DNA from: Prescottella equi
GTDB lineage: Bacteria > Actinomycetota > Actinomycetes > Mycobacteriales > Mycobacteriaceae
Reading direction: 5' to 3'
DNA length: 64,000 nt
Assembly: GCF_020171745.1 (NCBI RefSeq)
Contig: NZ_JAIVAH010000022.1
Span: forward strand, 186,001-250,000
The notes beneath the pieces are model-generated. The model searched no databases and was not told where the DNA came from. It saw only the letters and a list, made by a program, of their open reading frames with translations. Each line of letters starts with the position of its first letter. Positions within the stretch are counted from its first letter, which is position 1. Position numbers and translations under genes: made by a program. This document shows, one piece after another, positions 1 to 64,000 of the stretch.

Positions 1-526
1 GGTGTTCACCGCGCACTCGGTGCCCGTCGCGGCCGATGTGAACGCCGGTCCGCCGGCCGAGGGCGGCAACCTGTACAGCCGCCAGGTCGCCGACGCGTCC
101 CGCCTGTGCGCCGAGGCCGCCGGCATCGACGACTTCGACCTGGTGTGGCAGTCGCGCTCCGGTCCGCCGCAGGTGCCGTGGCTTGACCCCGACATCTGCG
201 ACCATCTCGACACCGTCGCGGCGTCGGGCGCGCCCGCGGTGATCGTGTGCCCGGTCGGGTTCGTGTCGGACCACCTCGAGGTGGTGTGGGACCTCGACAC
301 CGAGGCCCGCGACAAGGCGGCCGAACTGGGAATCGAGTTCGCGCGCGTCGCGACACCGGGCACGGATCCTCGGTTCCCGCAGATGATTCGGGAACTCGTG
401 GAGGAACGCCGCACCGGCGCCGCCCCGGCTCGACTGGGTCGGGAACCGCTGCTGGGCGCGACGGTCGACGGGTTGCCCTGCGCGGTGAACTGCTGTGCGC
501 CGGCGCGTCGTCCGGGCGGAAACTAG
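1..526 (+). CDS. hemH: Ferrochelatase (coproporphyrin type), C-terminal part
   Basis: This is the C-terminal half of a ferrochelatase, which inserts Fe(II) into the porphyrin ring. The 5' end lies outside the window; the codon phase starts at base 2. The family motif FTAHSVP with the catalytic His is at the start of the visible part, and the CPVGFVSDHLEVVWDLD block follows. The protein ends with a CAVNCC cysteine cluster, as in actinobacterial enzymes that carry a [2Fe-2S] centre. Actinobacteria generally use the coproporphyrin-dependent pathway, so the true substrate is probably coproporphyrin III (enzyme also named CpfC); that is family knowledge rather than something read here. Its place ahead of the NfeD/SPFH genes and mutAB resembles the M. 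tuberculosis order. Confidence 0.93.
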   Translation, partial: VFTAHSVPVAADVNAGPPAEGGNLYSRQVADASRLCAEAAGIDDFDLVWQSRSGPPQVPWLDPDICDHLDTVAASGAPAVIVCPVGFVSDHLEVVWDLDTEARDKAAELGIEFARVATPGTDPRFPQMIRELVEERRTGAAPARLGREPLLGATVDGLPCAVNCCAPARRPGGN

Positions 527-538
527 AGAGATCGGTGC

Positions 539-569
539 TTGACCTCAATCCACGTTGAGGTTCTAGGTT
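539..569 (+). promoter_or_regulatory. MerR/SoxR-type promoter with operator in a 19-bp spacer
   Basis: A -35-like TTGACC (539-544) and a -10-like TAGGTT (564-569) are separated by 19 bp. A perfect inverted repeat, CCTCAA-N6-TTGAGG (543-560), occupies the spacer. An overlong spacer filled by a palindrome is the hallmark of MerR-family activators, and CCTCAA/TTGAGG arms match the SoxR box. The start codon of the monooxygenase gene lies 6 nt beyond the -10, so the transcript would be leaderless. Confidence 0.75.
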
Positions 570-575
570 CGCGGA

Positions 576-884
576 ATGACCGAGATTCTGCGTATCGACA
601 AGTTCCACGTCCCCGAGGCGTCCCTGCACGAGTTCTTGGCAAAGGTAGGGGAGACCCACGAGGTGCTGGGGCGCTTGGACGGCCTCGTCGCGAACGATGT
701 CGTCCGGTTGCAGGAGGGCGAGAGCCACTTCAATGTGGTCACCGTCGTGAAGTGGAGGGACCGGCATTCATACGATTCGGCCGGGCGGATGATGGCCGAA
801 CGTGCCCGGACCACCGGATTCGACAGGACCGTGTTCTGGGAACGCCTCGGCGTCGAAGCGGATCTGGGGACTTACACGACGTAG
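576..884 (+). CDS. Antibiotic biosynthesis monooxygenase (ABM) domain protein
   Basis: A 102-residue single-domain protein of the dimeric alpha/beta-barrel ABM type. The N-terminal strand (TEILRIDKFHV) is followed by a helix and the pattern FNVVTVVKWRDRHSYDSA, where ABM proteins usually carry the strand-helix unit facing the active pocket. Members oxidise quinol-like or polyketide aromatic substrates without cofactors, or only bind them; the substrate here is unknown. The ATG directly follows a SoxR-like promoter, so induction by redox-cycling compounds is likely. A Streptomyces SoxR regulon is known to contain a small monooxygenase, which fits. It stands alone between the ferrochelatase gene and a DNA-binding protein gene. 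Confidence 0.75.
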   Translation: MTEILRIDKFHVPEASLHEFLAKVGETHEVLGRLDGLVANDVVRLQEGESHFNVVTVVKWRDRHSYDSAGRMMAERARTTGFDRTVFWERLGVEADLGTYTT

Positions 885-945
885 GCTGTCGTCGTCCACC
901 GGCCTGTTTCCGGATGGAAACCATCGGGCCGACTATGTTGTTCGG

Positions 946-1428
946 GTGCAGGACAGCCTCTATCACCGCTTCGAGTTCACGTTCATCGTTCCGCTGCTGA
1001 CGGTGTCGCGGGAGGCCGCGATCGCGGACGAGTTCGACGTGAGTGTCCGCGATCAGGGTGGCCTGCAGTTGCTGACCGTGGCGGCCGAGGGAATGCGCTG
1101 TGCGACGGCGGGAATGAGCCTGGTCGATCAACTCGTCGCGCACGGGGTGACGCCGGAACGCACCCACCCCGATCTCGTCACCCGTCAGGACGTCGCGGAC
1201 CGCGCCGGCGTGACCCGTCAGGCGGTGGGGCAGTGGGTGCGCGGGGTCCGGCAGCGCGGGACACCGTTCCCGGTGCCGTTCAACACCGTCTCCGGCGGCA
1301 TCTGGCTGTGGGGTGACGTGTACGCGTGGTTGCGGCAGCACGACTACGGCCGAGACACCGGGATGCTCTATCCCACGCTCGACGAGCACGTGCGCATCGA
1401 CCGGCACATCGTGATGAACCACCGCTGA
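946..1428 (+). CDS. Helix-turn-helix DNA-binding protein
   Basis: A 160-residue protein. The GTG at 946 was chosen because a TATGTT -10-like box (934-939) ends 6 nt upstream, giving a leaderless start; an earlier in-frame ATG at 802 would overlap the preceding gene heavily. The middle contains a helix-turn-helix, VTRQDVADRAGVTRQAVGQW (around residues 82-101), followed by a basic segment and a C-terminal region with a WLWGDVYAWL motif, as in proteins that bind DNA next to a helix-turn-helix. The first ~70 residues look like a small alpha/beta domain. No enzymatic motif is seen. It may be a stand-alone transcription regulator; its targets are unknown. Confidence 0.7.
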   Translation: MQDSLYHRFEFTFIVPLLTVSREAAIADEFDVSVRDQGGLQLLTVAAEGMRCATAGMSLVDQLVAHGVTPERTHPDLVTRQDVADRAGVTRQAVGQWVRGVRQRGTPFPVPFNTVSGGIWLWGDVYAWLRQHDYGRDTGMLYPTLDEHVRIDRHIVMNHR

Positions 1429-1449
1429 TCACAGCGGCCGCCGGGGGCG

Positions 1450-2259
1450 TCAGGCGCGGTGCGCATCCCGCGCGGAGGCGGACACCGCGGCCACCCGTGC
1501 GGTTCGGACCGCGGACCACAGTGGTCGCAGCAGTTCCTCGCGGGCCCCGGCGCTGGACGCGGACGGTGCCTCGGTCGGCGAATCGTGTTCCGCGACGGAC
1601 AGAATCGTCGCCACTTGGTCGGCCGAGTCGAGGATGCGAAGGGCCCGCGTCGGGATCGAATCGGGGTAACGGTGGTGGGCGCGGTCGTCGAGTGCCTCGG
1701 CGATGCGGCGGCGGGGATCGCCGTCGGCCCGGCCCGTCCGCACCGACGACAACTGCAGCAGCGCGTCCGCGGCGTCACGGATCGCTTCGCGCATCGCGTA
1801 CTCGGCCTCGCCCAGACCGGTGTGTTCGGTGACCGCGGGCACCGCCGCGATCGCGTGGACCGTCCAGCGCAGCACGTCCGGCCCCTCCACGACGGGGACC
1901 AGTCCGATCCCGGGCTGTCCGGGTTCGCCGACGATCACGCCCTCCTCGGCGGCGAGCGCGGCCCGCGCGAACTCGGTGCCGGCGGGCAGGCCCCGCACGT
2001 CGCCCGGTGCGGGCAGCACCAGGCGCAGTCCGCCCGGCGTCTCGGTGCACCGCCGGACGATGCGCAGCAGGATGGGCGCGGCGCCGTCCTGCACACCCGG
2101 CCACGCGAGGTCCGTCGCCAGGGCGGTCTCGGCGTCGGCGGCGCCGACGAGGTGCATCGGCGCCCACTGGTGGAGGGCGTCGATCACGTCGTCGGGTGCG
2201 CTGTCTCCCGCGAGCCAGGAAGCGGCCCACAGGGTCAGTGTCGCGCTGGGGGAACTCAC
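1450..2259 (-). CDS. Conserved actinobacterial protein of unknown function
   Basis: A 269-residue protein of no recognised family, probably corresponding to the Rv1486c-type protein found at this place in M. tuberculosis (inferred from gene order). The N-terminal part is rich in hydrophobic residues and Trp (LTLWAASWLAGDSAPDDVIDAL); the rest is soluble-looking and rich in Ala, Glu and Arg. The GTG at 2259 was chosen because a TATGCT -10-like box lies 8 nt upstream and because the much longer reading frame would run into the divergent neighbour. It is divergently transcribed from the DUF3097 gene, 67 bp away. Confidence 0.65.
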   Translation of the reverse strand: MSSPSATLTLWAASWLAGDSAPDDVIDALHQWAPMHLVGAADAETALATDLAWPGVQDGAAPILLRIVRRCTETPGGLRLVLPAPGDVRGLPAGTEFARAALAAEEGVIVGEPGQPGIGLVPVVEGPDVLRWTVHAIAAVPAVTEHTGLGEAEYAMREAIRDAADALLQLSSVRTGRADGDPRRRIAEALDDRAHHRYPDSIPTRALRILDSADQVATILSVAEHDSPTEAPSASSAGAREELLRPLWSAVRTARVAAVSASARDAHRA

Positions 2260-2326
2260 GGTTATCGAGCATAGGACGGCGTGGCGGTGTCCGCGCACAC
2301 CCCCGCCTGGCATAGCGTGAGGTGCC

Positions 2327-3151
2327 GTGAACGCGAGCAACAAGTACGGCGACATCTTCGCCGGCCACGCCCGGACCCGGAAGCCCAAGACACCCGAGGT
2401 GGCCGCCGAACGAGACCTCGTGGTGGAGGACGCCGCCACCGGATTCTGCGGCGCCGTGGTCGGCATCGAGCGCACGTACGACGGTGATTTCGTGCGCCTC
2501 GAGGACGGGGCCCGCCGCACCCGCCTGTTCGCGATGCGCGAGGCGGCGTTCCTGATCGACGGGCGGCCCGTGACCCTCGTCCGTCCCGCACCCCGGCAAC
2601 AGAAGCCGGCGGCGCAGCGGTCGGCGTCGGGTTCGACGAAGGTCGAGGGGCTGCGGGCACGGACCGCGCTGCCGAGCCGGATCTGGGTGGAGGGCGTGCA
2701 CGACGCGGCCCTGGTCGAGCGGGTGTGGGGACATGATCTCCGGGTCGAGGGCGTGGTCGTCGAACACCTCGAGGGGCTCGACAACCTGGGTGATCGACTG
2801 GCCGAGTTCCGGCCCGAGCCCGGTCGGAAGGTCGGCGTGCTGGTCGACCATCTGGTCACCGGCTCGAAGGAGGAGCGGCTGACGCAGGGCCTCGGCCCGC
2901 ACGTGATGGTGACCGGTCATCCGTACATCGACGTGTGGGAGGCGGTGCGGCCCAAGTCGGTCGGCATCGCCGCCTGGCCGACGATCCCGCGAGGCCAGGA
3001 CTGGAAGACCGGCGTGTGCAACGCGCTCGGCTGGGGCACCCCGCAGGACGGGTGGCGTCGAGTCTACGGTGCCGTCGAGAGCTTCCGAGACCTCGAGGCC
3101 CCGCTGATCGGTGCGGTGGAGCGATTGGTCGATTTCGTGACCGCCGACTGA
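2327..3151 (+). CDS. DUF3097 family protein
   Basis: A 274-residue protein recognised as the actinobacterial DUF3097 family. The core contains a Toprim-like pattern: IWVEGVHDAALVERVWG with the acidic residue after the first strand, then VEGVVVEHLEG and VGVLVDHLV strands, and later TGHPYIDVWEAV. The N-terminal 60 residues resemble a small beta-barrel. Its biochemical role is unknown; the Toprim resemblance suggests nucleic-acid or metal-dependent phosphate chemistry, but that is an inference. The GTG start follows a CATAGCGT -10-like sequence by about 8 nt, so a leaderless transcript is plausible. NfeD and SPFH genes follow on the same strand. Confidence 0.7.
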   Translation: MNASNKYGDIFAGHARTRKPKTPEVAAERDLVVEDAATGFCGAVVGIERTYDGDFVRLEDGARRTRLFAMREAAFLIDGRPVTLVRPAPRQQKPAAQRSASGSTKVEGLRARTALPSRIWVEGVHDAALVERVWGHDLRVEGVVVEHLEGLDNLGDRLAEFRPEPGRKVGVLVDHLVTGSKEERLTQGLGPHVMVTGHPYIDVWEAVRPKSVGIAAWPTIPRGQDWKTGVCNALGWGTPQDGWRRVYGAVESFRDLEAPLIGAVERLVDFVTAD

Positions 3152-3218
3152 ACTGGTTGCCCCCTCGGCCGCGTTTCGCAGGCATCCCGGCGAACGGGAC
3201 TTCTGGTTAGATGGTCTT

Positions 3219-3650
3219 GTGGCAGCTTTGATTTGGCTGGTAGCAGGCGTTCTCCTGGCCGCGGCGGAAGCCTTGGTGGGGGAGTTCTTCCTGCTGATGC
3301 TCGCGGGCGGCGCGCTGGCGACCGCCGGATTCTCCGCGGTGACCGACTTCCCGGTCTGGGTCGACGCGGTGGTGTTCGGCGTCGTATCGCTCGTGCTGGT
3401 GCTGGGCGTGCGCCCGGCGCTGCTGCGCCGCTTCGAGAAGCCGCCGCTGAAGCTGATGAACACCGAGGCCCTGCCGGGCAAGCACGCGCTGGTGCTCGAG
3501 GAAGTCGGCGAGCACACCGGCCGGGTCAAGCTCGACGGTGACGTGTGGACGGCCCGTCCGCTCGACGTCAACGAGGTGTATCCGCCGGGGACGACAGTCA
3601 CGGTGATGGAGATCGACGGCGCCACCGCCGTCGTATGGAGGGGACCGTAG
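3219..3650 (+). CDS. NfeD family membrane protein
   Basis: A 143-residue short-form NfeD protein. Two or three hydrophobic helices cover residues 1-70, with the typical acidic helix start LLAAAEALVGEFFLLML. The C-terminal part (about 80-143) is an OB-fold beta-barrel ending in VTVMEIDGATAVVW. NfeD proteins work with SPFH/flotillin proteins in membrane microdomain organisation, and an SPFH gene follows 5 bp downstream, so the two are co-transcribed. The GTG start is preceded at 5-6 nt by TTAGATG, consistent with a leaderless mRNA. Confidence 0.88.
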   Translation: MAALIWLVAGVLLAAAEALVGEFFLLMLAGGALATAGFSAVTDFPVWVDAVVFGVVSLVLVLGVRPALLRRFEKPPLKLMNTEALPGKHALVLEEVGEHTGRVKLDGDVWTARPLDVNEVYPPGTTVTVMEIDGATAVVWRGP

Positions 3651-3655
3651 AGAAG

Positions 3656-4825
3656 ATGGCAGCACTGATAGTTCTGGCGGTACTGGTCGTACTCGTCGTC
3701 ATCCTGGTCGCGAAGTCGGTGGCGCTGGTGCCGCAGGCCGAGGCGGCCGTGATCGAGCGGCTGGGCCGCTACGCGCGCACGGTGTCGGGCCAGCTCACCT
3801 TCCTGGTGCCGTTCGTGGACCGGATCCGGGCGAAGGTGGACCTGCGCGAGCGGGTGGTGTCGTTCGCCCCGCAGCCGGTCATCACGCAGGACAACCTGAC
3901 GCTGTCGATCGACACGGTCGTCTACTTCCAGGTCACCAACCCGCAGGCCGCGGTCTACGAGATCAGTAACTACATCGCCGCGGTCGAACAGTTGACCATC
4001 ACCACGCTCCGTAACGTCGTCGGCGGCATGACCCTGGAGGAGACGCTGACGTCCCGCGACTCCATCAACGGGCAGCTGCGCGGCGTGCTCGACGAGGCCA
4101 CCGGCCGGTGGGGGCTGCGTGTCGCCCGCGTCGAGCTCAAGAGCATCGATCCGCCGCCGTCGATCCAGGAGTCGATGGAGAAGCAGATGAAGGCCGACCG
4201 CGAGAAGCGGGCGATGATCCTCACCGCCGAGGGACACCGCGAATCGGCGATCAAGACCGCAGAGGGTGCCAAGCAGAGCCAGATCCTCGCGGCCGAGGGC
4301 GCCAAGCAGGCGTCGATTCTCGGGGCCGAGGGCGAGCGGCAGTCGCGGATCCTGCGCGCGCAGGGCGAACGGGCCGCGAAGTATCTGCAGGCGCAGGGCG
4401 AAGCCAAGTCCATCGAGAAGGTGTTTGCCGCGATCAAGGCCGGCCGACCCACTCCCGAGATGCTCGCCTACCAGTACCTGCAGACGCTGCCGCAAATGGC
4501 GCAGGGTGATGCCAACAAGGTGTGGTTGGTGCCCAGCGACTTCGGCGACGCCCTCAAGGGCTTCGCGAAGACACTCGGCGCCCCCGGCGACGACGGCGTG
4601 TTCCGGTACGAGCCCAGCCGCACCGACGACGAGGACCTGCCCCGGCCCGAGGACGACTCCGAGGAGATCGCCGGCTGGTTCGAGACGAAGGCCGATCCGG
4701 CGGTCGCTCAGGCGGTCCGCGCGGCGGAGGCCGTGGCGCGGACGCCCGTCGACAGCCCGCTGACGCAGGAGCACCTGCTCGGCGGCGGCGAGCAGCCCGA
4801 GGGACTTCCGCCGGGGCAGGCGTAG
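3656..4825 (+). CDS. SPFH/band 7 (stomatin-prohibitin) membrane protein
   Basis: A 389-residue SPFH protein. An N-terminal transmembrane helix (about residues 2-20) anchors it, with the band 7 domain (about 22-190) following: VALVPQAEAAVIERLGRYARTV, then the conserved LRERVVSF and VDTVVYFQV-type strands. A long Ala/Glu/Gln-rich coiled coil follows (about 190-280) with repeated AEGAKQ units, as in stomatins that oligomerise. The acidic C-terminal tail is variable. The ATG at 3656 has a GGAGGGG ribosome site at 3637-3643; an ATG at 3635 is also in frame but overlaps the nfeD stop more. It forms an operon with NfeD and the small membrane protein that follows. Confidence 0.9.
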   Translation: MAALIVLAVLVVLVVILVAKSVALVPQAEAAVIERLGRYARTVSGQLTFLVPFVDRIRAKVDLRERVVSFAPQPVITQDNLTLSIDTVVYFQVTNPQAAVYEISNYIAAVEQLTITTLRNVVGGMTLEETLTSRDSINGQLRGVLDEATGRWGLRVARVELKSIDPPPSIQESMEKQMKADREKRAMILTAEGHRESAIKTAEGAKQSQILAAEGAKQASILGAEGERQSRILRAQGERAAKYLQAQGEAKSIEKVFAAIKAGRPTPEMLAYQYLQTLPQMAQGDANKVWLVPSDFGDALKGFAKTLGAPGDDGVFRYEPSRTDDEDLPRPEDDSEEIAGWFETKADPAVAQAVRAAEAVARTPVDSPLTQEHLLGGGEQPEGLPPGQA

Positions 4826-4828
4826 TCG

Positions 4829-5215
4829 GTGCTGCGCTGGCTGGACCGCGAACCGGTCCAGCGGTGGCTCGGGACGCTCTTCCTGGCGTGGGTCGTGATC
4901 CTGGTCGGACCGTCGGCGATCGACCGAGCGACGTCGGACCCGTCAGCATGGGACTGGGTGTGGCTCGGCATCTTTTTGATCGCCCTGGCCGGTTCCGCAG
5001 TGGGGGTGGTGTCGGCGTGGCGGAACCGGAACACGCCCGCCGTCGAGGTGGCTCGGGTGACGCCGGACGAGGTAGCGGTACCGGACGTGCTTGCGGCGAT
5101 CGCGTCCTCGTCGGGCCGGATCGACGCGATCAAACGACTCCGGCAGATCTACCCGGGGCTCGGACTGCGCGATGCGAAGGAACTCGTGGAGAAGCAGTTG
5201 CCCGGTCCGGGCTGA
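4829..5215 (+). CDS. Small membrane protein with a ribosomal L7/L12-like C-terminal domain
   Basis: A 128-residue protein starting 3 bp after the SPFH gene stop. Two hydrophobic helices (about residues 15-30 and 45-63) are followed by a linker and a C-terminal segment, RIDAIKRLRQIYPGLGLRDA (about 97-116), that continues KELVEKQLPG. This closely resembles the C-terminal domain of ribosomal protein bL12, where the pattern KIxVIKxVRxxxGLGLKEAKxLV forms the factor-binding helix-turn-helix. Such domains also occur in membrane proteins of Actinobacteria, where their function is not known. The tight spacing points to co-expression with NfeD and SPFH. Confidence 0.72.
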   Translation: MLRWLDREPVQRWLGTLFLAWVVILVGPSAIDRATSDPSAWDWVWLGIFLIALAGSAVGVVSAWRNRNTPAVEVARVTPDEVAVPDVLAAIASSSGRIDAIKRLRQIYPGLGLRDAKELVEKQLPGPG

Positions 5216-5234
5216 GGTGCGTGGCGATCTCCGG

Positions 5235-5744
5235 TCAGAGCGTTTCGGCGAACAGATCTTCGACCTCGTCCAGGGCCAATCCCGTCGCCTCGGCGATGTC
5301 GTCCAGAGGTAGCCCCGCCCGGCACAGTTCGGCGGCCCGGGAACGTGGACCGTCGAGCCATCCGAGCGTCGTGAGGGACTGCTCGGCGGCCCGCCTGAGC
5401 TCGGCCCGCCGGCCGGGCGACCACGGTGCCGACCGCGACAGCGAAGCCCTTCCGATCCAGTGGCGCAGCAACTCCCCGAGCGTCTCCCGTTGCTGCGCTA
5501 CGGTGCGTCCACCCATCGCTTCCTCTGACACGCAGACGTCGACGAGCATCGCGGGCTCGCTCCTCTCGAAGCGGGTGAACGACCGCCGGCCGACGCTCTC
5601 GGGTAGGCAGCGCAGACAGATCACGAGGGTGCCGGGGAGCGATTTCGTGGCGACGGCGAAGTCGGCTCCGGCGTCCTGCAATTCGCTCGCCAGCCGGTAC
5701 ACGTCGCCGACCGATCCGGTGTCCGACGTGACCACGAGATCCAT
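5235..5744 (-). CDS. Hypothetical protein, last gene of a SatD-like operon
   Basis: A 169-residue protein I do not recognise. The N-terminus (MDLVVTSDTGSVGDVYRLAS) suggests an alpha/beta fold; residues 100-169 are helical and end with AGLPLDDIAEATGLALDEVE, which looks like a helix-turn-helix or a small helical binding motif. A Cys pair (LVICLRCLP) lies at about residue 42. It lies 37 bp downstream of another unknown gene on the same strand and is the last of a four-gene run. It overlaps no conserved gene and faces the end of the SPFH operon. Confidence 0.6.
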   Translation of the reverse strand: MDLVVTSDTGSVGDVYRLASELQDAGADFAVATKSLPGTLVICLRCLPESVGRRSFTRFERSEPAMLVDVCVSEEAMGGRTVAQQRETLGELLRHWIGRASLSRSAPWSPGRRAELRRAAEQSLTTLGWLDGPRSRAAELCRAGLPLDDIAEATGLALDEVEDLFAETL

Positions 5745-5781
5745 TCGCCCGACGATACCGACGTGCGGCGGTAGGAGGAGG

Positions 5782-6651
5782 TCAGCGGGTCAGTAGTTGC
5801 TCGGCCCGGTCTTCGTCGAGACCACCACGCCAGGAGGCGAGGGGAACCGGGATGTCCGATCGCGGACCGCTCCTGACGGTGCGATAGGCCGCCCTGCGTT
5901 CGGTGTCGGGGATGAACCGATCCCAACTCGGAACGAGGGCAGGGCAGGGTAGGACGCCGATCTCCGACAGCCCGATCAGGATTCCGTAGCGCTGATACTT
6001 GTCGGTGCCCGGAACGATCTTGGACCGTGCGACGGCCTTCTCGAGGTCGCTCGGGAGCGTCCCCGCAGGCAGAGTGCGGACGAGGTCCAACAGCGCACGC
6101 AGCCGTTGTCTGTCGTCGTCGGTCGGAAGCGGCAGGCCCTGCGCCGCAGCGGCTTCCAGATCGGGAAGATAGTGCTGAGGCAGTTCGTTCCACGCCCATC
6201 CGAGAGCGAGTCGCAACAGCGCCTCCGTGACGTCGACCTCGTACGAGTCCTCGGTCAGGCCGCAGTCGGGGATGCCGTGGTTGCCCTGGTCGGCGGTACC
6301 GAGATGCCGTGCCCACCCGTACGAGATCACCGTCTGTCGGCCGCGCGGAGCGCTCCCCAGTCCGGCGACGAAGGCACCGAGTACACCGTCGACATCGATG
6401 GCGTCGGCGGCGACTGTCGCGCGTTCGACGATCTCCGGTGGCGTCCAGCGTTCCGTGCTCCGGACTGGCCAGCCGAACCCTTCTGCAGCGGCGACGTCCT
6501 CGGGTGCGCGCGACCGTTCTGTGCCCTTGACGGTTCCGGCCCGGGTGAGGCGGTAGCCGTAGCAGAGCAGCAGGGGCTCGAGTTCGGCTCCCTCGGGGAT
6601 GCGACGCGGTGCGGCGCTCACCATCGGTCCTGAAGTGCTGTTCTCACTCAT
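5782..6651 (-). CDS. Hypothetical protein in a SatD-like operon
   Basis: A 289-residue protein of no family that I can name. It has a Pro-rich N-terminus, a segment VISYGWARHLG (about 110-120), a GIPDCGLTEDSYEVDVTEAL block and a helical stretch ending LEKAVARSKIVPGT. There is no signal peptide or membrane segment. It starts 4 bp downstream of the membrane protein gene of the same run, so it is probably co-transcribed. It may be strain-variable: this run lies in a position where the conserved mycobacterial order goes straight from SPFH to the DedA-like gene. I cannot propose a function. Confidence 0.6.
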   Translation of the reverse strand: MSENSTSGPMVSAAPRRIPEGAELEPLLLCYGYRLTRAGTVKGTERSRAPEDVAAAEGFGWPVRSTERWTPPEIVERATVAADAIDVDGVLGAFVAGLGSAPRGRQTVISYGWARHLGTADQGNHGIPDCGLTEDSYEVDVTEALLRLALGWAWNELPQHYLPDLEAAAAQGLPLPTDDDRQRLRALLDLVRTLPAGTLPSDLEKAVARSKIVPGTDKYQRYGILIGLSEIGVLPCPALVPSWDRFIPDTERRAAYRTVRSGPRSDIPVPLASWRGGLDEDRAEQLLTR

Positions 6652-6655
6652 GGCG

Positions 6656-7186
6656 CTATGTCACCAGCGCCCGGCCGACGCCCGCAACGGCGATCGCCCA
6701 CAGCACGCTGGTGAAGGTGCCGATGATGAACTGTTCCGACGCGTGCGGCTCGCGCAGTTCGGGGTAGCGCGCGAGGCCCTTGACGGCGAGGACGATCGCG
6801 ATGCCCTCCGGCCAGCCGGCCAGGATCGACACCGCGACGGCCGTGCGCTCGAGCAGCCCGATCATGCGGCCCCCGCGCAGCGGTCCGTCGTCGGGTTCTG
6901 GTCCGGCATCGGGTTGGCGACGGGCGAATCGGAAGGCGGCCAACACCATCGGTGCGCCGCCGGTGGCGGCGGCCGCGACGGTGAGGACGTAGGTCGTGGC
7001 GAGCGCGAAGCCCTGGACCGGTGGCGCCGCGGTCGCGGCGAGTGCTGCCCCGCCGAGCGCGAGGACGGCGACGACGGGCGCCAGGCGGACGGCGGTGCCC
7101 GCCCGGTCGGACGTTGCACCGAGCCGGCCCGCGACCGCGCCGACGAGCGCCGCGATTCCGATGAGGATGAGACTGAGCGCGGTCAT
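6656..7186 (-). CDS. Integral membrane protein, partner of a SatD-like regulator
   Basis: A 176-residue protein with about four hydrophobic helices (roughly residues 1-20, 33-55, 62-85 and 115-170), including the segment FALATTYVLTVAAAATGG and a conserved-looking loop EGIAIVLAVKGLARYPELRE. Its ATG overlaps the stop of the SatD-like gene (ATGA), so translation is coupled and the two products probably act together. SatD proteins in Firmicutes are also followed by a membrane protein gene, but of a different length. Function unknown. Confidence 0.68.
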   Translation of the reverse strand: MTALSLILIGIAALVGAVAGRLGATSDRAGTAVRLAPVVAVLALGGAALAATAAPPVQGFALATTYVLTVAAAATGGAPMVLAAFRFARRQPDAGPEPDDGPLRGGRMIGLLERTAVAVSILAGWPEGIAIVLAVKGLARYPELREPHASEQFIIGTFTSVLWAIAVAGVGRALVT

Positions 7187-7764
7187 CGGTCGGCCCTCCC
7201 GAGCAGACGTGCGGCCAACTGTCTTCCGGCGACCTCGGCGTGCCAACCGGCGGCAATGAGGCGCTGCGACACGGCCTGCTTGCTGATGCCGAGTTCGGTC
7301 GCGGACTCGGCCTGGGTGAGCCCGCGTCGCGCGAGATCGACAGCGGCGTGGCCCTGCGGTGTACGGCGCGATACGAGCAGCGCCAGCAGCGTGAGGGCGG
7401 CGTCGGCGTCGGCTGCCGCCTGCGAGTCCGTGGCCTCGACGGCGACCCCGGACGGCGCCCTCTTGGCGCGTTCCACGGCGTCCCTCGCGGCCTCGAACGC
7501 GGGTCCGCGCCCGGCCCGGGTCTGTGTGGGGAGGGGTTCCTCGACCTCGCCCACCCCGATGCCGACGCTCCAGTGTTCCCGGCGCACGAGTTCGAGCGCG
7601 AGATCGACGACGGTGTCGGCGTCGTCGGCGACGGCCTGGACCTCGTCTCCGGCGGTCCGCTCGAACGGGCGGAGCAGCGGGCACGACGCGAGGTCGTCCA
7701 GAAGCGGTCCGACGCGGTCGATGTCTCGTCGACTGCCTCGTTGATCGACGGTCAGTACGAACAT
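7183..7764 (-). CDS. SatD-like protein with a C-terminal helix-turn-helix
   Basis: A 193-residue two-domain protein. The first ~95 residues look like SatD: an initial VLTVDQRGSRRD strand with Asp and Ser, then RTAGDEVQAV, which matches the GDE-Q signature of that family, and WSVGIGVGEVE. The C-terminal part contains the helix-turn-helix LTQAESATELGISKQAVSQR (about 148-167). It heads a run of four same-strand genes and has a strong palindrome just upstream that overlaps the likely promoter, so autoregulation is likely. SatD was named from acid-tolerance work in streptococci; its biochemical role is not established, and assignment to the family is by pattern only. Confidence 0.65.
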   Translation of the reverse strand: MFVLTVDQRGSRRDIDRVGPLLDDLASCPLLRPFERTAGDEVQAVADDADTVVDLALELVRREHWSVGIGVGEVEEPLPTQTRAGRGPAFEAARDAVERAKRAPSGVAVEATDSQAAADADAALTLLALLVSRRTPQGHAAVDLARRGLTQAESATELGISKQAVSQRLIAAGWHAEVAGRQLAARLLGRADR

Positions 7765-7778
7765 GGAGCAAGGCTATG

Positions 7779-7802
7779 GGCTTGATACTGCAAGATCAAG
7801 CC
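7779..7802. promoter_or_regulatory. 24-bp palindrome, likely operator of the SatD-like operon
   Basis: The sequence GGCTTGAT-AC-TGCA-AG-ATCAAGCC is symmetric over 24 bp except for two central base pairs. It lies 14-37 bp upstream of the SatD-like start and overlaps possible -35 and -10 hexamers on the minus strand (CATAGC being a candidate -10). The first gene encodes a helix-turn-helix, so an autoregulatory operator is the simplest reading. It could also act as a terminator for the upstream DedA-like gene, though no T run follows. Confidence 0.55.
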
Positions 7803-7810
7803 TCTGGGCC

Positions 7811-8485
7811 TTACTTTGATGAATCCAGTTCCTGAACTTGACCCGAGGGGACGGGCGTGCGGGCATCGACGAACAATCCGAACATCCCCACGACGATGCA
7901 GACTCCCGACACCACCAGCAGCCTCGGGTCGGTTTCCCCGGTCAGGGCGTCGGCGAGGAGCACGACACCGACCGTGCCGGGCAGGATGCCGGCCACCGTC
8001 GCGAGCGTGTAGGGCAGCACGCGGACCGACGAGACGCCGCAGCAGTAGTTCACCACCGAGAACGGGATCATCGCGATCAGCCGCAAGGAGCCGACCGCCA
8101 GCCAGCCGCGCCGCTCGAGGCGGGCGTCCACCGAGCGGACCGCGGGATGCGTCAGGTGCGCGGCGACGGCCTCGCGGCCCATCGCCCGCACGATGAGCAG
8201 GGCGAGGACGGCGCTGATCGTCGTGGCCGCCATCGTCACCGCGATCCCGGTGGCCGCACCGAACAGCACGCCCGCGCTGACCGTGAACAGGGTTCGGGGG
8301 ACGGGTGCAATCGTCACGACGACGTGCACCAGCAGGAAGACCAGAGGGAACAGCGGTCCGACCGAATCCGCCCACGACCGGATCTGCTCGATCGACGGAT
8401 GCGGGACCAGTGCCGCGGCGCCGAACAGCACCGCCAGCCCGACGAGGGCGCCGAGCACACGGGGATCCCTCAGTCGCGCAATCAC
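7811..8485 (-). CDS. TVP38/TMEM64 (DedA-like, SNARE-associated) membrane protein
   Basis: A 224-residue membrane protein with about six hydrophobic helices. The family core is visible: TIAPVPRTLFTVSAGVLFG, then LERRGWLAVGSLRLIAMIPF followed by NYCCGVSSVR. These match the re-entrant helix motifs (E/G-x-G and R-x-x-P-x-x-P/F) of VTT-domain proteins, which are linked to lipid scrambling or membrane homeostasis. It corresponds to Rv1491c in the conserved order before mutAB (inferred from position). It lies upstream of, and on the same strand as, the SatD-like operon, separated by a palindrome. Confidence 0.85.
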   Translation of the reverse strand: MIARLRDPRVLGALVGLAVLFGAAALVPHPSIEQIRSWADSVGPLFPLVFLLVHVVVTIAPVPRTLFTVSAGVLFGAATGIAVTMAATTISAVLALLIVRAMGREAVAAHLTHPAVRSVDARLERRGWLAVGSLRLIAMIPFSVVNYCCGVSSVRVLPYTLATVAGILPGTVGVVLLADALTGETDPRLLVVSGVCIVVGMFGLFVDARTPVPSGQVQELDSSK

Positions 8486-8523
8486 AATCGCTCAGACTAC
8501 CTGCGAGACCCGTGCCGACGCGC

Positions 8524-9345
8524 CTACCGGCTGGGGCGCCGGCACGTGACGGTGGCGACGGCGCACGCCCGGCCGTCTGCGCCGGTGCTCGTCACCCGCG
8601 CGACCGCGACCGAGCGGCCGGCGCGGACCACCTCGGCGGTGAACACGACATCGGCGTCGACGGGGGCGGGCCGGAAGAAGTTGATGCGCATCGACGCGGT
8701 GTACATGGGTGCGTCCGGCGTGCTGACGGCCGCGTTGCCGACCAGATCGATCGCGCAGGCCTGGATGCCGCCGTGCATCACGCCCAGCTTGTTGGCCAGC
8801 GCCGGGTTCGCGGGGACGACCAGGCGGGTGCCGTCGGCGGACTTCTCGAACCGGGCGCCGATGCGCGTCAGCGACGACACGGAGGCGTCCGGAACGGATC
8901 CCGGCGCGGCAGCGGGGCGCGCGACGGTCGTGCTGCGATCGGCGCCGCCGTCGACGAAGTTGCCCCACGCGGTCGCGGTGGCGAGCAGGGTGCCTGCGCC
9001 GTCCCGGAGCTCGGTCGAGGCGATGCCGCCGTCCTCGGTGATCGCCACGGCGCGGCCGTCGGCGACCACCTCGGGGCCGATCCAACCGGTCGGTGTGACG
9101 AAGTCCACTGACAGGTCGGCCGTCACGACACCGGTGCGGTCGCCGCGGCGGTCCCAGAGCGTGAATCCGAGGATGTCGTCAACCAGAATGCCCAGCGTGG
9201 CGGTGGGGGAGACGCCCTGTGGGGCGTGTCCGTCGATGTCCATCGTGAGACGGTTGACGCCGTCGAGACGCTGCGGGCGGCTCATCCGGAAAAGCCGCTG
9301 AGGGGTGATCGACACACCTTCTTCCAGCACGTTCGCAACGCTCAT
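8524..9345 (-). CDS. PaaI-like thioesterase, double hotdog
   Basis: A 273-residue protein that appears to contain two hotdog domains. The first half has TLGILVDDILGFTLW and the strand TADLSVDFVTPTG; the second half has the clearer PaaI-type pattern NKLGVMHGGIQACAIDLVG (about 185-203), with HGG near the active site and a following helix, then MRINFFRPAPVDADVVFTAE. Members hydrolyse acyl-CoA thioesters or serve as acyl-CoA binding proteins. The substrate is not deducible. It is divergent from the mutAB operon, across 171 bp, so a link to propionyl- or branched-chain acyl-CoA metabolism is possible but not shown. Confidence 0.8.
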   Translation of the reverse strand: MSVANVLEEGVSITPQRLFRMSRPQRLDGVNRLTMDIDGHAPQGVSPTATLGILVDDILGFTLWDRRGDRTGVVTADLSVDFVTPTGWIGPEVVADGRAVAITEDGGIASTELRDGAGTLLATATAWGNFVDGGADRSTTVARPAAAPGSVPDASVSSLTRIGARFEKSADGTRLVVPANPALANKLGVMHGGIQACAIDLVGNAAVSTPDAPMYTASMRINFFRPAPVDADVVFTAEVVRAGRSVAVARVTSTGADGRACAVATVTCRRPSR

Positions 9346-9391
9346 GAAACGAGGCTAGCGAACCGTGGGTGGCCTGGCGTCGGCGGCCGGA

Positions 9392-9463
9392 GTGATGCGG
9401 TTAGCATCACAGGTCAAGGGGACGGGAATCGTCCCATTTGTTTGCCCGATTGTTTGTCCGATT
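9392..9463. promoter_or_regulatory. Repeat-rich control region upstream of mutA
   Basis: Three elements lie side by side: a perfect inverted repeat GTGATGC-N5-GCATCAC (9392-9410), a second inverted repeat GGGACG-N5-CGTCCC (9419-9435), and a tandem 12-bp direct repeat GTTTGCCCGATT / GTTTGTCCGATT (9440-9463). They fill most of the 171-bp gap between the divergent thioesterase gene and mutA. This arrangement suggests operators for one or more regulators of the methylmalonyl-CoA mutase operon. No B12 riboswitch consensus is recognisable. Confidence 0.5.
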
Positions 9464-9516
9464 GGAAGACCGCTCGCCACGAGCGATCACGCACGAGAGT
9501 GAGAGGGAGCCGCCCC

Positions 9517-11430
9517 GTGTCACCAGCTTCACAAGCCGAGGACGCCGCGCGCGCCTACTCGGAATGGCAGCAGGCCGTCGCCGGCGTGCTTGCCAAGTCG
9601 CGTCGAGTCGACGCCGCCGAGCTGGGCCCGGAGCCGCAGAAGCTTCTCGATACCACCACGTACGACGGCGTGACCGTGTCGCCGCTGTACACCGGTCGCG
9701 ACGAGCTTCCCGAGGCCCCGCTGCCCGGCCAGTTCCCGTACGTCCGTGGCGCCGACGCGAGCCGTGACGTCAACTCCGGTTGGCTCGTCAGCGCCCGCTT
9801 CGGCCAGGACGCCCAGGACGCCGCCGCGGTCAACCGGACGGTCCTCGACGGGCTCGAGAACGGTGTGAGCGCGCTGACGCTGTCGCTCGGCGGCAAGAAC
9901 CTGCCGGTCGCGGAGCTCGACGCCGCGCTCGCCGGCGTGCTGCTGGATCTGGCGCCGCTGTCCCTGGACGCCGGTACGGATGTGGCGGCTGCCGCGCAGC
10001 AGCTCTACACGCTGCTCGATGCACGCGCCGCAGCCGGTGACGGCGTCACCGACCGGGCCCAGGTCCGAGTCGGGCTGGGCGCCGCGCCGCTGACCGACGC
10101 GTTCTCCGGTGCCGCCGGCATCGAGCTGGACGAGGCCGTCGCGCTCGCCGCGGCCGCTTCGGCCCGTACCGAGACGGTCCGCGCCCTCACCGTGGACGGC
10201 ACCGCCTTCCACAACGCCGGTGCCGGCGACGCCGAGGAGCTCGGCGCGGCGATCGCTGCCGGTGTCGAGTACCTGCGCGCGCTCACCGAGCGCGGTCTGA
10301 CGATCTCGGAGGCCCTCGGCCAGCTCGAGTTCCGTCTCGCCGCGACCGACGACCAGTTCCAGACCATCGCCAAGTTCCGCGCCGGCCGCCAGGTGTGGGC
10401 CCGCGTGGCGCAGGTGTGCGGTGCCTCCGAGTTCGGTGGCGCCGTGCAGCACGCGGTGACCTCGGCCGCGATGATGTCGCAGCGTGACCCGTGGGTGAAC
10501 ATGCTCCGCACCACCCTCGCCGCGTTCGGTGCGGGTGTCGGCGGCGCCGACTCGGTGACGGTCCTGCCGTTCGACGTCGCGCTGCCCGCGGGCGCCGCGG
10601 GTGTCTCGAAGTCGTTCTCCGAGCGCATCGCCCGCAACACCCAGCTGCTGCTGCTCGAGGAGTCGCACCTCGGCCGCGTCCTCGATCCGGGTGCCGGCTC
10701 GTGGTACGTCGAGCAGCTCACCGAGGAGATCGCGGCGAAGGCGTGGGAGTTCTTCCAGCAGATCGAGGCCGCCGGTGGCTACCGCGCCGCCCTCGCTGCC
10801 GGTGTCGTCGCCGACCGGATCGCCGCGACGAAGGCCGCCCGCGATGCCGATATCGCGCATCGCCGGACCGCCGTCACGGGCATCAACGAGTTCCCGAACC
10901 TCGGTGAGGCCGCGCTGCCCGCCGGTGCCGCCGAGGCCGGTTCCTCCGTCGCCGGTGTCACCGTCGCTCGTTACGCGGCCGCCTTCGAGGCGCTGCGCGA
11001 CCGCTCGGACGCCTTCCTCGCCGCGAACGGTGCCCGCCCGCGGGTGCTGCTGGCGCCGGTCGGCTCCGTCGCCGAGCACAACGTGCGCACCACGTTCGCG
11101 ACGAACCTCCTCGCGTCCGGTGGCATCGAGGCCGTCAACCCGGGTCAGCTGGATCCGGCGGACGGCGGCATCGCCACGGCCGTCAAGGAGTCGGGCGCGA
11201 CGATCGCGGTGCTGTGCGGCACCGACAAGCGCTACGGCGAGCAGGGCGCCGCGGCTGTTGCCGCGCTCCGCGAGGCCGGCATCGAGCAGGTGCTGCTGGC
11301 CGGTCCGGAGAAGGTCTTCGCAGATGTCGAGGGCGCCGGGCGTCCCGACGGATTCCTTACCGCTCGCATCGATGCAGTCGCGGCTCTGACCGAACTGCTC
11401 GGCGCAATCGAAACTGGGAGCATCAAGTGA
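9517..11430 (+). CDS. mutA: Methylmalonyl-CoA mutase small subunit
   Basis: A 637-residue small (beta) subunit of the adenosylcobalamin-dependent methylmalonyl-CoA mutase. It has the mutase TIM-barrel core (for example [27 protein letters not shown] and [20 protein letters not shown]) and a degenerate C-terminal flavodoxin-like domain that lacks the cobalamin motif DxHxxG, as is normal for this subunit. The GTG at 9517 has an AGAGGGAG ribosome site about 8 nt upstream; longer reading frames have no such site. It overlaps mutB by 4 bp (GTGA), so the subunits are made in step. The enzyme interconverts (R)-methylmalonyl-CoA and succinyl-CoA in propionate, odd-chain and branched-chain catabolism. 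Confidence 0.95.
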
Positions 11431-13688
11431 CAACGAACGAGGTCAAGCACCTCATCGGCAACTTTGCCGACGTCGCGTTGACGGACCCGGAGTTCCCGCA
11501 GCCGGCCGCTCCCACCGCGGCGCAGGCCGAGGCACTGGTCGAGAACCTCGCGACCGCGAACGGCTACACCGCCGAGCAGGTCGTGTGGTCGACGCCCGAG
11601 GGCATCGACGTCAAGCCGGTCTACACCAAGGCCGACCGGGACGCCGCCGAGGCCGACGGCTACCCGCTGGGCAGCTACCCGGGCGCGGCCCCGTTCCTGC
11701 GTGGCCCGTACCCGACGATGTACGTCAACCAGCCGTGGACCATCCGCCAGTACGCGGGCTTCTCCACCGCCGCCGAGTCCAACGCGTTCTACCGCCGCAA
11801 CCTCGCGTCGGGTCAGAAGGGCCTGTCGGTCGCGTTCGACCTCGCGACGCACCGCGGCTACGACTCCGATCACCCGCGCGTGCAGGGTGACGTCGGCATG
11901 GCCGGTGTCGCGATCGACTCGATCCTCGACATGCGTCAGCTGTTCGACGGCATCGACCTGTCGCAGGTGTCGGTGTCGATGACCATGAACGGCGCGGTGC
12001 TGCCGATCCTGGCGCTGTACGTCGTGGCGGCCGAGGAGCAGGGTGTCGCTCCCGAGCAGCTGGCCGGAACCATTCAGAACGACATTCTGAAGGAGTTCAT
12101 GGTCCGCAACACCTACATCTACCCGCCGAAGCCGTCGATGCGGATCATCTCCGACATCTTCGCGTACACGTCGGCGAAGATGCCGAAGTTCAACTCGATC
12201 TCCATCTCGGGCTACCACATCCAGGAGGCCGGTGCGACCGCCGACCTGGAGCTGGCCTACACGCTCGCCGACGGCATCGAGTACATCCGCGCCGGTCTCG
12301 ACGCGGGCATGGACATCGACAAGTTCGCGCCGCGTCTGTCGTTCTTCTGGGCGATCGGCATGAACTTCTTCATGGAGGTCGCCAAGCTCCGCGCCGGGCG
12401 TCTGCTGTGGGCCGAGCTGGTCGAGAAGTTCGCCCCGAAGAACTCCAAGTCGCTGTCGCTGCGTACCCACTCGCAGACGTCGGGCTGGTCGCTCACCGCG
12501 CAGGACGTGTTCAACAACGTCGGCCGCACGTGTGTCGAGGCGATGGCGGCGACGCAGGGCCACACCCAGTCGCTGCACACCAACGCGCTCGACGAGGCGA
12601 TCGCACTGCCGACCGACTTCTCGGCTCGCATCGCCCGCAACACCCAGCTGCTGATCCAGCAGGAGTCGAACACGGTCCGTCCGATCGACCCGTGGGGTGG
12701 CTCGCACTACGTCGAGTGGCTCACCAACGAGCTCGCGAACCGTGCCCGCGCGCACATCGCCGAGGTCGAGGAGGCCGGCGGCATGGCGCAGGCCATCGGT
12801 GAGGGCATCCCGAAGCTCCGCATCGAGGAGGCCGCGGCCCGCACCCAGGCCCGTATCGACTCCGGCCGGCAGCCGCTGATCGGCGTCAACAAGTACGTGC
12901 CGGACGAGCCGGACAGCATCGAGGTGCTCAAGGTCGACAACACCAAGGTGCGCGCCGAGCAGATCGCGAAGCTGCAGCAGCTGCGCGCCGAGCGCGACGA
13001 GGCCGCCACCCAGGCCGCGCTCGCCGAGCTCACCCGCGCCGCCGCCTCCACCGAGGGCGGCATGGAGAACAACCTGCTCGCCCTCGCCATCGACGCGGCC
13101 CGCGCCAAGGCGACCGGCGGCGAGATCTCCGACGCGCTCGAGAAGGTCTACGGGCGCCACCAGGCCGAGATCCGCACCATCAGTGGTGTGTACCGGGACG
13201 AGGCCGGAAAGGTGAGCAACATCTCGAACGCCATCGCACTCGTCGAGAAGTTCGCCGAGGAGGAGGGACGTCGTCCCCGCATCCTCGTCGCGAAGATGGG
13301 CCAGGACGGTCACGACCGCGGCCAGAAGGTGATCTCCACCGGCTTCGCCGACCTCGGCTTCGACGTCGACGTGGGACCGCTGTTCCAGACCCCCGAGGAG
13401 GTCGCCCAGCAGGCGGCCGACGCCGACGTCCACATCGTCGGTGTGTCCTCCCTCGCTGCTGGTCACCTCACGCTGGTGCCGGCGCTGCGGGAGGCGCTCG
13501 CCGCGGCGGGTCGCCCCGACATCATGGTCGTGGTCGGTGGCGTCATCCCGCCGGGCGACTTCGAGGAGCTGTACCAGGCCGGTGCCGCGGCGATCTTCCC
13601 GCCCGGCACGGTTCTCGCGGACGCGGCGATCGGTCTGCTGCAGAAGTTGTCGGAGCAGTTGGGACACGATCCGATTGCCGCCGACTAA
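11427..13688 (+). CDS. mutB: Methylmalonyl-CoA mutase large subunit
   Basis: A 753-residue large (alpha) catalytic subunit. Visible motifs are the substrate-binding region [18 protein letters not shown] with the active-site Tyr, the block [19 protein letters not shown], and the C-terminal B12-binding motif DGHDRG at about residue 627, where the His is the lower cobalt ligand, followed by GVSSLAAGH and [12 protein letters not shown]. Length and motif order match the actinobacterial enzyme. It overlaps mutA at its 5' end and meaB at its 3' end by about 14 bp, so all three are one translational unit. Confidence 0.97.
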
Positions 13689-14676
13689 CCGTCCGCCGCT
13701 CGATCTGGCTGCGCTCGGTGACGCGGTCCTGGAGGGCCGGCGAAGTGATGTGTCCAAGGCCATCACCCTCGTCGAGTCCACCCGGGCCGATCACCGGGAG
13801 CAGGCGCAGCAGTTGCTGCTGCGCCTGCTCCCGCACGCCGGAAACGCGATCCGGGTAGGCATCACGGGTGTCCCCGGCGTCGGCAAGTCGACGACCATCG
13901 AGGCCCTCGGGATGCACCTGATCTCGTTGGGACACAAGGTCGCCGTCCTTGCCGTCGACCCGTCGTCGACCCGCACCGGTGGGTCGATCCTCGGCGACAA
14001 GACCCGGATGCAGAACCTGTCGGTGGAGCCGAACGCGTTCATCCGGCCGTCCCCGACGTCGGGGACGCTGGGCGGTGTCGCGAAGGCGACCCGCGAGACG
14101 ATGGTGCTGCTCGAGGCCGCCGGCTACGACGTGATCCTCGTGGAGACGGTCGGTGTGGGGCAGTCGGAGGTGACGGTCGCCAACATGGTGGACACGTTCA
14201 CGTTCCTCACGCTCGCCCGCACCGGTGACCAGCTGCAGGGCATCAAGAAGGGCGTCCTGGAGCTCGCCGACATCGTCACCGTCAACAAGGCCGACGGCAA
14301 GCACGAGACCGAGGCTCGGGTCGCTGCTCGTGAACTGGCCGGTGCGCTGCGGCTGATCTACCCGCACGACGCGCTGTGGAAGCCGCCGGTGCTCACGATG
14401 AGTGCACTCGAGAACATCGGGGTCGACAAGTTCTGGGACGAGGTGCTCCGGCACCGCAAGGTCCTAGGCGACGCCGGTGAACTCGAACGCAAGCGGCAGA
14501 AGCAGCAGGTCGACTGGACGTGGTCGATGATCCACGACCAGCTGTTGCGCCGACTCGACTCGAACGAGCGGGTGAAGAAGATCCGCGGCGAGGTCGAGGA
14601 CCAGGTTCGTGAGGGGTCGCTCACCGCGGCCCTCGCGGCGCACCGGATCCTCGAGGCGTTCGACGGCGCCGAATAG
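13675..14676 (+). CDS. meaB: MeaB, GTPase chaperone of methylmalonyl-CoA mutase
   Basis: A 333-residue MeaB-type GTPase (formerly ArgK), which protects methylmalonyl-CoA mutase and gates delivery of adenosylcobalamin. Walker A GVPGVGKS is at residues 65-72; [20 protein letters not shown] and [13 protein letters not shown] follow, and NKAD gives guanine specificity. The C-terminal dimerisation arm is present. The first codon is uncertain: the TTG at 13675 is the only start-like codon near the family's N-terminus, and it places the start 14 bp inside mutB. Close overlap and family knowledge agree that it is expressed with mutAB. Confidence 0.93.
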
Positions 14677-14698
14677 CGCTGTCCTGCAGTCGTCAACG

Positions 14699-14743
14699 AC
14701 GACGAGGGCCCCGCACCATGCGATGGTGTGGGGCCCTCGTCGT
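14699..14743. terminator. Strong bidirectional terminator between meaB and a VOC gene
   Basis: A near-perfect inverted repeat with 21-bp arms and a 3-nt loop (ACGACGAGGGCCCCGCACCA type arm) lies between the convergent meaB and VOC protein genes. One G-T type mismatch is present. The right arm runs into TTCG rather than a long T tract, as is usual for high-GC Actinobacteria. Confidence 0.85.
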
Positions 14744-14750
14744 TTCGCTC

Positions 14751-15188
14751 TCACATGTCGGTGCTCAGCCGTACCCGCCCGTCGGCGTCGACGCTCCAGC
14801 CCGGGTTGTGGCAGATCTCCCAGATCACGCCGTTCGGGTCGGCGAAGTGCCCGTGATAGCCGCCGAACGCGGCCCGCTGTGGATGCTTGATCAGCGATGC
14901 GCCGGCCCGTATCGCGGCGGCGACGAGGGCATCGACGGCCGCGGCATCGGAGACATTGTGCGAGAACGTGATTCCCGATGTCGCGACGTGTGTCCCGGGG
15001 CGCCCGATGTCCTCACGGAACTTCTCGGCGTCGAACAGTCCCAGCACCGTGCCCGGTGCGGTCTGGAAGAAGATGATCTCCCCGGGTACGTCGAGCAGCG
15101 CCTCCCACCCCAGCCCGCCGCAGTAGAACGCACGGGCCGCATCGAGATCCGGCGTCGCGAGCGTCACGAAGTGGATGTGTTGGTCCAT
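14751..15188 (-). CDS. VOC (glyoxalase/bleomycin resistance) superfamily protein
   Basis: A 145-residue VOC protein. It begins HIHFVTLATPDLDAARAFYC with a metal-ligand-type His at the first strand, and ends AFGGYHGHFADPNGVIWEIC, where the Glu is the usual last metal ligand. The FADPNGVIWE signature is diagnostic. VOC enzymes include glyoxalases, dioxygenases and drug-binding proteins, and the specific substrate cannot be told. The ATG at 15188 was chosen over a far upstream start that lacks the family sequence. It is divergent from the SRPBCC gene by 68 bp. Confidence 0.85.
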   Translation of the reverse strand: MDQHIHFVTLATPDLDAARAFYCGGLGWEALLDVPGEIIFFQTAPGTVLGLFDAEKFREDIGRPGTHVATSGITFSHNVSDAAAVDALVAAAIRAGASLIKHPQRAAFGGYHGHFADPNGVIWEICHNPGWSVDADGRVRLSTDM

Positions 15189-15256
15189 GCGAGGAGTCTG
15201 GCACCGATTCCCGCGGCCTGCACAAATCGGCCGAAAGCGGTCGAATCGAGTGTCCT

Positions 15257-15784
15257 GTGGTGCACAATCGCCGCGTGGGCAAATGGTTCGAGCGGGCTCA
15301 GGTGCCCAAAGATCAAGTGCTGCAGGTTTCGTCATCTGTGGAGATCGCGATTCCGCGGCGACAGGTTTGGGACCTGATCAAACCGGCCGAGAGTTCGATG
15401 CTTCTCGATCCGTCGGTGGTGCGGTCGTTCCGTGCACCGGGAACTCCGGAAGGCGTCGGCGAGATCCAGGTTTTCATCAGTAGGGTCGACGGACGTGAAC
15501 ACGTCGGTGCCATCGAGGTTGTCGATGAAGTTTCCGGCGAATACGCCATGACGAGGCAGATCGGTGACGCAGATGATGCGGCTCGACTGACTTACTTGCT
15601 CGCTGACACACCAGGAGGGACCCGGCTCGAACAGCGGTCGGTGTTCACGGTCCCGGCGGCCCACGCCGAATACGTGCCGACGTATCTCGAGCACTATCAC
15701 GTAGGTATCGAGTCGTACCTGCACCGGGTGAAACTCGTCGCCGAGGGTGGTTGGCGCGCTCCCGGCAGGCATGCGGCGTCCTGA
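15257..15784 (+). CDS. SRPBCC (polyketide cyclase/START-like) family protein
   Basis: A 175-residue protein with a START-like fold: VSSSVEIAIPRRQVWDLIKP opens the domain as in the polyketide cyclase/AHA1-like SRPBCC families, followed by a series of beta strands (VRSFRAPGTPEGVGEIQVFI, HVGAIEVVDE) and a long C-terminal helix YVPTYLEHYHVGIESYLHRV. These proteins bind hydrophobic ligands in a deep cavity. The ligand is unknown. The start could be the GTG at 15257 or at 15275. It is monocistronic, ending before the convergent TetR gene. Confidence 0.7.
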   Translation: MVHNRRVGKWFERAQVPKDQVLQVSSSVEIAIPRRQVWDLIKPAESSMLLDPSVVRSFRAPGTPEGVGEIQVFISRVDGREHVGAIEVVDEVSGEYAMTRQIGDADDAARLTYLLADTPGGTRLEQRSVFTVPAAHAEYVPTYLEHYHVGIESYLHRVKLVAEGGWRAPGRHAAS

Positions 15785-15830
15785 CGCCGCACCCGAGGGT
15801 TCCCGGGCGCGGCGACAGGACTGAACGGTT

Positions 15831-16508
15831 TCAGGCCTCAGGCGCCGAATCGGTTGCCGCGGCATCGGAGTCGACGGGCGGGGTCCACCGCGCCGCGCGG
15901 ATGTCCGACAGTTCCGCCGCATCATCGGTGGTGGCGATCGCCGGAAGCAGGTACTCCCACATGTCGTCGACGCGCTGCTCGATGTCGGCGCGCAGCGTGA
16001 GGACCTGCGATACCAGTTGGACGCCGGTGAACGACCCGATCACGAACCGTGCGAGGGACGCCGGATCGACGGTGTCCGCGATCTCGCCCTGCTCGATGCC
16101 CTGCTCGACGACCGTCTGCGCGCTCTCGATCCACTCGACGTACGGCTGCGCAGGTTCGCTCGAACCGCTGAACTCGAGCGTGAGACGCATTCCGGCGCGC
16201 ACGACCGGATCGTGAATGATCTGGCGCGCCATCTCGTGACACAGCATCACGAGTTGCCGCAGCGGGCTTGCGCCGGTTGCAGCGACCGAGTGGACCGATT
16301 CGATCGAGGTGCGGTGTTGCTCCTCGATGACGACGCGTGCCAGCTCGTCCTTCGAACGGAAGTGGAAGTAGAGAGCGCCCTTGGTGGTTCCTGAACCGTC
16401 GACGATGTCGCCTAGGCTCGCTCCCTCGAACCCGGATTGCTCGAACATGCGAGCTGCACCGGTGATGATCTGTTGCCGTGTTGCCACGGCGCGTGCCTGT
16501 CGTGCCAC
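15831..16508 (-). CDS. TetR-family regulator of the gamma-butyrolactone-receptor type
   Basis: A 225-residue TetR regulator. The N-terminal helix-turn-helix is RQQIITGAARMFEQSGFEGA followed by SLGDIVDGSGTTKGALYFHF (about residues 11-50), with the KGALYFHFRSKDELA pattern common to ArpA/ScbR-like receptors. The C-terminal part (MCHEMARQIIHDPVVRAGMRLTLE-like) also resembles that group, which binds gamma-butyrolactone autoinducers. An ARE-like palindrome and a second short palindrome lie upstream. The GTG start is at 16508. Its ligand and targets are not known; a nucleoside hydrolase gene lies upstream in the same orientation. Confidence 0.78.
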   Translation of the reverse strand: MARQARAVATRQQIITGAARMFEQSGFEGASLGDIVDGSGTTKGALYFHFRSKDELARVVIEEQHRTSIESVHSVAATGASPLRQLVMLCHEMARQIIHDPVVRAGMRLTLEFSGSSEPAQPYVEWIESAQTVVEQGIEQGEIADTVDPASLARFVIGSFTGVQLVSQVLTLRADIEQRVDDMWEYLLPAIATTDDAAELSDIRAARWTPPVDSDAAATDSAPEA

Positions 16509-16534
16509 GTGTACCGCCTTTTTTCCCGACTGAA

Positions 16535-16545
16535 CAACCTGGTTG
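16535..16545. promoter_or_regulatory. Palindrome overlapping the -35 of the TetR gene
   Basis: CAACC-T-GGTTG (11 bp) lies about 27-37 bp upstream of the TetR GTG and overlaps a -35-like TTGTTC on the minus strand, which is 17 bp from a weak -10. It is a plausible site for autorepression. Confidence 0.4.
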
Positions 16546-16604
16546 ACCGCAGCCGGGATGCCGACTGGACGCTCATCCAGATCGACGAAACGGTACCAGT
16601 GTCG

Positions 16605-16621
16605 AGCTACCGGTCGGTTCG
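16605..16621. promoter_or_regulatory. ARE-like palindrome (gamma-butyrolactone receptor site)
   Basis: The core ACCG-GT-CGGT (16609-16618) is perfectly symmetric and the extended sequence CTACCGGTCGGTTCG matches the half-site style of ScbR/ArpA autoregulatory elements (GGTCGGTT). It lies about 100 bp upstream of the TetR start, at the very end of the nucleoside hydrolase gene. Confidence 0.45.
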
Positions 16622-17665
16622 CTACGAACGCCCCCCGAACGGCCGCGCGAGGGCGGCCAAGCGGGTGATCAGGTCCTCGAGAAAAACGGACTCATCGGTA
16701 TTCCACGCAATTCGGGCATTGAGTGATCTTCCCCACAGTCCGTGCCAATCGGCGACCGTCTGCCCCCGCGTGATCCGGCCCTCGGTCTCGACGTCGACCG
16801 TGGCGGTTCGGTACGTGGCGATCGACGGATCGAGGGCGACCGCCGCCGCGAAGGGGTCGTGCAGGTGCGCGATGAATCCCTGCGCGTGGTCGCGATGGAA
16901 CTCGAAGTAGAAGCGAACCGCGTCGGAGACGTGGCGTACCAGGAGGTTCGACGCCGCGGACCGGGCCCCGGGCGGATCGGTCGCCCCGATGTCCTCGGCC
17001 GGGGTGCTGCCGGCCAGTTCCGCGAACCGTCGAACATGATCCGGTGTGAGGACGATGCGTTCGGTCAGATTCAACCCGCAGACGATCGGCGCCCGTTCGG
17101 GTGGGACGGCGGAGAACGCGGCGAACACCTCGGCGGCGGCCTCGGGGTCGACGGAGATGTTCCACTCCGCGACCGGCGTCGTGTTGCCCGGATATTCGAA
17201 GGCGCCGCCCATCACGACGAGACCCCGGAGCCGCTGGGGGAGTTCGGGATCCCGGCGGATCGCGAGCGCCAGATTCGTCAGTGGACCGGTCACGAGGCCG
17301 ACGAGTTCACCGGGCCGCTCGCGGGTCAGCTCCACCCAGGCCTCGGCCGCCGAACGTGCCGACGGTCGGAGCCCGGGGGTGGGCAGGGTGGCGTAGCCGA
17401 TGCCCTGCGGCCCGTGGGTGTCCTCGGTGGTGCGCAGCGGGGCGGACAGGGGGCCGTCGGCGCCGACCGCGACCTCGATGTCGGTGCGCCCGCACAGTTC
17501 CAGCCAGGCCAGATTGTTGGCGGCGACCTGGGCGGTCGGAACGTTGCCGGCAGTCGAGAGGATCGCGACGATCTCCGCGTCCTCGCGCGCGAGCAGGTAC
17601 AGCAGTGCGATCGAGTCGTCGATCCCGGTGTCGACGTCGACGATCAGCGGGGTGCGTTCGTTCAC
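16622..17665 (-). CDS. Inosine-uridine preferring nucleoside hydrolase family protein
   Basis: A 347-residue nucleoside hydrolase, which splits ribonucleosides into base and ribose. The Asp cluster DVDTGIDD that binds calcium is at residues 10-17, VVMGGAFEYPGN and AEWNISVDPEAA mark the middle, and HLHDPFAAAVAL near the C-terminus carries the catalytic-type His-Asp. The GTG start overlaps the stop of the upstream osmC-like gene by 4 bp (GTGA), so they are co-translated. Substrate preference (purine, pyrimidine or nucleoside-like compounds) is not visible. Its 3' end contains an ARE-like palindrome that may serve the next gene. Confidence 0.88.
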   Translation of the reverse strand: MNERTPLIVDVDTGIDDSIALLYLLAREDAEIVAILSTAGNVPTAQVAANNLAWLELCGRTDIEVAVGADGPLSAPLRTTEDTHGPQGIGYATLPTPGLRPSARSAAEAWVELTRERPGELVGLVTGPLTNLALAIRRDPELPQRLRGLVVMGGAFEYPGNTTPVAEWNISVDPEAAAEVFAAFSAVPPERAPIVCGLNLTERIVLTPDHVRRFAELAGSTPAEDIGATDPPGARSAASNLLVRHVSDAVRFYFEFHRDHAQGFIAHLHDPFAAAVALDPSIATYRTATVDVETEGRITRGQTVADWHGLWGRSLNARIAWNTDESVFLEDLITRLAALARPFGGRS

Positions 17666-18141
17666 CGCGCACCCGCCTCGACCGCCACGGTGGCACGGTG
17701 TCCGACGACGAAGTTGACCGAGCGAGCGATGAAGCACATGTCGTGCGCCTGGGCATGGAGACGTTCGGCATCCGCGACCATGGATGTTTCGGTGACCGTG
17801 ATCTGTGGGGTCAGCATCACCTCCGTGAACTGACCGGATCCATCCGGATTCATCTCCATCCGGCCGGTGGGGCGGTCGGTGTACCCGGTCACGACGATTC
17901 CCGCCTTCGCGGCCAGCGCGAGATACCAGAGCATGTGGCACTGGGACAGCGCGGCCACCAGCAGTTCCTCCGGATTCCACGCTTCCGGCACGCCTCGGAA
18001 GGCGGGATCCGCGCTGCCGTGCAGTGTCGGCTTTCCGGGGGCGGACACCGTGTGGTCGCGGTCGTACTCGCGGTATCCGGTCGTTCCGGAACCTCGGTTC
18101 CCGGTCCACTCGATGTCGAGGGCGTAGGTGTGGTCGGCCAT
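17662..18141 (-). CDS. OsmC/Ohr family peroxiredoxin-like protein
   Basis: A 159-residue OsmC-family protein. The two redox Cys motifs are visible, ALSQCHMLWYLALAA and AHDMCFIARSVNF, which in Ohr/OsmC form the catalytic pair that reduces organic hydroperoxides with thiol cofactors. The ATG at 18141 was chosen because it matches the family N-terminus; an ATG at 18159 is also in frame. It starts the pair with the nucleoside hydrolase and is divergent from the YhhN-like gene across 64 bp. Regulation is not evident. Confidence 0.85.
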   Translation of the reverse strand: MADHTYALDIEWTGNRGSGTTGYREYDRDHTVSAPGKPTLHGSADPAFRGVPEAWNPEELLVAALSQCHMLWYLALAAKAGIVVTGYTDRPTGRMEMNPDGSGQFTEVMLTPQITVTETSMVADAERLHAQAHDMCFIARSVNFVVGHRATVAVEAGAR

Positions 18142-18205
18142 GCAAGCATCATGGCTCAAACGCCGGTTCGATGGTGTCAGGGCGTCCGGGCCCTACCATG
18201 TGACG

Positions 18206-18916
18206 ATGAATTCGCAGCGGAGCCTTCCGGTTCGGGTCGTGTGGACGGTTTTCGCGCTCCTCGCGGTGGCACACCTCGCGGCCCAACTGGCCGACGCAGA
18301 CGAGACCGCAAACGTCACGCAGTGGTTCCTCATGCCGGTGCTGGCGGCGATCGTGTGGCTCTCGACATCGGTGCCGCGCGGTCGGCTGGTGACCCTCGTC
18401 CTTGTCGCGCTGGGCTTCTCGTGGCTCGGTGACACCGCCCCGGACCTGGCCGACGGTGACACGTCCTTCCTGCTGATGGTGGGCTTCTTCCTGTTGGCTC
18501 AGGTGACGTACATCGTCGCGTTCGCGCCGTACAACAGGGACGGCGTGATCCGACGGCACGCCCGGCTGGTCGCCGTCTACGTGGTCGCGGTCGTGCTGCT
18601 CGTCGTCGCGTGCGCTCCGGGCGCCGGGGCACTGCTCGTCCCCGCGCTGATCTACGGCACCGCGCTCGGGGTCATGGCGGTGCTGTCCGCCGGGCTCGGG
18701 CGCACCGCCGCGATCGGCGGCGGGTTGTTCCTGGTGTCGGACGGCATGATCGCCCTCGGCGCGTTCGCGGACTGGTTCGAGCCCCCGGCCGAGGGGTTCT
18801 GGATCATGTCCACCTACATCGTCGCGCAGGTGCTGATCGTGCTGGGCGTGCTCGCGACGGATCGCGATCACCACGCCGGCGCGTCCGTGCCCCAGGCTCT
18901 CGCCGGGAAGGGGTAG
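18206..18916 (+). CDS. YhhN/TMEM86 family membrane protein
   Basis: A 236-residue integral membrane protein with about eight hydrophobic helices. The lysoplasmalogenase-like YhhN pattern is seen in VTQWFLMPVLAAIVWLS, then LGFSWLGDTAPDL and late in the protein GLFLVSDGMIALGAF with the conserved Asp residues. Bacterial YhhN proteins are assigned to this family, but few have been tested for vinyl-ether lipid cleavage. A TACCAT -10-like box ends 6 nt upstream of the ATG, so a leaderless mRNA is plausible. Its last 49 bp overlap the end of the convergent CoA-transferase gene. Confidence 0.78.
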   Translation: MNSQRSLPVRVVWTVFALLAVAHLAAQLADADETANVTQWFLMPVLAAIVWLSTSVPRGRLVTLVLVALGFSWLGDTAPDLADGDTSFLLMVGFFLLAQVTYIVAFAPYNRDGVIRRHARLVAVYVVAVVLLVVACAPGAGALLVPALIYGTALGVMAVLSAGLGRTAAIGGGLFLVSDGMIALGAFADWFEPPAEGFWIMSTYIVAQVLIVLGVLATDRDHHAGASVPQALAGKG

Positions 18917-20130
18917 TCCGCGTACTCGGCGAACGGCGGTCGTGCCGTGGTGATCCCGTCGTGCGTGACGGCGGTGGTGGGCCCCGGAACGGCCGCGGCC
19001 GGTGGGGAAGGTCGCCGACCCGGTGCGTCGAGCAGCCACGCGGCGGTCCGGGCGAGGGCGACGTCGACCTCGCGTCCGAAGCCGTCGTCGTGGCGGCGGG
19101 CCAAGGCGTCGAGCACCCCGGACGCCAGCAGGTAACCGGACGCGTGGTCGAGGACCTGCGCGGGCAGGACGCCGGGCCGCCCGTCGCCCTCGATCAGCGC
19201 GATGCCCGACGCGGCCTGGACGATGCTGTCGAAGCCGCGCCGACGGGCCCAGGGCCCGTGGTGTCCCCACGCACAGACCCGGCCGTGGATCAGGCCGGGA
19301 CGCTGTTCGGCGGAGTCACCGATCAGGCCCTCGAGGGCGCCCGGCCGATAGCCGGTGAGCAGGATGTCCGCGCGGGACAGCAGATCCCGGAACTGTTCGA
19401 GCCCGCGGGCGTGGCGCAGGTCGAGCAGCGCCGACCGTTTCCCCTGTCCGTTCTCGAGATGCTGCCATTCGATCTCGGGCAGATTCGGTGGGTCGATCCG
19501 CAGCACGTCGGCGCCGAGGAGTGCGAGCGCGCGCGACGCGACCGGCCCGGCGATCACGCGGGTCAGGTCGAGCACCCGCACGCCGGCCAGCGGCTCCGAC
19601 GCGGTGCCCGTGAGGCGGCGGGTCAATCGGTCGGTCCGGGTGCGGACGGCCACGAGATTGCCCGACGCCGCCGCCACGCCGGGACCGCTCGACGCCCACT
19701 CCTGCTCGGTGCGGACGCGGACCGCGATCGCGTTGTTCGCGGCCGCCCGCTCCTCGACGTCTGCGGCGGGCAGGGTCGCGACGCGGCGGGCGAACTCGCC
19801 CCGTGAGCAGTCGTCGGGCAGTCCGAGGGCGTGCGTCAGGCGCGCACGGTGATGCGGGTAGTTGGCGTGGGTGCGGATCCAGCCGTCCGCGGCGTCGAAG
19901 AATCCCGACAGCTCTGCGAACCCCGCGACCGGTTCGCCGTCGCGGCGAAACATCCTGTCACCGGCGAACGAGGCCGCGATCCGCTCCGGATCGAGAGTCG
20001 CCGCGTGCGGCGCGAGTCCCGAGGCCGCCCGCACCCTGTCGGCGGCCGTGGTGAACGCGGACACCGCGAGGGCGGCGAGGTCGTACGCGGGCAGCCGTGC
20101 CGCGAGGTAGGCGTGCGTCGGGGGAGTCAC
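18868..20130 (-). CDS. Class III CoA-transferase (CaiB/BaiF family)
   Basis: A 420-residue protein. Its C-terminal two-thirds fits CaiB/BaiF CoA-transferases: LAGVRVLDLTRVIAGPVASR, then LGADVLRIDPPNLPEI, KRSALLDLRHARG and ILLTGYRPGALEGLIG. The catalytic Asp of this family normally sits in the segment after ADVxIENxRPG; the corresponding SIVQAASGIALIEG region is present but the exact Asp is unclear. The first ~180 residues are less typical and seem to be a divergent family copy of the same fold. The acyl-CoA substrate is unknown. The GTG at 20130 was chosen because sequence before it lacks family features. Confidence 0.75.
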   Translation of the reverse strand: MTPPTHAYLAARLPAYDLAALAVSAFTTAADRVRAASGLAPHAATLDPERIAASFAGDRMFRRDGEPVAGFAELSGFFDAADGWIRTHANYPHHRARLTHALGLPDDCSRGEFARRVATLPAADVEERAAANNAIAVRVRTEQEWASSGPGVAAASGNLVAVRTRTDRLTRRLTGTASEPLAGVRVLDLTRVIAGPVASRALALLGADVLRIDPPNLPEIEWQHLENGQGKRSALLDLRHARGLEQFRDLLSRADILLTGYRPGALEGLIGDSAEQRPGLIHGRVCAWGHHGPWARRRGFDSIVQAASGIALIEGDGRPGVLPAQVLDHASGYLLASGVLDALARRHDDGFGREVDVALARTAAWLLDAPGRRPSPPAAAVPGPTTAVTHDGITTARPPFAEYADYPFPARAWGTDAPAW

Positions 20131-20278
20131 GTCGTCGAGGGTAGAACCGGCGGTGCCTGTCCCACCCCGGACACGCGACTTTCCGGACTTCATTCGATTG
20201 AGGACCGAAATTGTCCGCAATTGTTCGTAACGTCGTTCCCATCGAGATCGACCCACTCCGATCGAAGGGCGAAACACC

Positions 20279-20806
20279 ATGAGCGACATCACCAGCGAAC
20301 GCGCCGACATCCTCGCGCTGCTCGACGACCAGCGTCACAACTTCCTGATCACCGTCCGCGGGATCGACGACGAGCAGGCCAGGACGCGTTCCACCGTCAG
20401 CGATCTGACGCTCGGCGGCTTGGTCAAGCATGTCACCCACACCGAACGGGACTGGGTCCGGAAGATCCTCGAGCGGGACGAGACGGCCGAGTTCGACATG
20501 GAGAGCGCGATGGGGACCTACTACATGGCCGACGGCGAGACGCTCGCCGGCCTGCTCGACGACTACCGCGAGACTGCGGAGGAGACGGCGCGGGTGGTCG
20601 CGTCGCTCGACGACCTCGATCTGCTCGTCCCGCTGCCGACCGCGCCGTGGGCTCCGGAACGCGAGTGGTGGACCGCACGCCGGGTACTGCTGCATGTCCT
20701 GCGCGAGACCTCGCACCATTCGGGTCACGCGGACATCATCCGCGAGTCGCTGGACGGCGCGAACACGACGATGCAGATGGGGGCCGACGCCGGCATGGAG
20801 TTCTGA
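20279..20806 (+). CDS. DinB-like (DUF664) protein
   Basis: A 175-residue four-helix DinB/YfiT-type protein, DUF664 branch. The metal-ligand pattern is visible: VKHVTHTERDW (first His), then VLLHVLRETSHHSGHADIIRE (last His motif). DinB-fold proteins bind divalent metals; some are thiol-dependent S-transferases using mycothiol or bacillithiol, which suits an actinobacterium, but this has not been shown for DUF664. A repeat region with two AATTGT copies lies 60-80 bp upstream. Confidence 0.83.
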   Translation: MSDITSERADILALLDDQRHNFLITVRGIDDEQARTRSTVSDLTLGGLVKHVTHTERDWVRKILERDETAEFDMESAMGTYYMADGETLAGLLDDYRETAEETARVVASLDDLDLLVPLPTAPWAPEREWWTARRVLLHVLRETSHHSGHADIIRESLDGANTTMQMGADAGMEF

Positions 20807-20887
20807 CGTCGGCGAACCCGCACCCCGGGTGGGTGCGCGCGGTCATACTGGTCCGAGACCGGCCTCGACGTGAGGAGGACGACGACC

Positions 20888-21757
20888 ATGTGTCGACTGT
20901 TCGGAATGTCCGCGGCCCCGCACCGGGTGCACGCCACCTTCTGGTTGCTCGACGCGCAGGACAGCCTCGCGCAGCAGAGCCGGCGGATGCCGGACGGCAC
21001 CGGGCTGGGCACGTTCGCCGAGGACGGAACGCCGCGTCTGGAGAAGCAGCCCGTCGCCGCCTACGAGGACAGCCGGTTCGCGTGGGAGGCCAAGGAGCGC
21101 GAGTCCACCACGTTCGTCGCGCACGTGCGCTACGCGACCACCGGCGCGAACAATCTCGCCGACACGCACCCGTTCGAGCAGAAGGGCAGACTGTTCGCGC
21201 ACAACGGGGTGATCGAGGACCTGCCGGCGCTCGAGGCGGAACTCGGCGACTACCGCGATCTGGTGCAGGGGGACACCGACTCCGAGCGGTACTTCGCACT
21301 GATCACCCGGCACATCGACGAGAACGACGGTGACGTGGCCGCCGGAATCGCGGGCGCCGTCGGCTGGATCGCCGACAACCTCCGGATGCTCTCGATCAAT
21401 TTCGTCCTGACCGAGGCGGACCAGATGTGGGCGTTCCGCTACCCCGACACCGACGACCTGATGGTGCTGCGACGCCGAGCGGGCGGACCCAGCGGGCGCC
21501 GGCACCTCGATCACTCCAGCGCGGCCGGCACCGTGAGGGCGCGGTCGAGCGCACTCGCGACGTTGCCGGCGGTCGTGGTCGCGACCGAGCAGATGGACGA
21601 GGACCCCGACTGGGAGTCGCTGTGTCCGGGCGAGCTGCTCCACGTGGGACCGAACCAGGAAGTGACCCGGACCATGATCCGCGAGAGCGCGCCGAAGTAT
21701 CGGCTCACCCTCGCGGACCTGTCGGCGCGGGCCGCGTCGTCGCAGAGCGGGGACTGA
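20888..21757 (+). CDS. Class II glutamine amidotransferase (EgtC/YafJ-like)
   Basis: A 289-residue protein. The N-terminal Cys nucleophile follows the initiator Met (MCRLFGMSAAP), and FVAHVRYATTG, HPFEQKGRLFAHNGVIEDL and later motifs follow those of class II glutamine amidotransferases. The AGGAGG ribosome site at 20873-20878 fixes the ATG at 20888. The family includes EgtC of ergothioneine synthesis and stand-alone YafJ-type proteins; the absence of other egt genes nearby argues for the latter. It is convergent with the saccharopine-dehydrogenase-like gene, stops separated by 3 bp. Confidence 0.87.
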   Translation: MCRLFGMSAAPHRVHATFWLLDAQDSLAQQSRRMPDGTGLGTFAEDGTPRLEKQPVAAYEDSRFAWEAKERESTTFVAHVRYATTGANNLADTHPFEQKGRLFAHNGVIEDLPALEAELGDYRDLVQGDTDSERYFALITRHIDENDGDVAAGIAGAVGWIADNLRMLSINFVLTEADQMWAFRYPDTDDLMVLRRRAGGPSGRRHLDHSSAAGTVRARSSALATLPAVVVATEQMDEDPDWESLCPGELLHVGPNQEVTRTMIRESAPKYRLTLADLSARAASSQSGD

Positions 21758-21760
21758 CGG

Positions 21761-23011
21761 TCAGGCGCGTCGGGCCCGGATCTCGACGCCCGCGGCGCGC
21801 AGACGGTCCGTCAGGACGTCGCCCATCGCGATCGCGGGGGTGAGGACACCGGCCCGGTCGGGCAGGTCGCCGCGCTGCAGCGCGAGCGCGAGCGCCGACT
21901 CGCCGAACATGACGGCCGTCGCCGCATACCCGGGATCGCCCTGCGCCGCCACCCGGGCCGTGTAGCGCGCGCCCGACGTGGTGTTTCCGTACAGGTCGAT
22001 CGTGAAGTGACCGTTGCGACGTGCCTTCTCGTTGGGCCCGTCGCCCGGCTTGGGCAGCACCCGATCGAGCAGCCAGCGTGTCGGCGGGAACAGCAGTCCC
22101 GCGACGAGAGCCCCCATGCCCGCGGCGATCCCGCCGGCGATGACCGGGGACGCGAACGACGACCCGACGTTCATCACCTCGCGGTAGCGAAACTGCTTGC
22201 CGTATGCGTAGCCGGACAGTGCGTTGGACCGGCGGACCACGCGCGAGTTGGGGAGCCCCATGAAGAACGGCGCCTTCCAACCGGACAGCCCAGGCGCGAT
22301 GTCCGACCCGCGGACGAGCGCCATGTCGGGTTGGCGTCCGAGGTCCGGCTCGGCCGCGCGATCCGGGCTGAGCGAGTACGGCGACACCGTGATCCGGCGC
22401 ATGTCGGCGTCGCGCTTGGTGACGTCGAGTTGGGTGCGCAGCGAATCGATCGTGCCGCCGCTGATGCCGCCGCGGACCGACGTCACCACCAGCGTCGTGT
22501 CGGTGAGATCGCCCGCGCCGTCCGCCTGGACCTGCCGGTGCAGGACGTGCACGCCGAGGTCCGACGGAATCGAGTCGAACCCGCACGAGTGCACGATGCG
22601 CGCCCCGCTCGCGACGGCCGTGTCGTGGAAGCGGTCGATGCTCTCCCGCGTGAACGGTGTCTCCCCGGTGAGATCGACGTAGTCGGTGCCTGCTTCCGCG
22701 CACGCACCGACGAGCGGCAGACCGTACTTGGCGTACGGGCCGACGGTCGTCGCGACGACGTGCGTCGCGGCGGCGAGGTCCCGCAGCGACTGCTCGTCGT
22801 TCGCGTCCGCCCGCAGAAGGGGCCACTGCGCGGCTGCCGGACCGAGTCCCGCGCGGATCCGCTCGAGGCGGTCGATCGAGCGGCCCGCCAGGCCGATGCG
22901 GGTGCCGGCCGGGGCGTGGTTCGCCAGGTACTCGGCCACCAGGCGGCCGACGAAGCCGGTGGCGCCGTAGACGACGACGTCGAGCGTGCGCGTGCGCTGT
23001 TCGGAGGTCAT
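21761..23011 (-). CDS. Saccharopine dehydrogenase-like oxidoreductase (trans-acting enoyl reductase type)
   Basis: A 416-residue protein with an N-terminal Rossmann fold (VVVYGATGFVGRLVAEYLA) and features of the mycobacterial family related to saccharopine dehydrogenase and the trans-acting enoyl reductase: VVATTVGPYAKYG, CAEAGTDYVDLTGE and HSCGFDSIPSDLGV. A hydrophobic stretch (about residues 295-320) suggests membrane association. In mycobacteria, related proteins act in phenolic lipid synthesis, but others have no known role, so a lipid-related reduction is only a guess. Confidence 0.85.
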   Translation of the reverse strand: MTSEQRTRTLDVVVYGATGFVGRLVAEYLANHAPAGTRIGLAGRSIDRLERIRAGLGPAAAQWPLLRADANDEQSLRDLAAATHVVATTVGPYAKYGLPLVGACAEAGTDYVDLTGETPFTRESIDRFHDTAVASGARIVHSCGFDSIPSDLGVHVLHRQVQADGAGDLTDTTLVVTSVRGGISGGTIDSLRTQLDVTKRDADMRRITVSPYSLSPDRAAEPDLGRQPDMALVRGSDIAPGLSGWKAPFFMGLPNSRVVRRSNALSGYAYGKQFRYREVMNVGSSFASPVIAGGIAAGMGALVAGLLFPPTRWLLDRVLPKPGDGPNEKARRNGHFTIDLYGNTTSGARYTARVAAQGDPGYAATAVMFGESALALALQRGDLPDRAGVLTPAIAMGDVLTDRLRAAGVEIRARRA

Positions 23012-23052
23012 ACGACGACCCTACTAGCGGGTAAGAATTCGTGCGAGGTATG

Positions 23053-23431
23053 TCACACCGGGGCGCTGCGCCGGGAATCGTGGTGCCGGAGCAGCACGAA
23101 CCCGATCCACGACGCCAGCACACACGCGGCGACGAGCGCGCGGACCAGGTCGACGGCGTTCGTCGGATAGATCACACCCGTCAGGTAGTGCGCGATGAAG
23201 CCCTCCGACGGGAGTTGCTGCTCGCCGGCCTTCTCGCGGGCCCAGTTCTCGAGGTGCGTCAGCGGGCAGTCGATCCCGACCAGTACCGTGCTGAACCCCC
23301 ACAGGACGGCCGCGACGTGCAACCAAAATGGTCCGCCGCCAGCGCCACGCGAGGAACCCGCCCACCACGACGTAGCCGAGGAACGCCAGGTGAACGAGCA
23401 CCGTGGCGTCCACGAGAATCCGATACGGCAC
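23053..23431 (-). pseudogene. DUF2784 membrane protein gene broken by a 1-bp frameshift
   Basis: The N-terminal part (MPYRILVDATVLVHLAFLGY, then FLAWRWRRTI) lies in one frame from 23431, and the C-terminal part (WLHVAAVLWGFSTVLVGIDC, then PLTHLENWAREKAGE and HYLTGVIYP) lies in another, ending at 23053. Together they give a full DUF2784 protein of about 125 residues with two or three membrane helices. The switch falls at the A run 23325-23328 (T run on the coding strand); removing one base restores a continuous frame RRTIWLHVAA. This could be a sequencing error or a real mutation. Confidence 0.8.
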
Positions 23432-23488
23432 CGTGCCACCTCCCCGGCGAGTCGGGACGGATCTTCGGGCGTGGGGCCTGGACCCAGG

Positions 23489-23884
23489 CTACTGCGGTTC
23501 CTTGACTACCAGCACCGGAACGTCGACCTCGAGTAGGATGCGCTGCAGCGACCGTTCGAGCAGGAACTTGCCGATCGGCGACATCCGTTTGCTGCCCGCC
23601 ACGAAGAGTCCCGCGCCGCAGTCGGTGACGAGGTCGACGAGAGCACCGACGCGGTCGCCGCTGTGCTCCGACGTTCGCAGTTCCCACGGGGAACCACCGA
23701 CGCCGCCACTGTCGAGCACGTTCTGCACCTCCGCCCGCACGGCCTCGAGGTCGGTGTCGGTGCCCGCGTCGTCGAGCACCTGCAACACCAGCAGTTGCTC
23801 GCGGCGCTGCATCGCCTCCCGCGCGGCGTACACCATGGCCACACGGCCTTCCGGGCTGTCGCTGTGTGCAACGGCAATCGCCAT
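23489..23884 (-). CDS. Universal stress protein (UspA family)
   Basis: A 131-residue small Usp protein. It starts MAIAVAHSDSPEGRVAMVYA, with an Asp at the ligand position after the first strand, and ends VAGSKRMSPIGKFLLERSLQ, then VDVPVLVVKEP, which corresponds to the nucleotide-binding tail of ATP-binding Usps, though the usual G-2x-G-9x-G(S/T) spacing is loose here. A GGAGG site precedes the ATG at 23884; the longer frame has no such site. It lies between the broken DUF2784 gene and an SDR gene on the same strand. Confidence 0.85.
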   Translation of the reverse strand: MAIAVAHSDSPEGRVAMVYAAREAMQRREQLLVLQVLDDAGTDTDLEAVRAEVQNVLDSGGVGGSPWELRTSEHSGDRVGALVDLVTDCGAGLFVAGSKRMSPIGKFLLERSLQRILLEVDVPVLVVKEPQ

Positions 23885-23975
23885 CAAGCCTCCAGGGCGG
23901 GGAGTGATCGGTACGCCAACCCAGTATCCCCGCTCCGCGGCGGAAACCGGGTGTGGCACACGTCGCTCTACCGGG

Positions 23976-25430
23976 TCACCAGGGTGACGGCTGGAAATCC
24001 TTGAGGAAGCACCCGTAGAGGTCGACGCCCGCCTCGCCCTGCACGATCGGGTCGTAGACGCGGGCCGCGCCGTCCACCAGATCGAGCGGGGCGTGGAAGC
24101 CCTCGTCGGCCAGGCGCAGCTTGGTGTAGTGCGGCCGCTCGTCGGTGATCCAGCCGGTGTCGACGGCCGTCATGAGGATGCCGTCGTCGAGCATCTCCTT
24201 GGCGCTCGTGCGGGTCAGCATGTTCAGGGCGGCCTTCGCCATGTTGGTGTGCGGGTGGCCGGGCCCCTTGTAGGCGCGGCTGAACTGGCCCTCCATCGCG
24301 GACACGTTCACCACGTACTTGCGCCGGGCCGCGGCCGCCGCCATCGACGGGCGGAGGCGGGAGACGAGGATGAACGGTGCAACCGAGTTGCACAGCTGCA
24401 CCTCGAGCAGCTCGATCGGGTCGACCTCGCCGACCGTCTGCACCCAGCTGTTGGAGTGCGCGAGATCGGGCAGCAGGCCGCCGGCGTCGATCGCCACACC
24501 CTGCTCGATCCGGGCCGGGGTCGCGGAGCCGGCGACGAGGGCGAGCGAGCTCACCTCGTCGGCGGTCAGGTTCGAGGACGCCGCCAGGGCCGCCGTGGAC
24601 AGCGATCCGGCCAGGGCGGCCGGGTGCGCCTCGCTGGTCTTGCCGAACGTCACGACGTCGGGCAGCTCGCCGGCCGGCAGCGGACCCGTCTCGGCGTCCG
24701 CGAGCGCACTGTAGGCGCCGGGGGAGCGGCGCACCGTCTGCGCGGCGTTGTTGATGAGGATGTCCAGGGGACCCTGCGCCGCAACGGAATCGGCGAGTGC
24801 GACGACCTGCGCGGGATCACGCAGATCGATGCCGACCACCCGCAGACGGTGGATCCAGTCGGCGCTGTCCTCCATCGCCTTGAACCGCCGGATGGCGTCG
24901 TTCGGGAAGCGGGTGGTGATCGTCAGGTGCGCGCCGTCGCGGAGCAGGCGCAACGCGATGTACATGCCGATCTTGGCGCGGCCACCGGTGAGCAGGGCCC
25001 GCCGGCCGGTGAGATCCGTGCTCTGGTCCCGCTTCGCGTGGCTGCTCGCCGCGCAGTCCGGGCACAGCTGGTGGTAGAAGGCGTCCACCTGGGTGTACCG
25101 CTGCTTGCAGATGTAGCACGGCCGCGGGCGGATGAGCGTGCCCGCGGAGGCGCCGGCGGTGTTCGACGTCAGGAGAATGCCCGCGGTCTCGTCGTCGATA
25201 CGGTCGGGCGATCCGGTCGCGGTGGCCGCAACCACCGCGCGATCGGCCTCGGACACCGCGTCACGCGTCTCGTTCCGGCGCTTGCGCTTGAGCTTCTTGA
25301 ACAAGTTTCCGACGGCACGCTGCAGCGTGACGGAGTCGGGGTGGTCGGCGTCGAGCGCGGATGCCTCCGACAGCACCCGCAGGCAGACGTCGAGGTCGGC
25401 GGGATCGATACTCGTCAACGGTTGTGCCAT
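23976..25430 (-). CDS. Atypical short-chain dehydrogenase with N-terminal zinc ribbon
   Basis: A 484-residue protein, much longer than a normal SDR. The first ~100 residues form a separate helical region, then C105-x2-C108 and C123-x2-C126 form a probable zinc ribbon (CYICKQ and LCPDC). The SDR part begins ALLTGGRAKIGMYIALRLL (about 145-163) with a Rossmann Gly motif and has DILINNAAQT. The catalytic YxxxK is replaced by TNMAK, so the usual active-site Tyr is missing, while Ser is present in VVNVSAMEG. It may be a binding or regulatory protein, or use a different residue for catalysis. Function unknown. Confidence 0.8.
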   Translation of the reverse strand: MAQPLTSIDPADLDVCLRVLSEASALDADHPDSVTLQRAVGNLFKKLKRKRRNETRDAVSEADRAVVAATATGSPDRIDDETAGILLTSNTAGASAGTLIRPRPCYICKQRYTQVDAFYHQLCPDCAASSHAKRDQSTDLTGRRALLTGGRAKIGMYIALRLLRDGAHLTITTRFPNDAIRRFKAMEDSADWIHRLRVVGIDLRDPAQVVALADSVAAQGPLDILINNAAQTVRRSPGAYSALADAETGPLPAGELPDVVTFGKTSEAHPAALAGSLSTAALAASSNLTADEVSSLALVAGSATPARIEQGVAIDAGGLLPDLAHSNSWVQTVGEVDPIELLEVQLCNSVAPFILVSRLRPSMAAAAARRKYVVNVSAMEGQFSRAYKGPGHPHTNMAKAALNMLTRTSAKEMLDDGILMTAVDTGWITDERPHYTKLRLADEGFHAPLDLVDGAARVYDPIVQGEAGVDLYGCFLKDFQPSPW

Positions 25431-25639
25431 CGGTTTGTAGCTCAGTCCTGATCTCGTGCGGTGGCCGGATGCCCGTGCGGGTGGGCCGACCGGACATTCT
25501 ACCGAGTCCCGGACCGGCGATTCGCGGTCGCCGGGCTGGTGACACGGCGCCCCCGTCGGAGGAGCATTTGAGATACCAGGGGGACTGCCCCCGGGGCAGC
25601 CTCCCGCTCGAGATATGACACTCGAGGAGGGTGAGGACA

Positions 25640-26854
25640 ATGAACGAGTCGAACGGTTCCTCCGGACAACCCGGGAGAGACCGATCGCCCATGGGCACCG
25701 TCGTCGGCACCTTCGAGTCGCTGCACGGTGAGGCCGTCGTCCCGGTCGAGGCTCCGCTCCAGAAGGAGGGGCCGTTTCTCCCGGAGCTGACCGAGGTGGA
25801 CCTGCTGGTGCGTGCGCCCGAGGCGCGCCGCGACTTCAACGTGTCGGGATCCGGCGTGACGGTCGCAGTGCTGGACACGGGCCTGCGGTCGACGCACGTC
25901 GACTTCGCGGGACGGGTGGTTCCGGGCCGCAACTTCACGTCCGACTACGGCGGCGACCCGTCGGAGGTGACCGACGGCCACGGCCACGGCACGTCCGTCG
26001 GCGGCATCGCGTGTGCGGGACGGATTCACACCGGCATCGCGCCGAACGCGCGGATCGTGCCGCTCAAGGTGCTCTCGAACGACGGCACCGGACGATTCGC
26101 CGACATCCGTGACGCACTCCGCTGGCTGCTGGATCGCCGGTCGTCGCTGGGGATCTCGGCGCTGTGCCTGGCCACCGGTGCGGCCGACAACCGGACCACC
26201 GACACCGACATGCCGGGCGACGCGATCGGCGCGCTGCTGCAGGAACTGACGGACGAGGGCGTGTGCTGCTGCACGGCGGCAGGCAACGACTATTACGCGC
26301 ACGGTGGCATGCAGGGCATGTGCTACCCCGCGATCTTCCGGCAGACGATCAGCGTCGGCGCCGTGTACGACGCCGACGAGGGCAGCTTCCGGTACCGGGA
26401 CGGCGCCAAGGCCTTCGCGTCGGATTCCGACAGGCTGACCCCGTTCACGCAGCGGCTGCACCGGACGATCGGCGGTCCGTGCGCGACCGACACGTTCGCG
26501 CCGGGTTCACCCATCACGTCGTCGGGCATCCTCAACGACACCGGTGAGTCGATCCAGTACGGCGCGAGCCAGGCGACGCCCGTGGTGCTGGGCGTGGTGG
26601 CGTTGCTGCAGTCGTTCTATCTGCGGACGATGGGGCATCTGCCGGCGGTGACGGACGTGAAGCGGTGGCTGGCGCGGGGATCGACCGTCGTCTACGACGG
26701 TGCGGACGACCACGACAACGTCAATCACACCGAATTGACGTTCCCGCGCGTGAGCGCGCTGGGCTCGCTGCTGGTGTGTGCCAAGGATCTCGCGGTCCGC
26801 GAACTGTCCCAGGCGAATCGTGCGGATCTGCGGATGGAGGCGATGCGGCACTGA
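25640..26854 (+). CDS. S8-family serine peptidase (subtilase) without signal peptide
   Basis: A 404-residue subtilase. The triad is complete: D79 (AVLDTGLRSTHVDF), H116 (DGHGHGT) and S310 (YGASQATP), with the oxyanion Asn at N216 (AAGNDYY). No signal peptide or prodomain is evident; the Cys-rich segment CCCTAAGNDYY and MCYPAIF are unusual for a secreted enzyme. This suggests a cytoplasmic peptidase, as in subtilases that process small peptides. The ATG at 25640 has an AGGAGG site at 25625-25630; a GTG at 25631 is less likely. No precursor-peptide gene is seen beside it. Confidence 0.87.
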   Translation: MNESNGSSGQPGRDRSPMGTVVGTFESLHGEAVVPVEAPLQKEGPFLPELTEVDLLVRAPEARRDFNVSGSGVTVAVLDTGLRSTHVDFAGRVVPGRNFTSDYGGDPSEVTDGHGHGTSVGGIACAGRIHTGIAPNARIVPLKVLSNDGTGRFADIRDALRWLLDRRSSLGISALCLATGAADNRTTDTDMPGDAIGALLQELTDEGVCCCTAAGNDYYAHGGMQGMCYPAIFRQTISVGAVYDADEGSFRYRDGAKAFASDSDRLTPFTQRLHRTIGGPCATDTFAPGSPITSSGILNDTGESIQYGASQATPVVLGVVALLQSFYLRTMGHLPAVTDVKRWLARGSTVVYDGADDHDNVNHTELTFPRVSALGSLLVCAKDLAVRELSQANRADLRMEAMRH

Positions 26855-26900
26855 GGCACTAAGGCACTGAGGGGTGAGCCGAGGGTCCCGAGGACGGAAC

Positions 26901-26937
26901 GGCGAAGGCCCCGGTTCAATGAACCGGGGCCTTCGCC
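26901..26937. terminator. Terminator downstream of the subtilase gene
   Basis: An 18-bp inverted repeat (GGCGAAGGCCCCGGTTCA / TGAACCGGGGCCTTCGCC) with almost no loop lies between the subtilase stop and the convergent tRNA-Leu gene. It can serve both directions. Confidence 0.85.
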
Positions 26938-26955
26938 GTCTGTCTCAACTCAGAG

Positions 26956-27041
26956 TGTCCGAGGGGGGACTTGAACCCCCACGTCCGTTAATAGGACACT
27001 AGCACCTCAAGCTAGCGCGTCTGCCATTCCGCCACTCGGAC
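26956..27041 (-). tRNA. tRNA-Leu (anticodon GAG)
   Basis: The minus strand folds into a class II tRNA of 86 nt: acceptor arms GTCCGAG and CTCGGAC, a D arm with GGCAGACGCG, an anticodon stem of CTAGC/GCTAG around TTGAGGT (anticodon GAG, plus-strand ctc at 27006-27008), a long variable arm, and a T arm with GGTTCAAGTCC. The discriminator is A and CCA is not encoded, as usual for Actinobacteria. Confidence 0.95.
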
Positions 27042-27228
27042 TCGTTGTTTTCCCGCCTGTTCGCGGGGCCTTCAGTTGTTTTTCTCTTGCCCCCGTTCTC
27101 CGGGTGCCTGGAAAGATTATCCGATATTGCGCCAGGTCCAAAATCGGCTGGTCAGAGGGGGTTTTTGCGGCATATGTGTGTGCTTGTCGGTTCGTCGACG
27201 GGGCGCACGACGGTGGTAGGAAAGGGGA

Positions 27229-28605
27229 GTGGCAGCAAATGGAGAAGCAGTGACGTCGGATCGGTCCTCGGAGGGGTCCCCGGGCCGCGCCGAATCCGAG
27301 GTCGTCGACCTCGTCAGTTCCCTGATCCGGTTCGACACCTCGAACACCGGCGAACTCGAGACGACCAAGGGGGAGCGGGAGTGCGCCCTGTGGGTGCAGG
27401 AGCGGCTCGAGGAGGTTGGTTACGAGACCGAGTATGTCGAATCCGGTGCTCCGGGCCGAGGCAACGTCTTCGCCCGCCTGCGGGGCGCGGACCCCGCGCG
27501 GGGGACGCTGATGATGCACGGTCACCTCGACGTCGTGCCGGCCGAACCGGCCGACTGGAGCGTGCACCCGTTCTCGGGTGCCGTCGAGGACGGCTACGTG
27601 TGGGGCCGCGGCGCGGTCGACATGAAGGACATGTGCGGCATGATGCTGGCGCTCGCGCGGCAGTTCAAGGCCGAGGGCACGGTGCCCCCGCGCGACATCC
27701 TGTTCGCGTTCGTCGCGGACGAGGAGGCCGGCGGCAAGTACGGATGCCAGTGGCTCGTCGACCATCGGCCGGATCTGTTCGAGGGCGTCACCGAGGCGGT
27801 GGGTGAGGTCGGTGGCTTCTCGCTGACCGTCCCGCGCGCAGACGGCACGGAAAAGCGTCTGTATCTCGTCGAGACGGCCGAGAAGGGCCTCGGGTGGATG
27901 CGGCTGACCGCCAAGGCCACCGCGGGCCACGGGTCGTTCCTGCACGAGGACAACGCGGTGACGATCCTCGCGGACGCGGTGTCCCGGCTCGGCAACCACA
28001 CCTTCCCGCTGGTGATGTCGGATTCGGTCGCCGAGTTCCTCACCGTCCTCGGGGAGGAGACCGGAGTCGAGTTCGACCCGAACTCGCCGGACATCGACGG
28101 CACCCTCGCGAAGCTGGGCAGCATCGCCCGGATCATCGGGGCCACCCTCCGCGACACCGCGAACCCGACCATGCTCAAGGCCGGCTACAAGGCCAACGTC
28201 ATCCCGCAGACCGCCGAGGCGGTCTTCGACTGCCGGGTGCTGCCGGGGCGGCAGGCGGCGTTCGAGCGGGAGGTGGACGAGCTGATCGGGCCGAATGTGA
28301 CCCGGGAATGGATCACCAAGCTCGACTCGTACGAGACGACGTTCGACGGTGACCTCGTCGACGCGATGAACGACGCCATCCTCGCGCACGACCCGAACGG
28401 CCGCACCGTCCCGTACATGCTGTCCGCCGGCACCGACGCAAAGGCCTTCGCGCGGATCGGGATTCGCTGCTTCGGCTTCGCACCGCTGCGGCTGCCGCCG
28501 GATCTGGACTTCGCGGCGCTGTTCCACGGTGTGGACGAGCGGGTTCCCGTCGACGCCCTGCGCTTCGGCACCCGCGTCATGGAGCATTTCCTGATGCACA
28601 GCTGA
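27229..28605 (+). CDS. M20-family metallopeptidase/deacylase
   Basis: A 458-residue M20 peptidase like Rv2141c. The di-zinc ligands are visible: [16 protein letters not shown] (His and Asp), [11 protein letters not shown] (Asp), [10 protein letters not shown] (Glu pair) and the final [10 protein letters not shown] (His). M20 members include dipeptidases, aminoacylases and DapE-like desuccinylases; the exact substrate is open. The GTG at 27229 has GGAAAGGGG just upstream. A PEBP gene follows 20 bp later on the same strand, so they probably form an operon, as their orthologues lie together in mycobacteria. Confidence 0.88.
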
Positions 28606-28625
28606 CCGAGAGAGAGGAATCCCAC

Positions 28626-29156
28626 ATGGCTCACAACCCGTACGACGGACTTCCCGACCTGCCGTCCTTCACGCTGACCTCCGCCGACGTGACGGACGGT
28701 GCGCCGCTGAAGAACGATCAGGTGAGCGGGATCTTCGGGGCCGGCGGCCACGACATCTCACCGCAGCTGTCGTGGTCGGGGTTCCCTCCCGAGACCAAGA
28801 GTTTCGCGGTCACGATGTTCGACCCGGACGCACCGACGGCGTCCGGATTCTGGCACTGGGCCGTCGCGAACATCCCCGCCACCACGACGTCGCTGGCCGC
28901 CGATGCCGGTGACGAGAACGGCTCGGGGCTACCCGCGGGTGCCGTGACGCTGGAGAACGACGGCGGCCTCGCGCGGTACCTGGGCGCGTGCCCGCCGAAA
29001 GGACACGGCCCGCACCGCTACATGTTCGCGGTGCACGCCGTGGACGTCGAGGAACTCGACGTCACCCCCGACTCGAAACCCGCGTTCCTCGGCTTCAACC
29101 TGTTCTCGCACGCGATCGCGCGGGCGGTCGTCACCGGCACGTACGAACAGAAGTAG
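28626..29156 (+). CDS. YbhB/YbcL family (PEBP-like) protein
   Basis: A 176-residue phosphatidylethanolamine-binding-protein-like protein, matching Rv2140c by position and motifs. The ligand-binding signature is [18 protein letters not shown] (with DPDxP), and [17 protein letters not shown] carries the second conserved GHGPHRY motif. Members bind phosphate-type ligands; mycobacterial Rv2140c has been reported as a lipid-binding protein. The ATG has a GAGAGAGGAA ribosome site. It follows the M20 peptidase and is ended by a terminator. Confidence 0.9.
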
Positions 29157-29166
29157 GCCACGACGC

Positions 29167-29200
29167 ACGACGGCCCGCCACAGTCGTGGCGGGCCGTCGT
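29167..29200. terminator. Terminator between PEBP and pyrD genes
   Basis: Fifteen-bp arms ACGACGGCCCGCCAC / GTGGCGGGCCGTCGT with a 4-nt loop lie between two convergent genes, so the hairpin can serve both. Confidence 0.87.
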
Positions 29201-29215
29201 CAGTGTTCAGGGGGC

Positions 29216-30286
29216 CTAGGTGCGTGCGCCCGCGCCCACGGCGTCCGAGATCGACCGGAAGCCGGACTCGCGAACCTTGCGGGCCAGACCCTTGTGCAGC
29301 TTCTTGGCGTAGAACGGGCCACCGTAGATGAACCCGGTGTAGCCCTGGACGAGCGTCGCGCCCGCCAGGATCCGCTCCCACGCCTGGTCGACGGTCTCGA
29401 TGCCGCCCACCGAGATCAGGACCAGCTTGTCGCCGACCCGGCCGTACAGGCGCCGCAGCACCTCGAGCGAGCGGGCGGCGACCGGTGCGCCGGACAGCCC
29501 GCCCGCGCCGATCTCCTCGATCCGCGACTGCGGCGTGTTCAGCCCGGTACGCGCGATCGTGGTGTTGGTCGCGACGATGCCCGCCAGGCCCAGCTCGACC
29601 GCGAGGTCGGCGACCGCGTCGACGTCCTCGTCGGACAGATCGGGGGCGATCTTCACCAGCACCGGGATGTGCACGGTGTCGAGGACGGCCTGCAGCAGCG
29701 GGCGCAGCGATTCCACGGCCTGCAGGTCACGCAGACCGGGCGTGTTGGGGGAGCTGACGTTGACGACGAGGAAGTCGGCCAACGGGCCCAGCAGCTGGGC
29801 GCTCGCGGTGTAGTCGGCGGGCGCGTCCTCGGCCGCGACGATCTTCGTCTTGCCGATGTTGGCGCCGATCGGGACGTCGCCCCGACGGTGCCGCAGGTGG
29901 TTGGCGGCGTTGCCGGCACCGTGGTTGTTGAACCCCATCCGGTTCACCAGCGCCCGGTCATCGGGCAGGCGGAACAGGCGCGGCGCCGGGTTGCCGGGCT
30001 GTGCCTGCGCGGTGACGGTGCCGACCTCGGCGAAGCCGAAGCCCAGCGGGCCCCACGTGTCGACACCCGTCGCGTCCTTGTCGAAGCCGGCCGCCAGGCC
30101 GACCGGTGCGGGGAAGTCGACCCCGAACGCCTTCGTCCGGAGCACGGGATCGTCGACGACGAGCACCTTCGCGACCAGCGCACGGATCGGCGCGAAGCGC
30201 GTCACGAGCCGCATCGCGGCGAACGCGAGATGGTGGATGCGTTCCGGGGGAACCCGGAACATCAGACGAAGAAGCAGGTAGTACAC
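29216..30286 (-). CDS. pyrD: Dihydroorotate dehydrogenase (quinone), class 2
   Basis: A 356-residue membrane-associated dihydroorotate dehydrogenase, the quinone-linked step of pyrimidine synthesis. The N-terminal amphipathic helix pair ([19 protein letters not shown]) is the class 2 membrane anchor. [14 protein letters not shown] carries the catalytic Ser, and [19 protein letters not shown] and [16 protein letters not shown] form the FMN-binding barrel. The start codon is a GTG at 30286. It lies next to lppL in the same orientation, as in M. tuberculosis (Rv2139-Rv2138), 46 bp downstream in transcription... the lipoprotein gene follows at 31325-30333 upstream of it, so the two may be separate units. 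Confidence 0.96.
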
Positions 30287-30332
30287 GAATCTCCTCGAGG
30301 CCAGATGCCGGAAACGTGATGGGTGGCGGTGA

Positions 30333-31325
30333 TCAGCCCGCCAGCGGGATCCGCTGCAGGCCGTCGCCGGTGGCCGAGCCGACGACGAGTGTGCCGGTCT
30401 TGGTGTCGACAGTGACGGAGTTCGGCTGACGGACGGTGTCGAAGCGACCCTTCTCGACGGGCACCCCGGTGGACAGGTCGAAGCCGATGACCTTGTTGCT
30501 GCCGGTGAGGGTCACCCAGACAAGGTCGGTGCGATCGTCGTACGCGAGCGCGTACGGGGCGTGCGGGACGGGGTAACGCTGCCGCATGATCAGCGCGTCG
30601 GTGGTGAAGACCAGCAGTTCGTCGCCCGCGGTGTCGGTGACGAGGATGCGTCCGTGTTCGTCGGTGACGAGGTGCGTGGCGCCCTCGCCGGCGCGCAGTG
30701 CCATGCCCAGCGACGAGTCCGCGAGGTCGATCTCGGTGAGCGAGGTCTGACGGCGGTCCAGGGCGCTCAGGTCGCCGTCGGTGAGCGCCAGTTCGTCGAC
30801 CGAGGCAAGGCCGGAGATCGTCTCGGTGACCGAGCCTGCGGCGTCGACGAGCTGGATCTTGCCGCTGGCGAGGCCGACCGCGAGTTTGCCGTCGGGCAGG
30901 AACAGCGCGGAGCGGGCGTCACCGTCGACGGTGACCGCCGACTTCTCGCCGGACGCGGTGTCCACGATCTGCACCCGTCCGTCCATCGGCAGCAGCACCC
31001 GTCCCTCTGCGGCCACGGACATGTCGACGGCGCGCCCGTCGAGCGTGACGGTGCGCGGTTCACCGGCACCCTGCAGCAGCAGGTTCGTGCCGCCGTCGGT
31101 GAGGACAGCCGTCGTGCCGGTCACCGGATCGAACGCGAGCGCGTCCACCGGGCGGCCGAGGGCCTCGACCGATCCCGACGGGGTTGCCTCGGCCGGCGAG
31201 ACCGCCGCGGTGGCCGGTTCGATCGTCTGGAGGCTGTCGCCGTCCTTCTCGCTCGAACACCCGGTGAGCAACAGCAGCGCGGCCCCGATCGTGCAAGCGG
31301 TGATTCGCGGCGCGGGTAGTCGCAT
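30333..31325 (-). CDS. lppL: LppL-like lipoprotein with beta-propeller repeats
   Basis: A 330-residue lipoprotein. The signal peptide ends with the lipobox LTGC (Cys at residue 23), so the mature protein is lipid-anchored outside the membrane. The body consists of repeated short strands with Asp/Gly turns (for example [20 protein letters not shown] and [20 protein letters not shown]), as in a beta-propeller. It corresponds to LppL (Rv2138) by position beside pyrD. No catalytic motif is seen. The ATG at 31325 fits the signal peptide; a longer in-frame ORF adds residues that do not look like a signal peptide. Confidence 0.85.
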
Positions 31326-31450
31326 GGGTGTGCTCCTTGGAGATGATGCAGGGATGCTGCGTGGTCGCTCGCCATCTAGCATCCATGATCGACAGGGCCC
31401 GCCCGAAACCTGGTCGTCGCGATCGTGAGGCGGACGACACCCGCGGGCGC

Positions 31451-32317
31451 TCAGTGTCGCGCGGTCGGCCCGTCGTCACGGCGGGGAAGGACCAGCGTGG
31501 CGCCCGAACGCGGGTGCTCGAACACCTCGACCGGATGCCCGTACACGCGGCTGAGAAGTTCCTCGGTGAACACCTCGGCCGGCGTCCCGTCCGCGGCGGC
31601 GTGCCCGTCCTCGAGAACACAGATCCGGTCGGCGTAGGCCGCGGCCAACCCCAGGTCGTGGAGCACTACGACGACGGCAGCGCCGTCTGCTGCACGCGCC
31701 CGGGCGATCGTCATCACCGACTCCTGGTGGCCCAGGTCCAGCGCCGCGGTCGGTTCGTCGAGGAGCACCGTCTCGGTGTCCTGGGCGAGGACCCGTGCCA
31801 GGGCGACCCGGGCGCGTTCTCCGCCGGACAGGACGCTGAACGGTCGATCGGCGAGGTGCGCGACATCACAGATCGCCAGGCTCTCGTCGATCACCCGCTC
31901 GTCGTCCGCTCCGCGATCCGTGCGCTGCCACGGGGCACGTCCCATCCGGACCACGTCACGTGCGGTGAACGAGAACCCGACGGTGTGCTGCTGCGGCAGC
32001 ACCGCGCGGCGCCGTGACATCTCTGCCGGCGTCCAGTCGGCGAGGGATCGGCCGTCGAGTTCGACGGTGCCCGCCACGACCGGCTGATCGCCCGACAGTG
32101 CCGCCAGCAGGGTCGATTTACCGGCGCCGTTAGGTCCGACGAGGGCGAGGACCTCGCCGGCGCGAACCACGATGTCGACGCCGTCGAGGACGGTGCGTCC
32201 GCCGCGTTCGACGCTGATCCCGTTGGCCCGCATGGTGACGGACCCGGTTTCGGTGCGGCCCGGTTCGGCGACCTCGTGACCGAACAGATTACGGGCGCGG
32301 TCGAGTAGTGAGGTCAT
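31451..32317 (-). CDS. hmuV: Hemin ABC transporter ATP-binding protein
   Basis: A 288-residue ATPase of the FecE/HmuV type. Walker A GPNGAGKS is at residues 61-68, the signature is LSGGERARVALAR, Walker B is TVLLDEPTAALDL, and the switch His is in VVLHDLGLAAAYADR. The Q-loop has PQQHTVGFSFTARDVV, typical of siderophore/heme importers. The ATG at 32317 shares one base with the hmuU stop. It is the last gene of the hmuO-hmuT-hmuU-hmuV run. Confidence 0.92.
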   Translation of the reverse strand: MTSLLDRARNLFGHEVAEPGRTETGSVTMRANGISVERGGRTVLDGVDIVVRAGEVLALVGPNGAGKSTLLAALSGDQPVVAGTVELDGRSLADWTPAEMSRRRAVLPQQHTVGFSFTARDVVRMGRAPWQRTDRGADDERVIDESLAICDVAHLADRPFSVLSGGERARVALARVLAQDTETVLLDEPTAALDLGHQESVMTIARARAADGAAVVVVLHDLGLAAAYADRICVLEDGHAAADGTPAEVFTEELLSRVYGHPVEVFEHPRSGATLVLPRRDDGPTARH

Positions 32318-33375
32318 CACGCCCACCCTCCCTGCCGGGACCGGGTGCGGCGGAGCAGCCAGAAGAAGAACGGACCGCCGACGAGCGAGGTGAGCATGCC
32401 GAGCGGGAGGTCTGCGTTCTCCACGAGCGTGCGTGCGCCGAGGTCGGCTGCCAACAGGACCACCGCTCCGCCCAGCACGCTGGCGGGGAGCAGCAGGCGG
32501 TGTCCGGGGCCGACCAGCATGCGCATCACGTGCGGGACGACGAGGCCCACGAACAGGATGATGCCCGTGAACGCGACTCCGGACGACACCAGCACCGCGA
32601 CGATCACGATCGCGAACAGACGCAGCTTCTCGACGTCGACGCCGAGGTGCCGGGCCGCGCTCTCGCCGAGCGCGAGCAGATCGAGCTTGGGGGCGATCAG
32701 CATCGACGCCGCGATACCGGCGATCGCCATCGGGGCGACGATCGCCACGGCGTTCCAGGTGGCGCCGTTGAGGCTGCCGAGTTGCCAGAACACGATCTGG
32801 TCGCGGGCCGCGGGGCTGGCCACGAAGGTGAAGAATGCGATGAGGCCGCCCGCGAACGCGTTGATCGCGACACCGGTGAGCACGAGCGTGACGACCTCGG
32901 TGCGTCCCTCCGACCGGGCGAGCAGGTAGACCAGCGTCGTGGTGATCAGGCCGGCGACGAACGCCGCACCCGCCACTGCGGCGCCGGCCGTGAACGCGCC
33001 GCCGAGGACGATGGCCGCGCTCGCGCCGACCGCCGCACCGGCGGAGACGCCGATGACACCGGGTTCGGCCAGTGGGTTGGAGAACACGCCCTGGAGCAGG
33101 GCGCCGGAGCACCCCAGCGCCGCGCCCACGAGGATCGCGAGGATCACGCGCGGGAACCGCACCTGCCACAGCGTGACCTCGCCGGCGGGATGCGACGGCA
33201 TGGGTCCGATGTCGAGGCCGATCCGATGCAGGACACTGCCGAGGACCTCGGCCGGGCTGGTGGGCACCTGGCCGATGCACGCCGACGCGAGCGCCAGCGC
33301 TGCCAGCAGGACCACCAGCCCGATCACGACTGTGCCGGCCCGCACCCTCGGCCGACTGGTGACGGTCGTGCTCAT
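32317..33375 (-). CDS. hmuU: Hemin ABC transporter permease
   Basis: A 352-residue FecCD-family permease with about ten membrane helices, including the family motifs GCSGALLQGVFSNPLAEPG and LFVGLVVPHVMRMLVGPGHR. It forms the membrane channel of the heme importer. Its ATG overlaps the hmuT stop by 4 bp. Confidence 0.93.
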   Translation of the reverse strand: MSTTVTSRPRVRAGTVVIGLVVLLAALALASACIGQVPTSPAEVLGSVLHRIGLDIGPMPSHPAGEVTLWQVRFPRVILAILVGAALGCSGALLQGVFSNPLAEPGVIGVSAGAAVGASAAIVLGGAFTAGAAVAGAAFVAGLITTTLVYLLARSEGRTEVVTLVLTGVAINAFAGGLIAFFTFVASPAARDQIVFWQLGSLNGATWNAVAIVAPMAIAGIAASMLIAPKLDLLALGESAARHLGVDVEKLRLFAIVIVAVLVSSGVAFTGIILFVGLVVPHVMRMLVGPGHRLLLPASVLGGAVVLLAADLGARTLVENADLPLGMLTSLVGGPFFFWLLRRTRSRQGGWA

Positions 33376-34391
33376 TCCGCGGTGGGGTGGTAGATCGCCT
33401 CGGCCAGCGCCGCCAGTACCTGGCCGGTGTTGGAGCCGAAGCTGAGGAGCTGGGTGTCCGCCATGTCGACGACGCGCTTGTTCTGGCCGGCGGGCGTCTG
33501 GGCGATGCCCGGAACCTTCTCCAGCCCGTCGACGCCTCCGATGGACTGGAGACCGCCGCTCATCATGAGCATGACGTCGGGTGCTGCAGCGATCATGGCC
33601 TCGCTCGTGATCGGAACGAATTCACTGGTCAATCCGGAGGCGGTGCCGGCATCGGTGGCGCCGAGCGCCTCGATCAGCGAATCCGCTCCCGAGCCGGGGC
33701 CGGCCAGCATCGTGATCGATGGTCCACGCATGTAGAGGAACGCGATCTTCAGGTTCTCGGAACCTGCGGGCACCATCGCCTTCGCGTCCGCGATCTCCTG
33801 TTCGGTACGCGTGACGAGTTGCTCTCCCTGCTCCGGCACGCCGAGTGCCCGTGCCACCGCGGTGATCTGCCCGGACACGCCTTCGAGGGTGCGGGTGGGA
33901 TCGAAGAACACGACCGGAACACCCGCCGCCCGCAGTTGATCCTGCACCGACTTGGGGCCGATGCTGGTGTCGGTCAGCACGACGGTCGGCGCGAGGTTCA
34001 GGATGGCCTCGGCGTTCATCGACTGCCCGCCGGGCGTGATGTTCGGGATGTCCTTCGCAGCCGGGAACGCCGACGCGGTGTCACGCCCGACGACGTTGCC
34101 GCCGAGACCGAGAGCGAACACCGTCTCGGTCAGGGTGCCGTACCGATCGGCGGTGACGATGCGGCTGGCATCGGTCACGGTGACATCGACACCGTCGAAG
34201 CCGCGCACCGTGACCGGCAACTGCGGGGCCGGATCGTTCGCGATGGGCCGTGGATCGGCGTCGGCGACCACCGCGGTGGTCTGGCCGCGCTGCTCGGTGT
34301 CGCCGGTGGTGACCGACGTACACGCGGCGAGCGAGACCACGGTCGCGGCCGAGGCGGCTACGACGAGGAGCCGGGAGAGCAAAGATCTCAT
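33372..34391 (-). CDS. hmuT: Heme/hemin-binding lipoprotein of ABC transporter
   Basis: A 339-residue substrate-binding lipoprotein. The lipobox is LAAC (Cys at residue 24). The mature part has the two-lobed BtuF/HmuT-like fold with DASRIVTADRYGTLTETVFALG and the segment NAEAILNLAPTVVLTDTSIG. HmuT proteins of corynebacteria bind heme with His and Tyr; the exact ligands here cannot be assigned by eye. It overlaps hmuO (upstream) and hmuU (downstream) by 4 bp each. Confidence 0.88.
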   Translation of the reverse strand: MRSLLSRLLVVAASAATVVSLAACTSVTTGDTEQRGQTTAVVADADPRPIANDPAPQLPVTVRGFDGVDVTVTDASRIVTADRYGTLTETVFALGLGGNVVGRDTASAFPAAKDIPNITPGGQSMNAEAILNLAPTVVLTDTSIGPKSVQDQLRAAGVPVVFFDPTRTLEGVSGQITAVARALGVPEQGEQLVTRTEQEIADAKAMVPAGSENLKIAFLYMRGPSITMLAGPGSGADSLIEALGATDAGTASGLTSEFVPITSEAMIAAAPDVMLMMSGGLQSIGGVDGLEKVPGIAQTPAGQNKRVVDMADTQLLSFGSNTGQVLAALAEAIYHPTAE

Positions 34392-35071
34392 TTCACAAGG
34401 TAGCGATCGATATCGGCCTCGAGGTCCGAGAACAGGGCGCCGTTGAGGCCGTATGCGATGTTCACCTCGGCGATGAAACGGGCCTGCTCGTCGGCCGACA
34501 GGGGCGCGGCGTCGAGGTTGGCACGGTACTCGTCCTTGAAGACCTTCGGCTTCTCGATCTGGTCGAAGATGTAGAAGCGCAGTCCGTCGACCTCGTAGCC
34601 GTAGGCACGCTCGAGCATGCGCCGGATGATCTGCCCGCCGGACAGGTCGCCCATGTAGCGCAGGTAGTGGTGCGCGACGAAATCGGCGGCCGAGTCGAAC
34701 GCGACCTCCTCGAGGCGGGCGACGTACGCGGCCGTCGCGGGCGTCGCGACAACCTGCTCGCGCCAGGTGGGGCCGAGGAGAAACTCGAGGTCGGCCGCGA
34801 GGGACGGCAGGCGGACGAGATCGTCGGTGATGAACGGCGCGGCGATCGGGTTCGCGACGTGTGCGTCGGCGGCGCGCTCGAGCACCTCGTACACGAGGTA
34901 CGTCTGCGCCAGCAGGGCCGCGTAGCCGTCCTTCGTCAGCTTGCCCGCAAGGAGATCGCCGACGAATCGGGACTGCTCGGTGGCGCGGTGGGCCGCATCC
35001 GTCTCGGCCTTGATGCGCTCGGCGAAACCGGCGAGTTCGCCCGCCTCGGTACCCTGGTCGAGCACGTCCAT
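34388..35071 (-). CDS. hmuO: Heme oxygenase (biliverdin-producing)
   Basis: A 227-residue heme oxygenase that degrades heme to release iron. The proximal His ligand is H28 in the segment AETDAAHRATEQSRF, equivalent to the His near residue 20 in corynebacterial HmuO. The distal helix motif YMGDLSGGQIIRRMLER with the flexible Gly residues is complete, as is YGYEVDGLRFYIFDQI. The ATG at 35071 has a GGAG ribosome site. It is the first gene of the iron-regulated hmu operon and is preceded by a DtxR-type box. Confidence 0.95.
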   Translation of the reverse strand: MDVLDQGTEAGELAGFAERIKAETDAAHRATEQSRFVGDLLAGKLTKDGYAALLAQTYLVYEVLERAADAHVANPIAAPFITDDLVRLPSLAADLEFLLGPTWREQVVATPATAAYVARLEEVAFDSAADFVAHHYLRYMGDLSGGQIIRRMLERAYGYEVDGLRFYIFDQIEKPKVFKDEYRANLDAAPLSADEQARFIAEVNIAYGLNGALFSDLEADIDRYLVK

Positions 35072-35112
35072 GTGATCTCCTTCACGACAACATCCGTCAA
35101 ACACAACGGACA

Positions 35113-35131
35113 CGAGGTTAGCCTATCCTCG
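35113..35131. promoter_or_regulatory. DtxR/IdeR iron box upstream of hmuO
   Basis: On the minus strand CGAGGATAGGCTAACCTCG matches the 19-bp iron box TTAGGTTAGGCTAACCTAA at 14 positions, including the central TAGGCTAACCT. It overlaps a TAGGCT-type -10 region about 40-60 bp upstream of hmuO, so Fe(II)-DtxR/IdeR would block transcription when iron is plentiful. Confidence 0.78.
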
Positions 35132-35188
35132 CATGCTTGTCGTCGCTAACTACCGAGAATCAACCGAAAGTTGGACGCGCGCCCGATT

Positions 35189-36124
35189 TCACGCGCTCAC
35201 GTCGTCGAGAGCCGCGGCGATCGCCGGGGGGAGGACGAGATCCTCGGCCGACAGCACGCCGGTCAACTGCGCCAGATCGCGTGCTCCGACAACGGCGCTC
35301 GCGATGCCCGGACGGTCCCGTGCCCATGCCAGTGCGACCGCGAGAGGTGAGGTGCCGAGACCGTCTGCGGCGGTGAGGACGGCGTCCACGACCCGGACCG
35401 ACGTCTCGGTCAGATAGCTGCGCACCTCCACGGCGTGAGCCGGGTCCGCGCCGCGCGAATCGGCCGGGATGCCGTCCCGGTACTTGCCGGTGAGCACGCC
35501 ACCGGCGAGCGGGACCGCCGCGAAGACGCCGATGCCGTGGTGCGCGGCGGCCGGCAGCAGTTCCTCCTCGACGCCGCGGGCGAGCAGCGAGTACTCGGCC
35601 TGGGTGGCGACGAGTCGTCCCGGGCCGGAGCGACCCGCGGCGGTGGCCAGTTGCCATCCCAGGTAGCCGCGCGCGCCGGTGTAGCGGACCCGTCCGCTGG
35701 TGACGGCGTAGTCGAGGGTGTCGGCGATCTCGTCGACGGGGGTCAGTCGGTCCCACGTCGCGACCTGCCACATGTCGAGGTGGTCGGTGCCGAGTTCGCG
35801 CAGCGTCGCGTCGAGCTGGGTCAGCAGTCCGCGGCGTGAGCAGTCCACCCGCTGCTCGGGCGGCGCGAACGGGTTGATCCCGGCGCTGCCGCCGAGGATC
35901 AGGTAGTCACGCGGTACGACGTCGTCGAGCAGTTCCGCGAGCAGCCGCTGCGCCTTGCCGTCGCCGTACGCGGGGGAGGTGTCCACGAGCGTGCCGCCCG
36001 CGTCGACGAACGCGGACAGCTGAGCCGCGGCCTCGTCGCCGTCGGTGTCCCGGCCCCAGTGCAGGGTGCCCAGACCGAGCCTCGACACTCGCAGCCCGCT
36101 CGATCCCACTGCTCTGTATTCCAT
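35189..36124 (-). CDS. Aldo/keto reductase family protein with degenerate active site
   Basis: A 311-residue AKR-fold protein. The N-terminal EYRAVGSSGLRVSRLGLGTL and C-terminal GVLTGKYRDG motifs are good family matches. Of the catalytic tetrad, D48 (VDTSPAYGDG) and Y53 are present, but the Lys position reads LILGG (Gly) and the His position, normally LQxHRWD, reads WQVATWD (Ala at 122). It therefore probably lacks normal reductase activity. Its end faces the hmu operon start region. The ATG is at 36124. Confidence 0.82.
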   Translation of the reverse strand: MEYRAVGSSGLRVSRLGLGTLHWGRDTDGDEAAAQLSAFVDAGGTLVDTSPAYGDGKAQRLLAELLDDVVPRDYLILGGSAGINPFAPPEQRVDCSRRGLLTQLDATLRELGTDHLDMWQVATWDRLTPVDEIADTLDYAVTSGRVRYTGARGYLGWQLATAAGRSGPGRLVATQAEYSLLARGVEEELLPAAAHHGIGVFAAVPLAGGVLTGKYRDGIPADSRGADPAHAVEVRSYLTETSVRVVDAVLTAADGLGTSPLAVALAWARDRPGIASAVVGARDLAQLTGVLSAEDLVLPPAIAAALDDVSA

Positions 36125-36253
36125 AACCGCCCACGCCTCGACACCGGATGAATTTCGTCGGCGAGTGGTACCCGCCGATCAAGAACACTAGTGGCGCGCA
36201 CGGCGCGCCGAGTACAGCCACGCCGGGTACCGTCTGTGCCGTGAAACTTGGAC

Positions 36254-36265
36254 TACACGCGTGTA
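36254..36265. promoter_or_regulatory. 12-bp perfect palindrome upstream of uppP
   Basis: TACACGCGTGTA is perfectly symmetric. It lies about 80-90 bp upstream of the uppP start in the 220-bp gap between divergent genes. It could be an operator for an unknown regulator. No other feature is seen in this gap. Confidence 0.35.
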
Positions 36266-36344
36266 ATCCGGATGCCCCCAACCTCATCCGCCGTACTGCC
36301 CGCTTCTCGTGTGGCCCGGGGTGCCTCGCGTGATCGGCGAGGCC

Positions 36345-37178
36345 ATGACCTGGCTCCAGGCGATCGTCCTCGGAGCGGTGCAGGGTCTGACGGAGTTCCT
36401 GCCCATCTCGTCGTCCGGACACCTGCGCATCGTGTCCGAGATCTTCTTCGGTACCGATGCCGGCGCGTCCTTCACCGCCGTCACCCAGTTGGGCACGGAA
36501 GCCGCTGTGCTGCTGTACTTCGCGCGCGACATCGGACGCATCGTCGTCGCGTGGTTCCGGGGCCTGTTCCATGCCGAGCATCGCTCCGACCTCGACTACC
36601 GCATGGGCTGGTACGTGATCCTCGGCACGATTCCCGTGGGCGTGCTGGGGTTCCTGTTCAAGGACCAGATTCGCACCGGCGCAAGGAATCTGTGGCTGAT
36701 CGCGACCATGCTGATCGTGTTCGCGCTGGTGATCGCGGCGGCCGAGTACTACGGACGCAAGACGCGTCCCATCGAGGACCTGCGGGCCCGGGACGGCATC
36801 ATCATGGGCTCGGCGCAGGCGCTCGCGCTGATCCCCGGCGTCTCGCGCTCGGGCGGCACCATCAGCGCCGGTCTCTTCCTCGGACTCACCCGTGAGGCGG
36901 CCGCCCGGTATTCGTTCCTGCTCGCGATCCCCGCGGTGGTCGCGTCCGGATTGTTCAGTCTCCCGGATGCATTCGAGCCGGCAGGCGAGGGTCTGATCGC
37001 GTCCGGTCCGCAGTTGCTGGTCGCCACCCTCATCGCGTTCGCGATCGGCTACGCCTCGATCGCGTGGCTGCTCCGCTTCGTCGTCAACCACTCGATGTAC
37101 TGGTTCGTCGGATACCGCATCGTGCTCGGCGTACTCGTGCTCGCACTGCTCACGACCGGCGTGGTCTCGGCGACGTGA
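36345..37178 (+). CDS. uppP: Undecaprenyl-diphosphatase (UppP/BacA family)
   Basis: A 277-residue integral membrane phosphatase that recycles undecaprenyl (or decaprenyl) diphosphate carrier for cell wall synthesis. The active-site motifs are [14 protein letters not shown] (Glu at residue 17) and [10 protein letters not shown]. About eight membrane helices follow. The ATG at 36345 fits the family start ([10 protein letters not shown]); a GTG at 36330 is in frame. Family knowledge links it to bacitracin tolerance. A phosphatase gene follows 37 bp downstream with its own promoter. Confidence 0.95.
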
Positions 37179-37214
37179 CCGGCGTCGGAGCGGGATCCCA
37201 CTAGGCTGTAGCGC

Positions 37215-37904
37215 ATGACGGTGATCCTGCTCCGACACGGACGTTCGACCGCGAACACGGCGCGCACACTGGCCGGTCGGTCGGCGGGTGTCGCGCTCGA
37301 CGAACTGGGTGTGGAGCAGGCGAAGGGCGTGGTCGACCGGCTGGCCGGGCTCGCGGTCGCGGAGATCGTCCACTCGCCGCTGCTGCGCTGTGAGCAGACG
37401 GTCGCCCCGCTGGCCGTAGATCGTGGAATCACTCCCCGCGTCGAGGATCGTCTGGTCGAGGTGGACTACGGCCAGTGGACCGGGCGAGAGCTGAAGGAAC
37501 TGGTCGAGGAACCGCTCTGGAAGGTCGTCCAGCAGCATGCCTCCGCCGCGGTCTTCCCCGGTGGCGAGGGTCTGGCGCAGGTGCAGGCCCGCGCCGTGGA
37601 GGCGGTGCGGGAGCACGACCGTCGGCTCGCCGACGAGCACGGGGCCGACGTGCTGTGGGTCGCTTGCAGCCACGGTGACGTGATCAAGGCCGTACTCGCC
37701 GACGCGGTCGGCACACATCTCGACGGGTTCCAGCGCATCGTCACCGAACCTGCCTCGATCAGCGTCGTCCGGTACACCGACACCAGACCGTATGTCCTGC
37801 GGATGAACGACACCGGCGGTGATCTGACAGGCCTGGACGGGCGGGGGCACAAACCCGACGCGCGCGAGCCGGTTCCCGGCGGTGAGGTCGGTAACGGCCG
37901 CTAG
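37215..37904 (+). CDS. Histidine phosphatase superfamily protein
   Basis: A 229-residue phosphatase of the actinobacterial MSMEG_4193 type, equivalent to Rv2135c by position. The RHG motif is at residues 7-9 (LLRHGRST), the catalytic acid is in RLVEVDYGQWTG and the second His in VACSHGDVIKAV. A TAGGCT -10-like box (37202-37207) ends 7 nt before the ATG, giving a probable leaderless mRNA. The substrate is not known. It is followed by the DUF3090 gene 39 bp downstream. Confidence 0.9.
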   Translation: MTVILLRHGRSTANTARTLAGRSAGVALDELGVEQAKGVVDRLAGLAVAEIVHSPLLRCEQTVAPLAVDRGITPRVEDRLVEVDYGQWTGRELKELVEEPLWKVVQQHASAAVFPGGEGLAQVQARAVEAVREHDRRLADEHGADVLWVACSHGDVIKAVLADAVGTHLDGFQRIVTEPASISVVRYTDTRPYVLRMNDTGGDLTGLDGRGHKPDAREPVPGGEVGNGR

Positions 37905-37943
37905 GCGGATAATGAGGCGGTACGCAGAATTCGAGGAGGTGCA

Positions 37944-38537
37944 ATGCCGCGCGCGATACACGTTTTCCGCACCCCTGATCGATTCGTTGCGGGGACGGTC
38001 GGAGAGCCGGGCGACCGGTCCTTCTATCTCCAGGCCGTCCACGACGCCCGGGTGGTGAGCGTGCTGCTCGAGAAGCAGCAGGTGCAGGTGCTCGCGGACC
38101 GGATGGGGCTACTGCTCGAGGAGGTGCACCGCAGGTTCGGGACGGCGGTGCCACCCGAGGCCGGGGAACTCGGTGATCTGAGTCCGCTCGAGACACCGCT
38201 CGACGTGGAGTTCCGGGTGGGCACGATGGGCCTCGGCTGGGATGCGGAGGCCGAATCGGTCGTGGTCGAGTTGCTCGCGGTGAGCGAGACGGAGTTCGAC
38301 GAATCGGTCGTCCTCGACGACACCGAGGAGGGGCCGGACGCGGTCCGCGTCTTCCTGACCCCGGTCCAGGCCCGCGAGTTCGCGCTGCGATCCGAGCGGG
38401 TCATCGCGGCCGGTCGGGCACCGTGCCCGCTGTGCGGGGAACCACTCGGTTCCGACGGCCACGTGTGCATCCGCACCAACGGATATCGCCGGATCGCCGG
38501 GTTCGACTCCTCCGTCGAGTTCGGGGAAGAGCTCTGA
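37944..38537 (+). CDS. DUF3090 family protein
   Basis: A 197-residue DUF3090 protein, always found with a histidine phosphatase and a SCO1664-type protein in Actinobacteria. The N-terminal half has an RAIHVFRTPDRFVAGTVGEP strand pattern; the C-terminus has a CPLCGEPLGSDGHVC zinc site. A GAGGAGGTGC ribosome site precedes the ATG. The gene end overlaps the start region of the next gene, so the pair is coupled. The function is unknown. Confidence 0.88.
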   Translation: MPRAIHVFRTPDRFVAGTVGEPGDRSFYLQAVHDARVVSVLLEKQQVQVLADRMGLLLEEVHRRFGTAVPPEAGELGDLSPLETPLDVEFRVGTMGLGWDAEAESVVVELLAVSETEFDESVVLDDTEEGPDAVRVFLTPVQAREFALRSERVIAAGRAPCPLCGEPLGSDGHVCIRTNGYRRIAGFDSSVEFGEEL

Positions 38538-38542
38538 CCGCG

Positions 38543-39364
38543 GTGCCGATCGACCCACTCGATCCCGCCGACGGCGCACTGCTCGCGGAGGGCGAGCTGA
38601 CCCTGGTCGGTCGGATCGTGCACGCCAGCAACGCGACCCTCGTGTGTGACGCGTCCATCGACGGACGGTCGGTGCGCTGTGTGTACAAGCCGATCCGCGG
38701 CGAGCAGCCCCTGTGGGATTTTCCGGACGGGACGCTCGCCGGGCGGGAGGTCGCGTCGTACCTGATCTCCGAGGAACTCGGGTGGGGCGTCATTCCGCCG
38801 ACGATCCTGCGGGACGGCCCGTTCGGTCCGGGCATGGTCCAGCGGTGGATCGACACCCCGGAACGGCATCCCGAGGTCGGTGGGCAACCGGAGCTCGTGG
38901 ACATCTGCCCGCCCGAGGAGGTGCCCCCGGGATGGCTCGAGGTGCTGCGGGCACTCGACGTCCAGGGCACGGAGGTGTCGCTGATCCACGCCGACGATCC
39001 GCGGCTGCAGCGGATGGCGGTCCTCGACATCGTGCTCAACAACGCGGACCGCAAGGGCGGTCACGCGCTCGAGGGCGTCGACGGCTCGGTGTACGGAGTC
39101 GACCACGGCATCTGCCTGCACGAGCAGGACAAGCTCCGGACCGTGCTGTGGGGGTGGGCCGGGGCACCCGTCTCGGACGACCTCGTGGCCGATGTGTCCA
39201 GGCTGGCCGAGCGACTGTCGGGCGATGAACTGCCGTCGGTGCTCGCCGAGCACATCACGGTGGGCGAGATCGAGGCGCTGCGCGAGCGCGTGGCGATGCT
39301 GCTCCGGGAGCCGGTGATGCCGCATCCCGCGGGTTCGCGCCCCATCCCGTGGCCCGCGTTCTAG
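38543..39364 (+). CDS. SCO1664-family (kinase-like) conserved protein
   Basis: A 273-residue protein of the SCO1664 family, related to lipid-kinase-like PI3/PI4-kinase folds. Patterns include VCDASIDGRSVRCVYKPIRG with a Lys where kinases bind ATP, MAVLDIVLNNADRKGGHALE (the catalytic D-x-x-x-x-N type loop) and YGVDHGICLHEQ (the DxG-like loop with Asp). Biochemical activity is unknown. The GTG at 38543 has a GGGGAAGAG ribosome site about 11 nt upstream; a CTG at 38534 overlapping the DUF3090 stop is an alternative. It ends in overlap with the convergent MarR gene. Confidence 0.83.
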   Translation: MPIDPLDPADGALLAEGELTLVGRIVHASNATLVCDASIDGRSVRCVYKPIRGEQPLWDFPDGTLAGREVASYLISEELGWGVIPPTILRDGPFGPGMVQRWIDTPERHPEVGGQPELVDICPPEEVPPGWLEVLRALDVQGTEVSLIHADDPRLQRMAVLDIVLNNADRKGGHALEGVDGSVYGVDHGICLHEQDKLRTVLWGWAGAPVSDDLVADVSRLAERLSGDELPSVLAEHITVGEIEALRERVAMLLREPVMPHPAGSRPIPWPAF

Positions 39365-39816
39365 GTGCCGTCCTGCCGGGCGCGGATCAACTCGATCAGC
39401 AGCGCGCGTAGTGCGGACGGATCGGACACGGCCGAGGTGAGCGACTCGTCGTCCTGTTCGAGGGCGAGGAGCCTTGTGTAGGTGTCGCGGCCCGACGCGG
39501 TGATCGAGACTCGTTGCCGGCGTTCGTCGCCCGGATCGGTCGCGCGGGTGACGAAGCCGCCGCGTTCGAGGCGTTCGACCGTCCGGCTCATCGTCTGGTC
39601 GGTGACGCGGCATGCGCGGGCCATGTCGCGCTGCGAGCGAGGACCGTCGGTGAGGGTGTGCATCGCGATCAGGCCGGCATGGGTCGTGCCGTGGGCGCGC
39701 AGCAGCTCTTCCCACGAGTGCTCCACCAGGCGTGCCGCCGTCGACAGCAGCCGTCCGGTGGGCCACGCGTCGAAGCCGCCGGGGGCCGCCGGGCGGGTCG
39801 GATCGGGCTGGGACAA
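39361..39816 (-). CDS. MarR-family transcriptional regulator
   Basis: A 151-residue MarR regulator. The winged helix is LIAMHTLTDGPRSQRDMARA, CRVTDQTMSRTVERLERGG and DERRQRVSITASGRD. The TTG at 39816 is the only start-like codon close to the family N-terminus (SQPDPTRP...); no GTG or ATG is available. It is divergent from an MMPL transporter gene, with a near-perfect 20-bp palindrome in between, so it probably represses itself and the transporter and releases DNA upon binding a drug-like ligand. Confidence 0.85.
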   Translation of the reverse strand: MSQPDPTRPAAPGGFDAWPTGRLLSTAARLVEHSWEELLRAHGTTHAGLIAMHTLTDGPRSQRDMARACRVTDQTMSRTVERLERGGFVTRATDPGDERRQRVSITASGRDTYTRLLALEQDDESLTSAVSDPSALRALLIELIRARQDGT

Positions 39817-39832
39817 GGGCGTCTCCGTGCAA

Positions 39833-39852
39833 TTGTTCAGCGGGCTGAATAA
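39833..39852. promoter_or_regulatory. MarR-type operator between marR and MMPL genes
   Basis: TTG-TTCAGC-GG-GCTGAA-TAA is symmetric at all but one base pair per half (6-bp core arms perfect). It is 16 bp from the TTG start of the MarR gene and 53 bp from the MMPL start, a usual place for a shared repressor site. Confidence 0.7.
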
Positions 39853-39904
39853 ACTTCGGTGCGAAGTGTCCCGAGAGTAGCCGTCGACCGACCCCGGAGG
39901 CCCC

Positions 39905-42052
39905 GTGAGCAAGCCGGCAACCAACAATTCGGCACCCCGCCGCACGTCCCGCTGGCGGTGGCTGCTCCCGGCGGTGCTGGTGCTCGTGTGGCTCGGCGTC
40001 GGCGGCTTCGGCGGGCCGTTCGCCGGCAAGCTCGGCGAGGTCCAGCAGAACGACAACACCGCGTTCCTGCCGGCGTCCGCGGAGGCCACCGAAGCGGGGG
40101 CGCTGTACGAAGGCTTCACCGACACCCGGTTCGTTCCGGCGATCGTCGTCGCCGAACGCGATTCGGGGACAACGCCGTCCGATGCCGACTTCCTGGCACA
40201 GGCGGGCGCTGCGGTGGCCGGGCAGGAAGGCTTCGGCGACCGGACGTCGCCGCCGATCCCGTCCGAGGACGGCCGGGCTCTGCAGATGATCGTGCCGATC
40301 GATTCGACGGTCGACGTCGGTGACAGCGTCGAGGCGCTGCGTGGCGACCTGAGCAGCCCGCCGGACGGGCTGACCGTGCTGGTGACCGGTCCGGCCGGGC
40401 AGGTCGCCGACCTCACGACGGCGTTCAAGGGCATCGACGGGCTGCTGCTGTTGGTGGCGGCCGCGGTGGTCCTGCTCATCCTCGTGGTGGTCTACCGCAG
40501 CCCGCTGCTGCCGTTCCTGGTGCTGTCGTCGGCGGTGTTCGCGCTGGGCCTCGCGAGCCTGCTGGTCTACCTGCTCGCCGACGCCGGCGCGATCGCGCTC
40601 AACGGGCAGAGCCAGGGCATCCTGTTCATCCTCGTGTTCGGCGCCGCCACCGACTACGCGCTGCTGCTGGTGGCGCGCTACCGAGAGGAACTGCACAACG
40701 AATCCGACCGGTTCGACGCGATGAAGCGGGCCTGGCGGGCCACCCTCGAGCCGGTCGCGGCGTCCGCCGGCACGGTGATCGCCGGCGTGCTGTGCCTGCT
40801 GCTGTCGGACCTGAACTCCAACCGCGGCCTGGGGCCGGTCGCCGCGCTGGGAATCGCCGCGTCGTTCGTGGCGTCGATGACGTACCTGCCCGCGGTGCTG
40901 GTGCTGTTCGGCCGCGTCGCCTTCTGGCCCAAGCGCCCGGCGTTCGACCCGGCGCACGCCGACCGTGACGAGGCGGCCGATCACCGGTTCTGGGGTGGCC
41001 TGGCACGCCGGGTGGGCGCGCATCCGCGACGGTTCTGGGTCGCGTCGACGCTTGTGCTCGCGGCGTTCGCGCTCCTGCTGCCGATGTTCAAGGCGAGCGG
41101 TGTGGCGCAGTCCGACGTCTTCCTGCTCGACGTCGACTCCGTCGCCGGTCAGCAGGTTCTCGGTGAGCACTTCGACGCCGGATCCGGTTCGCCCGCGATT
41201 GTCGTCGCCGACGCCGGTGCGCTCGACGGCGTACTCGCGGCGTCCCGGGTCGACGGCGTGAGCGAGGTGCAAGCCGTCACGGCACCGGGGGAGACGGCCC
41301 CACGGGTCATGGATGGCCGGGTCGCGATCCAGGCGACGCTCACCGATCCGGCGGACTCGCTCGCCGCCGAACGCACGATCGAGCGGCTGCGCGAGTCGGT
41401 GCACGCGGTGCCCGGCGCGGACGCCCTGGTGGGCGGGCCGACCGCGACCGATCTCGACACCAAGAACACCTCGATCCGGGACCGGACGGTCATCATCCCG
41501 GTCGTGATCCTGGTGGTGTTCGCGATCCTCGCGCTGCTGCTGCGGTCGCTGCTGGCGCCGTTGCTGCTGATGGGCACCGTGGTGCTGTCGTTCGCGGCGA
41601 CGCTCGGGGTCTCGTCGCTGGTGTTCGATCACCTCTTCGGTTTCCCCGGCGCAGATCCGGTGGTGCCGCTGTTCGCGTTCGTGTTCCTCGTCGCCCTCGG
41701 CATCGACTACAACATCTTCCTCATGACCCGGGTGCGCGAGGAGGCAATGCGCGTCGGCACCCGACGGGGTGCGCTGCGGGCGCTGACGGTGACCGGCGGC
41801 GTGATCACGTCGGCGGGTGTGGTGCTGGCAGCCACGTTCTCGGCGCTCGCGGTGATCCCGCTGCTGTTCCTCGCGCAGATCGCCTTCATCGTGGCGTTCG
41901 GCGTGCTGCTCGACGCCCTGCTGGTGCGCTCGCTGCTGGTGCCCGCACTCACCGTCGACATCGGGCAACGGATCTGGTGGCCGAGCCGTCTGGCGTCGGC
42001 ACCGGAGCCGTCAACCACGCCGCCCGCGAGGGCGGAATCGACTCTCCACTAG
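39905..42052 (+). CDS. MMPL-family RND transporter
   Basis: A 715-residue MMPL/RND protein with about 12 membrane helices in two repeats, each followed by a large outside loop: [37 protein letters not shown] (with the Asp-Tyr pair used for proton transfer) and, in the second half, [20 protein letters not shown] (GIDYN). These motifs are diagnostic. MMPL proteins export lipids or drugs across the membrane. The GTG start has a GGAGG site. It is divergent from a MarR repressor, suggesting drug-inducible efflux. Confidence 0.92.
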
Positions 42053-42062
42053 GCTCGTTCCC

Positions 42063-43304
42063 ATGCAGTCTTGGTCCGACACCGCAGTCCCGTCCGTGCC
42101 CGGTCAGGGGCCGGCCCTCCGGCTCTACGACACCGCGGATCGGCAGGTGCGGCCGGTCACTCCGGGCGCGACGGCGAAGATGTACGTGTGCGGCATCACG
42201 CCGTACGACGCGACCCACCTCGGTCACGCCGCCACCTATCTGACGTTTGACCTGGTGAACCGGGTCCTGCGGGACGCAGGCCACGGCGTGCACTACGTAC
42301 AGAACGTCACCGACGTCGACGACCCGCTGTTCGAGCGCGCCGACCGTGACGGCGAGGACTGGGTGGTGCTCGGCATGCGCGAGACGGCCCTGTTCCGTGA
42401 GGACATGGAGGCGCTGCGGGTGCTCCCGCCGCAGGACTACATCGGGGCCGTGGAGTCGATCGGCGAGGTCGTCGAACTGGTCGAGAAGTTCGTCGCCTCC
42501 GGCGCGGCCTACGTGGTCGACGACCCCGAGTTCCCCGACGTGTACTTCCGGGCGGACGCCACCGCGCAGTTCGGCTACGAGTCCGGCTACGACCGCGCCA
42601 CCATGGATCACTTCTTCGCCGAGCGTGGCGGCGACCCGGACCGCGCCGGCAAGCGCGATCCGCTGGACGCGCTGGTGTGGCGCGCGCAGCGTCCGGGTGA
42701 GCCGTCGTGGCCGTCGCCGTTCGGGCCGGGCCGTCCCGGCTGGCACATCGAGTGCGCCGCGATCGCCCTCAACCGCATCGGGTCGGGCTTCGACATCCAG
42801 GGTGGCGGCAGCGACCTGATCTTCCCGCACCACGAGTTCTCCGCGGCGCACGCCGAATCCGCCACCGGCACCGAGCGTTTCGCGCGCCACTACGTGCACA
42901 CCGGCATGATCGGGCTGGACGGTGAGAAGATGTCGAAGAGTCGCGGCAACCTCGTGTTCGTGTCGAAGCTGCGCGGCGAGGGTGTCGATCCCGCCGCCAT
43001 CCGGCTCGGTCTGCTCTCCGGGCACTACCGCGTGGACCGCCCGTGGACCGACCAGGTGCTGTCCGACGCGCAGGAGCGGCTCGCCCTGTGGCGCAAGGCC
43101 GCTGCGCTCGAGTCCGCGCCGTCCGCCGACGACACGATCGCACGGCTGCGGCAGCACCTCGCCGACGACCTGGACACCCCCAAGGCGCTCGACGCGATCG
43201 ACGGTTGGGCACGTCGGGCCGTCGATCACGGCGGACCGGATGCGTCGGCGCCCGCGGCGTTCGCGACCGCGGTGGACGCGCTGCTGGGCGTCGAGCTGCG
43301 CTGA
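42063..43304 (+). CDS. mshC: Mycothiol ligase MshC (cysteine:GlcN-Ins ligase)
   Basis: A 413-residue enzyme that adds cysteine to GlcN-Ins in mycothiol synthesis, using ATP. Family features: Zn-binding Cys at C43 ([17 protein letters not shown], with the HxGH-type motif THLGHA) and the KMSKS motif at about residue 288 ([10 protein letters not shown]), as in cysteinyl-tRNA synthetases, from which MshC evolved. The shorter length and [12 protein letters not shown] block distinguish it from CysRS. A TAGGCT box ends 7 nt before the ATG, giving a possible leaderless start. It is next to a convergent GNAT-AAA gene. Confidence 0.96.
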
Positions 43305-43305
43305 C

Positions 43306-44583
43306 CTACAGCCGGGTGAACTTTCCGCTGTCCGACTCGAACTCCGTGAGCAGTTCGGTTGTGAGTGTCGGGCGGGTGTCGGCGATCGCCGCGAGGTAGT
43401 CCTCGGTGGTCGCCGGACGGCCCGACCGGTCGGCGACCTCGCGTTCGAACGCGGCCTGCGAGCCCTTCCGAGAGGCGAACTCGATGTCGGCGGGGGTGAA
43501 CAACTCGCTCGCCTCGACCAGTCGATCGAGGTCGACATGGGCTGCCGAGGCGCCGAGATACCGTTGCCAGACGGCCTTCCGGGCAGGCTCGTCGGGCGGG
43601 CCGACCGGGATCACGTAGTCGAAGCGCCCCGGCCGCAGGAACGCCGAGTCCAGGGAATGCACCGAGTTGGTGGCGCACACCATCAGTCGGCGCTCGCCCT
43701 CGCGGAACGCGGGAATGAGCTTGAGGAGTTCGTTCGTGACCCCGTGCGCCGGGTTGGTGGCGACTCCTGTTCGGGCGCTGGCGATCTCCTCGACCTCGTC
43801 GATGAACAGCACCACCTCGTCGAGGTCGGCCAGATCCGCGAAAACCTCGCGTAGCGACGCGGCGAGACCGCCCTCGGAGGAGGCGGCGAGTCGGGACGGG
43901 AACAGTTCGACGAACGGCCAGTCGAGTCGGGAGGCGATGGCCTTGGCGAAGCTGGTCTTGCCGGTTCCGGGTGGGCCGAACAGGATCACCGCCTTGGGCG
44001 GCTGCACGCCGTAGCGGTCGGCGAGATCGGGGTTCTCGAGCGGCGAGACGATGCGGCGCTCGATGACCTCCTTGACGCCCTCCATGCCGGACATGGTGTG
44101 CCAGAGGCCGTCCGGCATGACCCGGCCACCGAGTTCGCTGAGCAGTGTCTTGTCCGGGCCCAGCGGTTCGAGCATTTCGTAGTAGACGAGGCCGTCGCGG
44201 CGGTGGTAGCCGGAGTGCTCGAACGCCGCCGATCCGGTGGCGGCATCCGGGAGCACTGCCGAGATGCGGTGCGCGCCGGCGCTCCGCAGCCGCCGCTCGA
44301 GGTTGGCGAGCAGTGCGCTCCCGATACCGCGGTTGCGCCAGCGTGCTCCGAGCGCGACGAGCAGTATCCACGCGCGTTCACCGTGGACCTGCGCGACGGC
44401 CATGCCCACCAGTTCGTCACCGACGGTCGCCACCACCGCGGGCTGCCCGGCCCGCGCAGCGGCCATCACCTCCGCGAGCGTGAACACCGGTTCCGGGGAG
44501 CCAGGCACCCGGCTCTGATCCCAGATCTGGATGGCCTGGTCCAGATCGTCGTTCTGGAAGTCGCGCAATCGCCACACCGGCAT
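43306..44583 (-). CDS. GNAT acetyltransferase fused to an AAA+ ATPase
   Basis: A 425-residue two-domain protein. Residues 1-140 form a GNAT domain with the acetyl-CoA motif RNRGIGSALL (83-92); the remainder is an AAA+ ATPase with Walker A GPPGTGKT (203-210), Walker B VLFIDEVEEI (about 258-267), sensor ATNSVHSLDSAFL and arginine finger region LRPGRFDYV. The ATPase resembles FtsH/Cdc48-type modules, without a protease domain. Fusion of an acetyltransferase to such an ATPase is unusual. Target proteins are unknown. It is convergent with mshC; stops are 1 bp apart. Confidence 0.88.
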   Translation of the reverse strand: MPVWRLRDFQNDDLDQAIQIWDQSRVPGSPEPVFTLAEVMAAARAGQPAVVATVGDELVGMAVAQVHGERAWILLVALGARWRNRGIGSALLANLERRLRSAGAHRISAVLPDAATGSAAFEHSGYHRRDGLVYYEMLEPLGPDKTLLSELGGRVMPDGLWHTMSGMEGVKEVIERRIVSPLENPDLADRYGVQPPKAVILFGPPGTGKTSFAKAIASRLDWPFVELFPSRLAASSEGGLAASLREVFADLADLDEVVLFIDEVEEIASARTGVATNPAHGVTNELLKLIPAFREGERRLMVCATNSVHSLDSAFLRPGRFDYVIPVGPPDEPARKAVWQRYLGASAAHVDLDRLVEASELFTPADIEFASRKGSQAAFEREVADRSGRPATTEDYLAAIADTRPTLTTELLTEFESDSGKFTRL

Positions 44584-44803
44584 CTGTGTTCACCTCGATC
44601 CGATCGGGTCTTTCACATCGTCGGGTCTCTCAAGTAGACACCGCGGCTTCGGCGCTGTCAGCCCGTATCGCCGACCTCGACGGCCACGGGATCTGGGCAA
44701 ATCGGCTGGTCAACGACCTGTTCGCGGGCAATCCGCTGTGGTGCGCCTCACCCGGTCGTTAGATTGTGGGTGGGTCTACTGCGACGCGTGGAGGCGATCG
44801 GCC

Positions 44804-45370
44804 ATGACACCGGACGAACTCATGAACGAGGCGTGCCGGCTCGCGATCGAGTCGGTCGAGAACAACTGGGGTGGTCCGTTCGGGGCGGTGATCGCCCGCG
44901 ACGGGGAGATTGTCGCGCGGGGACAGAACCGGGTGCTGCTGACCGGTGACGTCACCGCGCACGGCGAGGTCGAGGCCATCCGCAAGGCGATCCAGGTGCT
45001 CAACGCCGAGGCGCCCAGCATCTCGCGTGCGTACGTCGACGAGTCCACGCTGAAACTGGTGCCGCGGCCGGAGGGATCGCCGGATCGGGTGCCGGAGCGG
45101 GCGCGCATGCTGATGGGGATGGAGATCTTCACCTGCGGCGCGCCGTGCCCGATGTGCATGAGTGCGATCTACTGGTCCCGGCTCGACGCGGTCTATTTCG
45201 CGAGCGATCTGCCGGCCACCAGCCGCATCGGTTTCGACGACGCATTCCAGTACGAGGACTTCACCCGGCCGCTCGCGGACCGCTCCATCAAGATCGAGCA
45301 ACTTCGGGCCGACCTCGGCGCCGCGGCCTACGAGACGTGGGCCGAGAAGCCCGACAAGCACCCGTACTGA
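44804..45370 (+). CDS. Nucleoside/guanine deaminase-like protein
   Basis: A 188-residue cytidine-deaminase-like protein. Zn ligands are in AHGEVEAIRKA (HxE) and CGAPCPMCMSAIYWSR (PCxxC), the signature of the CMP/dCMP and guanine deaminases. The C-terminal ...FTRPLADRSIKIEQL... region fits GuaD-type enzymes. The ATG at 44804 was chosen because the longer ORF upstream has no deaminase sequence. It is followed by a membrane protein gene 1 bp after its stop. Confidence 0.85.
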   Translation: MTPDELMNEACRLAIESVENNWGGPFGAVIARDGEIVARGQNRVLLTGDVTAHGEVEAIRKAIQVLNAEAPSISRAYVDESTLKLVPRPEGSPDRVPERARMLMGMEIFTCGAPCPMCMSAIYWSRLDAVYFASDLPATSRIGFDDAFQYEDFTRPLADRSIKIEQLRADLGAAAYETWAEKPDKHPY

Positions 45371-45371
45371 C

Positions 45372-46337
45372 ATGGCGGCGCCGGATCCGCGCGCACGGAC
45401 TCCGCGGCCCGCGACGGTCGTCGTCACGCATCGGTTGCGCCCCGGGATGGACGCCGACTTCCGACGCTGGCAGAACGAAGTCGACTCTGCGGCAGCATCG
45501 TTCACCGGCTTTCTCGGCACGGAGGGCACGCCTCCGGTGAATGGTGGGTCCGAGTGGTCGGTGGTGTACCGCTTCGACTCGCTGGACCACCTGCGGGACT
45601 GGCTCGACAGCGACCGGCGGCGGGATCTGGTCGACGGCGCCGGCGCGCTGTTCGTCGCGCCGCCCACCCAGAACGTGTTGCTCGAGAACGGTTCGGATGC
45701 GGTGACCGTCGTGGTGTCGCACCCGCCGGTGCCCGGCCGGGAGTCCGAGTTCCTGGCATGGCAGCACCGAATCACCGACGCGGAGAGGAAGTTCCCCGGC
45801 TTCCGGGGATCCGAGTGGCACCCGCCGATTCCGGGGGTGCAGGACGACTGGACGATCCTGTTCACGTTCGACTCGCAGGAGCATCTCGACCGGTGGCTGG
45901 ATTCACCCGAACGCGCGTCGCTGCTCGCCGAGGGATCGGCGTTCAAGGACTTCACCGTGCGGCCCATCCCGAGCCCGTACGGATCCTGGTTCCCCGCGAC
46001 CGGGGCCGGGGACGCGCCGGTGCCGTCGTGGAAGACCGCGCTGTCGGTACTGGTGGGGCTGTACCCGCTGGTCGTGGTGCTCACGATCACCATCGACGAG
46101 TTGTGGCCGGGCGCGCCGCTGTGGGCGAGCCTGCTGATCGGCAACATCGCGTCGGTGTGCCTGCTGACCTGGGTGGTGATGCCGGTGGTGACCCGCGCCC
46201 TGCGGTTCTGGCTCGAGCCCGGCGATGCGGGGGATCGGCGCATCGACACGATCGGGCTGATGGTCTCGGTCGGCTTCCTGGCGGTCGCCGCGATCGTGTT
46301 CTGGCTCGCCACGACGGTGGTGTGGTCGTTGCCCTGA
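45372..46337 (+). CDS. Membrane-anchored protein with two ABM domains
   Basis: A 321-residue protein. Two ABM-type domains (about residues 14-100 and 108-195) each have the ATVVVTHRLRPGMDADFRRW / VTVVVSHPPVPGRESEFLAW helix start and an FPGFRGSEWHPP or FTGFLGTEGTPP centre; three hydrophobic helices follow (about 215-320). ABM domains usually act as dimers, so a tandem pair in one chain may form an internal dimer. Such membrane-anchored ABM pairs are recurrent but uncharacterised. The start is 1 bp after the deaminase stop, implying co-transcription. Confidence 0.8.
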   Translation: MAAPDPRARTPRPATVVVTHRLRPGMDADFRRWQNEVDSAAASFTGFLGTEGTPPVNGGSEWSVVYRFDSLDHLRDWLDSDRRRDLVDGAGALFVAPPTQNVLLENGSDAVTVVVSHPPVPGRESEFLAWQHRITDAERKFPGFRGSEWHPPIPGVQDDWTILFTFDSQEHLDRWLDSPERASLLAEGSAFKDFTVRPIPSPYGSWFPATGAGDAPVPSWKTALSVLVGLYPLVVVLTITIDELWPGAPLWASLLIGNIASVCLLTWVVMPVVTRALRFWLEPGDAGDRRIDTIGLMVSVGFLAVAAIVFWLATTVVWSLP

Positions 46338-46353
46338 CGGCCCGGTTCGCCGG

Positions 46354-47610
46354 CTAACCCGATCCGGTGACCGTGAGCCACAGCAGTGCGATGTTGAGCG
46401 CGATGATGAGGCCGACGCACAGCCAGGCGGCCGCGGTGGTGGCCGTGGCGTTGCGTTCGGGACCCATCAGGTCCGGGTCCGACGTCATCCGCACGAGCGG
46501 CACGAGGGCGAACGGGATGCACAGGCTCAGCACGACCTGACTGATCACGAGTGCGTACGTCGGATCGACGCCGATCCCGAGCACGATCAGCGCGGGAATG
46601 AGCGTGACGATCCGCCGGGTGAGCACCGGAATCCGCATGTTCAGCAGTCCGTGCATGATCTCGGATCCGGCGGCACACCCCACCGATGTCGACGCCAGAC
46701 CGGACGCGAGCAGGCCCACGGCGAACACCACCGCGACGCCCGGGCCGAGCGACGCCTGGATGGCTGCGTGCGCGCCCTCGATGCTGTCGGTGTCCGGTAC
46801 GCCGCGCAGCGCCGACGCGGCGAGCAGCAGCATGCCGATGTTCACGCCGCCCGCGACGATCAACGCCGAGGAGACGTCCCAACGCGTGACGCGCAGCAGT
46901 CGATGGAGGCGTGGGCCGTGCCCCGCCGCGCCGTGCCGATCGCGGGCGAGCGCGGAGTGCAGGTAGATCGCGTGCGGCATGACCGTGGCGCCCAGCATGC
47001 TGGCCGCGAGCAGCACGGTCTCGCTGCCCTCGAATCGGGGAACCAGTCCGGCGACGGCGTCGCCCGCCGAGACGTCGGTGAAGAGCAGTCCGGTGAGGAA
47101 TCCGATCGTGATGATCGCCAGCAGTCCCATCACCACGAACTCGAAGGTCCGCTGTCCGCGTCGCGACTGGATCGACAGGATGATCATCGAGACGACGCCG
47201 GTGATGAGCCCGCCGACGAACAGTGGCAGACCGAACAGCAGGTGCAGGGCGATGGCGCCGCCGATGACCTCCGCGAGGTCGGTCGCGGCGGCCATCGCCT
47301 CCGCCTGCAACCAGAACGCACGGCGGTTGCCCGTGCGCAGGCGTCGGCCCAGCATCTCCGGCAGGGACCGTCCGGTGACCAGGCCCAGCTTCGCGGACAG
47401 GTACTGGATCAGCACCGCCATCGCGTTCGCGAGCACGAGCACCCAGATGAGCAGATAGCCGTACTTGGCGCCCGCGGTGAGATTGGCCGCCACGTTGCCG
47501 GGGTCGACGTACGCGATGGCGGCGACGAACGCGGGACCCATCAGGGCAGCGGAGCGCAGGCCGGCGCCTCGACGTCGTGGCGCCGAGGGGGCGTCGATCT
47601 CGGTGCTCAC
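46354..47610 (-). CDS. mntH: Nramp-family Mn2+/divalent cation transporter
   Basis: A 418-residue proton-coupled metal transporter with about 11 membrane helices. DPGN (residues 36-39) and MPHAIYLHSA match the family metal-binding motifs in helices 1 and 6. The GTG start at 47610 fits. A strong palindrome inside the promoter spacer at 47688-47705 suggests control by an MntR-type repressor. Confidence 0.93.
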   Translation of the reverse strand: MSTEIDAPSAPRRRGAGLRSAALMGPAFVAAIAYVDPGNVAANLTAGAKYGYLLIWVLVLANAMAVLIQYLSAKLGLVTGRSLPEMLGRRLRTGNRRAFWLQAEAMAAATDLAEVIGGAIALHLLFGLPLFVGGLITGVVSMIILSIQSRRGQRTFEFVVMGLLAIITIGFLTGLLFTDVSAGDAVAGLVPRFEGSETVLLAASMLGATVMPHAIYLHSALARDRHGAAGHGPRLHRLLRVTRWDVSSALIVAGGVNIGMLLLAASALRGVPDTDSIEGAHAAIQASLGPGVAVVFAVGLLASGLASTSVGCAAGSEIMHGLLNMRIPVLTRRIVTLIPALIVLGIGVDPTYALVISQVVLSLCIPFALVPLVRMTSDPDLMGPERNATATTAAAWLCVGLIIALNIALLWLTVTGSG

Positions 47611-47681
47611 TGGACTCCGCTCGCTGAACTCTCCGGGGACGGGCAGCGAGTACCGCCCGAGCGGTGATTCGCTAGTACGGA

Positions 47682-47710
47682 CTATAGAGTTCGGGTCGCC
47701 GAACTTTCAA
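47682..47710 (-). promoter_or_regulatory. mntH promoter with MntR-like operator in the spacer
   Basis: On the minus strand a -35-like TTGAAA (47710-47705) and -10 TATAGT (47687-47682) are separated by 17-18 bp. The palindrome AGTTCGG-GTCG-CCGAACT (47688-47705) fills this spacer. Its 7-4-7 structure with GTTC/GAAC arms matches the style of the corynebacterial MntR site, so manganese-dependent repression is likely. Confidence 0.75.
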
Positions 47711-47731
47711 GCCTGTGCCCTGACCACGTGA

Positions 47732-47770
47732 ATCGCCCCCTGCCGGACGTGCTGTCCGGCAGGGGGCGAT
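47732..47770. terminator. Terminator of the GH19-type hydrolase gene
   Basis: Seventeen-bp arms ATCGCCCCCTGCCGGAC / GTCCGGCAGGGGGCGAT with a 5-nt loop lie just after the hydrolase stop and upstream of the mntH promoter; they would stop read-through into mntH. Confidence 0.88.
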
Positions 47771-47795
47771 CGGGTCGTGCGTCAGAAGTCGGGCG

Positions 47796-48632
47796 TCAGT
47801 GGAAGACGGCGAGTGCGCGCTGGAAGCTGTCGATCCGCTGGACCAGGCCGTGCGTGCCGCCGTTGACGATGCGGGACACCGACTCGATGCTGCCGGAGTC
47901 CGACACGGCATTGAGGTTGCGGGACTGCCAGTACCACGCGGCGGTCTCGAAGGCGTTCTCCGGCGTCGCCATCAGCTCGGGGTTCGCGATGAAGTCGATG
48001 CCGAGGTACTGGCTGACGCTCTCGTAGTTGTGGCGTCCGGTCACCTGGATGGCGCCGCGGCCCTTGAAGCGCTCGCCGTCGCCGGGTGCGAAGTTGCCCA
48101 GATCCGAGCGCCCCTCGTAGGCGCGACCGGACGCGTACTCCTCGAACGTGCGGAACGAGTCGGACTCGACCACCAGCTGCGCGATGAACGCGGCCTTCCG
48201 CAGCGGGGTGTCGATGGCGGCCTTCGCCAGCGCCTCGTTCAGCGGCGCGACGTACTGCGCCAGGCGGTCGGGAGCCACCTGCGGGACGATGTTCACGAGC
48301 TCGTCGAGCGTGACCGACGCGGGAGCCGGCGGGGGCGGGGGTGCGGGCAGGGTCGGTTCCGGCATGACCCGCGCCTGCGGGACGGGCGCCGGTGCCGTGG
48401 AGGACAGGGGAAGGTCGAGTGCCTTCAGCAGTCCGGCGGTGTCGAGGAACTGCGCGGGAGCGGCGGGTAACGCCGGTGCGACGCTCGCGTTGGCGACCGG
48501 GCCGGTCGCAAGGTTGCCGGCACACAGCCCGGCGACGGTGGCGGTGGCGAGGACGGCGACACGGGCTCGCGACAGGAGTCCGCGCTGGGTGCCGCTCTTG
48601 CGATCGGTCGTGCAGTCAGGGGTGTTGTGCAA
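47796..48632 (-). CDS. Secreted GH19-like lytic hydrolase (chitinase/lysozyme type)
   Basis: A 278-residue protein with an N-terminal signal peptide (basic RKSGTQRGLLSRAR, then hydrophobic VAVLATATVAGLCAGNLATG, likely cleavage after VANA). After a Pro-rich linker (about 95-110) the C-terminal domain has KAAFIAQLVVESDSFRTFEE with the catalytic Glu, GRGAIQVTGRHNYESVSQYL and ENAFETAAWYW, the pattern of glycoside hydrolase family 19 enzymes. It probably cleaves peptidoglycan-like glycans. The first codon appears to be TTG at 48632; a nearby out-of-frame ATG is not used. A CRP-like site and a long leader lie upstream. Confidence 0.8.
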   Translation of the reverse strand: MHNTPDCTTDRKSGTQRGLLSRARVAVLATATVAGLCAGNLATGPVANASVAPALPAAPAQFLDTAGLLKALDLPLSSTAPAPVPQARVMPEPTLPAPPPPPAPASVTLDELVNIVPQVAPDRLAQYVAPLNEALAKAAIDTPLRKAAFIAQLVVESDSFRTFEEYASGRAYEGRSDLGNFAPGDGERFKGRGAIQVTGRHNYESVSQYLGIDFIANPELMATPENAFETAAWYWQSRNLNAVSDSGSIESVSRIVNGGTHGLVQRIDSFQRALAVFH

Positions 48633-49069
48633 GGCTCATGCTCCGGCTTTGGGCTGCGGGGGCAGCCATGTCGGGCGTGAACACCGGTATCATCGGAAGC
48701 GGTCGTCGTGATCGAGACCGTTTGATCACCGGGTGGTCACGGCAATGTCACAACCAGATAACAGGCCGTTACCGAAGATCTTCAAGTCATCGAGACGAGT
48801 GCCACTCTGGGCATTTAAAGTGACTCAGATCACATATTCGACGGCGCGTCGTTACAGGGTTTGTTACCTCAGCCCTGGTAATTGGGTCTTTCCTGGGTGT
48901 TCGGACGGGGTCGTGAAACAGCCTGTCGTGACCTTTCAGCAGCCGGATCGGCTCCGACATCGAGGCGGATCAATCTCCCGATCGTCTCTAGGTGCGCGAC
49001 GTGCATCCGTTCGTGACATTCGTTCGTGACCTCACCGACCCACACCGATACGTGTCCGCGACCGTGGAC
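48633..49069. other. 437-bp intergenic region upstream of the GH19 gene
   Basis: The longest gap in the window. On the minus strand a -35 TTGAAG (48785-48780) and -10 TGTTAT (48763-48758) with a 16-bp spacer are seen, so the hydrolase mRNA has about 120 nt of leader. A CRP-like site is at 48819-48834. The leader has several short inverted repeats, but I do not recognise a riboswitch family. Nothing coding is supported between 48835 and 49069. Confidence 0.6.
48819..48834. promoter_or_regulatory. CRP/GlxR-type site upstream of the GH19 gene
   Basis: AGTGACTCAGATCACA differs from the CRP consensus TGTGA-N6-TCACA by one base in the left half. It is about 75 bp upstream of the likely transcription start, a class I activating position. 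Actinobacterial CRP/GlxR regulators control cell-wall hydrolase genes, including some rpf genes, so this fits. Confidence 0.7.
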
Positions 49070-49504
49070 TCAATCCCAGAAATCGGCCTTGGTGTACTCG
49101 GAGAGCGGCGAGAACCCCATACCTCTCAGTTCCGCCGACTCGCACGTGTGCCCGAACTCGTCGGTGCAGACGAGTGATCGGCCGACGTCGGTGCAGACGA
49201 AGGCAGCCGCCTCGGGAACGCGTGACTCAGCGATCTCGAATCGGGCGACGGACTCGAGAACCGGCGCGTCCGGGAGGTTGCGATTGCGGGACGGCTGACC
49301 GCTGTGAGGGTCGAGCTCGAGCTCGACGTCGGAGGCTGCCAAGTCGATCACCGAGGCCCACTCGCCCCAGCGCAGGTAGTTGTACCGCTTCGCGGCAGGA
49401 TCGGGATCGAACGGGTCCCAATCCCACGGCCGATCGAGCGTCCCCCTTCGATACGGGCGGGCAGCCCGGCTCCCCGACGACGTACTCGAGAACCAGAGCG
49501 TCAC
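49070..49504 (-). CDS. Orphan 144-residue protein at the jetD position
   Basis: A 144-residue protein starting with GTG 11 bp after the jetC stop. It has Trp/Asp-rich segments (DRPWDWDPFDPDP, RYNYLRWGEWASVIDLA) and an Ala/Cys-containing C-terminal half (FVCTDVGRSLVCTDEFGHTC), ending YTKADFWD. It has no transmembrane segment or catalytic motif that I recognise. It does not resemble JetD (a ~400-residue topoisomerase VI-like protein). No good ribosome site is seen, so it may be translated by coupling to jetC. Function unknown; an inhibitor, accessory or simply unrelated protein are all possible. Confidence 0.6.
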   Translation of the reverse strand: MTLWFSSTSSGSRAARPYRRGTLDRPWDWDPFDPDPAAKRYNYLRWGEWASVIDLAASDVELELDPHSGQPSRNRNLPDAPVLESVARFEIAESRVPEAAAFVCTDVGRSLVCTDEFGHTCESAELRGMGFSPLSEYTKADFWD

Positions 49505-49515
49505 GCGGCGGTGTC

Positions 49516-52500
49516 CTAGGCGTCCGCGAACTCGAGTCCGCCGGTGGCCGTCGCCGGGACACGCCGACGCAGTGGCGAGCCGAGGGCGCGCGCGAGGTCG
49601 CTGCCGTCGTGCTCGGCCAGCAGGTCGCCACCGGACCACACGAGCAGCGCCGCGCTCACGCTCTGTTCGGCGGTCGAGTGCGCGAGGTCGTAGTGAGCAC
49701 AGCCCGGGACTCCCGCGTAGGTGATCCAGAGGTCGTAGCCCGTCATGAACAGGTCGAGGTCGAACTGGACGCTCAGGCCCAGCAGTTCGCTGCGCCCGTT
49801 GTCGTCGACACCGGCGAACGCCTCGTCCAGACCGAGCAGGCGCGGGGAGTGCGGATCGGCCGACGAGAGCATCACGTGTGCGGCAGCGAACAGGGGAAGG
49901 TGCAGGGACACGGACTGCTCGCCACCGGAGAGGGCACTGTGCCGTGCCACGGTGAGCCGGTCCTCGCTGCCGTCCCCTCCGATCAGCGTGAACGAGAACA
50001 CCCGCCACCGCCGGTAGTCGAGTGCCGCGGCCAGGATCTCGGGGTACGAACGCTCCGGGTGCGCGGCCCGGGCGATCCGGACCTGCGCGGCGAAGTGTGC
50101 CCGGATCGTGGCCATCTCGTCAGCGCTCAGCGCCGAGGTCGCGCGGTCCAACAGTTTGGAGACGGCCCGAGAGCTGTCGTCCAGGTTGTCGGCGAGCACC
50201 CAGTGCACGCCGATCGTGCTGCCCGAGGACATGCGGCGCTCGCGCATCTCGGCACCCATCTGTGCGATCAAGTCGCGGGCGTCGGCGGTGCGTTCGTGGA
50301 TCTGCTGGGCGAGCCCGGTCAGCAGGGCGTCCTCGAGGATGCGTCGCTCGGAATCGGTGAGCAGGACCTCCTGGTCCTGACGTGCCGCCGCGATCCGGGT
50401 CGAGAACTCGCCGATCGACGAGTAACCCTGATCGTCCTGGACGCGGACGACGGTCAGCCCGTCCGGCGCGTCCCACTGCAGGCGGTAGTCCTGGCCGGCC
50501 GCGGCGAGCTGGGCGTCGAAGTCCTGCAGTGCCGCGGTGAGCGCCGACCGGGTCGACTTCTTCGCGTTCTCGCTGGTCCGGACCGACGCGGTCGCGGTGT
50601 CCATCGCCCGATAGAGCGCCGACACCTCGGGCGGCAGGATCGGGGCGTCCGGGTCGCCCTCGGTGACGATCCGGTAGACCAGCTGGTCCGGGGTGAGCCA
50701 CGCCGCAGAACTCTGCGGCCACGCGTGCTCGCTGTCGACGCCGAGCAGGTCGAGCAGATCGCGCCGTGCGTACGGCGCGAGCCGGTCGGCGTCGGTGCGG
50801 GTCTCGGTGAGCGCGCTGCGCAGGCCCTCGACCGCGGCGTTGTGGGCGCCCTCGGCCTTGCCGATCTGTTCGACAGCGGCGTCGTAGGCCTTGCGCGCGC
50901 CGCGCTGCTCGGTCTTGCACACCTCGATCCGCGCGCGGGCCTCCTCGAGATCGGCGTCGATCTGCTCGGCGCTCGCGCCCAGGGCCTCACGCAGCGTCTC
51001 GAGCCGGGAGACTTGCTGGGCGTAGTTCTCCTCCGCGACCGCGGCCTCCTCGACGAACTCCTCGGTGTTACCGCGGGCCTCGTCGAGCCGGTCCTCGGCC
51101 TCGCGATGAAGCTCGAGTTCCTTCTCGTGTTCGCGGCGGCAGCGCAGAAGCTGCTCGCCCTGACTCTCGAAATGCCGGATCGAGGCGGCGAGCGCGTCGA
51201 TCTCGCGGGCATGGTGCGACGCGCGGTGCGTGACCGCGACCGAACGAAGCTGCTTCTCCTTGGCCGTGTGGTCGGCGATGGCCTGGTCGAGTTCCTGCCC
51301 GGACGACGCGGTCGACTCCGACCGGGTCCGTAGCGCGCCGGCCGCCTCGGTCAGCTTCTTGATCGCGCCGTGGACGGCGGAGGTGCGCGGCAGCGCCTTC
51401 GCGGCGCCCGCGAGACTGTCGAGCAGCGCCTTCGTGTCCGCTTCACCGGCGCGGGCCGTGGCCCGGGCCTCCTCGGCTGCGGCGATCTCGGCGTCGAGTT
51501 CGGCGATGCGCTGGGCACGCCGCCGCTCGCGGGCCGTGGTGCCGATGTACTCGGCCTCGGCCTTGACGTGGCGACCGCGCGCGATGCCCTGCCAGAACCG
51601 GCCGTCCACTCCGATGCCGACGGTCGCGTCGTGCGCGGTGCCGTCGCGGTCCAGCGACACCGACTCGAGGATCGCGCGGACCCGCTCCTCGGGCACGCCG
51701 GCATCCGCTTCCACGGTGAGGACGTCGGCCAGGGTCGGACCGTGCGGGCGGCGCTCCTCGGGCAGCGGCTCGAGGAACTGCTCGGACTCGAGGTCGGACG
51801 GAGCATCGTCGCCGGCGAAGACCCAGCCGTCGAGCAGATTGGCGGCGGCGAGCGCCGACTCGACACCCGCGGCGACGGCGGGGTCGACGTCGTCGGCGAA
51901 GCGCACCAGACGCCACAGCGGGGCACCGTCGAGCCCGCTGCGGTCGCCGGTGCGGGACGCGAATCCCGCAGGGGCATCGTCCTTCTCGGCCACAACGTGC
52001 TTGCGGTCCGCCTGCAGTTCCGCGATCCGCGCGGTTGCGGCCGACTGTTCGGCGGCGGCCTCGCGGCGGCGGGCCCGCTGCTCGTCGAGCGCGGATTCCA
52101 CTTGCTCGTGCAGCACCGTGCTCAGGCTGGGCGAGTCGTCGTCGCCGGCCTGGGCCAGCGCCTTGTCGAGCGCGGAGAAGAGGTCTGCCGTGACCCCGAT
52201 CGCGGCGTAGTCCGCGGAATGGTCGGTCCACCAGGCACGCAGTGACGCCGCGCAGTCGGCGCGCGCCAGTTCCACGGACGCCTCGGCCTCGGCCACCGCG
52301 GCCTGGGCTGCGTCGAGCAGCTCTCGGCCCTTGTCGGCGGCCCGGTCGGCCCGCTCGCGTTCGGTGCTCGCCTTCTCGACGGTGCCCAGCGCGGCCCGCA
52401 CGGCCCGGACGTCGCCGTCGCGTTCCTCGGCGTGTCCGCGGACGGCGGCGATGATCTGGTCCGGCCGCGAGCCGTCCGGCAGCGGTGTCCACGCGATGCC

Positions 52501-53688
52501 GGCCTGCTCCGCGGCCTCGGCCAGCTCGGTCTCCGCCCGCACGAGGGCCGCGGTGGCGGTCCGCACCGATTCGGTTGCGCGGGTTGCCTCGCCGGTGCGC
52601 TGCTCGAGTGTGGCTTGCGCCTTGCGGGCCTTGTCGGCCTGCTGCTCGGTCGACAGCTTGAGCTGCGCGACGGCGGCGGCGAGGTCGTCGAGCTGCTGCT
52701 TGCCCTCGTAGGCACCCGAACGCTGCAGGGTGTCGAGATCGGCTCGGGCCTGCTCGAGGGCGCGTTCGGCGGCGGTGAAACGGTCCTCGGCGAGCAGTCG
52801 CTCCTCCTGCCGCGACGACTGCAGCGCGACCGCGGCATCGAGCACCGACTGCGCGCGCTCGACGGATTCGAGGCGCCGGGCCACCTGCTCGACATCGGTG
52901 CGGGCCTGCTGCGCCAGGTACTTCGAGTACACGGTCACGAAGCTCTGCGCGGCCTGGTCCGCGGCGGCCAGACCCTCGAGCGCCCGGCCGACCTCCTCCA
53001 TGTCGCTGAAGGAGCGCGCGGCCTCGAGTACGAGCTGCTCGTCGAGCGGGCGCAGGCCGTCGGTGAGGGCCTGCGACAGCCCCTTGGGGTCGAGGTTCTT
53101 CGCCAGCTGTGGTCGGCGCAGCGTCAGGATCAGGTTGATCAGCTGGTCGTACCGCTCGGCGCCCAGCCCGAACAGGCGCGCGTCGATGGCGCCGCGGTAG
53201 TCGACCGGACGGTCGGTGATGGCGTCACTGCCGAGCTGTTCCGCGAGTTGCTTCTTCGTCAGCGGCCGGTCGTCGTCGCCGAGCAGCGAGAAGTCCACGC
53301 CGACGCGGCCGTCGGCGACGAAGTACCAGCGGGTGACCTTGTCGTTCTGCCGGCTCGCGCGCATACCGATACCGACGGTGACGGCCTCGGGATCGTCCTG
53401 CGGTCCGCGGGCGAACTCCATCCACACGTACGAGTGCGCCGAATCCTGGCCCCGGTAGAGCAGGTTCGACTTCATCGTCCGTTCCTCGCCGGCGAACGGA
53501 TTGAGCCGCCGGGGCTCGATGCGTCCGTCGAACACGAACGGGAACAGCACCTCGAGCGCCTTCGTCTTCCCGGATCCGTTCGGACCGCGGAGCACGAGCC
53601 GGCCGTCCGCGAACGAGAACTCCTGGTCGCGGTAATCCCAGAGATTGATGATCCCGGCGCGGGTCGGCTTGAAACGCGCAGATGCCAT
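49516..53688 (-). CDS. jetC: JetC/MukB-like SMC ATPase (type I Wadjet, TIGR02680)
   Basis: A 1390-residue SMC-like ATPase. Walker A is GPNGSGKT at residues 35-42, following LVLR, the start (RAGIINLWDYRDQEFSFADG) is typical of the TIGR02680 family, the centre is a long coiled coil rich in Ala, Glu and Arg, with a hinge region in the middle, and the C-terminus has the signature HSALSGGEQSVSLHLPLF (about 1250) and Walker B LLGLDEAFAGVDDNGR (about 1283). The length matches JetC. In Wadjet, JetABC extrudes DNA loops and hands small circular DNA to the JetD nuclease. The gene starts 21 bp after jetB. Confidence 0.93.
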   Translation of the reverse strand: MASARFKPTRAGIINLWDYRDQEFSFADGRLVLRGPNGSGKTKALEVLFPFVFDGRIEPRRLNPFAGEERTMKSNLLYRGQDSAHSYVWMEFARGPQDDPEAVTVGIGMRASRQNDKVTRWYFVADGRVGVDFSLLGDDDRPLTKKQLAEQLGSDAITDRPVDYRGAIDARLFGLGAERYDQLINLILTLRRPQLAKNLDPKGLSQALTDGLRPLDEQLVLEAARSFSDMEEVGRALEGLAAADQAAQSFVTVYSKYLAQQARTDVEQVARRLESVERAQSVLDAAVALQSSRQEERLLAEDRFTAAERALEQARADLDTLQRSGAYEGKQQLDDLAAAVAQLKLSTEQQADKARKAQATLEQRTGEATRATESVRTATAALVRAETELAEAAEQAGIAWTPLPDGSRPDQIIAAVRGHAEERDGDVRAVRAALGTVEKASTERERADRAADKGRELLDAAQAAVAEAEASVELARADCAASLRAWWTDHSADYAAIGVTADLFSALDKALAQAGDDDSPSLSTVLHEQVESALDEQRARRREAAAEQSAATARIAELQADRKHVVAEKDDAPAGFASRTGDRSGLDGAPLWRLVRFADDVDPAVAAGVESALAAANLLDGWVFAGDDAPSDLESEQFLEPLPEERRPHGPTLADVLTVEADAGVPEERVRAILESVSLDRDGTAHDATVGIGVDGRFWQGIARGRHVKAEAEYIGTTARERRRAQRIAELDAEIAAAEEARATARAGEADTKALLDSLAGAAKALPRTSAVHGAIKKLTEAAGALRTRSESTASSGQELDQAIADHTAKEKQLRSVAVTHRASHHAREIDALAASIRHFESQGEQLLRCRREHEKELELHREAEDRLDEARGNTEEFVEEAAVAEENYAQQVSRLETLREALGASAEQIDADLEEARARIEVCKTEQRGARKAYDAAVEQIGKAEGAHNAAVEGLRSALTETRTDADRLAPYARRDLLDLLGVDSEHAWPQSSAAWLTPDQLVYRIVTEGDPDAPILPPEVSALYRAMDTATASVRTSENAKKSTRSALTAALQDFDAQLAAAGQDYRLQWDAPDGLTVVRVQDDQGYSSIGEFSTRIAAARQDQEVLLTDSERRILEDALLTGLAQQIHERTADARDLIAQMGAEMRERRMSSGSTIGVHWVLADNLDDSSRAVSKLLDRATSALSADEMATIRAHFAAQVRIARAAHPERSYPEILAAALDYRRWRVFSFTLIGGDGSEDRLTVARHSALSGGEQSVSLHLPLFAAAHVMLSSADPHSPRLLGLDEAFAGVDDNGRSELLGLSVQFDLDLFMTGYDLWITYAGVPGCAHYDLAHSTAEQSVSAALLVWSGGDLLAEHDGSDLARALGSPLRRRVPATATGGLEFADA

Positions 53689-53709
53689 GCGAAAGGTGCC
53701 TCTACTTCT

Positions 53710-55107
53710 CTAGGAGTGCTGGTCGGCGGGAACCGGTTCGTGGAACAACTCGGACTGGGCCGTGCGGTCGCGGATGTTGACGACGACGCCGCGGAACCGG
53801 GCGATCGGCGGCAGCACCAGGACGCCACCGTCGACGCTGCGGATCAGCTGCAGCCGGTCGAGGAGCGCAATCGCGTTGCGGCGCAGGCCGTTGCGGTCGG
53901 CCTGCCACTGCGCGGCGAAGGTCCGTCCGAACCGGAGGACGAGTTCGTCGACGGCGGCGGTGACCCACTCGTCGTCGAGGAGCGCGTACCGAGCGGGTTC
54001 GACGGTGTCGTCGGCGTGCTCCGCCGGGTCCGTCGGCAGGGCCGGCTCGAACGCGTCGGCCAGCTGCTCGAAGATCCCGGCGCGCGGGATCGCGGAGTCC
54101 AGTCGCTCGATCAGCTCGGCCTGGTCGGTCGTCGGCAACGGGTGCCGGGGGAGCGGTGGGGCGTCGAGATCGAGGACGCGGTCGGCCATCTCGCCGGCGA
54201 GGAGCAGGGCCACCTGCGCGATGGTGCCGGTGCTCGGGAACCGCACGTCGGACATCCGGCCCGACGGATCGATCATCGCGATGCCCTCGGCGCGGCGTTC
54301 GGCGACCAGCCCGGTGAGGTCCTCGACGTCGGCCGCCGTGCGGGGCAGCGCCAACTGCAGCCGCTCGTCGTCGGTGAGACTGTCCGCGTACACGACGGGG
54401 CGTTCGACCAGCGCGCGCCGCATCCGACGGGCGGTCTCCCGGGCATCGGTGGGGCGGTGGGCGGTGATGTCGTCGACGGGCACTGCCTCGCCGGCCAGCA
54501 GGGAACGCGCCGACGTCACGTGCTGCAGGGCCCGCGGTGGACGGAACAGCGCCACGACGACGGACCGGTCGATGTCGTAGAGGGCCTCGCCCGCATCGGG
54601 ATTCGACGCCCACCCGCCCGCGTCGCCGTCGGCGAGGACGATCGCGCCTCGCGCGGCGAGCCAGCCGACGGCGTCGACGAACGCGTCTCGGTCCGCGGCC
54701 CGGTCGGTGGACAGCGCCACGCCGGGGACCTGCGCGGCCTCGGTCGCGACGTGATCCGCCAGCTCCGACAGCGTGATCTGGTTGCCGGCGCGGCCCAGGG
54801 CGGCGAGCGCCAGCGCCAGGTACGCGTAACGGTGCCGGTCGAACGCGCGGTCGTTGCTCGTGCGCGCCGGGGCACCCGGCTCGAGCCGGTCCGCGACCGT
54901 GAACAGCCGCGCGGTGGTCTCGGTGACCTCCAGCCGGTACCCGAACAGCTCGAGCAGGTCGTCGCGGAGCTCGGTGGCCCACCGCCGCAGCAGCGGCAGC
55001 GCTAGCCGATCGGGATAGGTCTGCGTCACAAGGTGGTTCGAGAGAATGACGCGGGCCGCCCGCTGGTACGAATCGAGGTCGAGCGGGGAGACTGAACGGT
55101 TCCTCAT
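53710..55107 (-). CDS. jetB: JetB/MukE-like condensin subunit (TIGR02678)
   Basis: A 465-residue protein fitting the TIGR02678 (DUF2398) family, the MukE-like subunit of type I Wadjet. It begins DLDSYQRAARVILSNHLVTQ with the typical winged-helix start, then LDLDAPPLPRHPLPTTDQAE in the second half and a C-terminal winged helix FRGVVVNIRDRTAQ. MukE-type proteins bind the kleisin and DNA. Its ATG overlaps the jetA stop (ATGA). Confidence 0.9.
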   Translation of the reverse strand: MRNRSVSPLDLDSYQRAARVILSNHLVTQTYPDRLALPLLRRWATELRDDLLELFGYRLEVTETTARLFTVADRLEPGAPARTSNDRAFDRHRYAYLALALAALGRAGNQITLSELADHVATEAAQVPGVALSTDRAADRDAFVDAVGWLAARGAIVLADGDAGGWASNPDAGEALYDIDRSVVVALFRPPRALQHVTSARSLLAGEAVPVDDITAHRPTDARETARRMRRALVERPVVYADSLTDDERLQLALPRTAADVEDLTGLVAERRAEGIAMIDPSGRMSDVRFPSTGTIAQVALLLAGEMADRVLDLDAPPLPRHPLPTTDQAELIERLDSAIPRAGIFEQLADAFEPALPTDPAEHADDTVEPARYALLDDEWVTAAVDELVLRFGRTFAAQWQADRNGLRRNAIALLDRLQLIRSVDGGVLVLPPIARFRGVVVNIRDRTAQSELFHEPVPADQHS

Positions 55108-56618
55108 CGGACGCTCACCCGCAATCCGTCCAGGTGAAGCTTGCCGCGCGCGGTCTGCACGACGGTCGATTCGCCGTACGGGCTGAGCGTCAGCTTGACG
55201 CCGTTCTCCGATCCGGTGGAGCTGGGAACGGATCCGGTGACCGGAACCCGTGCGGTGAGTGCCGCGTTGAGCAGGCTGAGCAGGACGTCGGTCTCCTGCT
55301 CGTCGAGTACGCGGTCGTAGGCGCCGGACGCGGCCAGCGACGACGCCGCGATCGCGCGGGCGCGCTGCGAGGCCAACTGTTCCTCACGAAGTCGGCGGAT
55401 GCTGCCCTCGTTGCGCTGCATGCGCGACGGCATCCCGGGCTGCGCGGCGCGGCCGGTCTCGGCGAGCGTGCGGGAGATCTCCACCGGAGTCGCGTCCCAC
55501 CACGACCGGGACTCGGGAATGATGTCCGCGTCCGGATGCACCATCGACAGGTGCCGCGGCCGGCCCAGATCGAAGACGAGTTGGAACAGGGCGTGCGCCG
55601 AATCCTCGTCGGGTGTCGCGGCGAACCAGCCGGCGAGGTGCCGCAACTGGCTCTCCCGGCTCACGCCGCCGCGGCGGGTCTCGGTGACCCGGCGCAGCAG
55701 CGACAGCACCGCCGCGATCGCGCTCATCGTGCCCTCCCGCAGCCGGTCGGATTCGCTCGGCCCCGCGGCCGCGACGAACCACTGCGCCAGTCCGGACCAG
55801 CGCGCCCGCCAATCGGATTCGCGCTCCTCACGGGACAGGAAGACCCGGTCGTCGCTGGCGGCGGCCCGGGCGATCAGCGATTCGATCCCGGTCGCCTCCA
55901 CGTTCGCGATGGCCGCGCCCAGCTTCGGGGCGTACCGCGCGAGGTCGGAGCTGAACTCGCGCATGTGGCTGAGCAGCGCGTCCTTGTGGGAGAGGAAGGC
56001 CTCCGGCGTGATCTCCGTGGTGCGCACCAGATCGCCGAGCATCAGGTAGAACTGGGCGGCCCTCGCGGCCATGTCGGTGAGCGTCGAGTCCAGGCGGGCG
56101 AGCTTGCGGTAGATGAGGTCGCCGTCGCCGTGCCGGTTGGCCTGGGCGAGTTCCTCGAGGTCGGCGAGCAGATCGGGCAGCGCGAGGCGCGAGAGGGTCG
56201 CGTCCTCGAGGCGTGCGCCCAGCAGCTCCTCGACGGCTCGGAAGGCCAGGTAGCCGGCCTGGCTGAACTGGTACACGAAGTGCCGGTTCCGGTACTCGGC
56301 GAGCGTCGCGGCGCGGCTGCCGTCGTAGCTGCGTTCGAGCACGCCCCACGTGTGCAGCTGCTCGAGCAAGGGAGTGATGTCACCGGAGGTGAGCGCGCCC
56401 GAGGGATCGTCGCCGGTGATGCGGGTGAGGATGTCGGCGACCTCGCCGGCATGCAGCAGCACAACGTAGTTGGCGCGCGCATGGTCGAAGGCGCGCATCA
56501 CCCACAGATAGTCGGTGCGCTTCTCCGCCGTGGTGAAGGAGAACAGCCGCAACCGGTCCTCGCGCACCGCGAAGTCGACGTCCGCGACGGACGCGCGCGG
56601 GTCACCTGAATCGCTCAC
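55104..56618 (-). CDS. jetA: JetA/MukF-like kleisin subunit (TIGR02677)
   Basis: A 504-residue TIGR02677 (DUF2397) protein, the MukF-like kleisin of type I Wadjet. The N-terminal RLRLFSFTTAEKRTDYLWVM and HFVYQFSQAGYLAFRAVEEL blocks are typical; a helical centre and a C-terminal winged helix follow. The kleisin links the two JetC heads and carries JetB. The GTG start follows a TAGGCT -10-like box by 6 nt, giving a probable leaderless mRNA. It is the first gene of jetA-jetB-jetC. Confidence 0.9.
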   Translation of the reverse strand: MSDSGDPRASVADVDFAVREDRLRLFSFTTAEKRTDYLWVMRAFDHARANYVVLLHAGEVADILTRITGDDPSGALTSGDITPLLEQLHTWGVLERSYDGSRAATLAEYRNRHFVYQFSQAGYLAFRAVEELLGARLEDATLSRLALPDLLADLEELAQANRHGDGDLIYRKLARLDSTLTDMAARAAQFYLMLGDLVRTTEITPEAFLSHKDALLSHMREFSSDLARYAPKLGAAIANVEATGIESLIARAAASDDRVFLSREERESDWRARWSGLAQWFVAAAGPSESDRLREGTMSAIAAVLSLLRRVTETRRGGVSRESQLRHLAGWFAATPDEDSAHALFQLVFDLGRPRHLSMVHPDADIIPESRSWWDATPVEISRTLAETGRAAQPGMPSRMQRNEGSIRRLREEQLASQRARAIAASSLAASGAYDRVLDEQETDVLLSLLNAALTARVPVTGSVPSSTGSENGVKLTLSPYGESTVVQTARGKLHLDGLRVSVR

Positions 56619-56667
56619 CGTGACAGCCTAGGGCGTGGGCCGGTCCACGAGCGAACACGCCGGTCGG

Positions 56668-57738
56668 TCACCTGTGGCGGCGCATCTCGCGGCGCCAGGC
56701 GGACTCGTCCGCGCGCAGCATCGTCAGCTGGTAGTCGGCGGCATCGGGATGCCGGAACGGTCCGGCGACGAGATCCGCGTAGGCGTGGGACTGGGCGACG
56801 CAGCGCACTCCGGCACGGATCTGCATGCGCTCGAACACGACCGCAGACCAGGGTGTCGCGATCACGACGTCGCCGCCGCCGTCGACGGGACGTAGGTCGA
56901 ACTCGGACGCGAAGGCGTCCACGTCGTCGGCATACATTTCGAGCACGTCGGCCTTCGCGTAGTCGGTAGCGCCGATACCGGTCACCGCGTAACCGAGGTC
57001 GCCGTTGCTCGCGGCGAGCCGCTCACGCAGGTCGTCGAGTCCGTCGGGCGACGCGAAACGCCGCGTGGGGCAGGGCTTGCGATCGGTCGCCCACGCCCGC
57101 AGCATGTGCTCCCAACGGACGCCGGTGACGGGGCCGCGCGGCATGCGGCTGAGCAGCTCGCGCTCGAACAGCACCTCGACCACGCGATAAGCGGCACCGG
57201 TCGAGGCACCCGACAGCTTGATCAGTTCGGGCACCGACACCTCGCCGACGTGGTCGGCGAGGGCGCGAACGATCCGCTCGGACGGCTCACCCGTGAGGAC
57301 CCCGGACGGGCGGCCCGGTCCCCGCCACGGATCCGCGTCGGCGCCCCGGTTGCGCACCCAGATCGCGGGACGGTCCGCGACGAGCGTGAGGTTGCCGGTG
57401 GCGTCGGCGTACGAGATGCCGTGCGAGTCGAGTTGCCGGCGCACCGGGTCCGACAGGTAGTGCGCGCACACGAAACCCCGGTCGCTGTCGGTGAGCTCGT
57501 TCGCGATGCGGGCGATGTCGCCGCTCAGGACGCCCTTGGACGTGATGATCGAGTACGACACCGTGTCACCGTCGGGGGCGGTGACGAGCAGCCGGTTCGG
57601 AGCGGCGGGGGAGCGGGGACGGTCGGCCGACACGCTCCAGCCGTTGGGCAGCGCGACTTCGAGCCACGACACGGCGCGACGGTAGATGTCGATGCCGCGC
57701 TCGGGGCGAGGGTTCGGTGCAACGTCCGTGATGCTCAC
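56668..57738 (-). CDS. Winged-helix protein resembling AbiEi-type regulators
   Basis: A 356-residue protein upstream of jetA by 49 bp. Residues 1-125 look like an alpha/beta nuclease-like or nucleotide-binding fold (RRQLDSHGISYADATGNLTL, the pattern of AbiEi-family N-termini), then a winged helix ALADHVGEVSVPELIKLSGA (about 155-175) and a C-terminal domain FERMQIRAGVRCVAQSHAYAD. This arrangement is like AbiEi-type antitoxins/regulators of Actinobacteria. The GTG at 57738 is preceded at 7 nt by TACTGT, so it is leaderless. It could control the jet genes or be a separate anti-phage component; no toxin partner (AbiEii) is present. Confidence 0.6.
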   Translation of the reverse strand: MSITDVAPNPRPERGIDIYRRAVSWLEVALPNGWSVSADRPRSPAAPNRLLVTAPDGDTVSYSIITSKGVLSGDIARIANELTDSDRGFVCAHYLSDPVRRQLDSHGISYADATGNLTLVADRPAIWVRNRGADADPWRGPGRPSGVLTGEPSERIVRALADHVGEVSVPELIKLSGASTGAAYRVVEVLFERELLSRMPRGPVTGVRWEHMLRAWATDRKPCPTRRFASPDGLDDLRERLAASNGDLGYAVTGIGATDYAKADVLEMYADDVDAFASEFDLRPVDGGGDVVIATPWSAVVFERMQIRAGVRCVAQSHAYADLVAGPFRHPDAADYQLTMLRADESAWRREMRRHR

Positions 57739-57876
57739 ATTCGTCACAGTAGTCACTCTGTGCACTACGGAACCACCAGAAACTCCGAAATCGGCTCGGC
57801 GTGTCGCGTGGAGATCTGCCCGGGACGGAAACGCTGGAATTACCGAATCTGGCCGGTTACCGGACACCGTTCGGCT

Positions 57877-57894
57877 GCGGTTCTCGAGAACCGC
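57877..57894. terminator. Perfect 18-bp palindrome downstream of the MFS gene
   Basis: GCGGTTCTCGAGAACCGC folds into a hairpin with a 7-bp stem and TCGA loop, 22 bp after the MFS stop. It may be a terminator (no T run) or an operator for the gene that starts at 57738. Confidence 0.45.
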
Positions 57895-57915
57895 CTTCGA
57901 CGCCGAGGGCGCGAG

Positions 57916-59067
57916 TCAGTCGGCCCGTGGATTGCGGGGCATGAGCAGCGGCGGCACCACCGCGAGGAGCAGTGCGGGCAGCAGGAAGCTTGCGCTCGGA
58001 TGGGCCGCGTACAGCGGGGTGAGGGTGAGCGGCGCGAGCGCCGATCCGGAGAAGCGGAAGGACTGCACCACCGAGACCGCGCCACCGCGGTTGCCGCCTG
58101 CGCCGCCGAGGACCGCGGCGTTGACGCCGACCAGGAGGAACTGGGACGCCACACCGGCCACGAACCAGGCAACCGCCGCGACCGCGACGTAGCCGACGGT
58201 GCCGGCGACGGCCACCAGGGCCGCGCCGGCGAGGGCGCCGAGCACGACGGTCCTGCGGGCGCCGATCCGGTCGATCAGCGTGCCGACCGGGCGGGCGGTG
58301 AGGATGCCCGCGACGCCGAAGCCGGTCAGGAGCAGCCCGCGGGCTGCCGGGCTCATGCCGAAGACATCCTCGGCGCGGAAGGCGAGCAGGAAGCCCAGAC
58401 CACCGAGCGCGCCCCAGCCGAGCAGCGCGACGACGCCGACCCGGAGCACGTCCGGCCGGAGCGCATCACGAAGCCGGGCGCCGGTGTCCGCGGGGATGGT
58501 GCGCGCGGCGTCGGGCAGGCCGACGGCGCCGAGCAGGCCCGCCACCAGGGCGATCGCGAGGAAAGCGAGTCGCCAGTTGGCTTCTGCGGCCAGGCCTCCG
58601 ATCAGCGGCGCACTGGTCTGGCCGGCCGCCTGGAGTGCGCCGAAAGCCCCGAGCGCCCGGCCGAGTTTGTGCTGCGGCGTCATCGCGGCCAGCGTCGCCA
58701 GCAGGAGGGGAGTGGTGAACGCGTTGGCGCAGCCCTGGAGCACGCGGGCGCCGAGGAACAGTTCGAGTGTCGGAGCGGCGAAACAGGCCAGCGACGCCGC
58801 GAGATACACGCCGTACGCGACGCGCACCGTCCGCATCCGGCCCCACCGTGCGCCGAGCGTGCCGGACACGAGCATCACGAGCGCGAACGGCAGCAGATAG
58901 GCCGTCAGCGAGGTCGCCGCGGCGGCCGCGTCGACGCCGAGTCCGTCACCGATCTCCGGGAGCATCGACGTGACGACGCCGCCACCGAACGGGCCCAGGA
59001 AACCGCCCGCGTACAGCGCCGAGCGTTGCAGCGCCGGGCGCAGGCCGGCGCTGCCGTCCGAACTCAC
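57916..59067 (-). CDS. Major facilitator superfamily transporter
   Basis: A 383-residue MFS transporter with about 12 membrane helices. Features are LGARWGRMRTVRVAYG between helices 2 and 3 (the usual GxxxxRxGRR loop) and RPVGTLIDRIGARRTVVLGA in the second half. Substrate unknown. Its GTG start overlaps the stop of the PAC2 gene (GTGA), so the two are co-translated. Confidence 0.9.
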   Translation of the reverse strand: MSSDGSAGLRPALQRSALYAGGFLGPFGGGVVTSMLPEIGDGLGVDAAAAATSLTAYLLPFALVMLVSGTLGARWGRMRTVRVAYGVYLAASLACFAAPTLELFLGARVLQGCANAFTTPLLLATLAAMTPQHKLGRALGAFGALQAAGQTSAPLIGGLAAEANWRLAFLAIALVAGLLGAVGLPDAARTIPADTGARLRDALRPDVLRVGVVALLGWGALGGLGFLLAFRAEDVFGMSPAARGLLLTGFGVAGILTARPVGTLIDRIGARRTVVLGALAGAALVAVAGTVGYVAVAAVAWFVAGVASQFLLVGVNAAVLGGAGGNRGGAVSVVQSFRFSGSALAPLTLTPLYAAHPSASFLLPALLLAVVPPLLMPRNPRAD

Positions 59068-59972
59068 GCCCCGAAGCGACCCGGTCCGCGCCGACGCAGG
59101 TAGCGCTCGAACTCGGCCGCCAGGGCGTCCCCGTCGATCTTCGAGATCGCCTCGGAGATGTCGGTCTCCGCGTCTCCCCGTTCCTCGAGCGAGCGCACGT
59201 ACTCGGCGATCTCCTCGTCGTCCTGGGTCATCTCGGACACCGATTCCTCCCAGTCCTCGGCCTGGTTCGGGAGGTCGCCCAGCGGCACCTCGATGTCGAG
59301 GACCTCCTCGACGCGCTGGAGCAGGGCGACCGTCGCCTTGGGGTTGGGCGGCTGCGACACGTAGTGGGGGACCGCGGCCCAGAACGACACCGCCGGAACG
59401 CCGGCCTTGACGCACGCGTCCTGCAGCACGCCGGCGATGCCGGTCGGGCCCTCGTATCGGGACTTCTCGAGGCTGAACTGCTCGGCAGCCTCGATGCTGT
59501 GCGCCGTGCCGGTCACCGGTACCGGGCGGCTGTGCGGGGTGTCGGCGAGGAGGGCGCCCAGGATCACGACGGTGTGGACGCCGAGTTCCTCGACGAACTC
59601 GAGCAGCTCGTCGCAGTAGCTGCGCCACCGCATGTTCGGCTCGATGCCGCGCAACAGCAGCACGTCACGGTCACTGCCCGGAGGGGTGCACAGCGACAGC
59701 TGGGTAGTGGGCCACACGATCTCTCGCGTGACCCCGTCGACCTGCCGAATGATCGGCCGGTTGACCTGGTAGTCGTAGTAGTCCTCGGAGTCCAGCTCGG
59801 CGAGCGGCTTGGCGTCCCACGTCAACTCGAGGTGCTCGACGGCCCCGCTCGCGGCGTCGCCGGCGTCGTTCCAGCCTTCGAAAGCGGCGATCAACACGGG
59901 ATCGCGCAGGGGTGGCACGTCCGCGTCGGTATCGTCCGTAGCGGAGGTGTCGGGGAACTCGGGTGAACTCAC
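59064..59972 (-). CDS. PAC2 family protein
   Basis: A 302-residue PAC2 protein, equivalent to Rv2125 near metH. Motifs: LRDPVLIAAFEGWNDAGDAA near the start, VNRPIIRQVDG, LVLRGIEPNMRWRSY-like sequence and VVILGALLADTPHSRPVPVT. PAC2 proteins assist proteasome assembly in eukaryotes; the bacterial role is not established. The start is a GTG; it is divergent from metH, 51 bp away. Confidence 0.88.
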   Translation of the reverse strand: MSSPEFPDTSATDDTDADVPPLRDPVLIAAFEGWNDAGDAASGAVEHLELTWDAKPLAELDSEDYYDYQVNRPIIRQVDGVTREIVWPTTQLSLCTPPGSDRDVLLLRGIEPNMRWRSYCDELLEFVEELGVHTVVILGALLADTPHSRPVPVTGTAHSIEAAEQFSLEKSRYEGPTGIAGVLQDACVKAGVPAVSFWAAVPHYVSQPPNPKATVALLQRVEEVLDIEVPLGDLPNQAEDWEESVSEMTQDDEEIAEYVRSLEERGDAETDISEAISKIDGDALAAEFERYLRRRGPGRFGA

Positions 59973-60023
59973 GCACCCAGCCTACGACCAGGGGCCGACG
60001 AGCCGCCCACTACTCTGGACGGC

Positions 60024-63000
60024 ATGTCTGCACCATTCCACTCTGCCCTGCTCGATGCGCTGAAGCAGCGCGTTGTCATCGGCGACGGCGCCATGGGCAC
60101 GATGTTGCAGGCCGCGGATCTGACTCTCGACGACTTCCTCGGCCTCGAAGGCTGCAACGAGATTCTCAACGAGACCCGTCCCGACGTGCTGCGCGACATC
60201 CACCGCGCGTACTTCGAGGCCGGCGCCGACGCGGTCGAAACCAACACTTTCGGTTGCAACCTCCCGAACCTCGCCGACTACGACATCTCCCACCGCATCC
60301 GGGATCTCTCCGAGCGCGGCACCCGGATCGCCCGCGAGGTCGCGGACGAGATGGGCCCCGGACGCGACGGCATGGGCCGCTTCGTCCTCGGCTCGATGGG
60401 CCCGGGCACGAAACTGCCCACCCTCGGCCACGCCCCGTTCGCGGTGCTGCGCGACGCCTACACCGAATCCGCACTCGGCATGATCGAGGGCGGCGCCGAC
60501 GCGATCCTCGTCGAGACGTGCCAGGACCTGCTCCAGGTGAAGGCCGCGATCATCGGCAGCCAGAACGCGATGGAGAAGCTGGGCCGCCGCCTGCCGATCA
60601 TCACGCACGTGACCGTCGAGACCACCGGCACGATGCTGCTCGGCAGCGAGATCGGCGCCGCGCTCACGGCACTCGAACCGCTCGGCATCGACATGATCGG
60701 CCTCAACTGCGCCACCGGCCCGGACGAGATGAGCGAGCACCTGCGGCACCTGTCGCGGCACTCGACGCTGCCGGTGTCGGTGATGCCGAACGCCGGTCTG
60801 CCACAGCTGGGTCCGAACGGGGCCGAGTACCCGCTGTCGGCCGAGGATCTCGCGATCGCGCTCTCGGGCTTCGTGAGCGAGTACGGCCTCGCGTTCGTCG
60901 GCGGTTGCTGTGGCACCACTCCCGAGCACATCCGTCAGGTCGCGGACGCCGTCCGCAAGGTCGAGCAGGCACAGCGCACTCCGCAGCCCGAGGACGGCAC
61001 GTCCTCGCTGTACCAGGCGGTGCCGTTCGACCAGGACGCGTCGATCCTGATGATCGGCGAGCGCACGAACTCCAACGGCTCCAAGGCGTTCCGCGAGGCG
61101 ATGATCGCCGAGGACTACCAGAAGTGCATCGACATCGCGAAGGACCAGACCCGCGACGGCGCGCACATGCTCGACCTCAACGTCGACTACGTCGGCCGCG
61201 ACGGCGCCGCCGACATGGCCGCGCTCGCAAGCCGGTTCGCGACCGCGTCGACGTTGCCGATCATGCTCGACTCGACCGAGCCGGACGTGCTCCGTGCGGG
61301 TCTCGAGCACCTCGGCGGCCGCAGCGCGGTCAACTCGGTGAACTACGAGGACGGCGACGGCCCGACCTCCCGGTACCAGCGAATCATGAAGTTGGTCAAG
61401 GAACACGGTGCCGCCGTGGTGGCCCTGACCATCGACGAGGAGGGCCAGGCCCGCACCGCCGAGCACAAGGTGCGGATCGCCGAGCGGCTGATCCAGGACA
61501 TCACCACGACGTGGGGGCTGTCGCAGTCGGACATCATCATCGACGCGCTCACCTTCCCGATCTCCACGGGTCAGGAGGAGGTGCGCCGCGACGGCATCGA
61601 GACGATCGAGGCGATCCGCGAGATCAAGCGCCGCTACCCGGACGTCCACTTCACGCTGGGTATCTCGAACATCTCGTTCGGCCTCAACCCGGCCGCGCGT
61701 CAGGTGCTGAACTCGGTGTTCCTGCACGAGTGCACCGCGGCCGGCCTCGACACCGCGATCGTGCACGCCTCGAAGATCCTGCCGATGGCGCGGATCCCGG
61801 ACGAGCAGCGCGAGACGGCGCTCGACCTGGTCTACGACCGTCGCCGTGAGGGCTACGACCCGCTGCAGAAGCTCATGGAACTGTTCGAGGGCGTCTCGGC
61901 GGCCTCGGCGCGCGCGTCGCGTGCCGAGGAACTCGCGGCACTGCCGCTGTTCGAACGTCTTGCACGACGGATCGTCGACGGTGAACGGAACGGACTCGAG
62001 GCCGATCTGGATGCCGCGATGCTCGAGCGTCCGCCGCTCGAGATCATCAACGACACGCTGCTGTCGGGCATGAAGACCGTCGGCGAACTGTTCGGCTCCG
62101 GCCAGATGCAGTTGCCCTTCGTGTTGCAGTCCGCCGAGGTCATGAAGGCCGCGGTCGCGCACCTCGAGCCGCACATGGAATCGACCGGCGACGAGGGCAA
62201 GGGCCGGATCGTGCTCGCGACCGTCAAGGGCGACGTGCACGACATCGGCAAGAACCTGGTCGACATCATCCTGTCCAACAACGGGTACGAGGTCGTCAAC
62301 ATCGGCATCAAGCAGCCGATCGCGACCATCCTCGACGTCGCGGTCGACAAGAAGGCCGACGTCATCGGCATGTCGGGCCTGCTCGTGAAGTCGACGGTCG
62401 TGATGAAGGAGAATCTCGAGGAACTCAATGCGAAGGGTGTCGCGGAGCAGTTCCCGGTCCTCCTCGGTGGTGCGGCGCTCACCCGCTCGTACGTCGAGAA
62501 CGACCTGTCCGACGTCTACCAGGGCGAGGTCTCCTACGCGCGGGACGCGTTCGAGGGCCTGAACCTGATGGACACGATCATGGCCACCAAGCGCGGCGAG
62601 GGCCCGGCGCCGGACAGCCCGGAAGCCGTCGCGGCCGCCGAGAAGGCCGCCGAGCGCAAGGCGCGGCACGAGCGTTCGAAGCGGATCGCGGAGAAGCGCA
62701 AGGCCGATGCGGCACCGGTCGATGTGCCGGAGCGGTCCGATGTCGCCGCCGACATCGTCGTGCCGAAGCCGCCGTTCTGGGGAACGCGCATCGTGAAGGG
62801 CATCGCACTGGCCGAGTACTCGGGCCTGCTCGACGAGCGTGCGCTGTTCCTCGGGCAGTGGGGTCTGCGCGGTCAGCGCGCCGGCGACGGCCCGACGTAC
62901 GAGGAGCTGGTCGAGACCGAGGGGCGTCCGCGCCTGCGGTACTGGCTGGACCGGCTCAGCACCGAGGGCGTGCTGCACCATGCCGCCGTCGTCTACGGGT

Positions 63001-63593
63001 ACTTCCCGGCCGTCTCCGAGGGCGACGACGTGATCGTGCTCGAGTCCCCGGAACCCGATGCACCCGAGCGGTTCCGGTTCACGTTCCCGCGTCAGCAGCG
63101 CGACCGGTTCCTGTGCATCGCGGACTTCGTGCGCTCCCGCGAGGACGCCCGCAAGGACGGTCAGGTCGACGTGCTGCCGATGAATCTCGTGACGATGGGG
63201 CAGCCCATCGCGGACTTCGCGAACGAACTGTTCGCCGCGAACGCCTACCGCGACTACCTCGAGGTGCACGGCATCGGCGTCCAGCTCACCGAGGCGCTGG
63301 CCGAGTACTGGCACCGCCGGGTCCGCGAGGAACTGGTGCTGCCCAGCGGCCACAACCTGGCCGAGCAGGACCCGTCGAACGTCGAGGACTTCTTCAAGCT
63401 CGAATACCGCGGCGCGCGTTACTCGTTCGGCTACGGCGCCTGCCCGGACCTCGAGGACCGGCGCAAGCTCGTCGCGCTGCTCGAGCCGGAGCGGATCGGC
63501 GTCGAGCTGTCCGAGGAGGTCCAGCTGCATCCCGAGCAGTCGACCGACGCGTTCGTGCTGCACCACCCGGAGGCCAAGTACTTCAATGTTTGA
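60024..63593 (+). CDS. metH: B12-dependent methionine synthase
   Basis: A 1189-residue cobalamin-dependent methionine synthase with all modules: homocysteine domain with Zn cysteines (GLNCATG and GGCCGTTP, about residues 1-310), folate (pterin) domain MIGERTNSNGSKAF (about 335-620), the cobalamin cap and binding domain with DVHDIGKN (His ligand at about residue 738) and SGLLVKST, and the S-adenosylmethionine reactivation domain with RYSFGYGACPD near 1130. No riboswitch fits in the 51-bp gap upstream; a TACTCT -10-like box ends 7 nt before the ATG, giving a probable leaderless mRNA. A HAD gene overlaps its 3' end. Confidence 0.97.
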   Translation: MSAPFHSALLDALKQRVVIGDGAMGTMLQAADLTLDDFLGLEGCNEILNETRPDVLRDIHRAYFEAGADAVETNTFGCNLPNLADYDISHRIRDLSERGTRIAREVADEMGPGRDGMGRFVLGSMGPGTKLPTLGHAPFAVLRDAYTESALGMIEGGADAILVETCQDLLQVKAAIIGSQNAMEKLGRRLPIITHVTVETTGTMLLGSEIGAALTALEPLGIDMIGLNCATGPDEMSEHLRHLSRHSTLPVSVMPNAGLPQLGPNGAEYPLSAEDLAIALSGFVSEYGLAFVGGCCGTTPEHIRQVADAVRKVEQAQRTPQPEDGTSSLYQAVPFDQDASILMIGERTNSNGSKAFREAMIAEDYQKCIDIAKDQTRDGAHMLDLNVDYVGRDGAADMAALASRFATASTLPIMLDSTEPDVLRAGLEHLGGRSAVNSVNYEDGDGPTSRYQRIMKLVKEHGAAVVALTIDEEGQARTAEHKVRIAERLIQDITTTWGLSQSDIIIDALTFPISTGQEEVRRDGIETIEAIREIKRRYPDVHFTLGISNISFGLNPAARQVLNSVFLHECTAAGLDTAIVHASKILPMARIPDEQRETALDLVYDRRREGYDPLQKLMELFEGVSAASARASRAEELAALPLFERLARRIVDGERNGLEADLDAAMLERPPLEIINDTLLSGMKTVGELFGSGQMQLPFVLQSAEVMKAAVAHLEPHMESTGDEGKGRIVLATVKGDVHDIGKNLVDIILSNNGYEVVNIGIKQPIATILDVAVDKKADVIGMSGLLVKSTVVMKENLEELNAKGVAEQFPVLLGGAALTRSYVENDLSDVYQGEVSYARDAFEGLNLMDTIMATKRGEGPAPDSPEAVAAAEKAAERKARHERSKRIAEKRKADAAPVDVPERSDVAADIVVPKPPFWGTRIVKGIALAEYSGLLDERALFLGQWGLRGQRAGDGPTYEELVETEGRPRLRYWLDRLSTEGVLHHAAVVYGYFPAVSEGDDVIVLESPEPDAPERFRFTFPRQQRDRFLCIADFVRSREDARKDGQVDVLPMNLVTMGQPIADFANELFAANAYRDYLEVHGIGVQLTEALAEYWHRRVREELVLPSGHNLAEQDPSNVEDFFKLEYRGARYSFGYGACPDLEDRRKLVALLEPERIGVELSEEVQLHPEQSTDAFVLHHPEAKYFNV

Positions 63594-64000
63594 TCGAACG
63601 TCGGTGGAGGTCGGCACCCTGCGTGCCGTCCTGTGGGACATGGACGGCACGCTGCTCGAGTCCGAGAACCTGTGGGACATCGGGGTCCGCGAGCTGTCGC
63701 TGCACCTCGGTGGTCCGATGTCGGAGGAGACCCGGCAGGCGACCATCGGGGCGTCCAGCTACAACGCGCTGATCACGGTGTTCGCAGCGCTCGACCTGGA
63801 TCCGAATCCCGGTGCGCTCGCGGACGCCAAGCGCTGGCTGTACACCCGGATGGGGGCGTTGTTCGAAGCCGGTCTGCCGTGGCGGCCGGGTGCGCAGCAG
63901 GCGCTGCGCACCGTCCGCTCGGCGGGGCTGGGTTCGGCGCTCGTGACCAACACCGACCGGGAACTGTGCGAGTTCGCGCTCGACACCCTGGGTCGCGAGC
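63586..64000 (+). CDS. HAD-family hydrolase, N-terminal part
   Basis: The start of a HAD phosphatase gene; the 3' end lies beyond the window. Motif 1 DMDGTLLESE has the nucleophile Asp, and motif 2 is ALVTNTDRE. It overlaps the metH stop by 8 bp, with a GGAGG site about 12 nt upstream, so it is translated together with metH. At least 138 residues are visible. The substrate is probably a small phosphomonoester; which one is not known. Confidence 0.85.
   Translation, partial: MFDRTSVEVGTLRAVLWDMDGTLLESENLWDIGVRELSLHLGGPMSEETRQATIGASSYNALITVFAALDLDPNPGALADAKRWLYTRMGALFEAGLPWRPGAQQALRTVRSAGLGSALVTNTDRELCEFALDTLGRE

Follow-up and report, generated by a model that had tools for sequence, protein, structure and literature searches.

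A type II Wadjet JetABC motor without a JetD nuclease in Prescottella equi

The jetABC operon of Prescottella equi described here is probably best explained as the retained motor of a type II Wadjet system from which the JetD nuclease has been lost; in parallel with MksBEF, it would carry out ATP-driven looping of DNA without cutting it. It lies in a window of 64,000 nucleotides, which is the whole stretch of DNA that was analysed. That the operon encodes a functional motor with no dedicated nuclease is, in our judgement, very likely.

The operon and its assignment to type II

Three genes on the same strand make up the operon:

jetA, 56618-55104, minus strand: 504 amino acids from a GTG start, kleisin-type subunit
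jetB, 55107-53710, minus strand: 465 amino acids from an ATG start, KITE-type subunit
jetC, 53688-49516, minus strand: 1390 amino acids from an ATG start, SMC ATPase

The first two genes overlap by 4 bp, and a gap of 21 bp separates jetB from jetC; a sequence-only reading of this DNA had described the genes as complete and tightly coupled, and the same open reading frame coordinates and spacing were recovered. Each product matches its expected family above the cut-off, with JetA scoring 487.7 bits against DUF2397 and 238.6 bits against TIGR02677 (cut-off 165.85), JetB 234 bits against DUF2398 and 141.1 bits against TIGR02678 (cut-off 124.65), and JetC 720 bits against TIGR02680 (cut-off 462.85). 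JetC also carries a Walker A motif (GPNGSGKT, residue 35), a signature motif (LSGGEQS, residue 1253) and a Walker B motif (LLGLDEAF, residue 1284), and all three, the last in the form LL[AG]LDEAF, are conserved in 83 of 83 JetC rows from the window's clade. The three subunit families of a type II Wadjet are present, JetC with intact ATPase motifs, and JetD is the component that is missing; the resulting gene content, an SMC-kleisin-KITE operon without MksG/JetD, is like that of MksBEF.

By its sequence the locus is Wadjet type II and not type I, the label it had first been given. The best PADLOC models are JetA2 (617 bits), JetB2 (704 bits) and JetC2 (1433 bits), and the type I model JetC1 reaches only 40 bits against the window's JetC. 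By the same contrast the locus would be a separate case from the MksBEF of Pseudomonas aeruginosa. Among characterised systems, type II Wadjet (solved relative PDB 9qe0/9qe1; nvJET of Neobacillus vireti, PMC12647877) has the same JetA, JetB and JetC families at full length. The JetC of 9qe0 matches that of the window by sequence with an E value of 1.2e-67 and the JetA with 9.3e-14, while a PDB sequence search with JetB gave no match. Type II Wadjet has a JetD, and so do some relatives within the very motor clade to which the window belongs, whereas none was found in the window genome or in 14 genomes of the genus. The MksBEFG (type I Wadjet) of Corynebacterium glutamicum is likewise actinobacterial and coexists with Smc, as jetABC does with the chromosomal Smc protein encoded in the same genome. 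It differs in belonging to another sequence family and in possessing MksG/JetD, a nuclease on which plasmid control depends according to the relevant part of PMC10123090.

The missing nuclease

The earlier claim that jetD is absent from its expected place and from the window holds and can be widened, since four JetD profiles match nowhere in the genome. The TIGR02679 and DUF2399 profiles gave no match in the window genome with every candidate scored (7/7 and 4/4, respectively), in scans within which no positive control matched. TIGR02679 does match in 57 of 401 genomes of the family, yet in 0/14 of the genus, Prescottella (the Rhodococcus equi group), and a profile made from the closest JetDs was equally negative in all 14; scoring in both of these wider scans was confined to the best 4 or 5 first-look candidates of each genome. 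The type I JetD_C domain (PF09983) was found in none of the 14 genomes, with C. glutamicum matching as a positive control. Because two JetDs from relatives carry both the DUF3323 and the DUF2399/TIGR02679 domains, the JetD profiles work on the window's clade. In sum, JetC occurs in 14/14 Prescottella genomes and JetD in 0/14.

Conceivably, a JetD could be present and have been missed through an assembly gap, divergence or relocation, and the limited number of candidates scored in the two wider scans, together with the many genomes in which JetDs of the clade fall under the TIGR02679 cut-off, would leave some room for this. We consider it extremely unlikely, given that the contigs continue past jetC, that three single-contig genomes of the genus (G005, G007 and G008) also have no JetD, that all first-look candidates were scored in the window genome for TIGR02679 and DUF2399, and that the nearest-JetD profile matches nothing in the genus.

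The ground beside jetABC

Four further features flank the operon:

48633-49515, minus strand: the place of jetD in related JetABCD loci, directly downstream of jetC; no jetD and no recognisable remnant
49070-49504, minus strand: open reading frame of 144 amino acids, with no counterpart at the other loci compared; not JetD
47796-48632, minus strand: secreted-looking glycoside hydrolase 19 (GH19; PF00182, 40 bits), outside the system
56668-57867, minus strand: neighbour of 399 amino acids upstream of jetA, with a possible winged helix

Similarity of the 144-residue protein to JetD had been named as one observation that could overturn the absence of JetD, and a jetD elsewhere in the genome as another; neither was found. 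The protein belongs to no Pfam family, and tblastn against 110 + 80 loci returned no relative (best E 0.32). It is not a JetD. Its GC content by codon position (0.63/0.54/0.81) is compatible with a real gene.

The sequence-only reading had also raised the use of a different nuclease. A replacement beside jetABC was searched for and not found; a nuclease unrelated to JetD, encoded elsewhere in the genome and working with JetABC, is retained as an improbable alternative to the reading of a motor without cutting. Such an arrangement would have precedent in the varied effectors of SMC-like defence complexes, for example Lamassu, as described in part of PMC10586767. The neighbourhood argues against it. 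Among the 40 largest open reading frame families listed past jetC, none lies on the same strand in JetD's place and is common to JetD-less loci of several genera. Across the genus, the next downstream gene encodes the GH19 protein, which has same-strand relatives past jetC both in the window and at 12 intact loci. Neither a type I JetD nor a Top6A-type Toprim was found in the 14 genomes.

The upstream neighbour was considered as a substitute for JetD as well. Its gene adjoins jetA both in the R. erythropolis group and in Prescottella, where the protein is matched in 13/13 relatives (in one case truncated by a contig end, in another in pieces). It was rejected as a substitute nuclease because R. 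tibetensis (L160), whose locus is JetABCD, has a relative at a distance of about 1.6 kb from its jetA. The protein has a weak HTH_IclR match, under the cut-off, no relative in the PDB by sequence and a poor structure model (mean pLDDT 48.6); it is possibly a regulator.

One apparent lead towards a divergent JetD came from the R. ruber-type group (g27), where single-linkage clustering joined the 14 JetDs of the clade with open reading frames from nine JetD-less loci, through stretches running back into jetC. None of the nine matches a JetD profile (best E 0.39), and this candidate was rejected. Beyond jetC, a single secreted glycosidase-like protein accounts for five of the nine (89-100% identity over the matched part to the copy in locus L061), and the other four have only short tails, 40-97 residues long. 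The family (component 10), the one that had seemed to occupy JetD's place in several genera, consists of JetDs, four tails and one glycosidase-like protein in five g27 loci. Remnants of jetD were also sought in JetD-less loci by ten tblastn comparisons with a clade JetD, and a single match fell under E 0.01 (L058, E 2.6e-5). It lies at the jetC end and covers no more than the first 47 residues of its query, which itself extends back into jetC, and was taken as the query's overlap with that gene.

Distribution and probable loss of JetD

Absence of JetD is a common state in several related genera beyond Prescottella. Within the family, JetC (E<1e-40) occurs in 159 of 401 genomes, and 103 of these 159 have no TIGR02679 match anywhere. 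Outside it, 16 of 246 sampled genomes of the phylum carry JetC, with JetD directly downstream in 15; jetC is cut by a contig edge in the remaining one, and all 15 assessable genomes therefore have JetD. The locus had been put forward as the clearest candidate for an undescribed variant. JetABC without JetD is indeed real, and that proposal was too narrow in scope, the state being shared by 14/14 genomes of the genus and by several related genera.

In the window's own clade, JetD is found at 14 of 83 loci, a proportion that understates JetD-bearing loci, as the set is not a random draw and leaves out many JetD-bearing Rhodococcoides genomes; for this reason the whole-genome counts in the family are the fairer figures. 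A profile from the 14 clade JetDs alone recovers the same 14/83 loci, with the window negative. Also left out of the set were G003 (frameshifted), second copies of one place, and loci of other JetABC clades (L037-L054, L136, L137, L139, L143, L145 and L146); JetA rows were available for 70 of the 83. One locus, L055, has only 754 bases past jetC, in a genome with no JetD match, and five of the 69 JetD-less rows (Nocardia G294, G340, G348, G356 and G372) come from genomes with a JetD elsewhere, near another jetC.

The 14 clade JetDs all occupy one place and form one lineage (100% SH-aLRT) against 26 rows (20 distinct) of other JetDs. On the 83-row JetC tree, the JetD state changes at least six times, three well-supported sister pairs differ in it, and a model with one gain and no regain gives 16 losses. 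In three of four comparisons between JetD-bearing and JetD-less loci, jetD is cleanly absent and the genes beyond continue in unbroken order. Repeated exchange is the alternative to loss, and the JetD tree does follow the JetC tree incompletely, the JetD of group g15 pairing with that of g27 at 83%. Loss appears to be the most likely reading of these trees and gene orders, though the two are not formally separated.

JetABC without JetD is kept under purifying selection. Across five Prescottella pairs, dN/dS is 0.05-0.10 for JetA, 0.08-0.18 for JetB and 0.06-0.14 for JetC; the highest value in JetD-less pairs, 0.18, exceeds the 0.05-0.10 found in three JetD-bearing pairs, a loose comparison since the latter are more diverged (dS 0.8-1.5). 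The missing JetD and the frameshifts in jetB and jetC of one genome, G003, might instead suggest a decaying, functionless remnant. With dN/dS about 0.1, intact motifs and jetC in one open frame in 13 of 14 genomes of the genus, we find this very unlikely, and the breaks in G003 point to sequencing errors because that assembly has a completeness of 79% and contains breaks in several neighbouring genes as well.

Sites invariant with JetD and under 60% conserved without it number 20/309 in JetA, 4/197 in JetB and 9/590 in JetC. They are mildly enriched at JetA 151-300 (Fisher p 0.013), in a comparison where 9 of 11 JetD-bearing JetA rows come from one genus; at most, this hints that the altered JetA sites may be lost contacts with JetD, and the reading proposed here does not draw on it.

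What a nuclease-free JetABC may do

In the proposed mechanism, the JetC SMC ATPase, the JetA kleisin and the JetB KITE protein would assemble as a type II Wadjet motor from whose operon the JetD nuclease has presumably been lost. The motor would still load on DNA and extrude loops like other JetABC motors, and its most likely present role would be condensin-like work on the chromosome beside Smc, as in P. aeruginosa, where such a role has been reported for MksBEF. A loop extruder without cleavage had already been offered as one possibility; with JetABC intact and no JetD found, it is judged the best reading of the genes. Whether the chromosome is the main substrate is, for us, an even call. 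Against chromosomal action of JetABC stands the type I MksBEFG of C. glutamicum, which is without a detectable chromosomal role in the relevant part of PMC7083940.

Alternatively, JetABC could still recognise small circular DNA, compacting it by complete extrusion and hindering its transcription, replication or segregation without cutting, by analogy with the silencing of extrachromosomal circles by Smc5/6 in eukaryotes. Part of PMC10586767 ascribes the sensing of circles and of size to JetABC rather than to JetD and describes restriction of circular DNA by Smc5/6 through silencing, and conservation of JetABC after JetD loss would agree with such a role. In C. glutamicum, however, the motor alone is not enough, because deleting the nuclease alone raises plasmid copy number, as described in part of PMC10123090. 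We regard this alternative as unlikely beside the preferred one of a retained motor that acts like MksBEF.

Implications for Wadjet in Rhodococcus and its relatives

A review already proposes, in its treatment of the subject, that the MksBEF of P. aeruginosa arose by loss of JetD. For the Rhodococcus-Nocardia group we tentatively suggest, as a scenario a little short of probable, that jetD alone was lost on several independent occasions, each time disarming a type II Wadjet. The bare JetABC would then have become a lasting component of the cell. It would either fold the chromosome, in which case an MksBEF-like condensin would have arisen here independently, or silence foreign circular DNA and leave it uncut, which would make it the bacterial counterpart to Smc5/6.

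The literature on the group offers a parallel. A Wadjet_II of R. erythropolis NI86/21, with three proteins only, is listed as a defence system (PMC12915292, Table 4), and in the passage on that strain the missing fourth gene passes without remark. The three are presumably JetA, JetB and JetC, and the JetABC-only locus of R. erythropolis NBRC 15567 (L223) fits the listing. Wadjet has been described, in the relevant part of PMC10482375, as more frequent in Actinobacteria, where it occurs in 42% of genomes, than elsewhere (7%), with 73% of Rhodococcus genomes carrying Wadjet, RM and either Eleos or PD-T4-3. If many such calls are JetABC without the nuclease, reading them as plasmid-cutting defence would be unwarranted, and a locus usually labelled as defence may be a machine for folding DNA without cutting it. 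With JetD-bearing and JetD-less close relatives at the same site, a transition from defence to condensin would be testable in related hosts.

Gene content and type of the locus

The window carries the following genes at the locus, the last being the next gene downstream that is conserved in the genus.

56618-55104, minus strand: jetA; DUF2397/TIGR02677 above the curated cut-off; PADLOC JetA2, 617 bits
55107-53710, minus strand: jetB; DUF2398/TIGR02678 above the curated cut-off; PADLOC JetB2, 704 bits
53688-49516, minus strand: jetC; TIGR02680 above the curated cut-off; PADLOC JetC2, 1433 bits
47796-48632: GH19-type protein

As the sequence-only reading had it, the three jet genes are complete and coupled, with a 4 bp overlap between jetA and jetB and then 21 bp between jetB and jetC. 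Its label of type I was wrong and the genes are type II, since the best PADLOC models are JetA2, JetB2 and JetC2, and both JetC and JetA match their solved counterparts in PDB 9qe0/9qe1. The type I JetC model of PADLOC gives only 40 bits for the window JetC, and a PDB sequence search with JetB returned no match. Comparison with relatives puts the genus in Prescottella (R. equi group); the JetC of P. equi DSM 20307 is 94% identical to that of the window.

Searches for JetD and for a substitute

No jetD was found, near the locus or elsewhere in the genome, with TIGR02679, DUF2399 or a JetD profile of the clade. The TIGR02679 and DUF2399 profiles gave no match in the window's genome, where all candidates were scored and no positive control was present. 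DUF3323 and DUF2399 score 95-136 bits on two JetDs of near relatives, and such profiles therefore detect the JetDs of this clade. Across the family, with scoring limited to the 4 or 5 top candidates in each genome, TIGR02679 was positive in 57 of 401 genomes and a profile of near-relative JetDs (14 rows, two of them one gene) in 56 of 401, each with 0/14 in the window's genus. Likewise, neither type I JetD_C (C. glutamicum control positive) nor a Top6A-type Toprim domain (four archaeal controls positive) was found in the 14 genomes of the genus. The 144-residue ORF downstream of jetC matches no Pfam family, has no relative among the 110 + 80 compared loci and is far shorter than the open frames of relatives' JetDs (mostly ~400-430 residues).

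Another means of supplying a nuclease would be a different gene in JetD's place. In a clustering of the downstream ORFs with 90 residues or more, none of the 40 largest families lay there on the same strand in common to JetD-less loci of several genera. One apparent multi-genus family proved to be an artefact of clustering. On the other side, the gene next to jetA in Prescottella and in the R. erythropolis group encodes a 399-aa protein. It stands at a greater distance from jetA in R. koreensis and in R. wratislaviensis, and one is found close to the R. tibetensis JetABCD locus; the predicted structure of the 399-aa protein was too poor for use.

Two further genes of the window were noted.

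59982-63746, minus strand: 1254-aa protein without a Pfam match, conserved in Prescottella and a number of related genera, where it lies upstream of the jet genes
43306-44583, minus strand: fusion of GNAT acetyltransferase and AAA ATPase domains, 82-96% identical in those relatives of the genus where it was found

Distribution across the family and phylum

Among 80 loci of relatives, jetD stands at the JetABC locus in 18 and is missing from 60, while 2 end too early to judge. It is present in Rhodococcoides fascians A44A, R. kyotonense JCM 23211, R. tibetensis, Rhodococcus sp. SMB37, Antrihabitans stalactiti, a record labelled R. ruber IEGM 1391 and additional Rhodococcus strains whose JetC identities suggest a place near Rhodococcoides. 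It is missing from the locus in Prescottella, R. erythropolis, R. koreensis, R. wratislaviensis, R. ruber NBRC 15591 and those Nocardia loci that could be judged. By genome, JetC (E<1e-40) occurs in 159 of 401 family members, 103 of which have no JetD match anywhere; JetC genomes without JetD make up 14/14 in the window's genus, 8/37 in Rhodococcoides (g6), 25/43 in Nocardia (g22), 24/26 in the main Rhodococcus group (g23) and 16/18 in the R. ruber group (g27). The genus names in this count were assigned by matching contigs to the records of relatives.

In a phylum sample of 246 genomes, JetC (E<=1e-60) was found in 18. Two of these belong to the family, namely the window's genome and a Nocardia (G059), and neither has JetD; the other 16 lie beyond it. 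JetD lies directly downstream of a JetC in 15 of these 16, and in the sixteenth (G589) JetC is a fragment ending at a contig edge. Among type II Wadjets a JetC lacking JetD is thus unusual, and such cases concentrate in the family (103/159 versus 0/15; Fisher p 5e-7, a guide only, as the genomes are related).

Other JetD-less loci were seen along the way. Three g27 loci (L137, L143, L146) hold another type II JetABC, a distant one that shares 27-35% identity with the window's where the two match; no JetD was found in the fetched stretch of any of the three, which are all the loci of that clade fetched from g27. Three loci of genus g13 (L037, L039, L040) fall on the ordinary type II JetC branch (1205-1241 bits) in genomes without JetD by TIGR02679; by eye, a same-strand ORF beyond jetC in L037 resembles a SWIM-type zinc finger protein, and a glycosidase-like gene on the opposite strand follows jetC in L039 and L040.

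Presence and probable loss of jetD in the window's clade

Within the window's JetABC clade, JetD occurs in 14 of the 83 loci compared, a count confirmed with a clean JetD profile. In a tree with 26 rows (20 distinct) of other JetDs, these 14 group as a single lineage with 100% SH-aLRT. JetD presence is likely the ancestral state, because the non-family type II loci of the phylum sample hold JetD at this same place. The JetC tree requires at least six changes of JetD state, even on well-supported branches alone, and losses number 16 if JetD was gained once in the clade and never regained. Sister pairs of opposite state (loci L098/L101, L095/L114 and L058/L060) have 99-100% support. Some exchange of JetD is also possible, considering that its tree departs in part from that of JetC.

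A jetD-sized step appeared in three of four comparisons of loci with and without the gene. R. kyotonense JCM 23211, which has jetD, differs from KB10, which lacks it, by ~1.17 kb, with both flanks aligning and gene order collinear to ~7.9 kb past jetC; the step is ~1.2 kb between R. fascians A44A and KB10, and ~1.19 kb between R. tibetensis and R. koreensis. For loci L180/L181, the following gene lies ~3.3 kb farther from jetC in the JetD-less locus, and this site has therefore been rearranged. Elsewhere, a jetD match in pieces with internal stop codons (Nocardia, G348:C1:4161871-4162880) and one split over several matches (R. ruber-type group, G230:C216:1896-2915) are possibly decaying jetD genes or sequencing errors.

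A probably maintained motor and its possible function

All 83 JetC rows retain Walker A, the LSGGEQS signature and a Walker B of LLALDEAF or LLGLDEAF; one row differs by a residue next to Walker A, and six by a residue ahead of LSGGEQS. The dN/dS values indicate purifying selection, and JetD-less pairs reach somewhat higher: five Prescottella pairs gave 0.05-0.10 for JetA, 0.08-0.18 for JetB and 0.06-0.14 for JetC, five further JetD-less pairs 0.01 to 0.18, and three JetD-bearing, more diverged pairs (dS 0.8-1.5) 0.05-0.10. One open frame of jetC is found in 13/14 genomes of the genus; the exception (G003) is 79% complete, and its frameshifts extend to several neighbouring genes. In the fetched stretches of the genus, the large 1254-aa gene, an MFS gene and the 399-aa gene adjoining jetA lie upstream, with the GH19 region and then usually Nramp downstream. 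Being common to the genus, syntenic and intact in its motifs, the locus looks more like a function that the cell maintains than like a transient defence island.

According to PMC12647877 and PMC10586767, JetABC extrudes DNA and JetD cuts once a circle is fully extruded. A type II JetABC without JetD would then be a bare motor. The window's JetABC is proposed to be such a motor, most likely a second condensin, a proposal that draws on this division of labour, on the MksBEF precedent and on the canonical Smc also encoded in the genome. That genome also has a weak SMC-type match inside a 1588-residue open frame (G000:C35:22130-22864). The main rival is that JetABC silences circular DNA without cutting it. 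For C. glutamicum, PMC10123090 describes the nuclease MksG as needed for plasmid control, and PMC7083940 reports no detectable chromosomal role of the Mks system.

Searches of open-licence papers, at the level of listings and passages, turned up no account of a type II Wadjet lacking JetD in either Rhodococcus or Nocardia. PMC12915292 lists Wadjet_II with three proteins for R. erythropolis NI86/21. The idea of a change from Wadjet to condensin through JetD loss is already in print for MksBEF of P. aeruginosa, in the review PMC10586767. Silencing of circular DNA, if true, would be a more surprising outcome than a second condensin.
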